64,000 nucleotides of DNA from Actinomyces trachealis (lineage in GTDB: Bacteria; Actinomycetota; Actinomycetes; Actinomycetales; Actinomycetaceae): assembly GCF_015711475.1 (NCBI RefSeq), contig NZ_CP065027.1, positions 1,674,001 through 1,738,000 of the forward strand. Reading direction: 5' to 3'. The notes beneath the pieces were generated by a model, which was not told the origin of the DNA, did not search any database, and worked only from the letters and a program-made list of their open reading frames with translations. Positions within the stretch are counted from its first letter, which is position 1. Each line of letters opens with the position of its first letter. This document shows positions 1 to 64,000 of the stretch, piece by piece. The position numbers and the translations under genes are program-made.

Positions 1-118
1 CCTCCCGATGAAGGCAAGCGGTTCACATCAAGACCACGCGGCGCACAGGCCGCAGGAGGTACCTGCAATTCGCCTGGCGCCCCGGCCCGCGAGGGCCACA
101 GATGATGAGGAGAAGAGA

Positions 119-280
119 ATGATGAGCACGTTGAGCATCACGCATGAGGCCGCCGAGCGTGAGTTAGAGGCCGCGCAAAAGGAGCTTAACTCCCTGACCG
201 CTACCGCCTCCCCTTCCCGTCTGGAGCGCGCCCTGGAGCGCGTCCACGCGGCGCAGGAGGCTCTGGCCCTGGCGGCCTGA
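119..280 (+). CDS. Small hypothetical helical protein (53 aa)
   Basis: A 53-codon frame opens with two consecutive ATG codons behind a purine-rich GAGGAGAAG stretch, which is a good ribosome binding site. The product is rich in Ala, Glu and Leu, with heptad-like spacing in two blocks (roughly residues 8-25 and 33-52). It is probably a short helical hairpin or coiled coil. It has no signal peptide, membrane segment or cysteine. I do not recognise a family. The same frame stays open upstream to position 8, but no convincing ribosome binding site lies there. Confidence 0.55.
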   Translation: MMSTLSITHEAAERELEAAQKELNSLTATASPSRLERALERVHAAQEALALAA

Positions 281-446
281 GCGACGCCGGAGCACGGCTC
301 TGGTAGTACGACTCTGCAGGGGGTGGCACCGGTGGGTGCCACCCCCTGCTTATGTGCGGGGCTGACGGCGGCGCGGGGCAGGGAGGGGCCGTGTCAGCAT
401 CGCAGGATGACAGGATGGCCCTGGGAATCGTGAGAAAGGATCTGTG

Positions 447-920
447 ATGCCCGTGCTGTCTGTTGGGGATGTTGCCCCGGAGTTCTCGCTGCCCGGCCCG
501 GACGGCGAGCAGGTGAGTCTGGCTGGTCTGCGTGAGCACTCTGCCAAGGGGGTGGTGGTGTATTTCTACCCGAAGGCCTCTACGCCGGGATGCACCAAGG
601 AGGCATGCGACTTTCGGGACTCGCTGGCTGCGTGGCGGGAGGCCGGATACGAGGTGGTGGGGGTGTCCCCGGACTCGTCTGCGACGGTGGCCCGTTTTGT
701 GCAGAAGCGGTCACTGCCCTTCCCACTCCTGTCTGACCCCGCGCATGAGGTGATGGAGGCTTGGGGGACCTGGGGCGAGAAGAAAAACTATGGGCGGGTG
801 TACACCGGCGTGATACGTTCCACGGTGGTGGTGGGCCGGGACGGGAAGGTGACTCTGGCGCTGTACAACGTGAAGGCGACCGGCCACGTGGACCGGCTGC
901 GCCGTGAGCTGGGCGTCTAG
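447..920 (+). CDS. bcp: Thioredoxin-dependent peroxiredoxin, Bcp/PrxQ family
   Basis: This 157-residue cytoplasmic peroxidase would reduce hydrogen peroxide and organic hydroperoxides at the expense of thioredoxin. The N-terminus carries the family's PEFSLPGPDG stretch. The active site STPGCTKEACDFRD holds the peroxidatic Cys of the TPGC motif and a second Cys five residues on, the CX4C arrangement of two-Cys Bcp enzymes. The length matches the family. The ATG at 447 directly follows a GTG in frame; GAAAGGA upstream supports either, and ATG is preferred. The gene stands alone, with tRNA-Leu downstream. Confidence 0.95.
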   Translation: MPVLSVGDVAPEFSLPGPDGEQVSLAGLREHSAKGVVVYFYPKASTPGCTKEACDFRDSLAAWREAGYEVVGVSPDSSATVARFVQKRSLPFPLLSDPAHEVMEAWGTWGEKKNYGRVYTGVIRSTVVVGRDGKVTLALYNVKATGHVDRLRRELGV

Positions 921-965
921 GGCTGGCAGCGGGGACCGTCCGGGAGCGGGTATGGTGTCCCCTGA

Positions 966-1050
966 GCGCGAGTGGCGGAATTGGTAGACGCCCCAGATTT
1001 AGGTTCTGGTGCCTTCGGGCGTGAGGGTTCGAGTCCCTTCTTGCGCACCA
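966..1050 (+). tRNA. tRNA-Leu (anticodon TAG)
   Basis: A complete cloverleaf can be drawn. The acceptor arms GCGCGAG and CTTGCGC pair, and the anticodon stem CCAGA/TCTGG encloses loop TTTAGGT with anticodon TAG. A long variable arm typical of class II tRNAs is present, the T arm contains GGTTCGAGTCC, and the terminal CCA is encoded. It should read CUN leucine codons. Confidence 0.96.
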
Positions 1051-1177
1051 CAGCACGCCTCGACGCAGCTTCGCGCGTCGGGCACTGCCCTTGTGACCCC
1101 CTACTTGTGTCCGCTACGCGAGGTCATGAGGAGGTTCTCACGGCGGTGTGACGCGGTGGCGTGCTGGACATCGACGG

Positions 1178-1222
1178 GATCGCCCCGCGACTCCGCCGTT
1201 TCGGTGGAGTCGCGGGGCGATC
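1178..1222. terminator. Bidirectional terminator-like hairpin
   Basis: Two perfectly complementary 17-bp arms (1178-1194 and 1206-1222) are separated by 11 nt. The hairpin sits between tRNA-Leu and the converging pseudogene on the other strand. There is no clear U-tract, which is common in high-GC actinobacteria. Confidence 0.7.
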
Positions 1223-1234
1223 TGTCGCCGGAGA

Positions 1235-3753
1235 TCACCAGTACCGGAGCCAGACTCCCGAGCCGGAGAAGAGTGACCAGCGTCCGTCGACGACCTGCCA
1301 GCCGGTCCTCATCTGGCCACTAGCAGCCATGTAGTACCAGGAGCCACCGTCCTTAACCCAACCGGTCGCCATCTGGCCACTAGCAGCCATGTAGTACCAG
1401 GAGCCACCGTCCTTAACCCAACCGGTCGCCATCTGGCCGGTGGGCGGGGCGAAGTAGTACCAAGAGCCCGACAGACTCTTCCATCCCTTGACAGGCCGAC
1501 CATTGGCAGCCCCCCAGAACCTCTTGCCGCCAGCGCGGAACCAACCGGTCTTCAAGGGTATGCTGAGGCGGGTAGTCTTAGCGTAGCCCGGCAAGGTGGC
1601 TGTCACGCGGCAGCTCACGGCATGACCCATGTCAGCTGCGGTCAGCTTATAGGTCTTCTGCCTGGCCTTCGGGATCGGTTTGCCGTCACGCATCCACTGG
1701 TAGGCGAGCCGAGTCGGCTTGGGCGACCAGGAGCCCGCGTTGACGCTCAGCTTCGATCCCTTCGCGTACTTTCCCGTGATGACCGGGGTCGGTGCTTTCG
1801 CGAAAGTAGCCCACCGCACGACGATCGGCGCACTCGTCTTCGTCGTCGTATTGTATCCGCGCGACGTCGCCGTCACCCTGAAGGAGATCTTGTGGTTGAC
1901 GTCAGCCGAGACGGTCTTGTAGCTCAAGCCCGTCGCCTTCGGGATCGGTTTGCCGTCACGCAGCCACCGATAGGAAAGCCCTGTCGGCTTGGGAGACCAG
2001 GAGCCGACGGACGCCTTGAGAACCGAACCGGGTCGCGAAGAACCAGTCACCTTCGGCGCAGGCCGACGAGCGAAGCTCGCTCCTTCGACCTTTAGCGTGT
2101 ACTGCTTGCCATGTGATGGCCAGTAATCCCGGCCCTCAACCTTGATGTAGTTGGCACCTGCGCCGAAGGGAACAGACTTTGACCACGACGAGGCGGCGGG
2201 CGTCACGTCATATGGCCCTGCGACCGTCTCACCGGCCGCGTTGATGAAGGAGATCCGATACGCCGTCTCCGTACTCCGAATGGACGGAAGACCGAGAGTC
2301 ACCTTCCTGGAGGCAGCAGCCGGGCTTGATACTCTGAAGTAGTCGACGTCGTGAGAGTTGTAGTACCCTCGCAGAATAGACGCCGCGATGGGGCGGCCGA
2401 TCTCGAGAGGTGTCGCCGAAGCCGTCGAGTCGTTATGCGGAAGCTCCGCATACATCGGCGTCACGCTCGCGAATAGTGTGTACGGCTTCCACCAGGTCGG
2501 ATCGTGGTTGCTGGTTCCAATCGCGATGTAGAGGCGCCCTCGAGGAACAAAGAGGACACGACTGCCCATCTGACCGCCGGAGTACTCGTTAAGCTGGACA
2601 TCAAAAGCGGTGAGGATGTCACCCTTAGCGTCAAGAATCTTCACGGTATAGGCGCGACCGGTCCCGAGGTTCTTAGGAAACCGGAGATCAATGTTCAGCT
2701 TCCCCGCCTGGGCAACGTCGTACGAGAAGACGTCACAATCACCGCTCGAGATCCGACAGTCCCCACTCCCCCGTGCGGCGTCCTCCCGACGCCTCGCACC
2801 GCCTTATTACCAGTGAGAGGTGTGGCAGAGGTGGTCTTATCGTTCCGCTCGCGCTCAACATACATGGGCTCATGGTCGACCGTCAGCCGGTACTCAACAC
2901 CGAGGGCAAAGGCGACGTTTTTGTACGATCCCACACGGATGAGGTAGCGCCCTGCAGCCAAGTAGACGGGAGAGCCTCGATGGAAGGCGCCGTCCGACTG
3001 AGAAAGGTCAATATTACCAGAATAAAGCACAGACTCAGAAGGAGTCATAATGCTGTATTCATAGACCTTCCCCGCCCCCGTGGCGTTGTCCAGCTGGAAG
3101 TCGAAGATGAGTTTTCCGTCCGACGGGACGTCGACATAGTAGTAGTCAACATCAAACCAGCTTGATGAACGACATGTGCCATGGACTGTGACCCCCAGGG
3201 GAAGGTGGTTCGCCTTCGAGCTTCTATCGTTAGGCTCCTGCTCTCAGATCTCTGCCACCGCACGGAAGAGCGTCCTCTCCTGATCCTGCGGGCGCTCATC
3301 CGCGGTCGAATCAGTGGAGGTCGACGAGCTTTCCTTACCGTCGGAGGTGTTTGCTGTTGCCGCCCCGGAGGGTTCATCCGTGGCAGATTCCGTGGGTCGC
3401 GGGGAGGAAGACGAGTCATCGGACGCGCTCGTCGGGGCGGCCCCAGTCTCGGCACCTCCGGCCCGAGAGGACTCATCACGCACCGGACTTGGCGAGGAAG
3501 TCACGGCTTGCGGCGCCTCGGGGGTGAGCGTCGCAGATGACTGCGGGTGATTATCTGATGCAGGAGGAGGCGTACTCGCCACTACCAGGGAGCCATGAGC
3601 CCCAGTAGCGGTATCCTCAGTGGCTAAGGCCCCTGGAACGGGAACGGTCAGCGCAGCTACGAGCGCCCCGACCCCGAGCGCACGCCCGCCCACCCGTCGG
3701 AGGTTCTGTCTCATATGCGTCCTCCAGGACCGACTTTCTCGGTTCATGGTCAT
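1235..3753 (-). pseudogene. Broken secreted repeat protein (PPC-like, Ig-like and choline-binding-type repeats)
   Basis: Read on the minus strand, this was one long secreted protein. It has a signal peptide (hydrophobic core GVGALVAALTVPVPGALA), a Ser/Thr/Pro-rich linker, then PPC-like beta domains introduced by EQEPND and ERERND motifs. Two Ig-like repeats follow (SWSPKPT...WLRDGKPIPKA and SWSPKPT...WMRDGKPIPKA), then three GW-type wall-binding repeats (GWVKDGGSWYYMAASGQM) at the C-terminus. Two lesions break it. An in-frame TGA at 3244-3246 lies immediately before EQEPND, with the same frame open on both sides. A frameshift near 2770-2815 is bridged by overlapping open frames. The likely original role was cell-wall or surface attachment. 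Readthrough or sequencing error is possible, but two independent lesions favour a pseudogene. Confidence 0.8.
1311..1430 (-). repeat. Two exact 60-bp tandem repeats
   Basis: Positions 1311-1370 and 1371-1430 are identical. Each encodes one 20-residue GW/choline-binding-type repeat. Exact identity implies recent duplication or homogenisation, and copy number could vary between strains. Confidence 0.95.
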
Positions 3754-4175
3754 CCTTAAGGGAAAATAGGGGATGTGAGTTCGGGCCCTCGCACCAAGGC
3801 TACGCGCAGGTCAATACCACCAGAAGTCAACTTCCTGTCTCAGTTGTAGGACAAAGCTGTCCACCGAGGCTCACGACAGGGCCGCATAGTGGGTGCGGAG
3901 AGACACTGCTGGGTGGCACGGACCCACGCTCTCCTGACCAGGCGTCCGGGTAGACACAGTACGAATTCTTAAGGACCAGACCCCGACCTTACCATATACG
4001 TCACGGGAATTGACCAGCCGAAAATAGCTCCACCCGATTCAGGAATTAGTACAACAATCTGAGGTCGCCACAGCGATAGCGTCAACCAATGTTGCGCCGT
4101 TGCTTATATCGGCATTTCCGATGTAGGCCCGCACCTTCCGCGCCGCACCTCGACCGCCCCGGGTAGGCTGCTCGC
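3754..4175. other. Intergenic region, no gene seen
   Basis: About 420 bp separate the divergent signal-peptide gene and rph. I see no credible coding frame, tRNA or strong hairpin. It presumably holds both promoters, but I could not assign -35/-10 boxes with confidence. Confidence 0.5.
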
Positions 4176-4973
4176 GTGACTAGCACTGACTCCGCCCGTT
4201 TTGCCCGATCCGACGGCCGCGCCACCGACCAGCTGCGCCCCGTGACCATCACCCGCGGCTGGAACGAGAACGGTGAGGGCAACGTTCTCATCGAGTTCGG
4301 CCGCACCCGCGTCCTGTGCGTCGCCTCCTTCACCGAGGGCGTCCCCCGCTGGCGCAAGGGCTCCGGTGAGGGCTGGGTGACCGCCGAGTACGCTATGCTG
4401 CCCCGCGCGGGCTCCGAGCGCTCCGGCCGCGAGTCGGTCCGGGGCAAGGTCGGCGGCCGCACCCACGAGATCTCCCGCCTAATCGGCCGCTCCCTGCGCG
4501 GCATCATCGACGTCGCCGCCCTGGGTGAGAACACCATCGCCTTGGACTGTGACGTCCTCCAGGCCGACGGCGGCACCCGCACAGCCTCAGTCACTGGTGC
4601 CTACATCGCCCTAGCTGACGCCGTCGCCTGGGGCACCGCGCGCGGCTTTGTGACCCCGCGCGCAGGCAAACCGGTCCTCTCAGACTCGGTGAGCGCTATT
4701 AGCGTCGGCATTATCGACGGCGTGCCCTGCCTGGACCTGCCCTATGAGGAGGACGTGCGCGCCATGACGGACATGAACGTGGTCCAAACCGGTGACGGGC
4801 GTTTCATTGAGGTGCAAGGCACCGCCGAGCACCAGCCCTTTGACCGTACGGAGCTGGGGACCCTACTGGACCTGGCCGCCAAGGGCAACCGGGAGTTGGC
4901 GGCCCTACAGGCGCGCGCCCTGGCTGGCCCCTCTGACGCTCCCTTGACCATCCGTTCTGGTGAGCAGGCCTGA
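4176..4973 (+). CDS. rph: Ribonuclease PH
   Basis: This 265-residue phosphorolytic 3'-to-5' exoribonuclease trims tRNA 3' ends using inorganic phosphate. Diagnostic stretches are RPVTITRGW near the N-terminus, [10 protein letters not shown], the [14 protein letters not shown] helix with the conserved phosphate-binding arginines, and [18 protein letters not shown] in the catalytic core. Length is slightly above the usual 240-260, from N- and C-terminal extensions. The start is GTG. Two bases separate it from rdgB, so the two form an operon, a pairing conserved across actinobacteria. Confidence 0.96.
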
Positions 4974-4975
4974 TC

Positions 4976-5638
4976 ATGGCGACGCCGTCGGTCAAAGTGC
5001 CCGCGCACGCCCGCCTGGTGCTGGCCACCCACAACCAGGGCAAGCTGCGGGAGCTTCGGGACATGCTGGCGCCGCTGGTTCCGGGCCTGGACCCAGAGTC
5101 CATCATCTCCGCCGCCCAGTTGGACGCCCCCGACCCGGTGGAGGACGGTCTGAACTTCATAGCCAACGCCGTCATCAAGGCGCGCGCCCTGGCGGAGGCC
5201 ACCGGTCTGCCCGCCATGGCGGACGACTCCGGCTTGTGCGTTGACGTGCTTGGTGGCGCCCCAGGCATCTTCTCGGCGCGCTGGTGCGGCCACCACGGCG
5301 ACGACGCAGCCAACCTACGCCTGCTGCTGGATCAGATCGCCGACGTCGCCGCCCCGCACCGCACTGCCCGCTTCACCTGCGCGGCGGTGCTGGCGGTACC
5401 GGAGCAGGTTGATCCCGTGGTGGTGGAGCGCTCCATGGAGGGGCGGCTGCTGCGGGAACCTGTGGGAGAGGGCGGCTTTGGTTACGACCCGATTTTCGTG
5501 CCGGTGCAGGAAGATGAACCGGGCGCGGCAGGGCGAACAACTGCCCAGATGAGTACAGCGGAGAAGAACGTGATCTCTCACCGAGGGCAGGCGGTGCGAG
5601 CACTGGCCCGTACCCTGGCCCTGGTCTTGCAGGGCTAG
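4976..5638 (+). CDS. rdgB: XTP/dITP diphosphatase (RdgB/HAM1 family)
   Basis: This 220-residue house-cleaning enzyme hydrolyses ITP, dITP and XTP to the monophosphates, keeping deaminated purines out of nucleic acids. It shows the family's ATHNQGKLRELR substrate-binding start, DDSGLCVD with the metal-binding acidic residues, GGFGYDPIF, and the C-terminal AEKNVISHRGQAVRAL signature. It begins 2 bp after rph stops and is translationally linked to it. Confidence 0.96.
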   Translation: MATPSVKVPAHARLVLATHNQGKLRELRDMLAPLVPGLDPESIISAAQLDAPDPVEDGLNFIANAVIKARALAEATGLPAMADDSGLCVDVLGGAPGIFSARWCGHHGDDAANLRLLLDQIADVAAPHRTARFTCAAVLAVPEQVDPVVVERSMEGRLLREPVGEGGFGYDPIFVPVQEDEPGAAGRTTAQMSTAEKNVISHRGQAVRALARTLALVLQG

Positions 5639-5740
5639 CCAGGTTGCTGCTCTAGTCCAGTGTCCCCCGGCGGGGCGCCAAGGTGGTGGTGGCATCCGGC
5701 CTGGCTGGTGAAGGCACCCCTTATGAGGCATCATTGCCTT

Positions 5741-6232
5741 ATGGGAGACCTGGAGCACAGTAGCTCGGCGCTGGACAGCAGCACCGCCATCCAGCCGCGC
5801 ATAGTCACCCCGAGTTCCCAGACGGCAGCCGAGTTGCTGCGCGCAGTCTCTGATGCGAGAGCCCGAGCCCGTTGGCATCCCCAACCTTGGCCTTTCATGG
5901 TTTTTGGCCTGCTATTAGGCGTGGTCTGCGCCTTGACCATCATGCAGCAGCTCCTGGCTGCCGTCGCCTGCCTACTCATACTGGTGCTGAGCGCTATTCC
6001 GCTTGGCCGTTTGATGGAGCGTCCTGACCGCAGACGCGATCCTTTGGCTGCTCCATCCGGGATCGGACGCGCTCAGCTGATTGCCTTCGTACCACTGGCG
6101 ATCCCCTCAGTGGCGCTGCTAATACCCACGAGTGTGGGGACGGGCGCCCGCCTAGCGGTGGCTTTGATCGTTGGCGTGGCGGTCGCGCTTGGCACCGCCT
6201 TGGTCCTGCGGCGGGTGGCTTCTCGTGCTTGA
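5741..6232 (+). CDS. Hypothetical integral membrane protein (163 aa)
   Basis: The protein has a soluble N-terminal stretch of about 45 residues, then four hydrophobic segments: VFGLLLGVVCALTIM, LLAAVACLLILVLSAIPLG, FVPLAIPSVALLIP and ALIVGVAVALGTALVLR. I place the start at the ATG at 5741 rather than further upstream, because the earlier codons give a Trp/Pro-rich leader with no ribosome binding site. Its 3' end overlaps the next gene, a winged-helix regulator, by 8 bp. No family is recognised. A sensor or effector partnered with that regulator is only a guess from the overlap. Confidence 0.7.
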   Translation: MGDLEHSSSALDSSTAIQPRIVTPSSQTAAELLRAVSDARARARWHPQPWPFMVFGLLLGVVCALTIMQQLLAAVACLLILVLSAIPLGRLMERPDRRRDPLAAPSGIGRAQLIAFVPLAIPSVALLIPTSVGTGARLAVALIVGVAVALGTALVLRRVASRA

Positions 6233-6560
6233 TCCTCAGCTGCTAGCCGTGGACCGTCTGCGGGTCTGTGCCGTGTTGCAGGAGGTCAATGCCGTTGAGG
6301 GCGAGTACCAGATGCATTTGAAGGCGCTTGGCGACGCCGTCGGCCTGGCAGGGCCTGAGCTGGAGGCAGCGACGCTACCTTTGGAGGAGGCCGGTTACCT
6401 CTGCCGTCAGCGCTATGTAGTGGGCAGACGCAAGCGCGGGAGCACGCGCGAGTGGCTGAACCTGACGCAGTCCGGTGTGGAGGCCTTCGAGCGGCAGCTA
6501 GCAGACCTGGAGGACCTACAAGCCACCGCCACCACCACAACCGCCACCAAGCACGACTGA
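6225..6560 (+). CDS. Winged-helix transcriptional regulator (MarR/PadR-like, HTH_34 type)
   Basis: This 111-residue protein resembles the short actinobacterial winged-helix regulators. An LDPQLLAVDRLRVCAVL helix is followed by a recognition region (LKALGDAVGLAGPELEAAT) and the wing (YVVGRRKRGSTREWLNLTQSG). The GTG at 6225 overlaps the stop of the membrane-protein gene, indicating translational coupling. The C-terminus is low complexity, with alternating Thr and Ala. The target is unknown; control of its own operon is the usual pattern for this gene pair, and that is inference. Confidence 0.75.
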   Translation: MLDPQLLAVDRLRVCAVLQEVNAVEGEYQMHLKALGDAVGLAGPELEAATLPLEEAGYLCRQRYVVGRRKRGSTREWLNLTQSGVEAFERQLADLEDLQATATTTTATKHD

Positions 6561-7091
6561 ACTGCTCCTCACTAAGCCTGGTCCAGCGGCAGGCGCGGGC
6601 TGGTTGATGATTGTGTCAATAAGTAGCTCTCCACAATCGAGGGTGTAGATAGCTCTGGGCACGGCTGCGTCGTGGCGGCTGGTTGAAGGGAGTCAAGGCA
6701 CTCCGAAGATGGAAGTTCTCATGCTCCCCATCCGAAAGACCTCGACATGCACCACGCTGACTTCGCGGCGCACCTGAGCGTTGTCATGACCTCCCTGCCT
6801 GTCGCACGGTGGCTTCAGGACAAACACCGACACCCGAGCCCGTCCTCGACACCTGAGTTGCTGCAACCAGGGTGTCGAGGACGGGTTCAGGTGTCGGACA
6901 GGCTCAGCCGCCGTTCATGTCCGCCGCGTGGACACCCACCCTGCCCCGCAGTCAGCCCAGGGAAGGAGCCCGAGCGTGTCACTCACCCCTAGTCAGCGCC
7001 CGTCCCGGGGTGCACTGGCCTCGGCACCTAGAAAGAATTCTTCATGACAGGTCCGGCCTGCCTGCGCGCCTTTACCTGGGGTGCTGGTCTG
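6561..7091. other. Intergenic region with one strong hairpin
   Basis: About 530 bp lie between two convergent genes. Short open frames exist but lack ribosome binding sites and protein-like composition. The only clear structure is the compound inverted repeat at 6827-6897, listed separately. Confidence 0.5.
6827..6897. repeat. Nested inverted repeat (8-bp outer and 15-bp inner stems)
   Basis: The inner perfect 15-bp arms CCCGTCCTCGACACC (6839-6853) and its complement (6871-6885) enclose a 17-nt loop. Outer 8-bp arms CCGACACC (6827-6834) and GGTGTCGG (6890-6897) pair around them. It could act as a bidirectional terminator between the converging genes, but the nested form and GTGTCG repeats are unusual. 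Whether it is transcribed is unknown. Confidence 0.75.
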
Positions 7092-7910
7092 TTAGCGGCC
7101 TTGTTTTTCTTCTGTTTCGTCGGTCAGGACGGCGGTGTAGTCCTTGACGTTGAAGGGGGTGGTGGTATTGGTAGTGATGATGGTGCCGACTACAGGACGG
7201 GTGGTGCCCTCAGGGGCGGTGTAGGTGGCACTCCAGGTGGTGGTCAACGTAACGCGCAGTCCTTGGGCGGGGGCACGGTAGTAGTGGAAGACCGTGTGGT
7301 CTGGGTAGGGGTGGCCAGGGTCAATGGTTTGGGTGGTGGTGCCGTCTCCCCAGGACCAGGTGTAGGTCTTGGGGGTGGCGGTGATGGTCACGGGGGTACC
7401 CAGGACAGTGGTGGAAAGGGTCTGGGCGCTGGGGTCAGTGTAGACGATCACTGGCATGTCCAAGCGGGTGTTGAGCGAGGGCGGCTGGCGGGTGATGCCT
7501 GAGCCACCTACCAGCAGACGTGAGACCTCAGCGCGGGTGACCGTGACGGCACGGGGCACCCCGGACTGGTCCGCGGCCTGGAACTCTCCAGGAGCCACAG
7601 GCTCAGCAGGCCGCTCCACACACGCATTCCACACATGGAAGTACACCTCAGGATCATCCACACCAGCACAATGAACAACATCTTTTGTGGTTTCTGGAGA
7701 AAGGGGTTTAGTGACTATATCGCCACTTACCCCAGCACTCCCTGTATACACAAAAGATAACCTGGAAGGGGTTATGTCCTGCGTTACAACATATTCGTTA
7801 GTTCCTGCGACCCTAGCTCCGTCGCGGGTGACATCTACATCAATGCTTGGAGCTGACGGAATAATGACGACTGTGATGGCCAGCAACCCAAATACCTTAT
7901 ATATGCTCAC
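7092..7910 (-). CDS. Secreted PKD-like domain protein
   Basis: This 272-residue protein has an N-terminal hydrophobic segment (VFGLLAITVVIIPSAPS) consistent with a signal peptide or anchor. It has a middle region with LLVGGSGITRQPPSLNTRLDMPV, and a PKD-like beta fold containing YTWSWGDGTTTQ and HYYRAP. The WGDGT motif is characteristic of PKD domains. Its start overlaps the preceding lipoprotein gene by 4 bp (ATGA), so the two are translated together. A shorter relative lies at 45807-46517. The function is unknown; surface adhesion or binding is plausible from the fold alone. Confidence 0.75.
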   Translation of the reverse strand: MSIYKVFGLLAITVVIIPSAPSIDVDVTRDGARVAGTNEYVVTQDITPSRLSFVYTGSAGVSGDIVTKPLSPETTKDVVHCAGVDDPEVYFHVWNACVERPAEPVAPGEFQAADQSGVPRAVTVTRAEVSRLLVGGSGITRQPPSLNTRLDMPVIVYTDPSAQTLSTTVLGTPVTITATPKTYTWSWGDGTTTQTIDPGHPYPDHTVFHYYRAPAQGLRVTLTTTWSATYTAPEGTTRPVVGTIITTNTTTPFNVKDYTAVLTDETEEKQGR

Positions 7911-8779
7911 TTGACGACCCGCCCACCATGGATCACCCAGCGACCATTTGTGTAGTTTAGAGCCAAGCGCAATACCTTATTTTCTTCTCGATCCGTTTGG
8001 GTGCCATTGCCAAAACTATCATACTCGATAGTGCTCGGGTTAGTAAGCTCAATGTCAACTATGGTGTAGTTATAATCCGATGCAGGTTTTCTGTGGGAAA
8101 TAGTGTAGATCGCGATGCTCCAGTGATCCGCCCAACCGCCACCGTCGTGCAGTTCCTTGGTTACGTTCACCAGGTTCTCGCAGAACCTGCATTCATTTTC
8201 GCTTACGTCCTGCCAAGGCTTTGTGTCACCGGTGGTGTAGGTGTAGGTGTACAGCAGCATGAAATACTTAGCTGCCTGGGACGCGCCTTCGGGACTGTTC
8301 TCATCCATGCGCTCCAGGCGGGGCGGCAGGGGCGTAGACAAGGCCTGGTCCTTGCTGGCCTGAGCCTCAGGAGAAAGCGAAGGCACAGCTGACGGGCTAG
8401 CGGAGGCAGTGGGCATCTGGGACGGGCCCGCCGCCGAGGCAGAGGCCCTAGCCGAGACATAACGCTCCTTGGCCCGCGCAAGCGCCTCATCCCGAGACAA
8501 GGTCGGGCTGGCCCCCGCCGAGTGCCTGCTACCACAAGCACTGACCGGCAGTGCCAGGAGCACCACAGCCAGCACCCCAGCCACCACCCGCCAGCCCCGC
8601 CGATTCGCTCCCCGACGCGAGCGTCGGCCACCACCCAGCCCCCGCTCAGGCACGAAGGGCACGGCAGACAGCCGGGCACTAACGTCCTGGCCCCCACCAG
8701 CAGACACAGGTACAGGTTCAGGAACGTCAACGGTTACGTGAGCGCTCACAGATGCAGAACTACGCACGGCTTTCCTCAC
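7907..8779 (-). CDS. DUF6318-like lipoprotein
   Basis: A hydrophobic segment ends in a lipobox (VLLALPVSAC), so the mature protein should be lipid-anchored. A Ser/Ala/Pro-rich linker follows, then a folded C-terminal domain with SENECRFCENL, HDGGGWADHW and NGRWVIHGG. The paired CxxC cysteines and GGW motifs match what I recall of the DUF6318 family in Actinomyces. The GTG start leaves about 60 residues before the signal core, which is long; an internal GTG near AVPFVPERG would be more usual. It is coupled by overlap to the PKD-like gene. A truncated paralogue lies at 45511-45810. Confidence 0.7.
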   Translation of the reverse strand: MRKAVRSSASVSAHVTVDVPEPVPVSAGGGQDVSARLSAVPFVPERGLGGGRRSRRGANRRGWRVVAGVLAVVLLALPVSACGSRHSAGASPTLSRDEALARAKERYVSARASASAAGPSQMPTASASPSAVPSLSPEAQASKDQALSTPLPPRLERMDENSPEGASQAAKYFMLLYTYTYTTGDTKPWQDVSENECRFCENLVNVTKELHDGGGWADHWSIAIYTISHRKPASDYNYTIVDIELTNPSTIEYDSFGNGTQTDREENKVLRLALNYTNGRWVIHGGRVVK

Positions 8780-9064
8780 AAAGGCTCAGGGAAACTATCA
8801 GGGCAAGCACCCGTCTCAGGCCCAGGCAGCAACCTTGCCACCTACCCCAAACAGGTACGAGCAGAGTCTAACCACTCCCAAGGCCCATCCAGGCCTATGT
8901 GGATAACTAAACGCCGCAGTCAGCGTTCGCTGCAATCAGACCAGCCCACCGGGCCACGTCCCTGAACTCAGGCCGTCGCAGTCCACCCTCCTCTCACCAT
9001 CCGCTCCCGCCGCCGCGCGCTCACTGGGCTGAACTCACTGCACAGCGCTCACTGGGCCACAGGC

Positions 9065-9631
9065 CTAGTGGTGCTTCGTCGGGAGGCTTTCCCCGTCAAG
9101 CTTCTCGTAGGCGGCAGCCTGCTCATCCAGCCGCCGCTGCACAGGCTTGGGAACCATGGAGTCATGCGCCTTGACGTAGCCGTAGAGCCACCGCCAGCCC
9201 TCCAGCGCCACAGCCAGCAGCACCGCCGCCATCAGGAACCAGTCCCAGCCGGGCCAGCCACCGCCCACATTGCGCTGCGCCGTGAGCCACCCCAAGAACG
9301 TCCACACGCTCACCGCGTAGCCGTCGGGCCAAGGCACCTCCAAGTGGTCACCATCCTGACGCCGCCGCCCTATCCACCAAGCAAACAGCCAGCCAAACAG
9401 CAGTCCCACGAACGGTCCAATGCCGCCACCCCACAGGACACTCCCCCACTGCGGCAGAGTCTTGGTTGACGCCGCCCCCAGCGCCGTAGCGACGACAACC
9501 GCCAACACATCTGCTGGCACCACCAGCCACCAGCGGGTACGCCGTCCCCTCGTCCAAGGCCGGTCCGGGCCATCTGGCACCGGTGGGGTGTAACTCAGCG
9601 GCTCCCGCCCCCGATCAATCGCCTTCGCCAT
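9065..9631 (-). CDS. Hypothetical membrane protein (188 aa)
   Basis: Four hydrophobic segments are visible: WWLVVPADVLAVVVATALG, GIGPFVGLLFGWLFAWWIG, YAVSVWTFLGWL and FLMAAVLLAVALEGWRW. Charged cytoplasmic tails flank them, with a C-terminal amphipathic stretch of about 45 residues. The composition is Trp-rich. It lies 15 bp downstream of the MBL-fold hydrolase on the same strand and may share its transcript. No family is recognised. Confidence 0.65.
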   Translation of the reverse strand: MAKAIDRGREPLSYTPPVPDGPDRPWTRGRRTRWWLVVPADVLAVVVATALGAASTKTLPQWGSVLWGGGIGPFVGLLFGWLFAWWIGRRRQDGDHLEVPWPDGYAVSVWTFLGWLTAQRNVGGGWPGWDWFLMAAVLLAVALEGWRWLYGYVKAHDSMVPKPVQRRLDEQAAAYEKLDGESLPTKHH

Positions 9632-9646
9632 TGAACAGTTCCGGAC

Positions 9647-10462
9647 TCAGAAGGTCCAGGTGGCGCCAGCGGTGGCCACATCCACCGGCCCGGAATAGAC
9701 CTCGCGCGCCTCCCCGGCTGGGACATCAGTGTCAGTCCAGGGCTGGATGTGGGTGAGCACTAGGCGCCCGGCGGCGCCGCGCCCACCCTGACCGCTGGTG
9801 CCAGCAGCGAGCTGCCCGGCGCGGCGGCCAGTCATGTGCATACCACGAGGTTCCGTGCCCTGCTCGGTGAAGGCAGCTTCCGCGAGCAGCAGGTCCACGC
9901 CGTCGCTCATCGCCTCAATGCCCTCGCACAGGTCCGTGTCTCCGGTGAAAGCCATGGAGACAGTGCTGGCGCCGTCCTCTCCTGGACCTTCAACACGGTA
10001 GCCATATGCCTCTACTGGATGCAGCGCCGAGAACGGGGTGATGGTGAAGGGGCCGATCTGTACTGGCTGGCCGGGCACCGCCGTCGCGAAGGTGAACTCG
10101 GTGGCGTAGGTCTCCTCCGGCAGGGTGCCGTCCACACCGTTGAGCCGCTCAAGCAGCTCACCAGGCCCGATGGTCAGCACCGGCCCCAGGGCGCCAGCAG
10201 GGTGCCACCGGCGGTAAACGTGCATTCCCACCATGTCGACCATATGGTCGGCGTGGCAGTGTGAAATGAGCAGACCATCAAGCTCAGCCGGGTCCAGGTA
10301 GTTGAGCATCTGCCCCATGGAACCTGGGCCGAGGTCCAACACCAAGGACCAGGTCCGCTCCACGCCGTCGGCACCTGCGGCGCGCGCCTGGACCAGGTAG
10401 GAAGAGGCACTGGAGCAGGGGCCGGACATGGACCCTGAACACCCGATGATGGTCAGCTTCAT
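9647..10462 (-). CDS. MBL-fold metallohydrolase
   Basis: This 271-residue beta-lactamase-fold hydrolase begins [11 protein letters not shown] and carries the dinuclear-metal motif [10 protein letters not shown] (HxHxDH). Further ligands are plausible at [18 protein letters not shown] and VLTHIQPW. It resembles the RNase Z/cyclic-phosphodiesterase-like group that sits beside murI in many actinobacteria. The substrate is not deducible. Its start overlaps the murI stop by 4 bp (ATGA), so it belongs to the murI operon. Confidence 0.85.
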
Positions 10463-11316
10463 GCAGTCTCCGTGTGCAGAACGGCGGGGGCAAGGATGTC
10501 GGGGACGGCAGGCTTCTGGGGGCGCACTGCGTCCACCTCCGGGCCCAGGAAACGGCGGGCCAGGGCGGTGAAAGCCTCAGGGTTTCCGGTGGCGCGGAAC
10601 TGGTGAACGGGGTCTGGGGCGCCAGGGCTGCGCAGGAGGTCCGCCTCCGCGAGCGCCCTGTAGGTGTCCTTGGCGGTCTCCTCAGAGCTGGTGACCAGGG
10701 TGACATCCTGGCCCATTACGTAGGAGATCGGGCCGAGCAGCAGCGGGTAGTGGGTACAGCCCAACACCAGGGTGTCTACGCCCGCTTCCTTGACGGACGC
10801 CAAGTACTCCTCAGCCACCCCCAGTACCTGCGGGCCAGTGGTGACCCCAATCTCCGCTAGTTCCACAAAGCGCGGGCAGGCCTGCTGCACCAGCTCGATG
10901 CCGGGCACCGCCTCCAGGGCGTCAGCGTAGGCGCCTGACTCCACGGTACCGTGGGTGGCGATGACCCCTACCTTGCCGTTGCGGGTCACGCGTGCGGCGG
11001 AGCGGGCGGCGGGGTGGATCACCTCGACTACAGGCACGCCTCGGCCCACGGCGTAGCGTTCGCGGGCGTCATGCAGCACAGCAGCGGTAGCGGTATTGCA
11101 GGCGATGACCAGGAGCTTAACCCCGGCGTCCACCAGTTCGTCCATGACCTTGATAGCCAGGTCTCGGACCTCAGCAATGGGGCGGGGGCCATAGGGACCG
11201 TGCTTGGTGTCCCCGATATAGAGGATCTCCTCGCGTGGCAACAGGTCCAACACGGCGCGCGCAACTGTCAGACCGCCGACCCCGGAGTCGAACATGCCGA
11301 TGGGCGCGTCGTTCAT
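10459..11316 (-). CDS. murI: Glutamate racemase
   Basis: This 285-residue cofactor-independent racemase makes D-glutamate for peptidoglycan. The start [20 protein letters not shown] is the classic N-terminus. The two catalytic cysteines lie in [10 protein letters not shown] and [21 protein letters not shown] is also conserved. It lies between DUF2017 and the MBL hydrolase, all on the minus strand, matching the conserved clpS-DUF2017-murI order. Confidence 0.97.
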
Positions 11317-11338
11317 GAGGCTGAGACTATGTCTGCCC

Positions 11339-12079
11339 TTAGTTTTCCTCGACTGCGGCGAGCAGTGATTCCTGCCACCAGGTCACCATTTCGTAAAGCA
11401 CTACGCGCATATGGCGTAGGTGTGCTTTCGGAGAGGCGGTGACCGGCGGCGCCTCCAGCACCTCCTCATGCGCTGCCTCTGCGGTCTGCGGGGTGGTGAT
11501 CTCCAGCCGCTGGGAGAGGAAGAGGCGCAGGTCGTTGAGCGCCCCCAGCCAGTCTGGCAGCTGCTTGGCTGGCACGTGGACGGCACCATCTAGACCACTT
11601 GGGGCCAGTAGCTCTCGGGCCACCATCACCAGACGCCGATGCTTCTCAGCACGTAGCGGCTCGCGGGTTAGCTCCGCAAGCTCAGTGGCCAGCTGGGGGT
11701 CCTCGCTGGCTTGCGGCAGCAGAATCACCAGGGCGGGGTCTGTGGCACGGACCGCGGGTCCAGGTAGAAAGGCCCTCTCCCCCGGCTCAAAATCCAGGGC
11801 GGCCAGGGCCTGCGCGTCAGCCAGGCTTTCGCCTTCACGTACCCCTGGTGGCAGATGTGTGAGTTCATGGTGGGCGCTGGCCTCCGGCTGCGTCGTATTA
11901 ACGACGCCGTCGCCGGAGTGGGCTGGTCTAAAGCTGCCACTCGGCCTGCTGGCAGCGGGACCTCCAAGCTGGGGCCGCAGTATGTCTGATACCTCACGCA
12001 CAAGGTCCTCCAACACGATCCGCTCCCAAGGTTCTAGGGCCGAGTGGAAGCCGCCTACTACAGCTTCAAAGGCGTGCAT
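11339..12079 (-). CDS. DUF2017 family protein
   Basis: The 246-residue product begins [20 protein letters not shown], consistent with DUF2017, a family of unknown function found next to clpS in actinobacteria. The helical regions include [20 protein letters not shown] and [17 protein letters not shown]. The ATG at 12079 lies 1 bp beyond the clpS stop. A GTG further upstream would overlap clpS and is less likely. A role in ClpS-dependent proteolysis is inferred only from synteny. Confidence 0.85.
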
Positions 12080-12080
12080 A

Positions 12081-12413
12081 TCAGGCTCCCGTTCCGTCCG
12101 GGGTGGCATCGTCGTCTGCCCCCAGCGGCTCTATCGTGGCGCGCAGGCCGTAGGAGTGCATGGCGGACACGTCCACCTCCATGCGCTCACGAGCCCCTTT
12201 GGAGACGACGGCGCGGCCCCGCATGTGCACCTCCAGCATGCGGGCGTGCGCCACCGTGCGAGAGAAGCCGAAGTAGGAGCGGAACACCCAAGTCACGTAG
12301 CTCATGGTGTTTACGGGATCATCGTGGACTACTGTGCACCACCGGTGGGTGATCTGGGGCCGCTCAAGCAGTTGGGACTGCGAGCTTGCGCCGGGGGCTG
12401 AGTCAGCGGTCAC
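12081..12413 (-). CDS. clpS: ATP-dependent Clp protease adaptor ClpS
   Basis: This 110-residue adaptor delivers N-degron substrates to the ClpAP/ClpCP protease. The WCTVVHDDPVNTMSYVTWVF stretch matches the conserved substrate-pocket segment of ClpS, and HMRGRAVVSKG and MHSYGLRATIEP follow as expected. It is the first gene of a minus-strand operon with DUF2017, murI and the MBL hydrolase, and diverges from pncB. Confidence 0.95.
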   Translation of the reverse strand: MTADSAPGASSQSQLLERPQITHRWCTVVHDDPVNTMSYVTWVFRSYFGFSRTVAHARMLEVHMRGRAVVSKGARERMEVDVSAMHSYGLRATIEPLGADDDATPDGTGA

Positions 12414-12472
12414 GCTCTCAGAGTAGCGGCATGGCCTGCATGGTTCCTGGGTTCTGGAACTAAATTGCTGTC

Positions 12473-13855
12473 ATGACATCCCTTAACGGCCCCGGCCTGT
12501 CCAGCACCGCTCTCCTGACCGATATGTACGAGCTGACCATGCTCCAGGGGGCACTGCACGTCGGCACCGCCGAGCGCCGCAGCGTCTTTGAGCTGTTCGG
12601 ACGCACCCTCCCCCCCTCCCGCCGCTTCGGTGTGGTGGCAGGCACCGGTCGTCTCCTGGACGCGGTGGAGTCCTTCACCTTCACCGATCAGCAGATTGAC
12701 TTCCTGCACCGCACCGGCGTCGTCGATGACACCACACTGGACTACCTGCGCGGCTACCACTTCACGGGTACGATTCACGGCTACGCCGAGGGCGAGTGCT
12801 ACTTCTCCAGTTCCCCGCTGCTCACGGTGGAAGGCACCTTCGCTGAGGCCTGCATACTAGAGACTCTGGCACTGAGCATCTATAACTACGACTGCGCCGT
12901 CGCCTCCGCCGCCTCCCGCATGACGATCGCCGCCCACGGGCGCCCCTGCGTAGACTTTGGCGCCCGGCGCGCCAACGAGCACGCGGCTGTGGCTGCCGCC
13001 CGAGCCTCGATCGTGGGCGGTTTCGTGGGCACCAGTGACCTGGAAGCCGGCATGCGCTACGGCATCCCGACCGTGGGTACCTCCGCACACTCCTTCACCC
13101 TGCTGCACGACTCTGAGGAGGAGGCCTTTGCAGCGCAGGTGGCCTGCTTGGGTCCGGGCACCACGATCCTGGTTGACACCTATGACATCGCCACCGGGGT
13201 GGAGCGGGCCGTCAAGGCTGCCCGGGCTGCTGGCGGCGAGCTAGGTGCGGTGCGCCTGGACTCTGGTGACCTGGTGGCGGAAGCCTTCAAGGTGCGCGCG
13301 CAACTGGACGCCCTGGGGGCGACGACGACGCGCATCACCGTCACCAATGACCTGGACGAGTACGCAATCGCTGGTCTGGGTGCGGCCCCGGTTGACTCCT
13401 ACGGCGTGGGCACCAAGCTGGTGACTGGTTCTGGCCGTCCGACGGCGGCGCTGGTCTACAAGCTGGTGGAGCGCATGGGCAGCAACGGTGAGATGGAGGA
13501 GGTCGCCAAGTTCTCCTCCGGCGGCAAAGCCACCTTGGGCGGCCGCAAGTGGGCGGGCCGTGTGCTCGACGACCAGGGCCGTGCTTGTGAGGAGCTGATT
13601 GTCTCCGCTAAGAGCCAGGGGGAGGCTTTGGCGGCACTCAAGGAGGCTGGTGCACGCCCGCTGCAGGTGGAACTGGTGCGTGGCGGCGTCGTGGTTGAAG
13701 AGCACCGTGGGACTGAGGCGCTGCAGGCGGCGGCTGAGCGCCACCGCACCGCCCGCGCTGAACTGCCTTATGACGGTTGGCGTCTGAGCGAGGGCGAGCC
13801 AGCCATCCCGACGCGCCATGTTGACCTGGATGGTCGCGAGCCCCGCCGCGGCTGA
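12473..13855 (+). CDS. pncB: Nicotinate phosphoribosyltransferase
   Basis: This 460-residue enzyme condenses nicotinate with PRPP to form nicotinate mononucleotide in NAD salvage. It shows LLTDMYELTMLQG at the N-terminus, DFGARRANEH, the GTSAHSFTLLHDSEEEAF region holding the phosphorylatable histidine, and VRLDSGDLV. Length fits the family. It is transcribed away from clpS, an arrangement conserved in actinobacteria. Confidence 0.96.
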   Translation: MTSLNGPGLSSTALLTDMYELTMLQGALHVGTAERRSVFELFGRTLPPSRRFGVVAGTGRLLDAVESFTFTDQQIDFLHRTGVVDDTTLDYLRGYHFTGTIHGYAEGECYFSSSPLLTVEGTFAEACILETLALSIYNYDCAVASAASRMTIAAHGRPCVDFGARRANEHAAVAAARASIVGGFVGTSDLEAGMRYGIPTVGTSAHSFTLLHDSEEEAFAAQVACLGPGTTILVDTYDIATGVERAVKAARAAGGELGAVRLDSGDLVAEAFKVRAQLDALGATTTRITVTNDLDEYAIAGLGAAPVDSYGVGTKLVTGSGRPTAALVYKLVERMGSNGEMEEVAKFSSGGKATLGGRKWAGRVLDDQGRACEELIVSAKSQGEALAALKEAGARPLQVELVRGGVVVEEHRGTEALQAAAERHRTARAELPYDGWRLSEGEPAIPTRHVDLDGREPRRG

Positions 13856-13879
13856 GGCTGACTGCCCCTTTCCTGGCTA

Positions 13880-13940
13880 GTTCGCCCGTTCTTGACGGTT
13901 TCGTCTGCGCTGCAGGCGATTCAGTCAAAGACGGGCGAAC
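13880..13940. terminator. Bidirectional terminator between pncB and the helicase gene
   Basis: Arms 13880-13896 and 13924-13940 are inverted copies matching at about 15 of 17 positions (GTTCGCCCGT pairing with ACGGGCGAAC). They lie between the convergent 3' ends of pncB and the helicase gene. Confidence 0.7.
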
Positions 13941-13976
13941 CCGTGTCTAGAAGCGGGCAGCGGGCTCCGGCCGGTC

Positions 13977-15791
13977 TCAGCGCTTGCCCACGAACCAGCG
14001 GCGCAGCGTGCGCACACGCTTCTCGATCTCCTCGGTAGACGCCTGCGCCACCTCAGGGCCTCCGCATACGCGCCGCAACTCGTTGTGGACGACGCCGTGG
14101 GGTTGGCCGGAACGGCGGGCCCAGGCAGATACCAGCTGGGAGAGTTCCTTGCGCGCCGCAACCCGGCGGCGGGCGTCGTCAAGCCCGGAATTGGCGCGGC
14201 GCTGCGCAGCGGCGGCCATCTCACGCTTGGAAGCTTTGATCTGGGCGTCCTGGCGTTGGCGCAGCAGGGTGGTGACTTCCTCCGGGGACAACAATCCGGG
14301 CAGCCCCAGGTACTCCTGCTCCTCCACGGAGCCGACCATCGCACCAGTGCCGAACTCACCACCGTCAAAAAGCACGCGGTCAAACTCCGCAGTGGAGTTC
14401 ATGGCCTCAAAAGCACCAAAGAGATCGTCGGAGGCCTGCTCAGTCTTGTTAGCCTCGGCGAGCAAGCGATCCTCGGGGTGGCTGAAGGCGCCGTCGTCCT
14501 TCTTGGGGGCGTTTAGGACGTGGTCGCGTTGAACCTCCATCTCGCCGGCCAGAGCCAGCAGCGGCGTGACAGAGGGCAGGAAGACACTGGCCGTCTCACC
14601 TCGGGCCCGCGAGCGCACAAATCGTCCCACAGCCTGGGCGAAGAACAGCGGCGTGGAGGTGGAGGTGGCGTAGACGCCCACGGCTAGGCGGGGCACGTCC
14701 ACCCCCTCGGAGACCATGCGTACAGCCACCATCCAACGGTCCTGGGAGGCGGAGAAGGACTCGATGCGGCTGGAGGCCCCAGAGTCGTCGGAGAGGACCA
14801 CGGTGGGCGTCTGCCCGGTGATGGCGCGCAGCTTGGCGGCGTAGGCGCGGGCGGAAGCCTGGTCGGAGGCGATCACCAGGCCGCCAGCATCGGGGACTTG
14901 GCGGCGCACCTCAGTCAGGCGCTGGTCAGCTGCGGCCAGTACGGCGGGAATCCACTGTCCGTCAGGGGCCAGGGCGGTGCGCCAGGCCTGGGACTCCAGG
15001 TCTTTGGTGAGGGGTTCTCCTAGGCGGGCAGCCAGCTCGTCCCCCGCTTTAGTGCGCCAGCGCATCTGGCCGGAGTAGGTCATGAACATGACGGGGCGCA
15101 CCACGCCGTCGCGCAGGGCCTCGGAGTAGCCGTAGGTGTAGTCGGCTTTGGAGCGTCTGCTGCCTGCGGAGTCCTCTGTGTAGGTGACGAAGGGGATGGG
15201 TGAGGTGTCTGAGCGGAAGGGCGTGCCGGTCAGGGCTAGGCGCTTGCGGGCTGGGGTGAAGGCCTCCCGGATGGCGTCACCCCAGCTCAGTGCGTCCCCG
15301 CCGTGGTGGATCTCGTCCAGGATCACCAGGGTGCGGGCGGCGCTGGTGCGGGCGCGGTGGAGGTTGGCGTTGGCCGCCACCTGGGCGTAGGTGACGGCGA
15401 CGCCGTCGTAGCGGGAGCCGAGGGCACCTTGGGAGTTGGTGTAAGAGGGGTCAACCTGGATGCCGACGCGTGCTGCGGCCTCAGCCCACTGGAACTTAAG
15501 GTGCTCGGTGGGACACACTATCGTGACCTTGTGGACCTCTCCAGCACTGAGCAGCTCGGCGGCGATACGCAGCGCGAAGGTCGTTTTACCGGCGCCGGGG
15601 GTGGCGACGGCCAGGAAATCTTGGGGCAGGTCATGCAGGTAGCGCTCCAAGGCGGCGGCCTGCCAGGCGCGTAAGGGCCTGGTGGTGCCCCAGGCGGCGC
15701 GTTGGGGGTAGGCCGGGGGGAGGTTCTCCGCCGCGAAGATGGAGGGTTGGTGGGGGTTGCTGCGTACCTGGCTGTTGCGGGCCGGGGTCAC
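13977..15791 (-). CDS. Superfamily 2 DEAD/DEAH-box helicase
   Basis: This 604-residue SF2 ATPase has Walker A (TPGAGKTTFALRIAAEL, about residue 65), a DEIHHGGD Walker B box, LALTGTPFRSD (motif III-like), and the second RecA domain with VRMVSEGVDVPRLAVGVYAT and AQAVGRFVRSR (motifs V and VI). It resembles the standalone DEAD/DEAH helicases paired with DUF3039 in many actinobacteria. It lacks nuclease or methylase neighbours, so a restriction role is not supported. The GTG start overlaps the DUF3039 stop (GTGA), showing coupling. Confidence 0.88.
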   Translation of the reverse strand: MTPARNSQVRSNPHQPSIFAAENLPPAYPQRAAWGTTRPLRAWQAAALERYLHDLPQDFLAVATPGAGKTTFALRIAAELLSAGEVHKVTIVCPTEHLKFQWAEAAARVGIQVDPSYTNSQGALGSRYDGVAVTYAQVAANANLHRARTSAARTLVILDEIHHGGDALSWGDAIREAFTPARKRLALTGTPFRSDTSPIPFVTYTEDSAGSRRSKADYTYGYSEALRDGVVRPVMFMTYSGQMRWRTKAGDELAARLGEPLTKDLESQAWRTALAPDGQWIPAVLAAADQRLTEVRRQVPDAGGLVIASDQASARAYAAKLRAITGQTPTVVLSDDSGASSRIESFSASQDRWMVAVRMVSEGVDVPRLAVGVYATSTSTPLFFAQAVGRFVRSRARGETASVFLPSVTPLLALAGEMEVQRDHVLNAPKKDDGAFSHPEDRLLAEANKTEQASDDLFGAFEAMNSTAEFDRVLFDGGEFGTGAMVGSVEEQEYLGLPGLLSPEEVTTLLRQRQDAQIKASKREMAAAAQRRANSGLDDARRRVAARKELSQLVSAWARRSGQPHGVVHNELRRVCGGPEVAQASTEEIEKRVRTLRRWFVGKR

Positions 15792-16180
15792 TTACCGTCC
15801 CGCCTAAATGGGTTCTTGAAGGGCGAGCGCGAGTCAGAGCCTTCACCTCTGCCGCTCATCTCCTCATAGATGGCTTTGCAGGTGGGGCAGACGGGGTACT
15901 TGGACGGGTCCCTTCCGGGGGTCCAGACCTTGCCGCATAAGGCGACGACGGGACGCCCGGTGACTGCGGCTGCAGCGATCTTGTCCTTGCGCACGTAGTG
16001 GGCAAAGCGGTCGGCGTCGCCGTCGTCAGTGTGCTGCAGTTCCTCGCGCTCCAGCACGGCGGTGCCCACCCCCTGGGTTGGCTCGGTGCTGGGAGCACTT
16101 GGCGACTGTGGCCTGTTGGGGCCGCTCGTGGCGCGCGCGCCCGGGTGGGCACTCTTGCTGCTGAGGCGAGGTGCGGTCAT
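15788..16180 (-). CDS. DUF3039 domain protein
   Basis: This 130-residue protein has a low-complexity Ser/Pro-rich N-terminus. A conserved core follows (DRFAHYVRKDKIAAAAVTG, VALCGKVWTPGRDP and YPVCPTCKAIYEEM). The cysteine in ALCGK plus the CPTC pair could bind zinc. It is coupled by overlap to the helicase, the usual context of DUF3039. The start is the ATG at 16180; a longer frame upstream has atypical composition. The function is unknown. Confidence 0.82.
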   Translation of the reverse strand: MTAPRLSSKSAHPGARATSGPNRPQSPSAPSTEPTQGVGTAVLEREELQHTDDGDADRFAHYVRKDKIAAAAVTGRPVVALCGKVWTPGRDPSKYPVCPTCKAIYEEMSGRGEGSDSRSPFKNPFRRDGK

Positions 16181-16376
16181 GGGCCCAGTGTAGGACGGGC
16201 CTGCGACATGATCGCCGTGCGGTGTGCTGCACCACGTGTGCGAAGCCTCTCCCCGGTTCACCAGGCGCCGGGCCCAGCACAGGCCGGTGACTACTGGCAG
16301 CGGGGGCTGCTGGATGGCTACCGGCCTGATCGGTCCAGCAGTGCCGACGGCGTCGCCGTGTCCTACGCCGCTGAAC

Positions 16377-17117
16377 TCAGTGCTTGCCGGTGAGCTTGGA
16401 GGCGGCGGCGCGGTCAACCAGGACCAGTGCGTCGGCGTGGTCCTGCATGACGGTGGCCGGCCACTCGGCGCTGACCTTGCCCTCGATGAGCTGGTGGATG
16501 GCCTCAGCCTTGTTCTCACCGGTGGCGATCAGTACGAGCTTGCGGGCCTTCATGATGGTGCCCAGGCCTTGGGTGATGCAGTGGGTGGGGACCTGGTCAA
16601 TGTCGCCGTCGAAGAAGCGGGCGTTGTCCGAGCGGGTCTTCTCAGTGAGGGTGTCGATGTGGGTTGAGGAGTCCAGTGGGCCGCCGGGCTCGTTAAAGCC
16701 GATGTGCCCATCAGCGCCGATACCAAGGATCTGCAGGTCGCAGTAACCGGACTCAGCCATCTTGGCCTCGTACTCGTCGCAGGCTGCCTGCAGGTCTTCG
16801 CGCAGGGCGTCAGGGCCCTGAAGGGCGCCCTGGGGCATGTCAATACGGGAGCGGAGGTTGCGCTCCATGAAGGTGGCATAGCGTTCAGGGTGACCCTCGG
16901 GTAGGCCAACGTACTCGTCCAGCATGAATCCCTTGACCTGCTTGAAGGAGATACGCCCCTCTTTACAGCGGCGGGCCAGTTCATCGTAGAGCGGCAGCGG
17001 AGAGGAACCAGTGGCAGTGCCCAGCACCGCATTCGGCTTGGCCTGGATCAGCGCCTCGATGACGTCAGCGGCACGCTCGGCGATCTCTTCATCAGTGTCC
17101 AGAATGACAAGCTCCAC
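16377..17117 (-). CDS. nagB: Glucosamine-6-phosphate deaminase
   Basis: This 246-residue enzyme converts glucosamine-6-P to fructose-6-P and ammonia, the last step of GlcNAc and sialic-acid use. Signature regions are LGTATGSSPLPLYDEL, FMLDEYVGLPEGHPERY, and LGIGADGHIGFNEPG with the catalytic Asp/His. Length is close to short NagB forms. It is a single gene with a GTG start, distant from the nan and PTS loci that feed it. I saw no clear dre-type site in the short upstream region. Confidence 0.95.
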   Translation of the reverse strand: MELVILDTDEEIAERAADVIEALIQAKPNAVLGTATGSSPLPLYDELARRCKEGRISFKQVKGFMLDEYVGLPEGHPERYATFMERNLRSRIDMPQGALQGPDALREDLQAACDEYEAKMAESGYCDLQILGIGADGHIGFNEPGGPLDSSTHIDTLTEKTRSDNARFFDGDIDQVPTHCITQGLGTIMKARKLVLIATGENKAEAIHQLIEGKVSAEWPATVMQDHADALVLVDRAAASKLTGKH

Positions 17118-17268
17118 GATTCTTCCTTCGCTGTGTCGTGGGTCCGGCCGCCAGCTGGTGGCCGACTGTTTGCGGCGCTGCTCCGCGCCTTACAAGAGAA
17201 TCGTAAGACATCAGACAAGCCTGTATCGCGGTTCTGGAAGCAGACGGCGCGGAGTAGGTCACAGCCGT

Positions 17269-19023
17269 TCAGCGGCTCTCCGCATGGCCAGGCCAACCAC
17301 GCACCGTGGTGAGCACCCGCACCCACCGCTGCTCAAGTAGGGCTCCGCCTACTCGCACGCCCAGCCACAGGGCCGCCAGGCCCCACAAAGCACCTGCCAG
17401 TAGCAGCAACCAGCCCCAGGCCCAGGCCCCATAGGCTGCAATCGCCACAAAGCCGATTGCCGTCGGGCAGGCGGCCAGCGAGATCAGCCCCACCCCAGCC
17501 AGCTGTACCAGGCTCACGACCAAGGCCATGCCGGAGGTGCGTGAGTGCATGGGGCTCTCCCCCGGTGCATTGGTCTCATATGGCAGCAGGACGCTAGTGA
17601 TCGAGGACCAGGCGAGTGCACATCCCAGCACGGCCAGTGTCACCCCCAGGACAGCGGGAGCCATGTCCCACCGCCCGGTCCACACACTCAGGACGCCTAG
17701 CAGCAGCACGAGGATCGGCAGAAGCCATACCATCAGGCCGACCACCCGCCCGAGGCGATCATGGCGCCCGCTCAGGCCCGCTGACAGGTGCATCCACTGG
17801 GCAGTGGAGTCGAATCCTAAGTCATTGTGCAGCGCCCAGCCACCAATGAGTGCCACTGCCGGCGCCAGCCCCAGCAGCAGGTTGGGAGCATGTCCAAGGG
17901 CAAGGTTGAAAGTGATCGCCCCCTCCCCCAGCTCTGCAGATGCCCTGACACGCAGCGTATTCGCCAGGGCCACCCCCACCAGCAGCGGCGGGACAAGGAG
18001 CAGCGCAGCACCCTGGGCTAGGTATCGGGGGTCCGAGCGCCAGTACCGCAGGCAACGCGCAGCCACAGCGGCCGCCGGTGAGGGCACGATCTGCGCCAAG
18101 CGCCGGTGCCAGAGCAGTGGTTCCGCAGCACCGACGGCGTCGGTCCGCGTAGCCTGTGCACTAGCAGTCTGGGGAGTAGGCGCGGCCTGACCGAATGTGA
18201 TGCGGCTGCGCGAGCCGCTGCGCGCACTGCGGCCAGTCATTACCTGGGTGAGGACCCGTTCCCAAACCAGCAGTAGGAGGACCGGCAGGGCCACAGCGCC
18301 CAGGGTCAGCAAGACAGCAGACAGCACGTGCCCTGCGGCTAGCTTGGCCGGAGCGAAGAAGGCCCAGCCTAGGGGCGTCCAACCGAGTATACGGGCAGCG
18401 TTACCCAGGTGGCCAAGCCCCAGGGTACGGGAGTCCAACCAGAGGTTCAGGAAGAACGGCAGCTGGGAGGCCACAAGGAGCACCAGTACGCCAAGCAAGG
18501 CCATGAGGTCCCGGCCTCGACGGCTGGTGGAAACGCCGCTGCCGATCACCAACACCCGAGAGGCCAGCACACAGGTGGCTAGGGCGACCGGAGCTAGCAC
18601 CACAGCGAGCAGCGCTGAGGCGGGGTGTCCTGCTACGGCCCAGGTGAGGGCTGGCAGCACGAAGGCAGCGCCGGTGACGACCCCGGGGATCCCGGTGGCA
18701 CTCGCAGCGACCAGCCCGATGCTCAGCTTCTGTGAAGGGGCGATCCAGGCGGCCATCGCGCGCGGGTCCAGGGTTGAGTCCACTCCGGTAAACAGCATTG
18801 GCACTAAGCACCAGCCGAGCACGGTAACTGCCCCTAGGAGAGTCAGGACCATGCCCATGTGCTGCGGCGCCTTAGCCCCCAGGCTTACGGCACCGGACAC
18901 CAATGCCACCAGGAACCCGAAGCCATAGACGGCACCCAAAGTCGTACCAATCACGGCCCAGATGTTGTTGCGTAACGCGTTCGCCGTCAGGCGCCACCTC
19001 AGTTTGATGAGGGTCGTAGCCAT
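17269..19023 (-). CDS. ABC transporter permease, ABC-2-like (584 aa)
   Basis: This is a large polytopic protein with roughly a dozen hydrophobic segments, for example GTTLGAVYGFGFLVALVSGAV, LLTLGAVALPVLLLLV, GLMVWLLPILVLLLGVLSVW and LLLLAGALWGLAALWLG. Its start lies 24 bp inside the upstream ATPase gene, so it is translationally coupled to it and is that ATPase's membrane partner. The topology suits an exporter. The substrate is unknown. Confidence 0.82.
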   Translation of the reverse strand: MATTLIKLRWRLTANALRNNIWAVIGTTLGAVYGFGFLVALVSGAVSLGAKAPQHMGMVLTLLGAVTVLGWCLVPMLFTGVDSTLDPRAMAAWIAPSQKLSIGLVAASATGIPGVVTGAAFVLPALTWAVAGHPASALLAVVLAPVALATCVLASRVLVIGSGVSTSRRGRDLMALLGVLVLLVASQLPFFLNLWLDSRTLGLGHLGNAARILGWTPLGWAFFAPAKLAAGHVLSAVLLTLGAVALPVLLLLVWERVLTQVMTGRSARSGSRSRITFGQAAPTPQTASAQATRTDAVGAAEPLLWHRRLAQIVPSPAAAVAARCLRYWRSDPRYLAQGAALLLVPPLLVGVALANTLRVRASAELGEGAITFNLALGHAPNLLLGLAPAVALIGGWALHNDLGFDSTAQWMHLSAGLSGRHDRLGRVVGLMVWLLPILVLLLGVLSVWTGRWDMAPAVLGVTLAVLGCALAWSSITSVLLPYETNAPGESPMHSRTSGMALVVSLVQLAGVGLISLAACPTAIGFVAIAAYGAWAWGWLLLLAGALWGLAALWLGVRVGGALLEQRWVRVLTTVRGWPGHAESR

Positions 19024-19832
19024 GAGAGCTCCTCGTGCTGGGTGGGGCCGCCCACGAGTTGGGCGAAGCGGACGTCCAGGTCCTGCCCAGCCGCAACCTC
19101 CATGGTGGTGCCTGCGGCCAGGACGCGTCCGGCGGCGATGACCGCGACGTGGGTGCAGAAGCGTTGCACGGTGGCCATGACGTGGCTGGAGATGACCACG
19201 GTGCCGCCTGACTTGGCGAAGTCTTGGAGGATGGCCTGGATGGTTTGGGCGGAGACGGGGTCCACGGCTTCGAAGGGCTCGTCCAGCACGAGCACGGAGG
19301 GCGAGTGGACCAGCGCGCAGGCCAGGTTTACCTTCTTGCGCATGCCTGCGGAGTAGTCAGCCACGAGCTTGTCTCCGGTGTCATTGAGTCCGAGCACCTC
19401 CAGCAGCTGCTTGGTGCGTGCGAGCACTGTCTGTCGCTCCATGCCTCGCAGCAGGCCAGAGTAGGAGACGAGTTCGGCGCCGCTGAGCCGGTCGAAGGTG
19501 CGCGTGCCGTCAGGCAGGACACCCAGGCGGGCCTTGGCCTGGGCTGGCTGAGCCCAGACGTCCACGCCGTGCACGAAGGCTGTGCCCTGGTCTGGCAGGA
19601 GCAGGCCGGTGGCCATGGACAGGGTGGTGGTTTTACCTGCACCGTTGGGTCCGACGACGCCGTAGACCGACCCGGTGGGCACGTCCAGGTTGAGCATGTT
19701 GACGGCAATCTTGGAGCCGAAGGCCTTGCACAGGCCACGCATAGCCAGTGCTGGTGCGCTAGGTTCTACGGCAGGGGCGACTTCACCTGGTGGTAGCGGG
19801 GCTGGTGAACTGGGGGCACCTATTTGGCTCAT
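18999..19832 (-). CDS. ABC transporter ATP-binding protein
   Basis: This 277-residue ATPase has Walker A GPNGAGKTTTLS, a Q-loop region LGVLPDGTRTFDRLSG, signature YSAGMRKKVNL, Walker B SVLVLDEPFEAVDP and H-loop VVISSHVMATV. It has the domain order of ABC-2 exporter ATPases. It overlaps its permease gene downstream. An N-terminal Pro/Ala-rich tail of about 25 residues is unusual but harmless. Confidence 0.9.
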   Translation of the reverse strand: MSQIGAPSSPAPLPPGEVAPAVEPSAPALAMRGLCKAFGSKIAVNMLNLDVPTGSVYGVVGPNGAGKTTTLSMATGLLLPDQGTAFVHGVDVWAQPAQAKARLGVLPDGTRTFDRLSGAELVSYSGLLRGMERQTVLARTKQLLEVLGLNDTGDKLVADYSAGMRKKVNLACALVHSPSVLVLDEPFEAVDPVSAQTIQAILQDFAKSGGTVVISSHVMATVQRFCTHVAVIAAGRVLAAGTTMEVAAGQDLDVRFAQLVGGPTQHEELSWLRPSSN

Positions 19833-19929
19833 GGCACCAGGCTAGGCGGGACGTGAAGGATGGGCTTCCTCCGGTTGGATGACTGTGGCTCTCATCCGCA
19901 CGAAGGAGAGCGGGGTAGCGCATGAACGA

Positions 19930-19965
19930 GCGAGGCGCGCCACCCGCTGTGGGGGCGCGCCTCGC
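19930..19965 (-). terminator. Terminator-like hairpin downstream of hup
   Basis: Perfect 12-bp arms GCGAGGCGCGCC and GGCGCGCCTCGC enclose a 12-nt loop that can itself pair (CCC/GGG). The hairpin lies 36 bp past the hup stop codon. Confidence 0.7.
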
Positions 19966-20001
19966 GCAGTTGTATGAACTCGTAACCCTAGGGGCACAGG
20001 C

Positions 20002-20289
20002 TCACTTGTCGCCGGAGACGGCCTTCTTGAGGGCGGAGCCGACGGTCAGCTTGACGCCGTAGCCAGCTGGAATCTTGATCTCTTCACCGGTGCGGGGATT
20101 GCGGCCAGTGCGGGCGGCGCGCTTGACGCGCTCGACACCCATGAGGCCCGTGATCTTGACGGCCTCGCCCTTCTTGACGCTGGAGACCAGGACGTCCTGG
20201 AAGGCGCTGAGGAAGGCGTCAGCCTGGGTCTTGGTGAGGCCGGCCTTGTCGGCGATGGCGGCAATCAGCTCAGTGCGGTTGACGGACAT
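20002..20289 (-). CDS. hup: DNA-binding protein HU
   Basis: This 95-residue nucleoid protein begins MSVNRTELIAAIADKAGLT. It contains the conserved dimer core QADAFLSAFQDVLVSSVKKG and the DNA-binding arm ARTGRNPRTGEEIKIPAG. It has no Lys-rich C-terminal tail such as mycobacterial HupB carries, so it is the short bacterial HU form. It is monocistronic, with a hairpin downstream. Confidence 0.97.
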   Translation of the reverse strand: MSVNRTELIAAIADKAGLTKTQADAFLSAFQDVLVSSVKKGEAVKITGLMGVERVKRAARTGRNPRTGEEIKIPAGYGVKLTVGSALKKAVSGDK

Positions 20290-20455
20290 GGTTACCTCTC
20301 GGTTGTTGGTCGGCCCGAATGTTCGGTGCCGCTGCGGCTACGTTATGCGGAAGCCGCCAGGTTTTCCAGGTAGCAACACGGGCTTTCTGGCGTGTTGCCA
20401 ACAATAACGACTCACGCTAGCCACATGAGTCACAGCAGTCACAAGTGTTTCGTTG

Positions 20456-21154
20456 TTAGTTCTGGTTGCCAGCCTTGACGGCCTCAACGAACCATTTGGT
20501 GATGGAGGTCGGGTGGGTGATCGCAGTGCCCACAACCACTGCGAAAGCCCCGTGTTCCATGGCTTGAGTGGCCTGCGCGGGGGTGTGGATGCGTCCCTCA
20601 ACCACTAGGGGCAGTTCAGCGAAAACCTTGATCGCGTCAACTAGCTCCAGGTCGGGGCCATCGGTCTTGGGGCGCTCGCCGGTGTAACCAGCCAGGGTGG
20701 TGCCCAGGATGTCCACTCCGGCGTCCTGCGCGGCGCGGGCGTCGTCGGCGCTACCACAGTCGGCCATGATGATGGTCTCGGGGCGGGCCTGGCGCAGGCC
20801 CTCCACCGTCTGGGCCAGGGTGAGACCGTCGGGACGAGGGCGACGGGTACCGTCCAGGGCCACGATCTGGCTGCCAGTGGCGGCCACAGCAATAGCGTGG
20901 GTCAGGGTGGGAGTGATGAAGACACCGTCGTGCCCGTCCTTCCACAGGCCGATTACGGGCACCTGCACGTGCTGATTGATGAGGGCCAGGTCAGCTAGGC
21001 CCTGGGCACGAATACCGACGGCGCCGCCAATGACGCAGGCCTGTGCAACCTCATCCATGGTGCGCGGGTCGCGCATGGGCTCGCCAGGATAGGCCTGGGC
21101 GGAGGCGATCAGGCCACCGCGCAGTTGCTTGAGGACGGCGTTCTTGTTGCTCAT
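20456..21154 (-). CDS. nanE: N-acetylmannosamine-6-phosphate 2-epimerase
   Basis: This 232-residue TIM-barrel epimerase converts ManNAc-6-P to GlcNAc-6-P. It carries LRGGLIASAQAYPGEPMRDP at the N-terminus, PVIGLWKDGHDGVFITPT, MADCGSADDA and VVEGRIHTPAQA. The ATG at 21154 fits the family N-terminus; the longer frame upstream is unlikely. It is the third gene of the nanA-nanK-nanE unit on the minus strand. Confidence 0.95.
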   Translation of the reverse strand: MSNKNAVLKQLRGGLIASAQAYPGEPMRDPRTMDEVAQACVIGGAVGIRAQGLADLALINQHVQVPVIGLWKDGHDGVFITPTLTHAIAVAATGSQIVALDGTRRPRPDGLTLAQTVEGLRQARPETIIMADCGSADDARAAQDAGVDILGTTLAGYTGERPKTDGPDLELVDAIKVFAELPLVVEGRIHTPAQATQAMEHGAFAVVVGTAITHPTSITKWFVEAVKAGNQN

Positions 21155-21245
21155 TGGGCGCTTCTCTCCCCCAGTCTTGCCGGGAAGGTTCAGGTTGCTG
21201 ATTGTGTGATGGTGAGGCGACCCCGTGGGACGGGCCGCCGTGTGC

Positions 21246-22250
21246 TCATACCTGCTTTGGCAGGGTGAGCCAGGCCTCGTGGGAGGCGCCGATGATTGGG
21301 GCGTTGGTGCCAAGCACAGCCGGTACCAGCTCAAGGTCCTTTGCCACAAGGTCCACGAGTTCGTTGCGCACGGTCTCGCGCAGGGGCCCCCACCAGAGTC
21401 CCCCGGAGCGGGCGAGCCCGCCGGAAATGATGATCTTGTGGGGATCGAGCACGGTAGCAACGGCCGCGATCGCCTGCCCGAGGGCCACAGCGGCCTCATG
21501 GTAGATACGCTGCGCGGTGGCGTCCCCGGCGTCGGCTAGGCGCTCAACGGCCAGGGCCGTGGTCACCTCCGTGTTGCCGGTGGCTTCCCGGTAGCGGCGG
21601 GCGATCTGCGGCCCAGCAGCCACGGACTCAAGGTGCCCAAGGCGTCCGCAGGTGCAGGTCTCCTCAGCGGCGATGCCGGAGGGCATATGCCCCATCTCAC
21701 CGGCGAGAAAGTGCGCCCCGTGGTGCACGCGGCCCCCGAGGACGACGGCGCCGCCCACGCCTGTGCCTACGGCTACTACCAGGGCGCTGTCAGCGCCTGC
21801 ACCGGCGCCAAGCCAGGCTTCACCGGCGGCGTAGGCGTTGACATCGTTGTCGACATGCACGTGGAGGGGCTTGCCATCGCTTATGCCTGCCTCTGCGAGG
21901 CGTTGGGAGACACTTTGGGAAATCTTGGTGCCGGGCCAGTCGGTTATGGCGTCAGTGGAGGAGACGACGGTTCCGGTGGTGGGGTCGATGACCCCTGCGG
22001 CGCCGATGCCGACGGCGATAGGCTCCACCGCAGTGTTAGGCGCGTCGTTGGTTCCGGCCTGGACCACCTTGATGATCAGCTTGGCGATGGCGTCGAGCAT
22101 CGCTTCAGGGCCATCGTGGGCGGGGGTCGGGCAGGAGGAGACAGGTCCGAGCAGAGCCCCGTCGGGGCCGACCAGGGCGGCAGCGATCTTCGTGCCGCCG
22201 AGGTCGACCCCGACAAGAGCGGTGCTGGCGTTGACTGTTTCAATCACCAC
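21246..22250 (-). CDS. nanK: N-acetylmannosamine kinase, ROK family
   Basis: This kinase of about 334 residues would phosphorylate ManNAc at C6. It has the ROK nucleotide-binding start VGVDLGGTKIAAALVGPDG, VDNDVNAYAAGE, GTGVGGAVVLGG and a zinc-site segment TCTCGRLGHLE. The last shows CxCGxxGH, so the usual third Cys is His. The identity as ManNAc kinase rests on its position between nanA and nanE; glucokinase is the alternative on sequence alone. Two tandem GTG codons (22250, 22247) could start translation. Confidence 0.9.
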   Translation of the reverse strand: MVIETVNASTALVGVDLGGTKIAAALVGPDGALLGPVSSCPTPAHDGPEAMLDAIAKLIIKVVQAGTNDAPNTAVEPIAVGIGAAGVIDPTTGTVVSSTDAITDWPGTKISQSVSQRLAEAGISDGKPLHVHVDNDVNAYAAGEAWLGAGAGADSALVVAVGTGVGGAVVLGGRVHHGAHFLAGEMGHMPSGIAAEETCTCGRLGHLESVAAGPQIARRYREATGNTEVTTALAVERLADAGDATAQRIYHEAAVALGQAIAAVATVLDPHKIIISGGLARSGGLWWGPLRETVRNELVDLVAKDLELVPAVLGTNAPIIGASHEAWLTLPKQV

Positions 22251-22270
22251 GGCGGGTTTCCGTTCAGGTC

Positions 22271-23188
22271 TCAGATGAGGCCCCGCTCGCGAGCGATCGC
22301 GAGGACGCCCTCCTTGGTCTCGCCCGCCAGGGCCTTGACCGGGAAGGCCATCTCGTTGGTGGCGATGGTGCCCTGGGCCTCCATGACGGTCTTGAAGGCG
22401 CCGATGCCCGTGGCGTCGCCGGAACGGCCCTGCGGCACGAAGACGATCTCGAAGCCCTCGTTGATGCCGTCCTGGATGCGGCGGGCCTCCTCCCAGTCCT
22501 TGGCCTGGGCGGCGGCCCACATGTCGGCGTAGGCGCGGGGCTCGACGTTGCCGTAGCCGGGGACGACGCCGTCGCCGCCCCCCAGGAGCATGCCGTCGAC
22601 GACGCACTCGTGGCCGGTGAGCAGGACGAGCGGGTGGCCGGCCTTCTCGTTGAGCTGGACGAGGCGGCGGAAGGCGACGTCGTTGCCGGAGGAGTCCTTG
22701 ACGCCAGCGACGACGCCCTCGGTGCCGAGCTTGACGAGCATCTCGGCGGCGAGCTTCTTGCCGTTGAGGCGCACGGGGACGTCGTAGGCGAAGAGGGGCA
22801 GGCTGGTGGCGGCGGCGATGGCGCGGAAGTGGTCCTCGATCTCCGCCATGTCGTTGATGGCGTAGAAGGGGCAGGTGGCGACGATGGCGTCGGCCCCGAG
22901 GGCCTCGGCGCGCTTGGCCTGCTCGATGACGCGGGCGCTGGTGGTCTCGATGACGCCGACGAGGACCGGGACCCGGTCTGCGGTGCGCTTGATGACGCGC
23001 TCGGCGACGGCGTCGCGCTGGGCGTCAGTGAGGTAGGCGACCTCGCCGGAGGAGCCACCGACGAAGAGGCCGTTCATACCGTTGTCGATGAGGAAGTCGA
23101 CGACCTTGTCGAGGGACTCGAAGTCGATCTCACCATCCTTAAAGGGGGTGACAACGGGGGGGATGACGCCGGTAAAGCGGGTGTCCAT
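22271..23188 (-). CDS. nanA: N-acetylneuraminate lyase (DapA/NanA family)
   Basis: This 305-residue class I aldolase would cleave sialic acid to ManNAc and pyruvate. The barrel start FTGVIPPVVTPFKDGEIDF, GSSGEVAYLTDAQRDAV, the YDVPVR tyrosine region and the Schiff-base lysine in VAGVKDSSGND are all seen. The family also includes dihydrodipicolinate synthase; the neighbours nanK, nanE and a GntR-type regulator decide for NanA. A palindromic operator (23213-23232) lies about 25 bp upstream. Confidence 0.92.
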   Translation of the reverse strand: MDTRFTGVIPPVVTPFKDGEIDFESLDKVVDFLIDNGMNGLFVGGSSGEVAYLTDAQRDAVAERVIKRTADRVPVLVGVIETTSARVIEQAKRAEALGADAIVATCPFYAINDMAEIEDHFRAIAAATSLPLFAYDVPVRLNGKKLAAEMLVKLGTEGVVAGVKDSSGNDVAFRRLVQLNEKAGHPLVLLTGHECVVDGMLLGGGDGVVPGYGNVEPRAYADMWAAAQAKDWEEARRIQDGINEGFEIVFVPQGRSGDATGIGAFKTVMEAQGTIATNEMAFPVKALAGETKEGVLAIARERGLI

Positions 23189-23212
23189 AGGTACTCTCTT
23201 CTTTGACAGTTG

Positions 23213-23232
23213 ATCAGACGTCTGACGTCTGG
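23213..23232. promoter_or_regulatory. Putative NanR operator upstream of nanA
   Basis: The sequence CAGACGTCTGACGTCTGG forms a near-palindrome of overlapping ACGTCTG units just upstream of nanA. Nearly the same string recurs at 27571 and 29347, in front of the other genes of the locus. Confidence 0.75.
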
Positions 23233-23341
23233 GTGTAAGTGTGCCAGACATGGCCCACCCACACCACCCCTACGACGGGATCGATGGCGATCACTCCCGG
23301 ACCCGGGCGGGGCGGTGTGGGTGAGAGCGTTGATAGGGCGG

Positions 23342-23456
23342 CTACTTCACCGCCCCCTCCGACAGCCCACCGGCGATGTGGCGCTATGAGCATGAAGAAC
23401 ACGACGGACGGCACGGTGATGATGACGGAGGCCGCCATCATCGCGCCCCAGTCCAG
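23342..23456 (-). pseudogene. C-terminal remnant of a carbohydrate ABC permease (MalG-like)
   Basis: The minus strand encodes LDWGAMMAASVIITVPSVVF. After a one-base shift it continues HIAGGLSEGAVK followed by TAG. Those two segments are the typical end of the inner-membrane permease of sugar ABC importers. Nothing of the rest of the gene remains. It sits between nanA and the peptide-type transporter and suggests an older sugar transporter once stood here. Confidence 0.75.
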
Positions 23457-23536
23457 CACCACACAGACGCCGACAGCCGACCCCACACGAGGGTGGAACC
23501 GGCTGTCAGCGTCCAAGTGCCCGGGAGGGCGGCGGG

Positions 23537-24361
23537 TCAGGCCTCCAGCAGGGAGGGCACGGCGGACAGCAGCGTCCGGGTGTACTCCTGTTGCGGGTTG
23601 TTGAAGATTTCCTGGGTCGTGTTCGTCTCCAGGATCTTCCCGAAGTACATGACCGCGATCCGGTCGGAGACGTAGCGCACGGTGTTGATGTCGTGGCTGA
23701 TGAAGACCAGTCCCAGCCCCAGGGATGCCTTGAGGTCCTGCAGCAGGTTTAGCACTTGCGCACGCACGGACACGTCCAGGGCGGAGGTAGGCTCGTCAGC
23801 TACGATGATGTCCGGGTCCAGGGCCAGGGCCCGGGCGATGGCCACGCGCTGGCGCTGGCCTCCGGAGATCTGCCGGGGCAGGACGTCCAGCGCCGAGGGG
23901 GGCAGTCCCACCAGGTGGAGCAGGTCCTTGACCTTAGCCTCACGCTCAGCCGGGCTGCCGATGCCGTGGACGTTGAGCGGGTCGATGAGCGTGTCGTGCA
24001 CGATCATGCGGGGGTTGAGCGCGGTGGCCGGGTCCTGGAAGACTACGGACACGGCGCGTCCCAGCTCCTGGCGGTCGGCTGCGGTGTGCCCGAGCCTGCG
24101 GCCCTTGAAGAGGACCTCACCCTTGGTGAGTTCCTGCAGGCCGACCATCACCCGGGCGGTGGTGGACTTGCCGCAGCCGGACTCCCCGACCAGACCCAGG
24201 GTCTCGCCCCGCCGGACGCTCACGGACACGTCGTTGACGGCGTGCACCGTGTCCGGCTTGAAGAGACCGCCGGTACGGGACTTGTGAATGACGTGGGCGT
24301 TCTTGAGCTCAATGACCGGGTCGGTCTGCGGGTTCCAGCCGCTATTCTTCGCGTCGCTCAT
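23537..24361 (-). CDS. ABC importer ATP-binding protein (DppF-type), putative sialic-acid transporter
   Basis: This 274-residue ATPase has Walker A GESGCGKSTTARV, signature ISGGQRQRVAIARAL, Walker B IIVADEPTSALD and H-loop LVFISHDINTVRYVSD. It is of the oligopeptide/dipeptide importer class. Its ATG overlaps the preceding fusion-gene stop by one base, so it ends a four-gene transporter set. The substrate is inferred as sialic acid from the flanking nan genes and shared operators. Confidence 0.88.
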   Translation of the reverse strand: MSDAKNSGWNPQTDPVIELKNAHVIHKSRTGGLFKPDTVHAVNDVSVSVRRGETLGLVGESGCGKSTTARVMVGLQELTKGEVLFKGRRLGHTAADRQELGRAVSVVFQDPATALNPRMIVHDTLIDPLNVHGIGSPAEREAKVKDLLHLVGLPPSALDVLPRQISGGQRQRVAIARALALDPDIIVADEPTSALDVSVRAQVLNLLQDLKASLGLGLVFISHDINTVRYVSDRIAVMYFGKILETNTTQEIFNNPQQEYTRTLLSAVPSLLEA

Positions 24362-26520
24362 CAGTGGGTCTCCTTAGCGAGCAGCGCCTCCAGCTCGGGC
24401 GTGATGGCGTATACGTGGTCCGCCGCGCCCTGGGGCACAGGCTTAAGGACGGGGCGGGTCTCCCGGCCGACCTCCGGGTAGGAGGAACGGGGCGCGAAGC
24501 GATCGCCCTTGACGAACTCCGAGGGGCTGGGGACGGTTCCGCGGACCTGGTGGAGGCGGTTGGAACCGGCCTCGATGGACAGGACCGCACCGAGCAGGCC
24601 CCGGGTGTACTCGTGCACAGGGTTGGACAGCAGCTCGGTGGTGTCAGCCTGCTCCACCACCTGGCCCGCGTACATGACGGTGATCCGGTGGGCGAGCTTG
24701 GCTACCAGGGCCAGGTCGTGGGACACGAAGACCATGGCGAAACCGAGCTTCTCGCGCAGGTCGTTGAGCAGGTCCACAACCTGTTTCTGGACGGTGACGT
24801 CCAGGGCGGTAGTGGGCTCGTCAGCCATGACGAGACTGGGGTCGCGGGTCAGGGCCATGGCGATCAGCACGCGCTGGCGCTGGCCTCCGGAGAGCTCGTG
24901 CGGGTAGCTCTTGAGCGTGCGCACGGGGTCCAGGCCCACAAGCTCCAAGAGCTCCTCAGCGGGGCGGGTGCCGCCCCGCTTGGTGAGCTGCTTCATCTGG
25001 GCGGAGATGAGCATGGAGGGGTTCAGGGAGGACAGCGCGTCCTGGTAGATCATGCTCATCTCGTGCCCGCGCAGCGCGTTGTGCTGCTCGGGGGTGAGCT
25101 TGAGCAGGTCCTTGCCCTTGAACAGGATCTCGCCGGTGATACGGGCGGTGGGGGGCAGCAGCCCCATGACCGCCATCGAGGAGATGGACTTGCCGCAGCC
25201 GGACTCCCCCACCAGGCCCATGGTCTCGCCGGGGCGCACGGAGAAGGAGACGTTGTCGACGATACTGACCTCACCGTGTTGGGCTGGGAAGGCGATGGAG
25301 AGGTTCTTGACCTCCAGCACCGGCTCGGCCTCCTGGTTCTGGTAGACGAGGCGGTCTGCCCGGGCCAGCTCGGCGACTCTCAGCTGAGCCAGGCGCTCGG
25401 AGAGCGGGGTGTCCTCGGCGGCAGCGACGGCGGTGGTGCCAGTCAGACCGGAGACGGAGCCTTCGGGGTCCTTGTCTACGGCCCCGAGGGGCAGCTCGGC
25501 GTTGGCGGCGACGGCACCCTCAGCCTCGCGCCAGGCTGCCTGAGCCTCCAGGGCCTCCTCGTCGGCCTGTACGTCCACCTTCTTGCGGATGCGTGGCGAA
25601 GCCATGGCGTCGGTGAGGCCCTCGGAGAGGATGTTCAGGCACAGCGTGGTGATCAGGATCATCAGGCCGGGGAAGAAGGTCGTCCACCAGTGGCCGCTGA
25701 GCAGCAACGCCTTGCCCTCGGAGAGCATGTTGCCCCAGGTGGGGGTGTTGACGGCCTGGATGCCGGTGCCGATGAAGGACAGGGAGGCCTCGAAGACGAT
25801 GGCGTCGGCCACCAGCACCGTGGCGTAGACCATGATCGGGGCGATGCAGTTGCGGACCACGTGCTTGGTCAGGATCCAGGGCACGCGGGCGCCCATGACC
25901 TTGGAGGCGGCTACGTAGTCCTCACCGAACTGGGCCAGGATGTTGGCCCGTACCACGCGGGTGAGCTGTGGGGTGTAGATGATCGCGGTGGCGATGATGA
26001 TGACCATGATGATGGGCATCTTGGTGGCGGACATGGACAGGACCAGCACGGCGGCCAGGGCGATGCCAGGGAAGGACATCAGCACGTCCAGGACGCGCAT
26101 GAGGCTCTCAGCGATCCACTTACGGCTGGTGGCGGCGATGGAGCCGAGCAGGGCCGCAGCTGCCAGGGCCAGGCCGGTGGCGCTCAGGCCGACTACCAGG
26201 GAGACCCGGCCGCCGTAGACGGCACGGGAGAAAGCGTCCCGCCCACTGCCGTCGGTGCCGAACAGGTGCTTGAAGGAGGGGGCCTCCGCGGGGTCCGAGG
26301 AGACAATGTCACCGACACCCTCAACGTGGGTGATGGTCTGGGTGCCGCCCACACCGGTGGCTGCCGGGTCGTAGGGGGCGGTCACGGGGGCGAAGATCGC
26401 CATCAGGGCCACCAGTCCCAGGACCAGGACGGCGATCTTGGACCCCAGGGGAAGAGCCTTCCAGCCCTGGAAGCGCATGCCGGGCGCGGCAACCTTGTCA
26501 AGCTTGCGACGGTGCAGCAT
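24361..26520 (-). CDS. ABC importer permease-ATPase fusion (DppC-DppD type), putative sialic-acid transporter
   Basis: This 719-residue fusion has residues 1-310 as a DppC-like permease (KIAVLVLGLVALMAIFAPV, DGSGRDAFSRAVYGGRVSL, about six membrane segments). An Ala/Glu-rich linker follows (about 310-400), then a DppD-like ATPase with Walker A GESGCGKSISSMAV, LSGGQRQRVLIAMAL and LVMADEPTTALD. As I recall, fused permease-ATPase subunits also occur in the sialic-acid SatABCD system of Haemophilus ducreyi and the SiaEFGI system of Corynebacterium glutamicum, which supports the substrate guess. Start and stop overlap both neighbours by one base. Confidence 0.88.
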   Translation of the reverse strand: MLHRRKLDKVAAPGMRFQGWKALPLGSKIAVLVLGLVALMAIFAPVTAPYDPAATGVGGTQTITHVEGVGDIVSSDPAEAPSFKHLFGTDGSGRDAFSRAVYGGRVSLVVGLSATGLALAAAALLGSIAATSRKWIAESLMRVLDVLMSFPGIALAAVLVLSMSATKMPIIMVIIIATAIIYTPQLTRVVRANILAQFGEDYVAASKVMGARVPWILTKHVVRNCIAPIMVYATVLVADAIVFEASLSFIGTGIQAVNTPTWGNMLSEGKALLLSGHWWTTFFPGLMILITTLCLNILSEGLTDAMASPRIRKKVDVQADEEALEAQAAWREAEGAVAANAELPLGAVDKDPEGSVSGLTGTTAVAAAEDTPLSERLAQLRVAELARADRLVYQNQEAEPVLEVKNLSIAFPAQHGEVSIVDNVSFSVRPGETMGLVGESGCGKSISSMAVMGLLPPTARITGEILFKGKDLLKLTPEQHNALRGHEMSMIYQDALSSLNPSMLISAQMKQLTKRGGTRPAEELLELVGLDPVRTLKSYPHELSGGQRQRVLIAMALTRDPSLVMADEPTTALDVTVQKQVVDLLNDLREKLGFAMVFVSHDLALVAKLAHRITVMYAGQVVEQADTTELLSNPVHEYTRGLLGAVLSIEAGSNRLHQVRGTVPSPSEFVKGDRFAPRSSYPEVGRETRPVLKPVPQGAADHVYAITPELEALLAKETH

Positions 26521-27485
26521 CAGATGCTCCTGATTCGCGGGTTGACGAGCACGTACAGCATGTCAACCACGATGTTGATGATGATGAACGCGGCAGCCAC
26601 GGTGATCGACACGCCCTGGACGATGTTGACGTCGTTGCGGGTAATGCCCTGGAAGACGAGCTGCCCCATGCCTTGGATGTTGAAGATGATCTCGATGACC
26701 ACCGCACCACCCATGGCGTAGCCCAGGCGCAGGCCCAGCACGGTCAGGGGGGTGATCAGCGCGTTGCGCAGCACGTTCCGCGCGACCACTACTGGCTTGG
26801 GGATGCCGCCGCCGATCGCGGTGCGCACGTAGTCACGGTCGAGTTCCTCAACCATGGCGGTACGCACCACCCGGGTCATTGTACCGGTGTTGGGTATTGC
26901 GACGGCGAAGGCCGGCAGGGCGACCTGACGGATGTAGCCTGCCGGGTCCTCGCTGAAGCTGACCCAGTCGGTGACCACCGAGGGGAACAGCTGAGCGCCA
27001 CCAGGGACGTCGCCAAGCCACTGGATGAGCAGCAGCGCCAGCCAGAAGGAAGGGGTGGCCAGGCAGAGGATGGAGATCACGCGGATGACCTGGTCGGGCC
27101 AGCGGTCCCGGTAGAGGGCGGCGATGACCCCCAGGAACAGGGCGAGCACCACGGCCAGGAAGATCCCGATGAAGGTCAGCTGCAGCGTGATGGGGAAGGA
27201 CCTGGAGACTAGGTCGCCGATGTCCACACCGGTGAAGGACTCACCAAGGTCACCTTGTATCAGGCCTGTCAGGTAGCGGACGAACCGGACCGGGAGCGGG
27301 TCGTTGAGGCCGTGCTGGATGCGGTACTGCTCGAGGGCGTCTGCCGACGCGGCTTCACCGAGCGCTAGGCGCGCCGGGTCAGCCGGGGAGAAGGACATGA
27401 CGACGAAGACGAGCAGCGTCACACCCAGCACCATGAAAGGCAGCGCAATGACGCGCCGACCGATCAGGCGGAGGAGGTTGGACAC
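26520..27485 (-). CDS. ABC importer permease (DppB-type), putative sialic-acid transporter
   Basis: This permease of about 321 residues has the DppB N-terminus LLRLIGRRVIALPFMVLGVT. The binding-protein-dependent transport core is visible (LQLTFIGIFLAVVLALFLG, TPSFWLALLLIQWLG, RTAMVEELDRDYVRTA with the EAA-type loop). I chose the GTG at 27485 because AAGGAG lies seven bases upstream; the frame stays open to 27518. It overlaps the fusion gene by one base. An operator copy lies upstream at 27571. Confidence 0.88.
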   Translation of the reverse strand: MSNLLRLIGRRVIALPFMVLGVTLLVFVVMSFSPADPARLALGEAASADALEQYRIQHGLNDPLPVRFVRYLTGLIQGDLGESFTGVDIGDLVSRSFPITLQLTFIGIFLAVVLALFLGVIAALYRDRWPDQVIRVISILCLATPSFWLALLLIQWLGDVPGGAQLFPSVVTDWVSFSEDPAGYIRQVALPAFAVAIPNTGTMTRVVRTAMVEELDRDYVRTAIGGGIPKPVVVARNVLRNALITPLTVLGLRLGYAMGGAVVIEIIFNIQGMGQLVFQGITRNDVNIVQGVSITVAAAFIIINIVVDMLYVLVNPRIRSI

Positions 27486-27570
27486 TGGGATGCTCCTTTG
27501 CTTCTGTGCCCGCGCCACCTGGGAGCGGTAGCGAACGGAATGGACGGCTGTTTTACCACCCAGTTAATTG

Positions 27571-27587
27571 TCTGACGTCTGACGTCT
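27571..27587. promoter_or_regulatory. Putative NanR operator upstream of the permease gene
   Basis: TCTGACGTCTGACGTCT is almost identical to the nanA operator. It lies between the binding-protein gene and the permease gene, so the permease-ATPase genes may have their own regulated promoter in addition to readthrough. Confidence 0.75.
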
Positions 27588-27711
27588 AGTCGCAAGTCCT
27601 CCCGGCAGCTAATCGCGTCAGCAGGGAGCTAGCGAGAGAGTCCTTACGGCGATAGCGAAGACGCCGAACGCCACAGCAGACTTGCTGCGGCGCCCGGCAT
27701 CAGCGCTTCGA

Positions 27712-29331
27712 TCAGGCCTTGGAGCCGACGCCCACGAAGGATAAACCCGTCAGCGCGATCGGCTTGAAGCCTTCGAGCGTCTGGGAGTTGTAAGCGGTCG
27801 GCGTCTTGCGGTGGAAGATCGGGTAGAGCGGGACCTCCTCGGAGAGCAGGTCGAAGATCTCCTGCCACTTAGCGATCTGGGCTTCACCCTCGAGCTTGAT
27901 AGCCTCCTCAAGCATATCCTGCACCTTGGTGTAGGACTCGGAGCCCTTCCAGTGCATGCGGGTGTCGGTCCAGGTGTCACCGGCATACCACCAGCGCATG
28001 AGCAGGTCGGCGTCGTTACCGAAGACCGAGGGGTCACCGGGAGCAACGATGACGTCCCACGCACCCTCGTTGGAGTCAATGAAGGAGTAGACGTCCGAGG
28101 ACTTCTTCTCGTCGTAGTTGACCGTCACGCCAAGAGCCGCCAGGTTCTCCTTGACAATCGGGCGGACCTGACCAAACCAGCCGTGGTTGGTGCACAGCAG
28201 GTTGATCTCGGTGACACCAGCCTCGGCGAGGAGGGCCTTAGCCTTCTCAACGTCCTGACTGTAAACGACCTTGGCCTCCTTGTAGGCCGGGTGCTTCTCG
28301 TGCACGAAGGACTTGGCGGGAACGGCCAGGGTGCCCATGCCGTTCTGGCAGATCTTGTCGTAGTCCAGGGCGTACATGACAGCCTGACGCGCCTTGAGGT
28401 TGGAGAAGGTCGAGCCATTGAACATCACGAAGAGCAACGAGAAACCGGACTCCGCCGCAACCTTCACCGGCTCCTTGGCGATCGAGGTCAGGTTGGCCAC
28501 AGGCACGGCGTCGATGGCCTGGACGGTACCGGAGGTCATCGCGTTAGTACGGGTGGTATCGTCAGCCAGGATCTGCCAGGTCATGGTCTTAACCTTGGCA
28601 GGCTGGGGGCCGTTGTAGTTGTCGTTGCGCTCGAAGACGACCGTCTGGGAGCCAGCACCGTTGTCGGTCATCTTGTAGGGACCGGTACCGACGGGCATGA
28701 GGTCGAAGGCCTTGGCGTCAGCCTCAACCTTGGCCTTGGGGACGATCTTTACGACGCTGATGCGCTCGGCGACCAGGGAGTAGGGGAACTTGGTCTTGAT
28801 GGTGAGAGTCTTGTCGTCCTTCTTCTCGACCTTGTCTAGGAAGGCGATGAACTGGGCGTACAGGGACTTGTTGGCCGGGTCCACCACGCGCTCGAAGGAG
28901 AATACGACGTCCTCAACGGTGACGGGGGTACCGTCAGAGAACTTGGCGTCGTCACGCAGGGTGACCTCGTAGGTAGTGTCGTCAATCTTGGTGGGCTTTT
29001 CCTTGCCAAGGGCCGCGTAGCACTCGCGGGTGGCGGGGTGCAGCTCGGTGAGGCCCTCCATGGTGTGCCAGTTAGCAGCGACTGTGAGCGCGGCGGAGGT
29101 GGTCATCGGGTCGTAGCCGTTGGTCCCCAGCTCGTAGGAGATACCAGCGGTGATCGACCCCTCGGGCTTCATGGCCTTGTCGGCGCTTTTAGTACCGCCA
29201 GCAGTGCCGACCTTCTTGGAGTCACCTCCACCACAGGCAGCAAGGGTCGCGGTAAGACCGGCAGCAAGACCGATCGTGCCCGAGAGCTTGAAGAAGTCGC
29301 GGCGGCTGCCCGCGAGAGTCTGGATCGCCAT
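27712..29331 (-). CDS. Family 5 solute-binding lipoprotein, putative sialic-acid binding
   Basis: This 539-residue binding protein has a twin-arginine-like start SRRDFFKLSG, a hydrophobic stretch and a lipobox ending LAAC before GGGDSKK, so it is probably a lipoprotein. The body matches the dipeptide/oligopeptide binding class (SBP_bac_5), with YEVTLRDDAKFSDGTPVT and VVFSFERVVDPANK. It lies upstream of the permease genes. Substrate assignment to sialic acid follows from the nanAKE neighbours, the divergent NanR and shared operators; the family itself usually binds peptides. Confidence 0.88.
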   Translation of the reverse strand: MAIQTLAGSRRDFFKLSGTIGLAAGLTATLAACGGGDSKKVGTAGGTKSADKAMKPEGSITAGISYELGTNGYDPMTTSAALTVAANWHTMEGLTELHPATRECYAALGKEKPTKIDDTTYEVTLRDDAKFSDGTPVTVEDVVFSFERVVDPANKSLYAQFIAFLDKVEKKDDKTLTIKTKFPYSLVAERISVVKIVPKAKVEADAKAFDLMPVGTGPYKMTDNGAGSQTVVFERNDNYNGPQPAKVKTMTWQILADDTTRTNAMTSGTVQAIDAVPVANLTSIAKEPVKVAAESGFSLLFVMFNGSTFSNLKARQAVMYALDYDKICQNGMGTLAVPAKSFVHEKHPAYKEAKVVYSQDVEKAKALLAEAGVTEINLLCTNHGWFGQVRPIVKENLAALGVTVNYDEKKSSDVYSFIDSNEGAWDVIVAPGDPSVFGNDADLLMRWWYAGDTWTDTRMHWKGSESYTKVQDMLEEAIKLEGEAQIAKWQEIFDLLSEEVPLYPIFHRKTPTAYNSQTLEGFKPIALTGLSFVGVGSKA

Positions 29332-29346
29332 TGATTCTCTCCTGAA

Positions 29347-29369
29347 GTCGGACGTCTTATGTCTGACGT
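29347..29369. promoter_or_regulatory. Putative NanR operator in the divergent promoter region
   Basis: The string GTCGGACGTCTTATGTCTGACG is a degenerate version of the operator at 23213 and 27571. It sits between the divergently transcribed binding-protein gene and nanR, so one bound regulator could control both. Confidence 0.7.
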
Positions 29370-29431
29370 TGGTAGACTGACAGTAACACAGACCACCCCA
29401 AAGTCCAAAAGCAAGGAAGGACAATGTAGCC

Positions 29432-30196
29432 ATGACAATCGCAAGGCCCTCCGCCCTCAGCGTCACCATGGCCTCGCCTGCCCTTCGTAGCGCCTACCCG
29501 TCCTTGAGCCCTGCGCCAGCGACTCAGGCGACGATCACGATGCAGGCGATCAAGGACTACATCATCCGGGCGCACCTGCAGCCTGGGGACCCGTTGCCGA
29601 CCGAGTCCCAGCTGTGCGAGGACCTCGGTGTCTCCCGCTCGTCGGTGCGCGAGGCCGTGCGCACCCTAGTCGCCCTCGATATCGTTGAGGTCCGCCACGG
29701 CCACGGTACCTTCGTCGGCCAGGCCTCCATGCGCCCCATGGTGGAGTCGCTCGTCTTCAGAGGCCTGCTCAACCGAGACCAGGGCCACCAGGGCCTGCTC
29801 AACGTCGTCGAGTTGCGCGCCATGCTCGACACCGCCCTGGCGCCAGAGGTGGTCCGCGCATGGAAGGGGCACGAGGACCCTCAGATCGAGACGACGCTGG
29901 AGGAGATGGAGGAGCTGGCACACCAGGGACAGCCCTTCCCGGAGCAGGACCGAGCCCTCCACTCCCAGCTGCTGGCACGGTTGGACAACCCGCTCTACCG
30001 GCACCTGACCGATGCGCTGTGGGCGGTTCACGTCCTGCTCATTCCGCTGCTACGAGCTCCTGAGCCCAAGGACATCCTGAACACCGCTGTCTCGCACCGC
30101 CAGATGCTGCTGACTGCCCAGGCCGGGGACCTCGACTCCTACCTCGTGGCTATCAAGTCCCATTACCAGCCACTTCTGGCTTCGGTACGCCGCTGA
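29432..30196 (+). CDS. nanR: GntR/FadR-family regulator, putative NanR
   Basis: This 254-residue regulator has a winged-helix domain (PTESQLCEDLGVSRSSVREA, VRHGHGTFVGQ, about residues 40-105). An all-helical FCD ligand domain follows, with VVELRAMLDTALAPEVVRA and HSQLLARLDNPLYRHL. Three matching palindromes in front of nanA, the permease gene and this promoter region make it the likely repressor of the whole sialic-acid locus. The inducer is not known; sialic acid or ManNAc-6-P are the usual ligands of NanR-type proteins. AAGGAAGG precedes the ATG. Confidence 0.85.
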   Translation: MTIARPSALSVTMASPALRSAYPSLSPAPATQATITMQAIKDYIIRAHLQPGDPLPTESQLCEDLGVSRSSVREAVRTLVALDIVEVRHGHGTFVGQASMRPMVESLVFRGLLNRDQGHQGLLNVVELRAMLDTALAPEVVRAWKGHEDPQIETTLEEMEELAHQGQPFPEQDRALHSQLLARLDNPLYRHLTDALWAVHVLLIPLLRAPEPKDILNTAVSHRQMLLTAQAGDLDSYLVAIKSHYQPLLASVRR

Positions 30197-30239
30197 GCGG
30201 GTGGGGCCTGGGCTCCCCACCCGTCCAACCCCAGGGCGC

Positions 30240-31316
30240 CTAGAGCCCCGGGTAGGTACCGTTGTCAATGACCAGCTGCAGGTTCTCCGCAGGGTCCTGC
30301 GGCTGCAGGAGACGCTCCAGCCACGACTGACGCGCCTGCTCCAGGTCACGAGCCAGCCACGTGCAGCACACGATCTCCATGGCGTGGGTCCCACCGGGAT
30401 AGACGTGGAGCTCACAGTCACCGCCGTCACGCCAGATCTTGCTGGCCATCTCCACGACCTCGTCGCGGAACACCTCGGCAGAGGCGACTGACAGGAACAC
30501 AGCGCCCAGCCCGCTGAGGTCCGTGGCGCGCGCGGCCGCATCCGCCTCGGTCACCTCCGGGCCGCCCCGCCTGTCACCGAGCACCTGCTGCCAGGCCCAG
30601 TTGTTCCAGGACGCGGGCCAGCGCCCGTCCCACGGGTACTGGGCCGCGGAGGACGGCTGGACGGTGCCGTCAGGGCCCGCTGTCCCGGTGCGGTCGTCAA
30701 GCATCGGGTAGTCCAGGAGATAGCCCAGCGCGCGCGGTACGTCAGAGCGCCGAGCGGCGAGCGCGAGGCACATCCCCAGTCCCCCTCCTGCGCTCGGGCC
30801 GGTGACGATGATCCTGTCAGGGTCGCACCCCAGCTCCTCGGCGTGCGCACGCGCCCACTGCAACGCCGCCACACAGTCCTGCGTCGCCGTCGGCGAGGGG
30901 TGCTCGGGCGCCAGCCGGTACTCCGGGGAGACGACGACCCCTCCCCACCGTCGCATCCACGGCACGCAGCGCATGACGTCGTCGTACCGGTTCCCCACGA
31001 CCCGGCCCCCGCCGTGCAACGACAGGAACAACGGCGCGCCCGTCCCCTCCTGCCCGCAGCAGGCCGACGGGTCCTGGCTCAGGCTGACGACGGCCACCGT
31101 CATCGCCGACCCGTCCTCACGTCCGATCTCGCGCTCGGCGATGACCAGGTCCGGGTGCTGGTCCACCAGCCACTGCCTCGTGGCCTCGGCAGGCTTGCGC
31201 CACTGGGGCAGGGTCTCGTCATTGAGAGGCAGGTCGAGACCTGCCGCGTCCAGCGCGTCCAGGACCACCTGGGTGTGCGGGTCATAGGCAGGGCGGGCAG
31301 GGGGAAGAGGTGACAT
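30240..31316 (-). CDS. Alpha/beta-hydrolase, hormone-sensitive-lipase-type esterase
   Basis: This 358-residue hydrolase has the oxyanion-hole motif LSLHGGGRVVG and nucleophile elbow ITGPSAGGGLGM-like (VTGPSAGGGLGM), with a plausible catalytic His in YPGGTHAMEI. These are HSL-family marks. It converges on nanR. Its place beside the nan cluster could mean it removes O-acetyl groups from sialic acid, but that is speculation; many HSL esterases have unrelated substrates. Confidence 0.8.
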   Translation of the reverse strand: MSPLPPARPAYDPHTQVVLDALDAAGLDLPLNDETLPQWRKPAEATRQWLVDQHPDLVIAEREIGREDGSAMTVAVVSLSQDPSACCGQEGTGAPLFLSLHGGGRVVGNRYDDVMRCVPWMRRWGGVVVSPEYRLAPEHPSPTATQDCVAALQWARAHAEELGCDPDRIIVTGPSAGGGLGMCLALAARRSDVPRALGYLLDYPMLDDRTGTAGPDGTVQPSSAAQYPWDGRWPASWNNWAWQQVLGDRRGGPEVTEADAAARATDLSGLGAVFLSVASAEVFRDEVVEMASKIWRDGGDCELHVYPGGTHAMEIVCCTWLARDLEQARQSWLERLLQPQDPAENLQLVIDNGTYPGL

Positions 31317-31552
31317 TACTGTTCCTTCAGTAGGATGGCGGCCGCCAGGTCGCAGGCGTCGTGCCCCAGGCTGCGCGCCTCCCCACGGTGGGAGCGCGCA
31401 GCGGGCGTCTGGAGGCCACCCGGCGTGTTCATCCCATCCTAGGAGGGTCTTCTCGCACGTCCTACGGCCAGTCCCCTGGTGCCGCTACTTCGTCGGCTGG
31501 TGAGTCGGCTCTTGCGAGGGGCGGATCGGACGGCATCGATGCCTGGTGAGTG

Positions 31553-32464
31553 AGCCCGCTGCCTAAAGCGGGCGTCGGCGTGGCTGCTATCCCCCACCCG
31601 GTGATAGGTGGCGCCAGCTTGGCCATGCTCGCTTCCGTGGCGGTGGGCGGCATCCAGACTCTGACTAAGGTGGACATGAAGGACAACCGCAACGCGGTGA
31701 TCGTCTCCACCTCGATCGCCTTGGCGCTGCTGGTGTCTTTCAAGCCGGAGATCTCCGCCGACATGCCCTTCTGGCTCCAGATCCTCTTCGGATCCGGCGT
31801 GACGATCGGTTCGCTGACCGCCATCGTCCTGAACCTGCTGTTCTTCCACCTGGGCCACCAGCACGGCGATGACGTCGCTGTGGTGGTGGGCCGCTCCGTG
31901 GGCCTGGAGCAGCTGAACCAGATAAGCCTGGAGGAATTCGTATCCGCGCTGGCGCCACTGTTCACTGGCGCCGTCTAGCCGGTGGAGCGGGCCGGGGAGC
32001 AGTACCCCTTCGCCTCCACCAGCGAGCTTCGCTAAGCAATTGAGGACTCAGTGCTGTCCGCGTCCACAAGGAACAGGAAGCGCTGATCGGCGGTTATCGA
32101 GACATCGCGGAGTTGCTGGCGCCCTCCAGCACGGACGACCAGGCAGAGATTGACACCGACTCACTGGCCCTTGGTGAACTCAACGACGCCGAGACCGCCG
32201 AGCTGAAGGCACTGTCTGACGCCTACCGGGAGAAGTTTTCCCGCCCACTGGTCATGTGCATGCAGCGCGTGGCAGGCCGTTCCCAACTGATCGCCCGTGG
32301 CTGGCATGCGGGAGTCCTCTCCTCCCGCGCGCGAGTGGTGTGGCCCTAGGCGATGTCATTGACATCGCTGACGAACGCGCGGCAGAAACTAGTTTGACCA
32401 GGTGGTGGCGGACGCCAGCCCAATCCGTACGGCCTGGGCCCGTAAGTTCGAGCAGCTCGGCTGA
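31553..32464 (+). pseudogene. Remnant of a xanthine/uracil permease fused to OHCU decarboxylase
   Basis: The first part (31553-31940) encodes the last membrane segments of an NCS2 purine permease: IPHPVIGGASLAMLASVAVG, VIVSTSIALALLVSF and IVLNLLFFHLG. It runs straight into QISLEEFVSALAPLFTGAV, the start of 2-oxo-4-hydroxy-4-carboxy-5-ureidoimidazoline decarboxylase. TAG stands where a Trp is expected; PVERAGEQYPFAS follows, with another stop. In a second frame come EQEALIGGYRDIAELLAP, AYREKFSRPLVMCMQRVA and, shifted again, ALGDVIDIADERAAE and ARKFEQLG. Several stops and shifts make it clearly dead. The intact protein would have coupled purine uptake with uric-acid breakdown. Confidence 0.75.
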
Positions 32465-32596
32465 GCTACGAACCATCCGCAGCATGCGGCCAAGATGCCC
32501 CACCAACTGCTTGACGCGGGACACCGTCATCACCCTTGCTGGTGGTGGCGGGGACCTTATTGGCGTTCTACAGGGACTCGGTTGCTGCTTTCGTCT

Positions 32597-32746
32597 CGGC
32601 TCGGCGAGAACCGGTTCGGCGGCGCTTCGATCATCCATGACGGTACGAACACGGGTCGCTGGGCTCAGCTTGAGACCTACGGTGGGAAGCTCATCGAGAA
32701 CATTGTTCAAGCCGTCGCCCGTGACCTCCTAGATCAGCGGGGGTAG
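32597..32746 (+). pseudogene. C-terminal remnant of a phage family A DNA polymerase
   Basis: The frame reads GENRFGGASIIHDGTNTG, then WAQLETYGGKLIENIVQAVA and RDLLDQRG before a stop. ETYGGKLxENIVQAxARD is the characteristic ending of phage-encoded PolA-type polymerases. No other polymerase motif survives upstream. It indicates a deleted prophage. Confidence 0.7.
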
Positions 32747-32822
32747 AAGTCCGCTCATCATCAGGGACCTCGACGCCTACCTCCAGCAACCCCACCCCAC
32801 CGGCGCACCCACACTCAACTCT

Positions 32823-33095
32823 GAAGAGCCCGTTTGTGAAGAGCCAGTGAACGCTCGACCATGAGCGGCGCCCACCTGCGATGCTCAAAAATATACCGGC
32901 CCTGGCCCAGAAGGGCGGAACCGGTCATGTTGCTCCCAACCCTACGACACCGACGGGCGACCTCTCCTGCTGAGCACTTCCAGGTGGGTCGGCAGTGGGG
33001 TGAGGGCCCTGGGCTCAGCCGTCGTGTCCATGTTCTGCCGCCACGTTACTGACCCCACCTACACCCTCGTTCATGAAGAGCCCCTTTGGCTCTTC
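32823..33095. repeat. Cluster of ISL3-like terminal motifs
   Basis: GAAGAGCC occurs at 32823-32830, 32838-32845 and 33075-33082, and its complement GGCTCTTC at 33088-33095. The same motif closes the ISL3 element at 34557-34564. The stretch between them has no credible gene. It looks like the leftover ends of several insertion or deletion events of the same IS type. Confidence 0.6.
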
Positions 33096-34564
33096 CCAAT
33101 CGGGGGTGTGGTGGTGTGGGCTGGGTGTGGTGTGTTGGTGCGTGGGTGGGTGTCGGGGTCTTCCGATGATGGGAGTTCTGACACACTCACCGGGAAGGCC
33201 TCGACGTGCCTGACGCTACCTTTACTGCGCCTGGCCTGACTACTTTCGCTGGCTTGGACGATCTCGGTCTTGAGGTCACCGGGCAGTGTGTTGAGGCCGA
33301 GCGTGCGGTGCTGGCCTGCCGGGTTCTTGAGCCTGATGACTGGTGTCGGCGGTGCGGCTGTCAGGGGGGTACGCGTGAGGCGGTGACCCGGCGCCTGGCG
33401 CACGTGCCCCTGGGGTGGCGCCCCACCACGCTGGTGGTGCGGGCGGGGCAGGTAGCGCTGCACGGGTTGCGGCCACGTGTGGCGCCAGAGCACGCAGGCG
33501 GCGGCCCAGCCGGGCTCGAAGATCTCCCGGGCTCGCCTGAGGTGGGCCCTGAGCGGGATCGTGGTGCAGCACCTGTCCATGGCCCGGGTGGCCCAGGGCC
33601 TTGGTGTCTGGTGGAGCACGGCCAACGAGGCGGTCCTGGCCGAGGGGATGCGGCTGCTGGTCAACGACCCCTCACGCCTTGAGGGCGTGAGGGTCATCGG
33701 GGTCGATGATTGCCCCGCGCGCTACGCTCTCTAGCGGGAGGTGCCCCCTGTTGTGTGGCGCCACACGCTCAAGGGGGCGGCAAGGTACGTCACGGTGGTC
33801 ATCGACCTGACCCCTCTCAGGGACGGCACGGGCCCGGCTCGTCTGCTTGACATGGTGCCCGCACGCTCCAAGCAGGTGCTCAAGGCCTGGCTGGCTGCGC
33901 GCCCCAGGCTTGGAGGCAGGGCATTGAGGTGGTCGCCATGGACGGCTTCACCGGGTGCCAGGACCGCCGCCAGCCAGGAGCTGGCCGACGCGAGGGCGGT
34001 GCCCGACCCCTTCCACGTGGTGCGCCTGGCCGGTGACGCGCTCGATGGGTGCCGTCGGCGTATCCAGCAGCAGCTGCACGGGCGGCCAGGGGCGCGCTGG
34101 TGACCCCCTGCACACCGGCGCGCCGGATGCTGCACACCGGCCCGACCTGCTCACCGGCAAGCAGCGCGCCCGCCTGAAGGAACTGTTCGCGAACGATGAG
34201 CACACCCTGGTCGAGGTGACCTGGTGGATCTACCAGAAGATGGTGGCCGCCTACCGCCATCGTGACAGGGCCCAGGGCAAGATCCTCATGCAAGAGCTGA
34301 TCACCAGCACCGCCTGCGGCGTGCCACCAGAGCTGAGCGAGGTCACCACCCTGGGGCGCACGCTGCACACACGCGCCACCGACGTACTGGCCTACTTCGA
34401 CCACCCCCGCACCTCCAACGGACCCACCCAAGGCGCTCAACGGCCACCTGGAACACCTACGCGACACCGCACCAGGCTTTCGCAACCTCACCAACTACAC
34501 CACCCACTCACTACTAGAAGCCGACAGGTTCCGCCCCCTGCTACACCCTGGATCATGAAGAGCC
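33088..34564 (+). mobile_element. ISL3-family insertion sequence, degenerate
   Basis: The element of about 1.48 kb is bounded by GGCTCTTC at the left and its complement GAAGAGCC at the right. It holds a frameshifted ISL3 transposase. No target-site duplication is visible: flanks GCCCCTTT and ACCAAAGT differ. This fits a rearrangement or deletion at its left side. Its right end cuts into lanB. Confidence 0.8.
33206..34545 (+). pseudogene. ISL3-family transposase, frameshifted
   Basis: Transposase segments are spread over several frames. They are an N-terminal zinc-finger-like CRRCGCQGG, EGVRVIGVDDCPARYAL ending at TAG, VVWRHTLKGAARYVTVVIDL, ADARAVPDPFHVVRLAGDAL and ARLKELFANDEHTLVEVTW. VLAYFDHPRTSNGPT is last, just before a further shift. 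These are hallmarks of the DDE ISL3 transposase. At least four frame changes or stops make it inactive. Confidence 0.85.
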
Positions 34565-36144
34565 ACCAAAGTTCTAGCAACCCCGGATAACAAGTCTTGG
34601 TTTACCAAACCGGGAGGGTGAATATTCGCAATCTTTTGGTGTTTCTCGTCAAAACAATACATTCTGTCACCCGTTTCGAACAACGAGATATCGGAGAGAT
34701 TGACGGGTGAAACATCTTGAGCGCGGTGAGGAAGAAACCCTAGAGATAATGCAGCACCAGATACTGACAAGTTTCCACTAAGGAAGTCGGGCTTGGGGGA
34801 ATTGTACCTGTACAGGAGAGGCAGCCTCTCAGCGTCCTCCAAATCAGATGCTTCGCTTACAATTATCTGATGGTTCTGTTTCATGTTCGAAGAGAGCTCA
34901 GCAAACCGAGCCATAGCACGTCCGGCAAAGGGAATAGTTCCTATGTCATCGAACACAAACTGTGCAGTAGACTCTCCTGATTGAGAGGTGGTGACTTCGA
35001 CCTTCAATATCATATCATACGATGAGGCGAATTCAATCGCAGGCCAGTTCTCTACTATACGAGTGGCGTAGCTGCTCAGGTCTATACTGGTTTCGCCCGG
35101 ATTCGCAACCAGAATTTCGGACAGGAGTTCGTTTGTTAATTCAAATCTGGCTTGACCTTGTTCAGTAAGACCTTGTTCAGTAAGCTCGAGGTTTCCAGTC
35201 TCAAGAGGCGGGAGAGTAGCAATACCGTCATAGTTATCAATAATCCGATTTGCAGGAAAGCGAAAATTTCCATAGCGAGAGATAAAATCTTGGGTGAAAG
35301 ACTCGATATTTTGGTTCTGAGCAGAAAACGAAAATAGTCTCCCCATCAGTTCGATCGCCTTTGCGGCATCATCAATCAAACTTCCTGGAAGAGTGCCGCT
35401 GAATTCTCCAAGTGAAAACAGTTGCACAGTTGATGTAATACTTCCAGAAGATTCCTTTTCTTCTTTCCAGCCACTGATCTTATATGATGGTGGAAACGCT
35501 AAGAGTATCTCCGCTGAGATTAGGCCATCGATGAAGCTGTCAAGACCACCGTCGGCACCGAACACTTCCTCCAGTTTTGAGGCGATTAACTCGCGACTAA
35601 CTGTGCGACCTTCGGTTATTTGTTTTACAGCTTCCACAGCCGCACTGAATCGGACGGAAATAGTCTCCTGATTTTTTGATGGCGATGGAATATATACTCG
35701 CTCACCTGAAACATAGGCAGACTGGTTAAAAGTATATAACTGTTCCTCTTCGCGATGCTCTTCTGCTACACGTTCCAGGACCTGCTTCTGATCCAAAACT
35801 AGGTCAAGGCTATTAGGACTCCACTTAAGATCCCCAAGCACTCCAACGGTTGCGTAGGTTGAGAAGGGAGTTGCTCTGGTCGTGAGCCTCGAAAGGTATT
35901 TCAACGCACTTCGGTTGACCTTTGACACTTTTGTTTCATCAGCGAATGCGCCATCAGAAATGGTTTTCGTGATGGCGTCGTAAAATGCAGGCGCGGAACT
36001 AGCAAGGACCGAACTAAGACTTGGATTCGATAGAACAGTGTCAGTGAACGCCGTCAACGGAGTGTCACAGCCGCTTGGGAACTTATCTACAGGAAGTGCA
36101 GCTATCCTCACATATGGTCGTCCAAGCAAATTGTAATTAGGCAC
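34495..36144 (-). pseudogene. lanB: Truncated lantibiotic dehydratase LanB (N-terminal part)
   Basis: The 549-codon frame starts with GTG at 36144 and shows the LanB N-terminal fold (YNLLGRPYVRIAALPVDKFP; KYLSRLTTRATPFSTYATVG, the conserved Arg-rich TPF segment). LanB enzymes glutamylate and dehydrate Ser/Thr of the precursor and are normally about 1,000 residues. Here only about 527 native residues remain. The last 22 codons, from ALHDPG on, are read from the ISL3 end, and the glutamate-elimination domain is gone. The start overlaps the lanG stop, so it ended a lanAFEGB operon. The lower GC than the surroundings points to horizontal acquisition. Confidence 0.9.
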
Positions 36145-36759
36145 GTTTCACCGACCTTAATAGAAGCCATACGCTCAAGGTGCTTAGGAGAAGTCCGGCA
36201 GGAATTACGTAGGCCGGAAAGTGACTCCATTCAAAATCCAAGTAGTTGGAATGAGAGCATACAGGAACGGTGAGTTTTCAAACATGCCTGTGCTGATCGG
36301 AAGGCCGACTACAACGAAAAAGATGATAATAATCCAGGAGACCATTGAGCTAGCCCAAAGCCGAAGCACAAAACAGGCCAGAGTTAGGACGGCTGATGTG
36401 AAAATAAGAACTAAGGCAGCATTAACCGAAAGCGGCTCATTAACAAGCAGACCGACAGCAATGACGTAAAGTACGCTCAGACAGAGGTTAACTACTTGTG
36501 CAAGGAGCAGAGACTTAGCGATAAAACGGAGCATAGCCTGATTATGAATACTGAAAGACGCATACGAGGAGGAGACCCTAGCATGCGACAAAGCGAGACC
36601 GGCCGTGGCGATTGGAAGCACTATTAGTAACGCCGATTGAGCTACAGCAATTGTGTTTCCGTATCGCAGGAACAACAGTGGAAGAAACAGCGCGCCAATA
36701 TAGGCGATGGACGACCAATGAATGAGTGCGATTCGCTCGATAGAGCATAAATTCTTCAC
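36137..36759 (-). pseudogene. lanG: Lantibiotic immunity ABC permease LanG, frameshifted
   Basis: Starting with GTG at 36757-36759 (overlapping the lanE stop as GTGA), the frame gives five membrane segments, for example IAVAQSALLIVLPIATAGLA and MVSWIIIIFFVVVGLPIS. It then ends early at ALIPTTWILNGVTFRPT. In the neighbouring frame the expected continuation is present: YLDFEWSHFPAYVIPAG, a final membrane helix LLLSTLSVWLLLR and SVKRA, stopping at 36137. A single-base indel near 36240-36260 therefore broke a protein of about 207 residues. The full protein would be a six-helix LanE/LanG-type permease pumping lantibiotic off the membrane. Confidence 0.85.
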
Positions 36760-37481
36760 TTTTTTCCTGCTCCTTTACTTCGAAGCCTACTCACAAGAGC
36801 ATAGGTAGCGATTAGGATTGCAAGCGGGATAAACATGGAGAGACTAAGGTATGATTGTCCTTGCATCCCTGCTAACGAGATTGCGGTGCCATTGAGGTTT
36901 AGTCCTACTGACCGCAGAGCGTTTGATATAAATGGAGTAGCAATTTCGGATAGGCTCCCAGGTAGTACTATCCATAGATATAGCAGAGCACCTGAAACTA
37001 TCGCGGCAGTCTGGGGGTTTGAGAGGCTCTCTAATATCGAGTAGATCAGCGAAATGGATATACTCTGAAGAGCAAGAAGGCAGAGCAGGGTTGTTAGACC
37101 TGAGTGCATCTTCGAACCAGAGAGCATCATTATCACGTCGAAGGACAGCACGCTAAATAGGTTCAAAAGAATTGTTATTAACGTTCAACAGATAGTGCGA
37201 AGAACGCAAGGAAACCAGGCAAAGTACACCTGCCTAGGTAAACCACCGTAGTGAATCTTGGAGACTCTTGCATCAAGCGCGAAGAGTAGGGCTAGCGAAA
37301 TCAGCGGCTGTGTGCCCGTAAAGAAGAAGCTGTATCCTCCTGTTATTTGGGTTCCGTTTGCCTCGTTTGAAATCCATGCGCCCAGAAGCAGGGAGACCCC
37401 CGAGCCTAAAGCAGCCGTGAGAAAATACCAGACATTCCAATAGTAGGCAACCAAAGCACGAATAGCAGAAGTGGTTGTCAC
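36756..37481 (-). pseudogene. lanE: Lantibiotic immunity ABC permease LanE, interrupted by in-frame TGA
   Basis: One continuous frame of 242 codons, the normal size for LanE, is cut at codon 99 by TGA (37185-37187): VLRTIC, stop, TLITILLNLFSVLSFDV. Both halves are membrane protein in the same frame, with six hydrophobic segments overall (for example WYFLTAALGSGVSLLLG, TLLCLLALQSISISLIYSI, MFIPLAILIATYALV). A change of TGG or CGA to TGA is the simplest cause. The GTG start lies 4 bp after lanF ends. Restart at the TTG at 37166 is possible but would lack two helices. Confidence 0.85.
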
Positions 37482-37485
37482 GGCT

Positions 37486-38137
37486 CTACCTCCCGTGATA
37501 TAGATCCGCGAGATTCACCCCGTCTAGATCAGGGATATGTAAAGCTTGGCCGTTACGAACTACTACACACTCGTCCGGGACACCTTGAATCTCATGGAGT
37601 AGGTGCGTTGATATTACAACACAGTTCCCTTTGTCTCTATAGAGACGAAGCGTCTCAGACAAGGAAATCATGCCATCCAGATCCAAACCGTTCTGTGGTT
37701 CATCTAGGAAGAGGAATTTGGGTCTCGGCAATAGAGCAAGACAAAGTTCCAGCCGCTCCTTCATACCGGTCGAGTAGTCCTTGGCTTTCCGCCCGTGGGC
37801 AGCACGGTCGATGCCGACGCTGTTCTGACTCAGGATCAACATCCAGACCCCAAAACGCTGAGACAACCTGTACATTTTGCTTGCCACTCAGGTAGGGAAA
37901 GTAGCTTGGATGGTCGATTGCGGCTGACATCTCGCTAATGTCCGTCTGATCGTAGCTAATGTGACCACCTACTGGTTTTATCCGGCCCAGCAGTGTCTTC
38001 ATTAGTGTGGTTTTGCCTGCCCCGTTTGGCCCAAGGAGGCAGATAATCTTTCCAGTGTTCAGCTGCAGGTGAATGTCACTTATTATTGGGGAATTCTTGT
38101 ACCCAACCGACAAATCGGTTACTGATATAGCTGGCAT
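37486..38137 (-). pseudogene. lanF: Lantibiotic immunity ABC ATPase LanF, frameshifted
   Basis: The N-terminal part reads ISVTDLSVGYKNSPIISDIH, Walker A GPNGAGKTTLMKTLLG and YLSGKQNVQVVSAFWGLDVD. The rest lies in another frame: SVGIDRAAHGRKAKDYSTG (signature), FLFLDEPQNGLDLDG (Walker B) and VVISTHLLHEIQ (H-loop). The switch is near 37835. Aligned with the usual spacing, about three to four residues are missing as well, so a deletion of roughly 10-11 bp is more likely than a single indel. All ATPase motifs survive otherwise. Confidence 0.85.
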
Positions 38138-38159
38138 GGCCCGCCTTTCAAAGAAGACG

Positions 38160-38199
38160 GCCCTGGAGCCAAAGGCTAAGGATGTCCTGCCTCCAGGGC
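38160..38199 (-). terminator. Attenuator-like hairpin between lanA and lanF
   Basis: Arms GCCCTGGAG (38160-38168) and CTCCAGGGC (38191-38199) are perfectly complementary across a 22-nt loop. Such a partial terminator between the precursor gene and downstream genes commonly makes lanA transcripts far more abundant. Confidence 0.65.
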
Positions 38200-38222
38200 T
38201 GCCTTTTGCACAAAGCTGCTAG

Positions 38223-38387
38223 CTACTTGCAGCCAAGGGAGAGGCTGCAACCTTTAGTACATTGGGATGTAAAGCAGGCAAAGCCGCCGGTCGGGCACCC
38301 AGGAGTGCACAGGAACTTCGAGGTGATTTGAGGACGAATGCCCGCCTCAGCCTCTTCAACACGGGTATCAAGGTCAAAAGTGGCCAT
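38223..38387 (-). CDS. lanA: Class I lantibiotic precursor peptide, nisin/gallidermin-like
   Basis: This 54-residue precursor has a 20-residue leader containing the FDLD box recognised by LanB/LanC and ending IRPQ (subtilin's leader also ends in PQ). The 34-residue core begins ITSKFLCTPGC. That segment holds ring A (Ser3-Cys7) and ring B (Thr8-Cys11), the lipid II-binding pair of nisin, and equals gallidermin from Ser3 to Cys11. The remainder has Thr13-Cys18, then T/S-rich pairs ending at Cys23, Cys27 and Cys33, and a final Lys. This gives six Cys and nine Ser/Thr, enough for six rings against five in nisin. GGAGAA precedes the ATG at 38387; an ATG at 38417 would add 10 residues. The gene is intact although all companions are broken. 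Confidence 0.92.
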   Translation of the reverse strand: MATFDLDTRVEEAEAGIRPQITSKFLCTPGCPTGGFACFTSQCTKGCSLSLGCK

Positions 38388-38404
38388 GTTTTCTCCAATC
38401 TCGT

Positions 38405-38514
38405 AGAATCTGAACATAAGCGGGTAGTAAGAAGTTACCCGCGGCGTAATTGTACAACAAGGTGCAACGAGTTGCGAATCGGCCGAGGAGTAACTTCTAA
38501 AATGTTCAGATTCT
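38405..38514. repeat. Inverted repeat flanking the lanA promoter region
   Basis: AGAATCTGAACAT (38405-38417) and AGAAGTTAC (38430-38438) recur in inverted order at 38490-38498 and 38502-38514. The outer 13-bp arms are exact. Between the arms, on the minus strand, a TACAAT box (38449-38454) has TTCGCA 18 bp upstream, a reasonable promoter for lanA. The repeat could be an operator pair, an RNA hairpin or recombination sites. Confidence 0.65.
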
Positions 38515-38519
38515 ATTAA

Positions 38520-39222
38520 CGCTTTGACCTATTCAGACTCCTTCGCAACTGAGACGAGGCGGTTAAATTTGGCAACAGATGTAAGTGTAACATAGAAAAT
38601 ATAACGAAGACAACTCAAGAATCGCTGGCGTTGGGGCTCTACCCAAGCCAACGATTGGTAGACAATCTTACATGCCACCCTGCCATGTCAAACTGACAAC
38701 GAAGTGGGAATTAGTTTTACGATTTTATCAAGATTCCATTTGATACGACAAGGGCAAACATTTTGGCGCGAGGCCATACTTTTGACGCTTCGTGCCTCAA
38801 CCGGCCGGGCGCCCCCCCTGAGAGGGCCCGAACCCCTAACCAGCGGGCACCCAGGAGCCTCTCGACGTCTCCACCCGCCCGACTCCCGCACCCAAAAACC
38901 GCCCCCCCAGAACAACAAAACGCCACCCCGGACACTTCTCGACCGGGCCGGAAATCCTCGTATCCAGAGTGACGTGCTATTGAAACCTTTTCGCGGAAGC
39001 GATACGTTTTGGCGCAAGCCAAACAATTTAGCGGATAGGACTACATCAGCCACCACTCGCCGTCAGAACACTCAAAACCGCCTGCGAACCCTGCCCCAAC
39101 AGTCACCAAACTACAGTTGTCGAACCCTACAGAACGCCAAAAACCCGCGATAACAGGCCAAAACGCCCATTCCGATACACTACTGAGCCGCGCCGGGCTT
39201 TGTATCAAAATGGGGGCCTAAG
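38520..39222. other. Intergenic region, no gene seen
   Basis: About 700 bp start AT-rich next to lanA and become mixed further right. Open frames here have no ribosome binding site and a composition (runs of Pro, Arg, Ser) unlike protein. Two similar segments, TTTTGGCGCGAGGCC near 38762 and TTTTGGCGCAAGCC near 39008, are the only repetition noted. Confidence 0.45.
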
Positions 39223-39296
39223 TGGAGCGGGTGACGGGAATCGAACCCGCGCAATCTGCTTGGAAGGCAGAGGCTCTACCATTGAGCTACACCCGC
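39223..39296 (-). tRNA. tRNA-Gly (anticodon TCC)
   Basis: On the minus strand the acceptor GCGGGTG pairs with CACCCGC. The D arm is followed by anticodon stem CTGCC/GGCAG-like pairing around loop TTCCAAG with TCC, and the T arm reads GGGTTCGATTCCC. CCA is encoded. It reads GGA and possibly GGG glycine codons. Confidence 0.95.
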
Positions 39297-39335
39297 ATTG
39301 GCGCCACCCCGTAGGCGACGCACGGAGCTACCCGC

Positions 39336-39500
39336 TCAGTCGGAGAGCAAACCCATCTTGTAGGCCTTGGCAAGACGACGCGGGATAGTAACCTCGCGGC
39401 CCGCAACGCGGATGGTGTTGAGCTCGGCCAGCTCAGCCTTCCACTGCGAACGACGCTTACGGGTGTTGCTGCGGGACATCTTCCGCTTCGGCACTGCCAT
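39336..39500 (-). CDS. rpmF: 50S ribosomal protein L32
   Basis: This 54-residue basic protein starts [20 protein letters not shown], the actinobacterial bL32 signature, and ends [14 protein letters not shown]. It lacks the zinc-binding cysteines, so it is the Cys-minus (zinc-independent) form. The neighbouring tRNA-Gly lies on the same strand 39 bp downstream. Confidence 0.95.
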
Positions 39501-39666
39501 GAGCCCGCTCCTCTCAAAAGTCTGTGGATCCCTCGATCCGTGAAACTGGACCGAGAGACACCCTAACGAATCACACCCCCGGCTTCCAGCCAGCACAGCT
39601 AGCAGGCATGTGAGATCAGTCCCGTCAGCCCCCGAAGGCACCCTGCCGGGATGAGAGCATCATCCC

Positions 39667-40338
39667 ATGCCTGACGCCATCCTCACCCTCACCCGCGGCG
39701 AGCAGCCAGAAATCGACCTGGAGATCAAGCGCTCGCACTTCCTGGCACAGGCCGCACGCACCACTGACGAGGCTGACGCCCGCGCTTTCATCGCCACAGT
39801 GCGCAGACGCTACCCCGACGCACGCCACCACTGCTCCGCCTTCGTGGTCAACGGCGCTCCCGGGGCGTTGCCCATCGAGCGCTCCAGCGACGACGGCGAG
39901 CCCTCAGGCACGGCGGGCACCCCCATGCTAGAGGTGCTGCGCGGCTCGGGCTTGAGTGCGGTGACCGTCGTCACCACCCGTTACTTTGGCGGCATACTGC
40001 TGGGCACCGGTGGGCTGGTGCACGCCTACACCCAGGCCACCTCCCAGGCACTAGCTGCCGCAGCCCGCGCACGTTTGGCGACACGCTACCTATGGGAAGT
40101 GGTGGCGCCAGTGGCGCATGCCGGTCGATTAGAGGCCGAACTGCGCGCCCAGCCCGATACCCCTCAGCTAGCCGGGTTAGGTGTGACCGACACCCAGTGG
40201 GGGTCCACCAACGCCGTCGTCACCGTGACGACGGCGGCGTCCGACCCCACTGCCCTCAACACTCTCCTGGCCAGTCTCACCCAAGGAAAGCTGACCGCCC
40301 AGCCCGCTGGCAGCCGCGTCGTCGAGATCCCCGTCTGA
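39667..40338 (+). CDS. YigZ/IMPACT family protein (UPF0029)
   Basis: This 223-residue protein carries the family signature DDGEPSGTAGTPMLEVLRG and the preceding HHCSAFVVNG. A C-terminal ferredoxin-like region (about residues 140-220) matches the second domain. The cellular role is not settled; some relatives act in translation control or bind nucleic acid. It is monocistronic. Confidence 0.9.
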   Translation: MPDAILTLTRGEQPEIDLEIKRSHFLAQAARTTDEADARAFIATVRRRYPDARHHCSAFVVNGAPGALPIERSSDDGEPSGTAGTPMLEVLRGSGLSAVTVVTTRYFGGILLGTGGLVHAYTQATSQALAAAARARLATRYLWEVVAPVAHAGRLEAELRAQPDTPQLAGLGVTDTQWGSTNAVVTVTTAASDPTALNTLLASLTQGKLTAQPAGSRVVEIPV

Positions 40339-40428
40339 ACCACTGCGCGGACACGGCTTGACGACACCACCGGTTGAAGGTTTAACGTTCGGTAGCTAAA
40401 GCTCCCACAGGCGCGAGAGGAGGACCCC

Positions 40429-40479
40429 ATGACCGTGAAAGCCATGCGTGAGATGTCCTGCTCGTGCTGTATGTGTTGA
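40429..40479 (+). CDS. Cysteine-rich leader peptide upstream of cysK (16 codons)
   Basis: The reading frame encodes MTVKAMREMSCSCCMC, with four cysteines in the last six codons. AGAGGAGGA sits about five bases ahead of the ATG. It lies 180 bp before cysK. Poly-cysteine short ORFs ahead of sulfur genes are known in mycobacteria, where ribosome stalling at Cys codons senses cysteine shortage. A hairpin (40501-40520) follows the stop. The role as attenuator is inferred, but the composition, position and ribosome binding site agree. Confidence 0.75.
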   Translation: MTVKAMREMSCSCCMC

Positions 40480-40500
40480 TGGGGCGCCAGGCCTCGAACC

Positions 40501-40520
40501 CGTGCGCTCACTAGCGCATG
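40501..40520 (+). promoter_or_regulatory. Hairpin after the Cys leader peptide
   Basis: An 8-bp stem (40501-40508 with 40513-40520, one G-T pair) closes a 4-nt loop, 21 nt after the leader stop. It could be part of an attenuator that reacts to ribosome position on the leader. Confidence 0.5.
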
Positions 40521-40658
40521 CCCGGCGCTCGGACTCGCACGCAGCCCTCACCCACGTGCACACCTCACCGCCTCATGTCCGCCACGCCCAGCTCATAGAC
40601 GCACCCGGCATCAGGCGTCCCAGACTATCCACCTCAGTCAACCCACGCAGGAGACACC

Positions 40659-41588
40659 ATGCCCATCGCCAGCAGTATCACTGAACTCATCGGCGCCACC
40701 CCAATCATCCGCATCAACCGCGTCACCGACGGCGCCCCCGCCACCGTGCTGGCCAAGCTGGAGTCCTTTGAGCCGGCCGGCTCCGTCAAGGACCGGATCG
40801 CCCTAGCCATCATCCGCGCGGCCGAGGCCGACGGTAGCCTCCAGCCCGGCGGCACGATCATTGAAGCCACCAGCGGTAACACCGGCGTCGGTCTAGCAAT
40901 GGCGGGTGCCGCGCTCGGTTACCGCATCATCATCACCATGCCAGAGACCATGTCCAAGGAACGTCGCGCTCTCATGCGGGCCTACGGCGCGGAGCTAGTG
41001 CTCACCACGGAGGGCGGCGTCGCCGGGGCTGTGGAGAAGGCTAAGGAGATTCACGCCGTCACCCCCAACTCGGTGCTCGCCTCCCAATTCGCCAACCCTG
41101 CCAACCCGGCAGTCCACCGTGCCACCACCGCCCAGGAGATCCTGGCGAGCACCGGCGGCAAGATCGACGCCTTTGTGGCAGGTATCGGTACAGGCGGCAC
41201 CCTAACCGGCGTGGGACAGGTGCTGCGAGAAAAGGTACCCGGCATCAAGATCTTCGGCGTTGAGCCCACTGAGTCTCCCCTGTTGTCAAAAGGCAAGGCA
41301 GCCCCGCACAAGATTCAGGGCCTGGGCCCGAACGTGGTGCCGGAGGTACTGGACCAGAAGGTCTGGGACGAGCTGCTGCACATAGAAGGGGACCTGGCCA
41401 TCGAGTATGCGCGCCGCGCCGCCAGGGAGGAGGGCTTACTCGTTGGCATCTCCTCCGGCGCGGCCCTGGCCGCCGCCTCCCAGCTAGCCAAGCGGCCTGA
41501 GCTGGCGGGCAGGACCATCCTGACGGTCCTGCCGGACACCGGCGAGCGCTACCTGTCCACCGCGCTGTTCGCCGAGTACCTGAACTGA
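40659..41588 (+). CDS. cysK: Cysteine synthase A (O-acetylserine sulfhydrylase)
   Basis: This 309-residue PLP enzyme makes cysteine from O-acetylserine and sulfide. The PLP lysine is in [14 protein letters not shown] and the substrate loop is [13 protein letters not shown]. The phosphate-binding loop is [12 protein letters not shown] and the C-terminal SSGAALAA is present. It is followed by a hairpin and then cysE, so the two may be partly separated transcriptionally. The cysteine-rich leader peptide upstream probably controls it. Confidence 0.97.
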
Positions 41589-41600
41589 GGCACGGCTCTC

Positions 41601-41645
41601 ACACCGGCGGTCGCCTCCCGGGAACAGGCGGGCGACCGCCGGTGT
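41601..41645 (+). terminator. Hairpin between cysK and cysE
   Basis: Perfect 15-bp arms ACACCGGCGGTCGCC (41601-41615) and GGCGACCGCCGGTGT (41631-41645) are followed by TTT. It is a good intrinsic terminator or attenuator, which would lower cysE expression relative to cysK. Confidence 0.75.
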
Positions 41646-41718
41646 TTGCAAGGCCGGGAGCGCGGCGCACCGGCCGCACCCCACGGCACCGCGCCGGCGT
41701 CGTCCCGTAGGAGAAGCC

Positions 41719-42294
41719 ATGCACGATTCTGACCAGTCCGTCCTCGACCTGATCCGCGAGGACCTGGCCACCGCCCGACGCCGCGACCCCGCTGCCCGCT
41801 CAAACGCCGAGGTGGCGCTGCTCTACCCAGGTGTGCACGCCCTGTGGGCACACCGCGCCGCGCATAAGCTCTGGCACAAAGGACACCGCTTTACCGCCCG
41901 CGCCCTGTCCCAGGCAGCCCGAAACTTCACCGGCGTGGAGATCCATCCGGCCGCCGTCATTGGTCGCCGCTGCTTCATTGACCACGGCATGGGCGTGGTG
42001 ATTGGGGAGACGGCGGAGGTCGGCGACGACGTGCTGCTGTTCCACGGCGTGACCCTGGGGGGCGTGTCCATGAGTCCAGGCAAGCGCCACCCCACCATCG
42101 GCAACCGCGTGCAGATCGGGGCCGGGGCCAAGGTGCTAGGTCCAGTAACCGTCGCTGACGGTGCCACGGTGGGCGCCAACGCGGTGCTGGTCAAGAACCT
42201 CCCGGCCAACCACGTTGGTGTGGGCGTGCCCGCCAGGGCCCGCAACCGCAACACCGACCCCGAGTTGATGCTGGATCCGACCGCCTACATCTGA
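41719..42294 (+). CDS. cysE: Serine O-acetyltransferase
   Basis: This 191-residue enzyme acetylates serine to O-acetylserine, the substrate of CysK. The left-handed beta-helix is visible in [38 protein letters not shown] and [19 protein letters not shown], with catalytic His residues in IDHGMGVV and GKRHP. It is the short (EpsC-like) form without the extended N-terminal domain of E. coli CysE. GTAGGAGAAG precedes the ATG. Confidence 0.96.
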
Positions 42295-42362
42295 GCGAGA
42301 TATACCGTTAACAGCCGCCCGCCACCTAACGGGCAGCGCGCAGATTCAGAACGGTGGTCGGC

Positions 42363-43847
42363 TCATCGGATCACCGTCCCGCCTGCGAGTTCGCGCAGCC
42401 GCCGGAAGACGGCTCCCCCACTGGCGCGCGAGCCATTGTGCTCGTACTCACTGGTTGCCCAAGTACGCAGGCCAGGGATCAGCTCGGCGGTGGCCATGGA
42501 GGTGGTGAAGGGGACATACACGTCATTGACGTAAACGGCAGCGGCGCCTGGGACCGTTGTAGCCTTCAGGGCGGTCTCCTCGTAGAGGCGGGGCCAATCG
42601 ACCTCGGCCAGCAGTTCGGCCACGGGAAGCCAGGGGCGCAAGGCTGAATCCTCCTCCAGGCAGGCGCGGCTCAGATGCTCGCCAGACAGGAGTGTTGGGT
42701 CAGCGTCAAAGGTTGCGGGTCGGGTGCGTTCGGCAGCCCAGTTCGTGGCACCGCCATCAGCCCAGCAGGACTCGTGGATGACGGCGTAGAGAGGGTTGCG
42801 GGGGCGGAATGCGAGGGCGGAGGTCAGGTCTGTGCGGAAGGCCCAGGAGTCCGGGGCGCGTTCTAGCAGGTGGTGAAGGGTGTCCATGCCACCGGAGGCA
42901 CCTAGGAGAGAACCAAGGCTGCGCAGGCGCTGGGAACCGACGGCGTCGCCGTTCACGGCATGCAACTCACCTTTGGCGGCACGCTCCAGGAGTGCAGCCA
43001 TGCGATCACGGTCCTGCGGGTAGCGGCTGTAGTACTCTGCGGAGCGGGCGGCCATACGCGCCCAGGTAAGGTCATAGACATCGTCGATGCTGCTGCCGAC
43101 GGCGGGCAAGCCGCCGGTCAAATAGGCGGTCTCAACGGCGTCAGCATGAGTGGAGAGGTAACGGGTGACGCAGAAGCCACCAAATGACTGACCGAGCAGA
43201 CTCCAGCGGTCCAAACCGAGGGCACGGCGCAGGTCCTCACAGTCCTCCACGATCTCATCGGCACGGAAATGGGTTAGCAGGCGTGCGGTTCCGACAGCGT
43301 CACCACCAGCCTCGGGGCGATCAATGGGGGTGGAGCAACCGGTGCCCCGCTGGTCTAGGAGGATGACGCGGTAGTGCGCGAGGAGAGCGCCCAACCAGCC
43401 GAGTCCGGCGTCAGCGCTGGGGCGGGGGGACTCGCAGCCGGGGCCACCTTGGAGGAATAGGAGTGGGGGCATTGCGTTGGGGTCGTTCTTGCCACCAGGT
43501 TCAGCCAAGACGACCTCGCGGGCATAGACGGTGATGGTGTCGCTGCCGTCTGGGAACTTGTCAGCGTTACCGGAACGGTCCAGCGGGACGGTCAGATACA
43601 GGTCGCGGGTAAGCAGTCCGGCGGTGGCACTTGACCACGGGCTAGCATGCAGTTCACGAACCTTGAGTGTTGCTGATGCGCTGATCCTGACTGGCACGGC
43701 AGATACAGTGGCGCGCGTTTCTGATGCACTGGTGTTAGCGGGTGTAGTTGCGCCCTTGGGGTCTTCATAAGGGCTAGCGACGGTTGCGCTGTCTATCACG
43801 CAGCCAAGCCTAGATGCCTCCGGTTCCAGCGGCCGCCGCGCCCGCAA
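42363..43847 (-). CDS. Alpha/beta-hydrolase, proline iminopeptidase-like (S33)
   Basis: The catalytic core has LFLQGGPGCESPRPS, VILLDQRGTGCSTPI and the nucleophile elbow LLGQSFGGFCV, matching S33 prolyl aminopeptidases. The C-terminal region with AAAVYVNDVYVPFTTSMATA probably carries the Asp, with a late His in EYEHNGSRASGG. The full frame is 494 residues. The first 30 or so residues look non-protein, and a GTG near 43799 (IDSATVASPYEDP) may be the true start. It is cytoplasmic and releases N-terminal proline from peptides. Confidence 0.85.
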   Translation of the reverse strand: MRARRPLEPEASRLGCVIDSATVASPYEDPKGATTPANTSASETRATVSAVPVRISASATLKVRELHASPWSSATAGLLTRDLYLTVPLDRSGNADKFPDGSDTITVYAREVVLAEPGGKNDPNAMPPLLFLQGGPGCESPRPSADAGLGWLGALLAHYRVILLDQRGTGCSTPIDRPEAGGDAVGTARLLTHFRADEIVEDCEDLRRALGLDRWSLLGQSFGGFCVTRYLSTHADAVETAYLTGGLPAVGSSIDDVYDLTWARMAARSAEYYSRYPQDRDRMAALLERAAKGELHAVNGDAVGSQRLRSLGSLLGASGGMDTLHHLLERAPDSWAFRTDLTSALAFRPRNPLYAVIHESCWADGGATNWAAERTRPATFDADPTLLSGEHLSRACLEEDSALRPWLPVAELLAEVDWPRLYEETALKATTVPGAAAVYVNDVYVPFTTSMATAELIPGLRTWATSEYEHNGSRASGGAVFRRLRELAGGTVIR

Positions 43848-44123
43848 CCGCCATCCCTATTTGTCCACCTGAGGTTGAACGGTCTTTGGAGTGCTGGATG
43901 GTTTCAGCTGTGCTGTGGGCGCTCCGAACATGAGCAGGGCAAGTTCACGTGGGCTGGGCTGGTTGGGTGCCTTGGCAGCAGTGCCGTTATCGTGGGCTTG
44001 CCTGCGGGGGTGTGTGTGGGGTCGGTAGTCTGGTTTTTGGTGCTTGCTGGTTGGGCTCTTCCCTGGGGTCTGGCTGGTTGTGGTGCTCGGGTTGGTGATG
44101 ATGCTGGCCTGCTCCCTGATCCC
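43848..44123. other. Intergenic region, no gene seen
   Basis: About 275 bp lie between the hydrolase gene and the IS3 left end. Composition is G/T-rich on the plus strand, with no convincing frame. The missing 5' half of the DUF6318 gene found on the other side of the IS is not recognisable here. Confidence 0.5.
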
Positions 44124-44155
44124 TGTGGTCTGCCATAGGTTTTGTGGAGGCTGGT

Positions 44156-45178
44156 TTATCTGGCGTCGGCGGTTGCCGGTTGGGGGTGGTTGGTGGTGGG
44201 CGCGTGGGTGTCGGCGTCCGGTTGCCAGGCGCTTTCGTGCTCGACGGGGGTGCGCATGGCGATAGCGGAGTGGGGGCGGGTGGTGTTGTACCAGTGGACC
44301 CACTCGGCGGTGGCGATCTCGACGTCGTCCAGGCCCTGCCAGGGGCCGTGGGCGTCGAGGTAGGCGCGGTTGCGGATGAGTTCGGCTTTGTATAGTGAGT
44401 TCAGGGCCTCGGCCAGGGCGTTGTCGTAGGAGTCGCCCTTGGAGCCGACGGAGGCCACGGCGTCGGCCTGGCTCAGGGCCTGGCCGTAGCGGATGGCGCG
44501 GTACTGCACCCCGCGGTCGGAGTGGTGGATCAGGCCCGTCAGGTCGGCCCCCTCGCGCTGGCGCTGCCAGATGGCCATCCTCAGGGCGTCCAGGGCCAGG
44601 TCGGTGTGCAGGCTGGTGGAGGTCTGCCAGCCGATGATCCGGCGCGAGTAGACGTCGGTGACGAAGGCGACGTACACCCACCCGCCCATGGTGCGCACAC
44701 AGGTGATGTCGGCCACCCACAGCTCGTTGGGTCTGAACGCGCTGAAGTGGCGGTCCACCAGGTCCGCGGGGCACTGCTCCTTGGGCGCGGAGCGGGTCGT
44801 CCTGGGCGGCTTGGCGCGGCGGATGCCGTGCAGGTCCATGGCGCGCACGAGCCGCTCGATGGTGCAGCGGGCCACGTGACCCGCCCCGTGGCGCGCGGCG
44901 CTCTCGGGGCGGTTGAGCACCACGTGCATCTTGCGCGCGCCCAGGGCCGCGTAGTTGTCGGCGTGCAGGCGCCTGATCTCGGCCCTGAGGGTCTGGTCGC
45001 GTCTACTCCTTGCTGATGGTGGGCGGGACTTGGCCGCGTAGTAGGTGCTCGGGGCGATCTTGACGTCGGCGCTGGTGGGCGCCTCGCAGATCGGCTCGAC
45101 CCCGAACTCGGACCTGTGGGAGTCGATGTACTTGCAGATCAGCGCGATGGGCGGCCTGGCTCCGCCGCGAAAAAAGCC
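44156..45178 (-). CDS. IS3-family transposase OrfB (DDE integrase part)
   Basis: The frame is open from the slippery TTTTTTC at 45169-45175 to the stop. It starts in the -1 frame as GFFRGGARPPIALICKYIDS and includes RRDQTLRAEIRRLHADNYA and YAALGARKMHVVLNRPE. The DDE core follows: ELWVADITCVRTMGG, GLIHHSDRGVQYRA and SYDNALAEALNSLYKAE. No internal stop is present, so the OrfAB transposase appears intact. An internal ATG at 44929 would give only the C-terminal 257 residues. Confidence 0.88.
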   Translation of the reverse strand, partial: GFFRGGARPPIALICKYIDSHRSEFGVEPICEAPTSADVKIAPSTYYAAKSRPPSARSRRDQTLRAEIRRLHADNYAALGARKMHVVLNRPESAARHGAGHVARCTIERLVRAMDLHGIRRAKPPRTTRSAPKEQCPADLVDRHFSAFRPNELWVADITCVRTMGGWVYVAFVTDVYSRRIIGWQTSTSLHTDLALDALRMAIWQRQREGADLTGLIHHSDRGVQYRAIRYGQALSQADAVASVGSKGDSYDNALAEALNSLYKAELIRNRAYLDAHGPWQGLDDVEIATAEWVHWYNTTRPHSAIAMRTPVEHESAWQPDADTHAPTTNHPQPATADAR

Positions 45179-45456
45179 GACGCGCTCCTCAAGATGGCGT
45201 TGGCCCGCCGCAGCTCACGGTTCTCAGCCTCCAGCTGTCTGATCCGCTCGGCGTCCGCGCTGGTGGTCCCCGGCCTGGAGCCTGCGTCGATCTCGGCCCT
45301 CTTGACCCAGGTGCGCAGCGCCTCGGGGTGCACGCCCAGCTCCTCGCCGATCCTTCTGATCGCTCCCTTGGCCCGCTCAGGATCCCGACGGGCCTCCACG
45401 GCCATCCGGGTAGCCCGCTCACGCAGCTCGTCGGGGTACTTCCTCGGTGCACTCAT
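45139..45456 (-). CDS. IS3-family transposase OrfA (helix-turn-helix)
   Basis: This 105-residue protein begins MSAPRKYPDELRERATRMAV, has the HTH region GEELGVHPEALRTWVKRAEI and a leucine-zipper-like RIRQLEAENRELRRANAILR. Near its end the codons GCT TTT TTC provide a slippery run for a -1 shift into orfB, the normal way IS3 elements make the fusion transposase. Confidence 0.92.
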   Translation of the reverse strand: MSAPRKYPDELRERATRMAVEARRDPERAKGAIRRIGEELGVHPEALRTWVKRAEIDAGSRPGTTSADAERIRQLEAENRELRRANAILRSASAFFAAEPGRPSR

Positions 45457-45510
45457 GACAGTGATCCTTCCGTGCGTTCACTGCCTCCATCAAACCCGGG
45501 GCTTGACACA

Positions 45511-45810
45511 ATGAGCGAAGATACCTGCGGTTTTTGTAACTCAGTGATTGGTAACGCGAAGAAGATTCATAGTGGGGGTGGCTGGGTTGACAGCTGGGAT
45601 ATCACAGTTAGCTCCGTCTCCTACAAGGAACCCACCGAAGAGTATGACTATTACATTCTGAAGATGATCGTCACCAATCCAGTGACAACCCAGCACTCCG
45701 GTAATGGGGAAGGGATACAAACTGAACTCGAAGAGGATAGAACTCTCAAGTTCGCGATGCGATACTCTAATGGCGGTTGGGTCATCCACGAAGGAGAGAA
45801 TTCCAAATGA
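45511..45810 (+). pseudogene. DUF6318-like lipoprotein, 5' half lost at the IS3 element
   Basis: The 99 codons after the IS read SEDTCGFCNSVIGNAKKIHS, GGGWVDSWDITVSS and YSNGGWVIHEGENSK. They align with the C-terminal domain of the intact lipoprotein at 7907-8779 (SENECRFCENL, GGGWADHW, NGRWVIHGG). Signal peptide, lipobox and linker are absent. The stop overlaps the next ATG (ATGA), just as in the intact cassette. Confidence 0.82.
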
Positions 45811-46517
45811 AGACACGCCTTCTCTTGAGCGTTTTGCTCGCACTCACACCAATGAGCATGGAGGACGCATCACAGTTTCAGTCATCGCCTTTAACTCATA
45901 TCGACGTCAACAGTCAAGGCCACACAATAGAAACCGTTGCCCAGAGCCATACGAGGTACACGGAGTATCAGACCGAGCCTTTCACATCCTTTCCCGTAGT
46001 CTCGTTTGATAACGCCGATCCTGCCGCAGCCGCTGAGTTTAGTGAGGTGTCGCCTCTTGCTTCGATTGTGTCTTGGAATCAGGGTTTGGTGGGGCGGTGT
46101 GCTCACTCGGATGAGCCTGAGGTGTTCATCCAGCTGTATGGCACCTGCCTGCCTGGCAAGGACGCGCCTGCCACCCAGGAGCCTGCTCTAGCTGTCCCGC
46201 GCACGGTCACGCTCACGCGCACCCAGGTGACCCGCCTACTGGCCAAGGGCTCAGGCATCACCCGCCAGCCTCCCTCAGCCAGAGCCCGCCTGGACATGCC
46301 AGTAATCGCCTACACCAACCCCGCCACACAAACCCTGACCACCACCTGGAAAGCAACCTTCACCACCCCCGGCCAAGACCCCAAACCAGTCCAAGGCACC
46401 ATCACCACCACCCCCTTCGAAACCCACGCCTACACCGCCGTCCTAACCAACCAAGCCAAAACCACTAACCCCAACCAACCTCCAAATGCCCACACAGCGG
46501 ACATAAGCACTACCTGA
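45807..46517 (+). CDS. Secreted protein, shortened paralogue of the PKD-like protein
   Basis: This 236-residue product has an N-terminal signal-like segment (KTRLLLSVLLALTPMSM). Its middle matches the protein at 7092-7910: LLAKGSGITRQPPSARARLD against LLVGGSGITRQPPSLNTRLD. The PKD-like block with WGDGT is missing: TQTLTTTWKATFTTPG joins what in the longer copy are two separate Thr-rich segments. The C-terminus (YTAVLTNQAK) again matches. Whether it is functional without its partner lipoprotein is doubtful. Confidence 0.7.
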   Translation: MKTRLLLSVLLALTPMSMEDASQFQSSPLTHIDVNSQGHTIETVAQSHTRYTEYQTEPFTSFPVVSFDNADPAAAAEFSEVSPLASIVSWNQGLVGRCAHSDEPEVFIQLYGTCLPGKDAPATQEPALAVPRTVTLTRTQVTRLLAKGSGITRQPPSARARLDMPVIAYTNPATQTLTTTWKATFTTPGQDPKPVQGTITTTPFETHAYTAVLTNQAKTTNPNQPPNAHTADISTT

Positions 46518-46678
46518 CAGCAACGCCCCCCAAATACCCGAAATCACACCACTACCCCCAGACAGGCAGCACCAAAACACCAGTCATATCCACCACACGG
46601 ACACCACGATGGCACGAATCAGGCCAGAGAAAAGACCGGGGCACGCGGACCCCGACAACTGCACACCGCCCACATCCC

Positions 46679-47686
46679 TCAACGCGCCTGGCAGCGGGGA
46701 CACCAAAACAGGGCCCGCCCCGCCAGGTCAGCCCGTTGCACCCTGGCCCCACACCGAAGACATGGCCGCCCGTCACGGTGGTACACGTACCAACGTCTGG
46801 CTTCCTGATCGCCTTCAGGTAGCGGATCAGGCACATCCTCCACAGCAACTGTGGTGATGAAACCGGTCGCTACCCCGTCTTCCATAAGCAGCACCAGGTC
46901 ATCCCAGATAGCCCGCAGCCGCCGCTCGCTGACCGCACTCCCCAACCGCAGCGGATTCACACCACAGCGGAACAGCGTCTCCGCCCGGTAGATGTTGCCA
47001 GCCCCAGCAAGCACGGATTGGTCCATGAGTAACTCGCCAACACTACGGCGGCGCCGCCGCACGTTCGCCACAAACGCTTCCCTGTCACCGTCTCCACGCA
47101 ACGGGTCCGGCCCAAGGCGCCGCCGCACGGCAGCCACACCAGCGGCGTCCAACACCTCGCAGGCGGCAGGGCCGGTCAGGTCCGCGCAACCATGCTCACC
47201 AAGCAGCCGCAGCCGCACAGCACCACGCGGCTCAGGCACCTGCCACTCCCCCACCACGGGCGCAACACAGTCAGAATCAGCAGCGCCACCAGAAACAGCA
47301 CCAGCCCCAGCGCTCAACCGAGGTAGCGCCAATCCGCCCCCGCAAGCCAAGGCGTGCTCACCACGTTCTCCCACACGACGCCTGGGCGCCCCAATAGCGT
47401 GCGGCGCAGTGAACGCGGCGTCGCCGTCGAAGGTCCAAGAGCCGTACAGCCCCAAGTGGATGCGTAGCCAGATAACCGACGGATCCTCAACTGGCACGTC
47501 CGCCTTAGCCCCGAAGGGCACGAACAGATGCTTGCCGTGCGCGCGGGCATCAAGCAACACCTGCCCATCAAGCCGCGCAGCCCCCTGTGCAAAACGTCCT
47601 TGCGGCGAACTTGCACGCAGCCGCTGGCCGCCCCACAGCTCGCGAAACGCCCCGGCGAGCCGGTGGATGGTGTGTCCTTCTGGCAA
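46679..47686 (-). CDS. nei: Endonuclease VIII/Fpg-family DNA glycosylase
   Basis: This 335-residue base-excision repair enzyme retains the catalytic N-terminus PEGHTIHRLA (Pro2 and Glu3), the conserved Lys in RAHGKHLFVPF, an H2TH region (LLMDQSVLAGAGNIYRAE) and a C-terminal zinc finger (CLRCGARV then WCPRCQ). PEGHTIHR points to the Nei2 group of actinobacteria. A Gly/Ala-rich insert around residues 105-145 is longer than usual. It lies 3 bp downstream of rpiB. Confidence 0.92.
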   Translation of the reverse strand: MPEGHTIHRLAGAFRELWGGQRLRASSPQGRFAQGAARLDGQVLLDARAHGKHLFVPFGAKADVPVEDPSVIWLRIHLGLYGSWTFDGDAAFTAPHAIGAPRRRVGERGEHALACGGGLALPRLSAGAGAVSGGAADSDCVAPVVGEWQVPEPRGAVRLRLLGEHGCADLTGPAACEVLDAAGVAAVRRRLGPDPLRGDGDREAFVANVRRRRRSVGELLMDQSVLAGAGNIYRAETLFRCGVNPLRLGSAVSERRLRAIWDDLVLLMEDGVATGFITTVAVEDVPDPLPEGDQEARRWYVYHRDGRPCLRCGARVQRADLAGRALFWCPRCQAR

Positions 47687-47689
47687 GCG

Positions 47690-48142
47690 TCAGTCCCGCT
47701 CAGCCTCGAAGGCGCTGATCTGCCCGATGCGGCGTACGTGCCGCTCGTCACCACTAAAAGGCTCCGCGATGAATACGTCCACCAGGTGAAAGCAGTAATC
47801 CAACTCGTGCTGGCGGAAACCGATAGAGATGATGTTGGCGTCGTTGTGCTCACGAGCCAGGCGGGCGGTGTCCTCGTTCCACACGAGGGCGGCGCGCACG
47901 CCTTCAACCTTGTTGGCGGCGATCTGCTCACCGTTGCCGGATCCGCCGATCACTACGCCCAGGCTACCGGGATCGGCAACCACACCCTGACCGCACTCGA
48001 TGCAGAAGGCCGGGTAGTCGTCCAAAGCGTCGTACTCGTGGGCGCCGTGGTCGACGACCTCATGCCCAGCGGCACGGAGGCGGTCGGCCAGGGCGTTCTT
48101 GAGCTCGAATCCTGCGTGGTCTGTGGCAACGTGGATGCGCAT
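47690..48142 (-). CDS. rpiB: Ribose-5-phosphate isomerase B
   Basis: This 150-residue RpiB isomerase interconverts ribose-5-P and ribulose-5-P. It has MRIHVATDHAGFELKNALA, YDALDDYPAFC, GVVIGGSGNGEQIAANKV with the anion-hole loop, and NIISIGFRQHELD. The SGNGE loop, with Ser where E. coli has Cys, is the actinobacterial variant in which a Glu serves as the base. The ATG at 48142 gives the family N-terminus. It shares a transcript with nei. Confidence 0.95.
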   Translation of the reverse strand: MRIHVATDHAGFELKNALADRLRAAGHEVVDHGAHEYDALDDYPAFCIECGQGVVADPGSLGVVIGGSGNGEQIAANKVEGVRAALVWNEDTARLAREHNDANIISIGFRQHELDYCFHLVDVFIAEPFSGDERHVRRIGQISAFEAERD

Positions 48143-48201
48143 GGGCTGATTGTGCCGTACGGCTACGGTGACACCCAACTGGCGTCGGTTAGCGTGTGCC
48201 C

Positions 48202-50319
48202 ATGACTACTCCCAGCCCTTCCACAGCTTCCGCCATCCCATCCGCCCCGGTTCTGGCTGGGGTCCTTGAGACCGCCGCCCAGGATCCCTCCGTGCGCCCG
48301 CAGGATGATTTATTCCGGCATGTGAACGGCGCTTGGCTGGCAACGGCAGAAATCCCGGCAGACCGCCCGGCCACTGGTTCTTTCACGCAGCTGCGTGACG
48401 CGGCGGAGCTAGCTTGCCGGAAGATCGTGGAGGAGTGTGCGCAGCAGGTGGCTGACGGCACCACATCGTTGAACAGTGAGCCCGGCAAGGTTGGGGCACT
48501 CTACGCGGCTTTCATGGACGAGGAGCGGGCTGAGGCTCTGGGAGCTGAGCCCTTACTGCCCGAGCTGACCCCGGTGCTTGCGGCGTCCTCCAAAGCGGAA
48601 CTGGCACAGTTGCTTGGCGCCCGCGTGGGGGTTGGATTCACGGGTCCCATTGGTGTGGGCGTGGAAGTGGATCTGAACGACCCGGACCACTACACCACAT
48701 GGATGGGACAAGCTGGCCTAGGGCTACCGGATGAGTCCTATTACCGGGAAGAATCGCAGGCGGAGGTGCGTGAAGCCTACGTGGCGCACGTCGCGGCAAT
48801 GTTGCGCCTCGCGGATGTGGTTAGCGCGCTATCCCCGGGTGAGGCCGACGATATCGCCGCGGCCACTGCGGTCGCACAGCGGGTCATGGCAGTGGAGACG
48901 TCGTTGGCGGCCGGGCACTGGGACCGCGTGCGGCTACGTGAGATTGAGCAGATGAACAACCCGATGACCTGGGCTGAGGCGACCGTCTCCGCTTTCCCAT
49001 GGGCACAGTGGCGCTCTGGCGTGGAGGAGGCCGCGCAGGCAGCTGGCACCGGCTGCGGTACCTTCTTGGAGAATTTGATCGTGGGCCAGCCCGACTACTT
49101 GGAGCACATGTCCAAGGTGTGGGAGGAGACGAGCCTGGAGAACCTGCGGGCCTGGACGGTGTGGCACGTGGTGCACGGCCGGGCCACGCTGCTGTCCAGC
49201 GCTTTCGTGGAGGAGAACTTTGCCTTCTACGGTAAGCGCCTGCAGGGCACTGACGAGCTGCGGCCCCGCTGGAAGCGTGGGGTGGGTCTGGTGGAGTCCT
49301 GCCTGGGCGAGGCGGTGGGCCGCATCTATGTGGAGCGGCACTTCCCGACCTCGCACAAGGAGGCTATGGAGTCGCTAGTGGCGGACCTGATCGAGGCCTA
49401 CCGGCAGTCGATCAGTGAGCTGGAATGGATGAGTGCGGCTACGCGGGAGCGGGCCTTGGAGAAGCTGTCCATGTTTACGCCCAAGATCGGTTACCCGAAA
49501 CGCTTCCGGGACTACTCGGCGATCACTGTTTTTAAGGGCGACTTGCTGGCAAGCGTCCGCAGCGTGGAGGCGGCGGAACTCTCCCGTGAGCTGGACCGCC
49601 TGAGCGGCCCAGTTGACCGCGATGAGTGGCACATGACACCGCAGACGGTGAACGCCTACTACAACCCGACCATGAATGAGATCGTCTTCCCGGCGGCCAT
49701 TTTGCAGCCTCCCTTCTTCTCTCCCGACGCCGACGCCGCAGTCAACTACGCAGGTATCGGTGCGGTGATCGGGCACGAGATCGGGCACGGTTTTGACGAC
49801 CAGGGTTCCACTTTTGATGGCACTGGCAAAGTGAGTAACTGGTGGACCGAGGTGGACCGGGAGGCCTTCAAGGCCCGGACTTCTGCGCTGATCGCCCAAT
49901 ACGACCAGTACGTGCCTGCGGCTCTGGAGGCGCGTGCAGTGGAGACCGGCTCTGAGGCGCCACATGTGAACGGCTCCTTGACGATCGGGGAGAACATCGG
50001 GGACCTGGGAGGTTTGGGGATCGCCTTGAAGGCCTACCGCCTGGCTCTCATGCGAGAAGGCATGGACTCGCTAGCTGAGGCGGAGGCTATTGACGGTCTA
50101 ACTGCGGCGCAACGGTTCTTCTTCTCCTGGGCGCGCATCTGGCGGGGCAAGAACCGTGACGACTACGCGGAGCTGCTGCTGACGATTGACCCGCACTCAC
50201 CTGCGGAGTTCCGTTGCAACGGGATCGTGCGGAACATGGATGCCTTCTATGAGGCATTTGAAGTGCAGCCGGGAGATGCGCTCTGGCTGGCGCCGGAGGA
50301 GCGCGTGACGATCTGGTAG
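48202..50319 (+). CDS. pepO: M13-family zinc metallopeptidase (PepO-like)
   Basis: This peptidase of about 705 residues, of the neprilysin family, cleaves short peptides. The zinc site is GHEIGHGFDDQGSTFDG (HExxH) with the third ligand in GENIGDLGGLGI (ExxxD), and NAYYNPTMNEIVFPA is the substrate-binding motif. There is no signal peptide, so it is likely cytoplasmic, as for actinobacterial and lactococcal PepO. The ATG at 48202 is preferred to the in-frame GTG at 48196. It diverges from rpiB. Confidence 0.95.
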   Translation: MTTPSPSTASAIPSAPVLAGVLETAAQDPSVRPQDDLFRHVNGAWLATAEIPADRPATGSFTQLRDAAELACRKIVEECAQQVADGTTSLNSEPGKVGALYAAFMDEERAEALGAEPLLPELTPVLAASSKAELAQLLGARVGVGFTGPIGVGVEVDLNDPDHYTTWMGQAGLGLPDESYYREESQAEVREAYVAHVAAMLRLADVVSALSPGEADDIAAATAVAQRVMAVETSLAAGHWDRVRLREIEQMNNPMTWAEATVSAFPWAQWRSGVEEAAQAAGTGCGTFLENLIVGQPDYLEHMSKVWEETSLENLRAWTVWHVVHGRATLLSSAFVEENFAFYGKRLQGTDELRPRWKRGVGLVESCLGEAVGRIYVERHFPTSHKEAMESLVADLIEAYRQSISELEWMSAATRERALEKLSMFTPKIGYPKRFRDYSAITVFKGDLLASVRSVEAAELSRELDRLSGPVDRDEWHMTPQTVNAYYNPTMNEIVFPAAILQPPFFSPDADAAVNYAGIGAVIGHEIGHGFDDQGSTFDGTGKVSNWWTEVDREAFKARTSALIAQYDQYVPAALEARAVETGSEAPHVNGSLTIGENIGDLGGLGIALKAYRLALMREGMDSLAEAEAIDGLTAAQRFFFSWARIWRGKNRDDYAELLLTIDPHSPAEFRCNGIVRNMDAFYEAFEVQPGDALWLAPEERVTIW

Positions 50320-50328
50320 GCCTCAGAG

Positions 50329-50371
50329 CCTGGCGGAGGATGGGGACTGACCCCCATATCCGCCAGGTTTT
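50329..50371 (+). terminator. Intrinsic terminator after the M13 peptidase gene
   Basis: CCTGGCGGA (50329-50337) pairs with TCCGCCAGG (50359-50367), and an inner ATGGGG/CCCCCAT stem adds stability. TTTT follows at once. Confidence 0.85.
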
Positions 50372-50579
50372 CCAGAGAACTGACACCCAGATTTGTGGCT
50401 TAGACACAAGATAACACAATCAGTGTTACTCATGTGACTACCGAGACCGGAGTGGTTCTTTGCAACCAGGTAATTAGCTTGATGTGATCCGAACAAATAC
50501 TTGTGCCCAGCCCGCCCCTAGGAAAGAATGGCGGAGTCAAAGGCACCCCAAGCCTTCCCGATGAATACCTGGAGGAAAC

Positions 50580-51506
50580 ATGCGTCTTGGACGCCCCCTG
50601 GCCCTTACCGCCGCCGCCATGCTCGCCATCGGCATCGCCTCCCCCGCTGCCGCTGAGGGCAGCAACACCCCCTTCACTGTTGACGAGGTCAGCAATGTCT
50701 CCGCTACCGGCAGCCACACCTTCACTGGTGCTGGCTGCATCAGCGCCGACAAGCCTGGCACCGTGCTGGTTGCCATCGGCACCGACGACAAGCACGTCGC
50801 CCCCGCCGGACAGGCAATGGCCGACGCTGAGGGCAAGTGGAGCGTCACCGCCGATATGGCCAAGGCCATCGCCGACTCCAAGGGTGACCCCAAGACCGAT
50901 CCTTGGGCCGTCTTCGCACAGTGCATGTACTACGACGGCACCCGCTCTGAGGTCCTGCCCGCCGCTTTCAACCTGACCCCGCTTACCGGCAAGGCCAACG
51001 CCACCGGTGAGGGTGCCTACACGAGCTTTGAGGTCAATGCTCAGGGCTTCAACCCCAACACCGTGGTCACCCTGTCCTTCGTATCCTCTGACAAGGACGG
51101 CAAGGTCGTCGACGGTGCCACCGAACTCAAGGTTGGCACTGCCACCAGCGACGCGAACGGCGCCGTATCCACCACCGTATCCGCACCCGCCAACATCCCG
51201 GACGGCTACTACGTCCTCAAGATCTCTGCGGCCGACGGCGAGTACGCCTACTTCGAGTCCGTCTTCCGGGCCTCCGGTAACCAGTTCGTCGAGGCCACCA
51301 ACACCGGCGCTGAAGCTACCCCAGCTCCTGACGCCTCCATGGCCCCCAAGGTCAATGTCCCCGAGCAGACCACCGCCAAAAACGTCGCTAAGACGACCCC
51401 CAAGAAGGAGCTGGCCAAGACTGGTGTCGAGGCTCCGGCCATCGCCATCCTTGCCTTGGGCCTGACCGGTGTTGGCGCCGTCGCCCTCAAGCGTCGCCAG
51501 GCCTGA
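50580..51506 (+). CDS. Sortase-anchored surface protein with LAKTG signal
   Basis: This 308-residue protein has a signal peptide (LALTAAAMLAIGIASPAAA), two beta-rich regions (about 30-120 and 130-230; the second contains FEVNAQGFNPNTVVTLSFVS, resembling Ig-like wall domains) and a Lys/Thr/Ala-rich spacer. The sorting signal is ELAKTG followed by a hydrophobic helix (IAILALGLTGVGAVAL) and KRRQ. LAxTG is the substrate pattern of class E sortases in high-GC Gram-positives. Two cysteines (in AGCISAD and FAQCMYY) could form a disulfide. The ligand is unknown. Confidence 0.88.
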   Translation: MRLGRPLALTAAAMLAIGIASPAAAEGSNTPFTVDEVSNVSATGSHTFTGAGCISADKPGTVLVAIGTDDKHVAPAGQAMADAEGKWSVTADMAKAIADSKGDPKTDPWAVFAQCMYYDGTRSEVLPAAFNLTPLTGKANATGEGAYTSFEVNAQGFNPNTVVTLSFVSSDKDGKVVDGATELKVGTATSDANGAVSTTVSAPANIPDGYYVLKISAADGEYAYFESVFRASGNQFVEATNTGAEATPAPDASMAPKVNVPEQTTAKNVAKTTPKKELAKTGVEAPAIAILALGLTGVGAVALKRRQA

Positions 51507-51560
51507 CGCCACTAACGGAGGCCGCTATCCGCTGCTGATCGAGCGCCCCCAACACGCACC

Positions 51561-51606
51561 AGACGTCCGGTTGGTACTGCCACAAGGTGGTACCAGTCGG
51601 ACGTCT
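51561..51606 (+). terminator. Terminator-like hairpin after the LAKTG gene
   Basis: Arms 51561-51577 and 51590-51606 are inverted copies with two mismatches (AGACGTCCG outer part, GGTAC inner part), enclosing 12 nt. They lie between the surface-protein gene and the degenerate sorting-signal copy. Confidence 0.65.
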
Positions 51607-51675
51607 CGTTATTGAAACAGCCGCTCGATAATCAGCACGCTGTACCGCCGACAACGGCGTGAATCAGGGGACGCT

Positions 51676-51804
51676 ATCATCGGCGCCACCGCCACCGGTG
51701 TTGAGGTTCCGCGCGTTGCTATGCTCGCAGTGGGCCTGGCCGACGTCGGCACCCTGGCCGTAAAGCGTCATAGCGCCTGTCCCCTAACCAAAGACCTCCG
51801 TTGA
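51676..51804 (+). pseudogene. Orphan, degenerate copy of the sorting-signal region
   Basis: The frame reads IGATATGVEVPRVAMLAVGL then ADVGTLAVKRHSA. It parallels the end of the protein just upstream (AKTGVEAPAIAILALGLTG, VGAVALKRRQA) with LAKTG decayed to TATG. No start codon or ectodomain belongs to it. It looks like the tail of a duplicated surface-protein gene whose body was deleted. Confidence 0.65.
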
Positions 51805-52865
51805 ACCAAGACGACACCATCACTGAAACCACTCAGACCACTGAGACCACTGACGGTTCCACCCGGATGCGATCAGCCACAGCAACCACGCGCGCCCGGC
51901 TGTGCACTGTCTGCAGCAATCACCGCATCCTGACCGCAATCTGCACGCTCCTGACACTGATCGTGGTGGCCACGGGAGTGGATGTGGGCGTCCTCATGGC
52001 CCGCCCCGAACGCTTCTCACTGCAAGTCCCCACCGTCACCAGCAGCGCCCCAGAAACGTGGCTGGTAGTTGGCACCGACTCCCGCGAGACAGTACCTGGC
52101 GACCAGAGCCAGTTCGGCACCGTGGAGCAAACCGGTGAAGGCAAACGGGCAGACGTCATAGCTTTGATCCAACTACGCGACGGAAAGGTCTCTGTTGCCC
52201 TGATCCCCCGAGACCTGACCGTCGGCACCAGCTTCTTTGAGCAGGAACGCTTGTCCGGCAGCTTCCTCCAAGGCCCACAACACACCGCCGACCTGCTCTG
52301 CGAGAACTTGGGCGTGCCCGTAAACCACCTCATAACCGTAGACATGGCGCAGTTCGCCAAGATCGTTGACTCACTGGGCGGCGTGGACGTGGACATCCCC
52401 GAGCCGGTCCACGACGTCTACGCGGGCCTAAATATCCAACATGCCGGTCCGACACACCTTGATGGCATCTCTGCCCTGGCCCTGGTCCGCTCACGTCATC
52501 CTGTGGTGCTGCGCGACGGAAACTGGGTGGCACTCTCCGAGGAGGAAGGCGCGAAACGGCGCACCGAGTCCAGCGGCATCGTCATGCGCCAGGTCATGAC
52601 CGCAGCCCGCACCAAGGCCCACTCCCCAATCGCCACGCACTCACTGGCGCACCTGGTCGCCAGCAATATTGGACTCGACTACGGCACCGGCCCATTGGAC
52701 CTGCTGCGACTCGCAAACGCTGTCCTGTCCACCAACCAGATCGACGTCGTGGACGTGCCCGGTCCACTTATCAACGACACCTTCGTAGCCCTCCCCACTG
52801 ACGACACCTACCGGGTGCTTGGCGAACTCGGCTACGCCAAAGGCACTTGCACCCCCACCAACTGA
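51801..52865 (+). CDS. LytR-CpsA-Psr (LCP) family protein
   Basis: This protein of about 354 residues has a cytoplasmic N-terminus, one membrane anchor (LTAICTLLTLIVVATGVDVG) and an extracytoplasmic LCP domain with TWLVVGTDSRE, RADVIALIQLRDG, VALIPRDLTVG and LALVRSRHPV. LCP enzymes transfer polyprenyl-linked glycopolymers to peptidoglycan. The TTG at 51801 is the first start, without a clear ribosome binding site; an ATG at 51867 still leaves the anchor intact and is an equal candidate. Confidence 0.85.
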   Translation: MNQDDTITETTQTTETTDGSTRMRSATATTRARLCTVCSNHRILTAICTLLTLIVVATGVDVGVLMARPERFSLQVPTVTSSAPETWLVVGTDSRETVPGDQSQFGTVEQTGEGKRADVIALIQLRDGKVSVALIPRDLTVGTSFFEQERLSGSFLQGPQHTADLLCENLGVPVNHLITVDMAQFAKIVDSLGGVDVDIPEPVHDVYAGLNIQHAGPTHLDGISALALVRSRHPVVLRDGNWVALSEEEGAKRRTESSGIVMRQVMTAARTKAHSPIATHSLAHLVASNIGLDYGTGPLDLLRLANAVLSTNQIDVVDVPGPLINDTFVALPTDDTYRVLGELGYAKGTCTPTN

Positions 52866-52976
52866 GGCTTACACCAGCCAGGCAGCCGGGGTGCGGTTTG
52901 CCGACACGGTCAGAACTGGTGAGAAGATGGCGCTCGTTCTCCGTCCCCCGCCATGAATTACGCCGCGGGCCGGATT

Positions 52977-52994
52977 GTGCGGCTTAAGCCGCAC
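52977..52994. promoter_or_regulatory. Perfect 18-bp palindrome upstream of pepN
   Basis: GTGCGGCTTAAGCCGCAC is self-complementary over all 18 bases and ends 29 bp before the pepN start codon. Position and symmetry suggest an operator, though a hairpin in the leader RNA is also possible. No regulator is assigned. Confidence 0.55.
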
Positions 52995-53023
52995 GCCAAC
53001 CTCGAATAGCAGAAGGAGCTCAG

Positions 53024-55609
53024 ATGCCCGGTCAGAACCTGACCCGCACCGAGGCGGCCGAGCGTGCCGCCGTTGTCACCACGCAGGCCTACGACGTCGT
53101 CTTGGATCTCACACGCGGGGAGGAGGTCTTCGGCTCCACCACCTCCCTGCGCTTCCAGGCCACCCCGGGCTCCACCACCTTCGTGGACCTGATCGCCCCG
53201 GAGATTCACTCCATCACCCTCAACGGTCAGGCCCTGGACCCAGCCGTCGTCTACGCCGACTCCCGCATTACCTTGACCGGACTGGCGGCGGACAACGAGC
53301 TGGTGGTGGACGCCGACTGCGCCTACATGCACACCGGTGAGGGCCTGCACCGCTTCACCGATCCCGTTGACAGCAAGACCTACCTATACACGCAGTTCGA
53401 GGTGCCTGACGCCCGCCGCGTCTACCCCTGCTTCGAGCAGCCAGACCTTAAGGCCGCTTTCACCTTCACTGTCACTACGCCCGAGGGTTGGACGGTCTTC
53501 TCCAACTCCCCCACCCCTGCCCCACAGGCCGTCACAGGCACCGATGGCGCCCCAGCCAGCCGCTTCGCCTTCGCGCCTACCAAGCCAATCAGCACCTACA
53601 TCACGGCGATCGTCGCGGGCCCCTACGTCGGCCAGACCGACACCTACACCGCCCCCGACGGCCGCAGCATCCCGCTGGGCACCTACTGCCGGGCCTCCCT
53701 GGTGGAGCACATGGACTCCGAGGAGATCCTGGACCTGACCAAGCGTGGCTTCGCCTTCTACGAGGAGCTGTTCGCCACCCCCTACGCCTTTGAGAAGTAC
53801 GACCAAATCTTCGTGCCCGAGTTCAACGCCGGGGCCATGGAGAACGCGGGCTGCGTGACGCACCGCGACGACTACATCTTCCGCTCACGGCCCGTGGCCG
53901 CCCGGGTGGAGCGGCGTGCGGTCACGATCCTGCACGAGCTGGCACACATGTGGTTCGGTGACATGGTCACCATGAAATGGTGGAACGACCTGTGGCTCAA
54001 CGAGTCCTTCGCCGAGTACACCTCCACCCTCGCCACCGCTGAGGCCACGCGCTTCACGCAGGCCTGGACCACCTTCCAGGCCGCGGAGAAGGCCTGGGCC
54101 TACAACCAGGACCAGCTCTCCTCCACCCACCCGATCGCTGCCGAGATCAACGACCTGCACGACGTGGAGGTCAACTTTGACGGCATTACCTACGCCAAGG
54201 GCGCCTCGGTGCTCTCCGCCCTGGTGGCCTACGTGGGCCGGGACAACTTCTTTAAGAGCATCGCCCAGTACCTGGCTAAGCACGCCTACGCCAACGCCAC
54301 CTTGGCGGATCTGCTGACCGAGCTAGAGGCCACCAGCGGCCGAGACCTGAGCGCTTGGACCAAGGTCTGGCTGCAGGAGGCCGGGGTAACCGTCCTGCGC
54401 CCAGAGTTGGAGGTGGACGCCGCTGGCACCATCACTAGCCTCACGGTGCTCCAGGAGCTCCCCAATGGTTCCCCCGCCACGCTACGGCCCCACCGCCTAG
54501 GCATCGGTTGCTACAACCTGGTGAACGGCGCCCTGACCCGCACCGCGCGTGTGGAAATCGACGTCAACGGCGAGCGCACTGCCGTGTCGCCGCTGGTGGG
54601 AAAGCCACAACCAGCCGTCCTGCTGCTCAACGACGACGATCTGACCTATGCGAAAGTGCGCCTGGACAAGAAGTCTCTGAGCCAGGGCTTGCAGAGCATC
54701 ACCGCCTTTGACGCGTCCCTACCGCGTTCTCTGATGCTCGCCTCCGCCTGGGACATGGTGCGCGACGGTGAGCTGGCTGCTACCGACTACCTGCCCGCCG
54801 CCGTGGACGCCCTGAGCGTGGAGGAGCACTCGGGCGTGATCCAGACGCTCTTGGGCCAGGTCTCAACCTGCCTGAGTGCATACCTGCCGCACGCGGAGCG
54901 CGAGCAGGCTTTCGTGGCCACGGCTGACGCGCTGCAGGTACTGCTGGCTGCTGCAGAGCCAGGCTCTGACAAGCAGCTGCAGCTGGCACGCGCGCTGTCG
55001 CACACCGCAGTAACCGCCACGCAACTCGATGCCGTCGCTGGGATGCTCTCAGGCTCTGCGGTACCTGAGGGCCTGGTGGTGGACCAAGACCTGCGTTGGG
55101 AGCTGCTGACGGGGCTGGTGGCCGCCGGGCGCCTGGGCGAGGAACAGATCGCCACCGAGGCCGCCCACGACATCACCACCACCGGACGCGAGCGGGCCGC
55201 TCAGGCCCGCGCCGCCATCCCCACTGATCAGGCGAAGGCTGCTGCTTGGAAGGCGCTGGTGGAGGACGCCAGCATCCCCAACGAGACGCAGGTCAAGATG
55301 CTGCGTGGCTTTGGGGCGTGCTCCCGCAACCCGCGCCTGCTGGTGCCTTTCGTGGGTGCCTACGCGGAGGTTGTGGACGGCATCTGGGAGTCCCGCACCT
55401 TCCACATGGCGGAGAACCTGCTGGCCTCCCTGTGGTCCTGTTTGCCCGTTGGCCTGCCAGGCGTGGACGCTGAGGGCGTACTGCGTGGCTGGCTTGATTC
55501 GCACGCCGACGCCCCAGCCGCCTTACGCCGCATCGTCTCTGAGAACCTCGACGACGTGTTGCGGGTCCAGCGGGCCCAGGCTTGCGCAGCACGCACCTCG
55601 GCAGCCTAA
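53024..55609 (+). CDS. pepN: Aminopeptidase N (M1 family)
   Basis: This 861-residue zinc aminopeptidase removes N-terminal residues from peptides. The exopeptidase motif PEFNAGAMENAGCV and zinc site ILHELAHMWFGDMV (HExxHx18E, the Glu in WLNESFAEY) are complete. ERAP1-like C-terminal helical repeats fill residues 530-850. The N-terminus lacks a signal peptide, so it is cytoplasmic. GAAGGAGCTC lies upstream. It forms a single-gene unit between an upstream palindrome and a strong terminator. Confidence 0.97.
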   Translation: MPGQNLTRTEAAERAAVVTTQAYDVVLDLTRGEEVFGSTTSLRFQATPGSTTFVDLIAPEIHSITLNGQALDPAVVYADSRITLTGLAADNELVVDADCAYMHTGEGLHRFTDPVDSKTYLYTQFEVPDARRVYPCFEQPDLKAAFTFTVTTPEGWTVFSNSPTPAPQAVTGTDGAPASRFAFAPTKPISTYITAIVAGPYVGQTDTYTAPDGRSIPLGTYCRASLVEHMDSEEILDLTKRGFAFYEELFATPYAFEKYDQIFVPEFNAGAMENAGCVTHRDDYIFRSRPVAARVERRAVTILHELAHMWFGDMVTMKWWNDLWLNESFAEYTSTLATAEATRFTQAWTTFQAAEKAWAYNQDQLSSTHPIAAEINDLHDVEVNFDGITYAKGASVLSALVAYVGRDNFFKSIAQYLAKHAYANATLADLLTELEATSGRDLSAWTKVWLQEAGVTVLRPELEVDAAGTITSLTVLQELPNGSPATLRPHRLGIGCYNLVNGALTRTARVEIDVNGERTAVSPLVGKPQPAVLLLNDDDLTYAKVRLDKKSLSQGLQSITAFDASLPRSLMLASAWDMVRDGELAATDYLPAAVDALSVEEHSGVIQTLLGQVSTCLSAYLPHAEREQAFVATADALQVLLAAAEPGSDKQLQLARALSHTAVTATQLDAVAGMLSGSAVPEGLVVDQDLRWELLTGLVAAGRLGEEQIATEAAHDITTTGRERAAQARAAIPTDQAKAAAWKALVEDASIPNETQVKMLRGFGACSRNPRLLVPFVGAYAEVVDGIWESRTFHMAENLLASLWSCLPVGLPGVDAEGVLRGWLDSHADAPAALRRIVSENLDDVLRVQRAQACAARTSAA

Positions 55610-55614
55610 ACATC

Positions 55615-55653
55615 ACGGAGCCCCGGTCACCTTCAAGGTGACCGGGGCTCCGT
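55615..55653. terminator. Strong terminator hairpin after pepN
   Basis: A near-perfect hairpin with ACGGAGCCCCGGTCACC paired to GGTGACCGGGGCTCCGT around a 5-nt loop lies between the convergent pepN and PTS IIC genes. It may serve both directions. Confidence 0.85.
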
Positions 55654-55693
55654 GTGTCAGCGCCTAGCAGCTAGAGGCTGCTAGCGAATCAGC

Positions 55694-57052
<1,359 letters not shown>

Positions 57053-57127
57053 ATTGGGTTCACGCAGCGACTCTGCTGCGCTCAAGGGAAGCCGCCCGGG
57101 CGGGCGACGACGCCGGTCCGACGAGGT

Positions 57128-57143
57128 AGAGGTCTGGACCAGT
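57128..57143. promoter_or_regulatory. dre-like operator between the EIIC gene and dasR-like gene
   Basis: AGAGGTCTGGACCAGT matches the DasR-responsive element consensus (ACTGGTCTAGACCACT or its AGT-ended form) at 13 of 16 positions. It lies in the divergent promoter region and could control both genes. Confidence 0.65.
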
Positions 57144-57308
57144 GCTGATAGGAAAGCCCACTCATGCGTCAACTGTCAAGCGGGAGAGGGGTGTTTTGTG
57201 CATATTCTGTCATATTGTGCTGCACAATGGGACCACGGTCCTTACCAGTTGCGACAATGAGGTCAAGACACAGGCCGTCAACCAATCACTCTCAAGATTC
57301 TCATAACC

Positions 57309-58061
57309 ATGTCACCTTCAAGAGCCAAGTACGTCCAGGTACGCGACCATCTCCTGAGCGAGGTGCGTTCCAACCTAGCTCCAGGCAGCCCTATCCCCTC
57401 AGAACGCGACCTCTGCAAGCTCTTTCACGTCTCCCGCATGACCGTCCGCCAGGCTATCGACACCCTGGTGGTGGACGGCGTCCTAGAGCGACATCAGGGC
57501 AAGGGAACCTTTGTGGCACAACCGAAGGTTGATCTACAGGTACGGCTAACTTCCTTCACCCAGGAGATGCGACGCCGTGGCATGGAACCAGGCTCAGTAT
57601 TCCTGCTGGCTGAGACCATCCCCGCCTCCAACGCCGTCGCCGAGGAACTGGAGCAGGCACCTGGCACCGCCGTGCACCACCTACGGCGCCTACTCACAGC
57701 CGACTCAACCCCCATGGCCATTGAGGAGAACTGGATCCCTGCGGACTCGCTTCCAGGACTGCTGGACGGACCACTGAATTTCTCCGTCTATGAGCGCCTA
57801 ACCAGCGTTGGCCTACCGCCCGGTTGGGGAGAGGACTTGATTGAGGGGCACTCCGCTACGATTGAGGAAGCGGCGCTCTTAAGCGTGCGCGAGGGAGCGC
57901 CAACCCTCGCAATCACCCGCCGTACCTTCCACGAGCACACCGTCATCGACTACTCGCACTCCATCTACCGCGCAGACCGCTATGCCTTGTGGGTGCCGGT
58001 AGCTGTCCCCGCACCCGCCGTGTCCCGCCCAGTCCCCGCCCCTGAAGGAGCCGCATCATGA
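57309..58061 (+). CDS. dasR: GntR/HutC-family regulator, DasR/NagR-like
   Basis: This 250-residue regulator has an N-terminal winged helix (SPIPSERDLCKLFHVSRMTV, ERHQGKGTFVAQP, residues 10-80) and a UTRA effector domain with LRRLLTADSTPMAIEENWIP and DYSHSIYRADRY. DasR/NagR proteins bind glucosamine-6-P or GlcNAc-6-P and release dre sites, two of which lie nearby (57128 and 58352). The last codons overlap the first IIB gene (ATGA), so regulator and PTS component are co-translated, which would give autoregulated expression. Confidence 0.85.
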   Translation: MSPSRAKYVQVRDHLLSEVRSNLAPGSPIPSERDLCKLFHVSRMTVRQAIDTLVVDGVLERHQGKGTFVAQPKVDLQVRLTSFTQEMRRRGMEPGSVFLLAETIPASNAVAEELEQAPGTAVHHLRRLLTADSTPMAIEENWIPADSLPGLLDGPLNFSVYERLTSVGLPPGWGEDLIEGHSATIEEAALLSVREGAPTLAITRRTFHEHTVIDYSHSIYRADRYALWVPVAVPAPAVSRPVPAPEGAAS

Positions 58062-58315
58062 AGCCTGACATCCGGGCGATAGTCGCAGCCCTCGGTGGCG
58101 CTGAGAACATCGACTCCTTGGAACCATGCACCACTCGGCTGCGTGTGGAGGTGCTCGACCCCTCGCGTCTGGACCGTGCCGCCCTGCGACGCGCGGGAAC
58201 GCATGGCGCCTCCGCGATCGGGCGCGTTATCCAGGTGATCGTCGGCCCAAACGCTGACATTATCTCCACCGACATCGCCGAGCTGTTAGACCTGCTGCAG
58301 CACAACGACCAGTAA
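58058..58315 (+). CDS. PTS EIIB component, Glc family (first copy)
   Basis: This 85-residue standalone IIB domain has the phosphorylated cysteine in SLEPCTTRLRVEV, followed by AGTHGASAIGRVIQVIVGPN. It starts inside the regulator's stop codon. It differs from the second IIB in the less conserved middle, including an Arg-rich stretch RLDRAALRRAG. It may serve the same EIIC or a partner elsewhere. Confidence 0.9.
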   Translation: MKPDIRAIVAALGGAENIDSLEPCTTRLRVEVLDPSRLDRAALRRAGTHGASAIGRVIQVIVGPNADIISTDIAELLDLLQHNDQ

Positions 58316-58351
58316 GTGCTGGACAGCCTGGCGCTGGCGGGTACTATTCCC

Positions 58352-58367
58352 ACTGGTATGGACCACT
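58352..58367 (+). promoter_or_regulatory. dre-like operator upstream of the second EIIB gene
   Basis: ACTGGTATGGACCACT matches the DasR-responsive element ACTGGTCTAGACCACT at 14 of 16 positions. It lies 68 bp before the second IIB start, so the IIB-IIA pair probably has its own regulated promoter. Confidence 0.7.
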
Positions 58368-58434
58368 GGTGCTCTACCGGGCAACGTGGCCCGCCGCATC
58401 TCAAACACACCGTCGGCCACAACAGGAGGCAACC

Positions 58435-58665
58435 ATGTCCAAGGCTCAACAGATCGTCGACGCCCTCGGCGGATTCGACAACATCATCGAAATCGAGCCC
58501 TGCATCACCCGACTGCGCTGCGAGCTGGAGGACATCAGCCTAATGAAAGAGTCTGGTCTCAAGGCCGCTGGCGCACACGGCGTGCTCAAGGTCGGCGACT
58601 CCGTGCAGGTCATCGTCGGTCCCAACGCCGACACCATCGCTGAGGACATCGAGGATCTGCGGTGA
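58435..58665 (+). CDS. PTS EIIB component, Glc family (second copy)
   Basis: This 76-residue IIB domain carries the active cysteine in EIEPCITRLRCELED, then AAGAHGVLKVGDSVQVIVGP. AGGAGG precedes the ATG. Its stop overlaps the IIA start, so the two are translationally coupled. It is closer to typical GlcNAc/glucose IIB proteins than the first copy. Confidence 0.93.
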   Translation: MSKAQQIVDALGGFDNIIEIEPCITRLRCELEDISLMKESGLKAAGAHGVLKVGDSVQVIVGPNADTIAEDIEDLR

Positions 58666-59117
58666 CCCTCACCGTAATCGCTCCCCTGGCGGGCAATCTG
58701 ATCGCGGTTGAGGACGTCCCTGACCCGGTCTTCTCCGGCAAGTTCGTCGGCCCCGGCATCGCCCTCGACCCAGAGCGCAGTGGTGAGGTCACCGCTGTGG
58801 CCCCCATCAGCGGCAAGGTCGTCAAGGTCCACCCGCACGCTTTCGTGATCGTCTCCGATGACTCCAAGAGTGTACTGGTCCACCTGGGCCTGGACACCGT
58901 CCAGCTCGCTGGTGAAGGCTTTAAGGTCCTGGCCAAGGAAGGGGACCGGGTCAAAGCTGGCGACCCGATGGTCACCTGGAACCCCGGACAGGTCGAGGCA
59001 GGCGGACGCAACCCCATCGTCCCGATCATCGCCCTGGAAACCGAGGAGGCTGACCTGGTGCTCCCAAAGCCCGGCTCCACCGTCGCCCCCGGTGACACGG
59101 TGCTAACCATCAAGTGA
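58662..59117 (+). CDS. crr: PTS EIIA component, glucose type (Crr)
   Basis: This 151-residue IIA protein passes phosphate from HPr to IIB. It has TVIAPLAGNLIAVEDVPDPV, the histidine pair in KVHPHAFVIVSDDS and SVLVHLGLDTVQLAGEGF (the second His is phosphorylated), and the C-terminal GSTVAPGDTVL. It starts with GTG overlapping the IIB stop. A strong hairpin ends the operon. Confidence 0.95.
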   Translation: MTLTVIAPLAGNLIAVEDVPDPVFSGKFVGPGIALDPERSGEVTAVAPISGKVVKVHPHAFVIVSDDSKSVLVHLGLDTVQLAGEGFKVLAKEGDRVKAGDPMVTWNPGQVEAGGRNPIVPIIALETEEADLVLPKPGSTVAPGDTVLTIK

Positions 59118-59137
59118 CTGGCAACCACACGGTACTG

Positions 59138-59174
59138 GGTCGGCCCGGCCCCTCACTGAGGGGCCGGGCCGACC
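59138..59174. terminator. Strong terminator hairpin between crr and malQ
   Basis: A perfect 16-bp stem (59138-59153 with 59159-59174) has a 5-nt loop. It lies between the convergent 3' ends of crr and malQ and probably serves both. Confidence 0.85.
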
Positions 59175-59190
59175 TACTACCGCGTAGCGC

Positions 59191-61356
59191 TCAAACCTGA
59201 CGTTGCGCCAACTCGTCCCGCACCGCCGCCAGCAAGCTGCCCAGACGCACTGAGTTGGGCAGATCCTCCGCCAGCACCGCCTCACCAGAGCCATCTGCCA
59301 GCGGAATCTGCCAGTTCGGGTACTCCTTGTCCGTACCCGGCTGGTTCTGGGTGCGACGCTCACCTACGCCGTCGACCAGTGAAACGCCAATGAGTGCGGA
59401 AGGAGTGCGCACCACGTACCGGTGCAGTGCCTCCACAATCTCACGCTCGGTCGGCTCATCACCCAGCAAACCATGCTCCCGCAAGCGCGCAATCATGCGG
59501 TCGCGCTCCACGCGAGCTTCCGCACGCACCTGCTCCACCGGGTCTGTGAGCAGGCCGAGGCGCTGACGCAGCTCCACGTGCTCGTCCGCCAGGTAGCCCG
59601 CGGTGGGCGGCAGGTCATGCGTGTTCACAGTCGATAGAGCCAGGCGCCGGTATGACTCGGGCTGCAGCGGCCAGCCATCGCCCTGCTTCTCAAACCAGAG
59701 CACAGAGGTGCCCAGCACACCACGGGAGATCAGATACTCCCGAGCCCAAGGCTCCACCGTCCCCAGGTCCTCACCAATGACGACGGCGCCAGCGCGGTGC
59801 GCCTCCAGCAACAGCACACCCACCATGGCCTCGTGATCGTAACGAACGTATGCTCCCTGCGCGGCCCCCATGCCCTCCGGGATCCACCACAGCCGGAACA
59901 GTCCGATGACGTGGTCCACACGCAGGGCCCCGGCGTGGCGCAGCACCGTGCGCACCATGTCCCGCAACGGCGTGAAGGCGTTCTCCGCCAGGTACTTGGG
60001 GCTCCACGGCGGCTGAGACCAGTTCTGCCCCAACTGGTTGTACATGTCCGGTGGGGCGCCAACGTGTATTCCGGAGGCAAAGGCATCTGGTGTGGACCAG
60101 ACATCCGCGCCACGCGGGTGCACACCCACGGCCAGGTCATCCATGATGCCCAGGGCCATGCCGGAAGCCAGGGCCTGGCGCTGCGCGCGCTCAAGCTGCT
60201 CGTCGATGACCCACTGCATCCAGGCGTAGAACTCAATCCTGTCCGCTAACGTACGGGCCTCCATGGCCACATGTGCGGAGCTGGCGTCCTTGAGGTTCTC
60301 TGGCCAAGCGGTGAGATCCCCGTATTTCTCGGTCAGGGCACACCAGAGGGCAAAGCGACCCAGACCCTCCCCCTGCTCGGCACGAAAACGCTCAAAGTCG
60401 CGCTGGCGGGCCCGGGAGCGGCCAGCAGCATAGATGACCTCAAGGGCCTCACGCTTAGCCTTCCACACCTCGTCGCGGTCGATCGGGGTGGTCTCCAGGT
60501 TGCGGTCACGCACCTCCTGCTGGGCCCACTGCACCAGGGAACGGCGCGGTCCCGAAAGGCGGGAAACCTCCAGAATGTTCTCCGGCCGGATGTAAATCGG
60601 GTTGACGAAGCGGCGTGTGACCGGCAGGTAGGGTGAGGCGGTCATCTTCCCGGTGGGCTCGGCAGCGTGCAACGGGTTGATGAGCAGGAAGTCAGCCCCC
60701 TCATCGCCCAGGAAGCCCGCCAGCTCAGTGAGATCATCGGCGTCGCCAATACCCCAGGATGCCCGCGAGCGCACAGAGTAGAGCTGCGCCATGACACCCC
60801 AACCGCGCTCCCCTAGCGCCTGCGGCAACTCCAGGTGGTCTGGGGTAACGGCCAGTGGCGCGGCAACCGTGCGGGCCGGTTCAGCGCCCTTGGCGCGGAT
60901 TTCAGCGACCAGAAGGTGCCAGCCTAGGGGCAGATCGGTGGGCAGGTCGAAGGCTGCGCGGCCGGTCAGTACGCCGTCGACCTCACGGGCCCGAGTCCAG
61001 TCATCCGTCTGCTTGAGCCAGCGTTCACCACCTTCTTCAAGTTCTAAGTGGACAGACACGTCTGCACCGTCAGGAACGTACACGTGCACTGTCTCAGCCT
61101 TACCGCTGCGCGTCACGATGCAGGCGGGCAGGGCCTGGCGCCAGGGAGCTAGTTCGGCGTCGGCTAGGGCGGCCGTGATCTCTTCCTCCGTGGTGGCGGC
61201 GACGCCGAGGGCGCCGAGCACTGCCTCCAGGGTCTGGCGAGAGGGCGAGGCCAGGTTGCCGTGATAGTCCCAGTACTCGGTGGACACGCCATGCAGATCA
61301 GCTAGGCGGATCAGGCTTTCACTTGGCGGCTGGGCATCTGCGTTAGGTTGGGACAT
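59191..61356 (-). CDS. malQ: 4-alpha-glucanotransferase (amylomaltase)
   Basis: This 721-residue GH77 enzyme disproportionates maltodextrins. It contains SWGIGDADDLTELAGFLGD, FLLINPLHAAEPTG, ALRVDHVIGLFRLWWIPEG (with the nucleophile Asp), VVIGEDLGTVEPWAREY (acid Glu) and STVNTHDLPPTAGYLADEH. The N-terminal beta-domain extension of about 160 residues is usual in actinobacterial MalQ. The ATG at 61356 (MSQPNADAQ) is chosen; codons before it are not protein-like. Confidence 0.95.
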   Translation of the reverse strand: MSQPNADAQPPSESLIRLADLHGVSTEYWDYHGNLASPSRQTLEAVLGALGVAATTEEEITAALADAELAPWRQALPACIVTRSGKAETVHVYVPDGADVSVHLELEEGGERWLKQTDDWTRAREVDGVLTGRAAFDLPTDLPLGWHLLVAEIRAKGAEPARTVAAPLAVTPDHLELPQALGERGWGVMAQLYSVRSRASWGIGDADDLTELAGFLGDEGADFLLINPLHAAEPTGKMTASPYLPVTRRFVNPIYIRPENILEVSRLSGPRRSLVQWAQQEVRDRNLETTPIDRDEVWKAKREALEVIYAAGRSRARQRDFERFRAEQGEGLGRFALWCALTEKYGDLTAWPENLKDASSAHVAMEARTLADRIEFYAWMQWVIDEQLERAQRQALASGMALGIMDDLAVGVHPRGADVWSTPDAFASGIHVGAPPDMYNQLGQNWSQPPWSPKYLAENAFTPLRDMVRTVLRHAGALRVDHVIGLFRLWWIPEGMGAAQGAYVRYDHEAMVGVLLLEAHRAGAVVIGEDLGTVEPWAREYLISRGVLGTSVLWFEKQGDGWPLQPESYRRLALSTVNTHDLPPTAGYLADEHVELRQRLGLLTDPVEQVRAEARVERDRMIARLREHGLLGDEPTEREIVEALHRYVVRTPSALIGVSLVDGVGERRTQNQPGTDKEYPNWQIPLADGSGEAVLAEDLPNSVRLGSLLAAVRDELAQRQV

Positions 61357-61488
61357 CGCGTATGAGGCCTCATTGCTCTCGCGCGCGGTACGCGCTCGGT
61401 GGATGGGAGGGCAGGTGGCGGGCGGGACCGCCGCACCAGGCTCAAGCATGCCGTGCCCTGCAATGGATTGCACGCCACACACCAGCAT

Positions 61489-61500
61489 CCAGACGTCTGG
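61489..61500. promoter_or_regulatory. Palindrome resembling the NanR operator, between malQ and ptsI
   Basis: CCAGACGTCTGG is a perfect 12-bp palindrome containing CAGACGTCTG, also found in the nanA operator. It lies 180 bp before ptsI and 130 bp before malQ, within about 325 bp of otherwise featureless divergent promoter DNA. Confidence 0.45.
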
Positions 61501-61680
61501 CGGTGCAAGTGTTGCAGAACCTTGCTGTAGGCGCATTGGGATAAATCGGCAGAGGTACGTCGCAAGGATTCGGTGGTTATCCTCATCGCAGAACCGGCAC
61601 CGTGTGCCACGTCTCAGGGCACAATGGGCTGCAGTCCACGATTCGCGTCCGTTAGCCGACCCTAGGAGCAAGGAGCACCG

Positions 61681-63378
61681 ATGGCCACCGCAGACCAGAC
61701 CCACACCCCGCTTTCCGGCATTGGCGTGAGCCCTGGCCTGGTAGCCGGGCCGGTGGCGCGCATGGCCCCGGGGGTTCCCGAACCAGAGATCGAGGTGCTC
61801 GACGCCGCCCGGGACCTGGATCGCGAGTGTGACCGGATCGCTGAGGCCGCCTTGGCTGTCAAGAAGCGCCTGGAGCTTTCTGCCGCTGAGGCTAAGGGGG
61901 AGGGACGTACTCTGCTAGAAACAACCGCGCAGATGGCTGCCGATCCCACGCTGACATCCTCCGCCCAGGCCATGGTGCGGGAACGCCGTCTGGTGCCCGA
62001 GCGCGCCGTATGGGAGGCCGCAGGCACCTTGTCCGCCATGCTTGAATCCCTGGGGGGCTATATGGCGGAGCGCACCCGAGACGTTGCTGATGTGCGCGAC
62101 CGTATCGTCGCAGTCCTGACCGATTCCCCCATGCCCGGTATCCCCAGCCTGCCTGAGCCCTTCGTGCTGGTTGCTGAGGACCTAGCCCCGGCTGACACGG
62201 CCCTGTTGGACCCGGAGAAGGTTGTGGCATTCGTGACCAGTGAGGGCGGTCCGACCTCCCACACCGCGATTCTGGCCCGCTCCCTGGGCATGCCCGCGAT
62301 CGTTGGTGCTGGCACTGCTGTCACAGACCAGCTGCAGGAAGGCGCAATCGTCCTGGTAGATGGCACTAAGGGAGTTATCACCCTGGAGCCCACCGAGGAG
62401 CAGCTGCGTCACGCCAAGGAGTTGGCCAGCCGCGTGCGCGAGTTCAAGGGCGACGGCGCCACGAAGGACGGGTATGAGGTCCAACTCCTGGCCAATGTGG
62501 GTGACGGTGCCGCCGCCCGTTCTGCTGCGGAGGCAAATGCTATGGGTGTGGGACTGTTCCGCACCGAGTTCTGCTTCCTGGACCAGCCCACTGAGCCCAC
62601 GGTGGAGCAGCAGGTGGCTGCCTACACGCAGGTCCTGGCGGCCTTCCCTGGGAAGAAGGTGGTTGTGCGCACTCTGGACGCTGGCGCGGATAAGCCCCTG
62701 CCCTTCTTGACTGACGCCACTGAGGCCAACCCTGCCCTGGGTGTGCGCGCGTACCGCACCACGCGCCGCGACCCGGAGGTGCTGGAAAACCAGCTGGAGG
62801 CGCTGGCGCAGGCGCAGGCCGCCACCGAAGCCAAGGTGTGGGTCATGGCGCCCATGATCTCCACGGTTGACGAGGCCAAGGCCTTCACCGACGCGGCGCG
62901 AGCCCACGGCTTGGCCACGGCCGGCATGATGATTGAGGTGCCCTCAGCCGCGATTATGGCGGACAAGATGTTTGAGTACGCGGACTTCGCCTCGGTGGGC
63001 ACCAATGACCTGACCCAGTACGTGATGGCGGCGGACCGCCTGCTGTCCTCCTTGGCGGACCTGTCCACTGCCTGGCAGCCGGCGGTGCTGCGCCTGATCA
63101 AGCAGGCCTGCGACGGCGCGGCCCCCAAAGGCCGCCCGGTGGGTGTGTGTGGTGAGGCCGCTGCTGACCCGGCCCTGGCGGCGGTGCTGGTGGGCTGCGG
63201 CGTGGCCAGCCTGTCCATGACGGCGCGTGCCTTGCCGGATGTGGACGCCGTGCTGAAGTCCGTGACCCTGGCCGAGTGCCAGGCGCTGGCCGCCTTGGCG
63301 CTGGCTGCTGCCACTGCGGAGGATGCTCGCGAGACTGTGCGCGCCAAGCTGCCGATCTTGGAGGAACTGGGGCTGTGA
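61681..63378 (+). CDS. ptsI: PTS enzyme I (phosphoenolpyruvate-protein phosphotransferase)
   Basis: This 565-residue general PTS protein autophosphorylates from PEP and passes phosphate to HPr. The active histidine is in EGGPTSHTAILARSLGMPA. The PEP site includes GLFRTEFCFLD, RTLDAGADKPLPF, MIEVPSAAIMADK and the C-terminal cysteine GVCGEAAADP. HPr is not encoded in this window. AGGAGCA precedes the ATG. Its stop overlaps the next gene start (GTGA). Confidence 0.97.
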   Translation: MATADQTHTPLSGIGVSPGLVAGPVARMAPGVPEPEIEVLDAARDLDRECDRIAEAALAVKKRLELSAAEAKGEGRTLLETTAQMAADPTLTSSAQAMVRERRLVPERAVWEAAGTLSAMLESLGGYMAERTRDVADVRDRIVAVLTDSPMPGIPSLPEPFVLVAEDLAPADTALLDPEKVVAFVTSEGGPTSHTAILARSLGMPAIVGAGTAVTDQLQEGAIVLVDGTKGVITLEPTEEQLRHAKELASRVREFKGDGATKDGYEVQLLANVGDGAAARSAAEANAMGVGLFRTEFCFLDQPTEPTVEQQVAAYTQVLAAFPGKKVVVRTLDAGADKPLPFLTDATEANPALGVRAYRTTRRDPEVLENQLEALAQAQAATEAKVWVMAPMISTVDEAKAFTDAARAHGLATAGMMIEVPSAAIMADKMFEYADFASVGTNDLTQYVMAADRLLSSLADLSTAWQPAVLRLIKQACDGAAPKGRPVGVCGEAAADPALAAVLVGCGVASLSMTARALPDVDAVLKSVTLAECQALAALALAAATAEDARETVRAKLPILEELGL

Positions 63379-64000
63379 CGGCCCCCTACCCGGTTCCGGC
63401 TGCCACAGAGGAGCCGCTTGGTGCCGTCACCCGCGTGCTGGCGCTCAGCGCCGCAGAAGGTGCGGACACCTTTAGCGGCACCTGTCTGCCACAGCTGTCG
63501 GGCCGCATCTACGGCGGCCAGGTGGTGGCACAAGGCCTGTTGGCTGCCGCCGCCACCATGATTGACGACGGTGACGGCGAGCGCCTGCCGCACTCCGTGC
63601 ACGCCTTCTTTATGCGCGGTGGTAAACCAGAGCAGCGTGTGGGATTTGAGGTGGAGCGGATGCATGACGGCCGCTCCTTCTCGCAGAGGCGCACGACGGC
63701 TACCCAGGGCGGCAAGCCGATCTTGACCATGTTCACCTCCTTTCAGGAGCAGCAGGCGGGCACGGATGTGCAGCTGCCTGCGCCGTCGCTCCCGGGGCCA
63801 GATGAGGTACCTAGCGTGCTGGAGCTCTTCCGCACGGTAGACCACCCGGTAGCCAAGTACCTGGGCCGCACGGCGGCTTTTGACCTACGGCACGTGGAGG
63901 GGACGATCTACCTGCAACCGGCGCCGGAGCGGGTCGGCCGCCAGCACCTGTGGATGCGGGCACGGGGCGCGGTGCCCGCGGAGGCGAACCAGACAGTGCA
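63375..64000 (+). CDS. tesB: Acyl-CoA thioesterase II (TesB), 5' part, runs off the window
   Basis: The frame starts with GTG overlapping the ptsI stop and stays open to the window end (208 codons). It encodes GRIYGGQVVAQGLLAAAATM, LPHSVHAFFMRGG, VERMHDGRSFSQRRTTATQG and TMFTSFQ, the first hotdog repeat and linker of TesB-type thioesterases. About one third of the gene is outside the window. Coupling to ptsI is by overlap only; no functional link is known. Confidence 0.9.
   Translation, partial: MTAPYPVPAATEEPLGAVTRVLALSAAEGADTFSGTCLPQLSGRIYGGQVVAQGLLAAAATMIDDGDGERLPHSVHAFFMRGGKPEQRVGFEVERMHDGRSFSQRRTTATQGGKPILTMFTSFQEQQAGTDVQLPAPSLPGPDEVPSVLELFRTVDHPVAKYLGRTAAFDLRHVEGTIYLQPAPERVGRQHLWMRARGAVPAEANQTV

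Follow-up and report, generated by a model that had tools for sequence, protein, structure and literature searches.

The lantibiotic locus

In the window, the 64,000-nucleotide stretch of the Actinomyces trachealis genome analysed here, the minus strand carries a small intact frame, lanA (38223..38387), that runs from an ATG at 38387 to a TAG at 38225-38223 and encodes 54 amino acids. Its product divides into a leader (38328-38387; MATFDLDTRVEEAEAGIRPQ) and a 34-residue core (38226-38327; ITSKFLCTPGCPTGGFACFTSQCTKGCSLSLGCK), and it scores above the curated cut-offs of Pfam Gallidermin PF02052 (31 bits, cut-off 21), of NCBIfam TIGR03731 (43 bits, cut-off 29.3) and of the FDLD lanthipeptide family NF038155 (25.2 bits, cut-off 20; leader box MATFDLD). 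By these cut-offs lanA is more than a chance frame and is predicted to encode a class I lantibiotic precursor of the gallidermin/nisin type. An earlier note on this DNA had proposed such an intact 54-codon precursor of the nisin/gallidermin family, with an FDLD leader box, a leader ending in Pro-Gln and an SxxxCTPGC head for rings A and B; all of this stands, letters and coordinates included, and only the strand had been left unstated. The broken cluster that surrounds the gene was not mentioned there.

A GGAG stretch (38393..38396, minus strand), read from the sequence as a putative ribosome-binding site, lies 5 bases ahead of the ATG. Because of this stretch and of the start sites in relatives, the start at 38387 is favoured over that of a longer alternative frame with its ATG at 38417. 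An imperfect inverted repeat surrounds the region upstream of lanA (38404..38515, with exact arms at 38405-38417 and 38502-38514), and the 131-nt fold of 38395-38525 has a z-score of -5.1; the repeat may be a regulator site or the end of an element. By eye, a weaker counterpart seems to be present in G521, a genome from another family of the same order that is described below, where it is cut by a tRNA end. Between lanA and the ATPase gene lies a hairpin (38160..38199, minus strand) of -29.7 kcal/mol that is not significant (z -0.9; 32 of 200 shuffles are as good); the hairpin at the same place in G521 reaches -40.5 (z -5.15). Stem-loops after lanA are known from other lanA genes.

Three transporter-like genes follow on the minus strand, all broken in the window and all open in G521, which encodes an ATPase of 218 aa and permeases of 241 and 207 aa. 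The lanF-like ABC ATPase gene (37486..38137), named by position and best family match, consists of two overlapping frames, 38137-37700 and 37887-37486, and shows a small out-of-frame deletion relative to the G521 copy. The two pieces score 79 and 58 bits against the lantibiotic protection family TIGR03740, less than the 309.75 bits set as its cut-off; the open G521 ATPase obtains 151.8 bits in the same comparison, and this is still its best family. The lanE-like permease gene (36756..37481) is broken by one in-frame TGA into pieces 37481-37185 and 37166-36756, and the frame of the lanG-like permease gene (36205..36759) breaks near its 3' end, at 184 aa as against 207 in G521. Neither permease matches a Pfam or NCBIfam family, and both are named by position; the three names together draw on position, the TIGR03740 match of the ATPase and established lantibiotic clusters. 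The transporter is presumed to have served immunity.

Of lanB (34566..36144, minus strand) only the N-terminal dehydratase part is left. It matches PF04738 only; the elimination domain PF14028 is absent from the remnant, and a complete LanB with N- and C-terminal domains was not found in the genome. The break coincides with the end, at 34565, of an ISL3-type insertion sequence (33087..34565, plus strand) that contains a PF01610 transposase in broken frames and has imperfect terminal inverted repeats (78%); eight further matches to the element occur in the genome, all partial and some at one place. The lanB frame continues into the element as far as 34495, giving an open frame of 549 aa compared with 1040 in Curtobacterium. 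No continuation of lanB past the element was found by a search that is weak given the divergence of LanB. Within the remnant, a perfect 15-bp tandem duplication (35154-35183) repeats LTEQG in frame. Further on, at 44156-45456, lie frames that we take to resemble an IS3-type transposase pair; the area may be IS-rich.

The genome itself is a single contig, rated 99.99% complete. The LanB family model, which does detect the remnant in the window, found no other LanB in this genome (G000) and none in G521, and matched 0 of 14 control genomes. LANC_like (PF05147) likewise matched neither of the two genomes, the same search matching 1 of 14 control genomes.

The GC content is 46% in lanB, 48% in the transporter genes and 55% in lanA, with 64% for the window, and judged by composition the low-GC block looks acquired. 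It is bordered by a tRNA-Gly(TCC) gene (39223..39296, minus strand); the repeated tRNA end that would mark integration there was not found in the window.

Distribution and a second relic

The genomes were sampled at one per species. As the earlier note had advised, related genomes were searched, and the precursor is missing from all others examined, 48 in the genus and 212 in the family; with a permease as query, the window's genome was the sole carrier among 213. In the order sample (396 genomes) the precursor occurs in one other genome, G521, which is the sole precursor carrier among 35 genomes of its genus and, in a family sample of 197, the sole carrier of the permease. Using alignment A2, and judging from tables only, we set aside as chance 15 of 16 matches in the order sample around G521, all within frames of 380-415 aa in one genus and at 21-26 bits, and 2 of 3 matches in the class sample of 394 genomes (22 bits, partial). 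Among viral contigs, 19 stretches fit the pattern and none encodes a relative of the precursor. Two of 72,556 plasmid records match; both are of the Staphylococcus gallidermin type (51% over 74% of the query) and are not closer. Four core motifs had no occurrence in the text of 5.39 million open-access papers, figures and supplements aside, and the accessible parts of a Curtobacterium paper (PMC10456417) and of a urobiome paper (PMC11153084) held no such peptide.

The window and G521 loci are 78.9% identical across 2493 aligned columns (about 2.5 kb). In G521 lanA has decayed: Thr8 and Thr24 are changed to Ala and Ser28 to Gly, the leader contains a Cys and has VDLD in place of FDLD, and the stop codon is lost. 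Its lanB breaks off about 62 codons in; the stretch found there matches window:32731-32830 and resembles the end of an insertion sequence. The 3' end of a tRNA-Met is present as 31-nt exact copies (L006:4222-4252 and 9769-9799), the second just past the lanA upstream region, and such a repeat would be the usual scar of tRNA integration. Flanked in this way by the tRNA-Met gene and the further copy of its 3' end, the locus has the appearance of an island integrated at a tRNA, in which the LanFEG-like transporter is open and lanA decayed. A Mutator-family transposase (PF00872) also lies inside this stretch (L006:4178-9800). According to the accessible part of PMC10257480, orphan LanFEG-like transporters in non-makers confer lantibiotic resistance, and an immunity-only role of the putative transporter in G521 is therefore plausible.

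In a comparison of the two loci, the ATPase pieces show dN/dS values of 0.06-0.08, the permease pieces 0.11-0.31 and lanA 0.35 (its core 0.23), which for a pair of relics suggests that most of the divergence predates the decay. Precursors 61% identical to that of the window are encoded in C. flaccumfaciens JUb65 (L002) and Curtobacterium sp. VKM Ac-2922 (L003). At the 16 residues that differ between the two lanA genes, the Curtobacterium state is kept by the window at 6, by G521 at 3 and by neither at 7, and both lost ring threonines (8 and 24) are on the G521 side; lanA of the window would therefore have decayed little. The surrounding genes were probably damaged late relative to the split between window and G521. 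The lack of a lesion in lanA is weak evidence of use, since the gene is short.

Predicted rings of the core

The core contains six cysteines (7, 11, 18, 23, 27 and 33) and nine Ser/Thr residues (2, 3, 8, 13, 20, 21, 24, 28 and 30), among them Ser3-Cys7 and Thr8-Pro-Gly-Cys11 of the A and B rings. Six rings, as the earlier note had reckoned, are arithmetically possible with predicted pairs. By spacing, the likely rings are 3-7, 8-11, 13-18, 20-23 and 24-27, together with 30-33 or 28-33, and the first five would be common to the window and Curtobacterium precursors. For the core, the calculated [M+H]+ is 3338.5 after six dehydrations, 3320.5 after seven, 3302.5 after eight and 3284.5 after nine.

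The product of the ancestor may have been five-ringed, with the last cysteine free, otherwise partnered or part of an overlapping topology, and the six-ring architecture would then be unreal. We regard this as a serious possibility, if not the one we would back, and since it concerns the product of the ancestor it is compatible with the explanation of the locus given below. The Curtobacterium precursors, which have the same first five cysteines and no sixth (their tail reads TISSSSA), fit five rings, as does the fact that both Ser28 and Ser30 are able to pair with Cys33. Against five rings, Cys33 is found in both relics and G521 has kept Ser30, having lost Ser28; this retention in G521 points to a sixth ring weakly, because the lanA of G521 is itself decayed.

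Tentatively, and short of even confidence, we picture the lantibiotic of the island ancestor as having a lipid II cage formed by rings A and B, a ring C, and then three separate, non-interlocked four-residue rings (20-23, 24-27 and 30-33). The same tentative picture includes a core module common to two barely related dehydratase systems, and complementary wrecks in two families of one order, with the precursor surviving in one and the presumed immunity transporter in the other.

A probable remnant of an acquired cluster

The locus is best read as what is left of a mobile island for a class I lantibiotic, whose ancestral form would have made a lipid II binder with five or six rings. That a horizontally acquired class I cluster has left this remnant, and that the route in this strain halts before the mature peptide, we consider highly probable (about 0.9). 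The cluster order would have been lanA-lanF-lanE-lanG-lanB, probably then lanC. In the ancestor, LanB would have dehydrated Ser and Thr residues, LanC would have closed the five rings from 3-7 to 24-27 and probably 30-33, and the leader would have been cleaved after Pro-Gln. Rings A and B would then have gripped lipid II by its pyrophosphate, with the LanFEG-like transporter shielding the maker.

The class I route needs an elimination domain and a cyclase of the NisB/NisC type, and because both are missing no mature lantibiotic is expected from this route. Since the finishing genes, and probably the protecting genes, are broken or missing, it is almost certain that the strain does not produce the lantibiotic. 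The earlier note had named a dead relic as the alternative. For this genome the alternative was right, given the truncated lanB, the missing LanC match and the broken transporter; the ground for it is this broken cluster and not, as had been supposed, absence from related genomes together with a missing transcript, of which the first is true in the sample.

Counting against a relic are the precursor without lesion and the Curtobacterium states it has kept (6 versus 3), which would also fit continued use. If the lantibiotic were still made, the intact precursor would have to be modified in trans, with enzymes supplied from another place in the cell or by neighbouring cells. The undamaged precursor and the dN/dS of its core relative to G521 agree with this; however, a one-contig genome of such completeness offers neither a LanC match nor a second LanB, and with the presumed immunity transporter broken in three genes a maker would probably be unprotected, so that we hold continued production to be very improbable. 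Hardly credible either is retention of lanA for another role, for instance as a signal or decoy, by which it would have outlived its enzymes: it has no lesion while lanB and three transporter genes are damaged, but a 165-bp target avoids lesions longer by chance and the gene is missing from all sampled relatives in genus and family.

As a remnant of an acquired cluster, the locus provides two useful parts, the intact six-cysteine core and one half of a pair of complementary relics. If six separate rings form, a ring-rich and probably stable relative of nisin could be reached more simply through this tail than through the overlapping rings that geobacillin I has. The intact precursor would allow the tail to be tested in an existing modification system. 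The relic pair shows a lantibiotic island that decays in two ways, the presumed immunity genes outlasting the antibiotic in one host, and it bears on the source of orphan lantibiotic-resistance transporters.

Comparison with known lantibiotics

With the nisin/gallidermin family (TIGR03731, PF02052) the locus shares the leader box, the SxxxCTPGC pattern of rings A and B, a LanB-type dehydratase and LanFEG-like genes. It differs in that the cluster is broken and in the tail of the peptide, which has neither the interlocked D/E rings of nisin nor the C-terminal ring of gallidermin. The head ITSKFLCTPGC recurs letter for letter in a precursor from a Lachnospiraceae MAG (L004).

The Curtobacterium precursors have, like that of the window, an FDLD leader ending in PQ and a core of the form CTPGCPTGGFACFT..CT.GC with cysteines 7, 11, 18, 23 and 27, the motif PTGGFACFT..CT.GC being common to the middle of both cores; they differ from it in lacking the sixth cysteine. 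In L002, lanA, lanB and lanC adjoin, and the family search found both LanB domains and LanC; in L003, frames of like size adjoin the precursor, the family scan covering L002 alone. Gene order differs from that of the window, with transporter-like genes outside the A-B-C group. Directly upstream of lanA in L002 lies a 202-aa gene (L002:9265-9870) that by eye is regulator-like (DNA-binding) and has no Pfam or NCBIfam match. The window and L002 do not match at the DNA level, and, next to the identity of the precursors, the LanB proteins (window:34495-36144 and L002:10241-13360) are only about 20-24% identical. It seems that the precursor core was retained or swapped independently of its LanB enzyme.

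The best PDB match of the precursor is chain C of 9g05, named 'Lantibiotic, gallidermin/nisin family', with cysteines 7, 11, 18, 24, 27, 30 and 33. Its Ser/Thr-Cys order, minus Thr2 and Ser5, equals the bridge code of geobacillin I in the accessible part of PMC11251773, and from its cysteine pattern the chain would be of the geobacillin type. It resembles the window core in the position of cysteines 7, 11, 18, 27 and 33, in the short ring C (13-18) and in length. The geobacillin type has seven cysteines and overlapping C-terminal rings in four-residue steps, in contrast to the six cysteines and possibly separate TxxC/SxxC rings of the window, and past residue 18 the two cores agree by position at 3 of 15 residues. 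The accessible parts of the sources give seven rings for geobacillin I and elgicin (PMC11251773; geobacillin I also PMC6165006).

Nisin-like LanAs in actinobacteria have already been published, as has an epidermin-like class I LanA of Actinomyces sp. oral taxon 848 (accessible part of PMC3091789); the latter, an 86-aa precursor of the epidermin-like group, is set beside that of the window by description only. The earlier note had held that the core past its head matches no lantibiotic, which did not survive comparison with the shared Curtobacterium motif and the five co-positioned cysteines of the geobacillin-type chain. Its new hybrid architecture was overdrawn as well, being preceded by the Curtobacterium relatives, by the L004 head and by seven-ring geobacillin I and elgicin. 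As far as its sequence tells, the precursor is a variant within a known kind of lantibiotic and not a hybrid without precedent.
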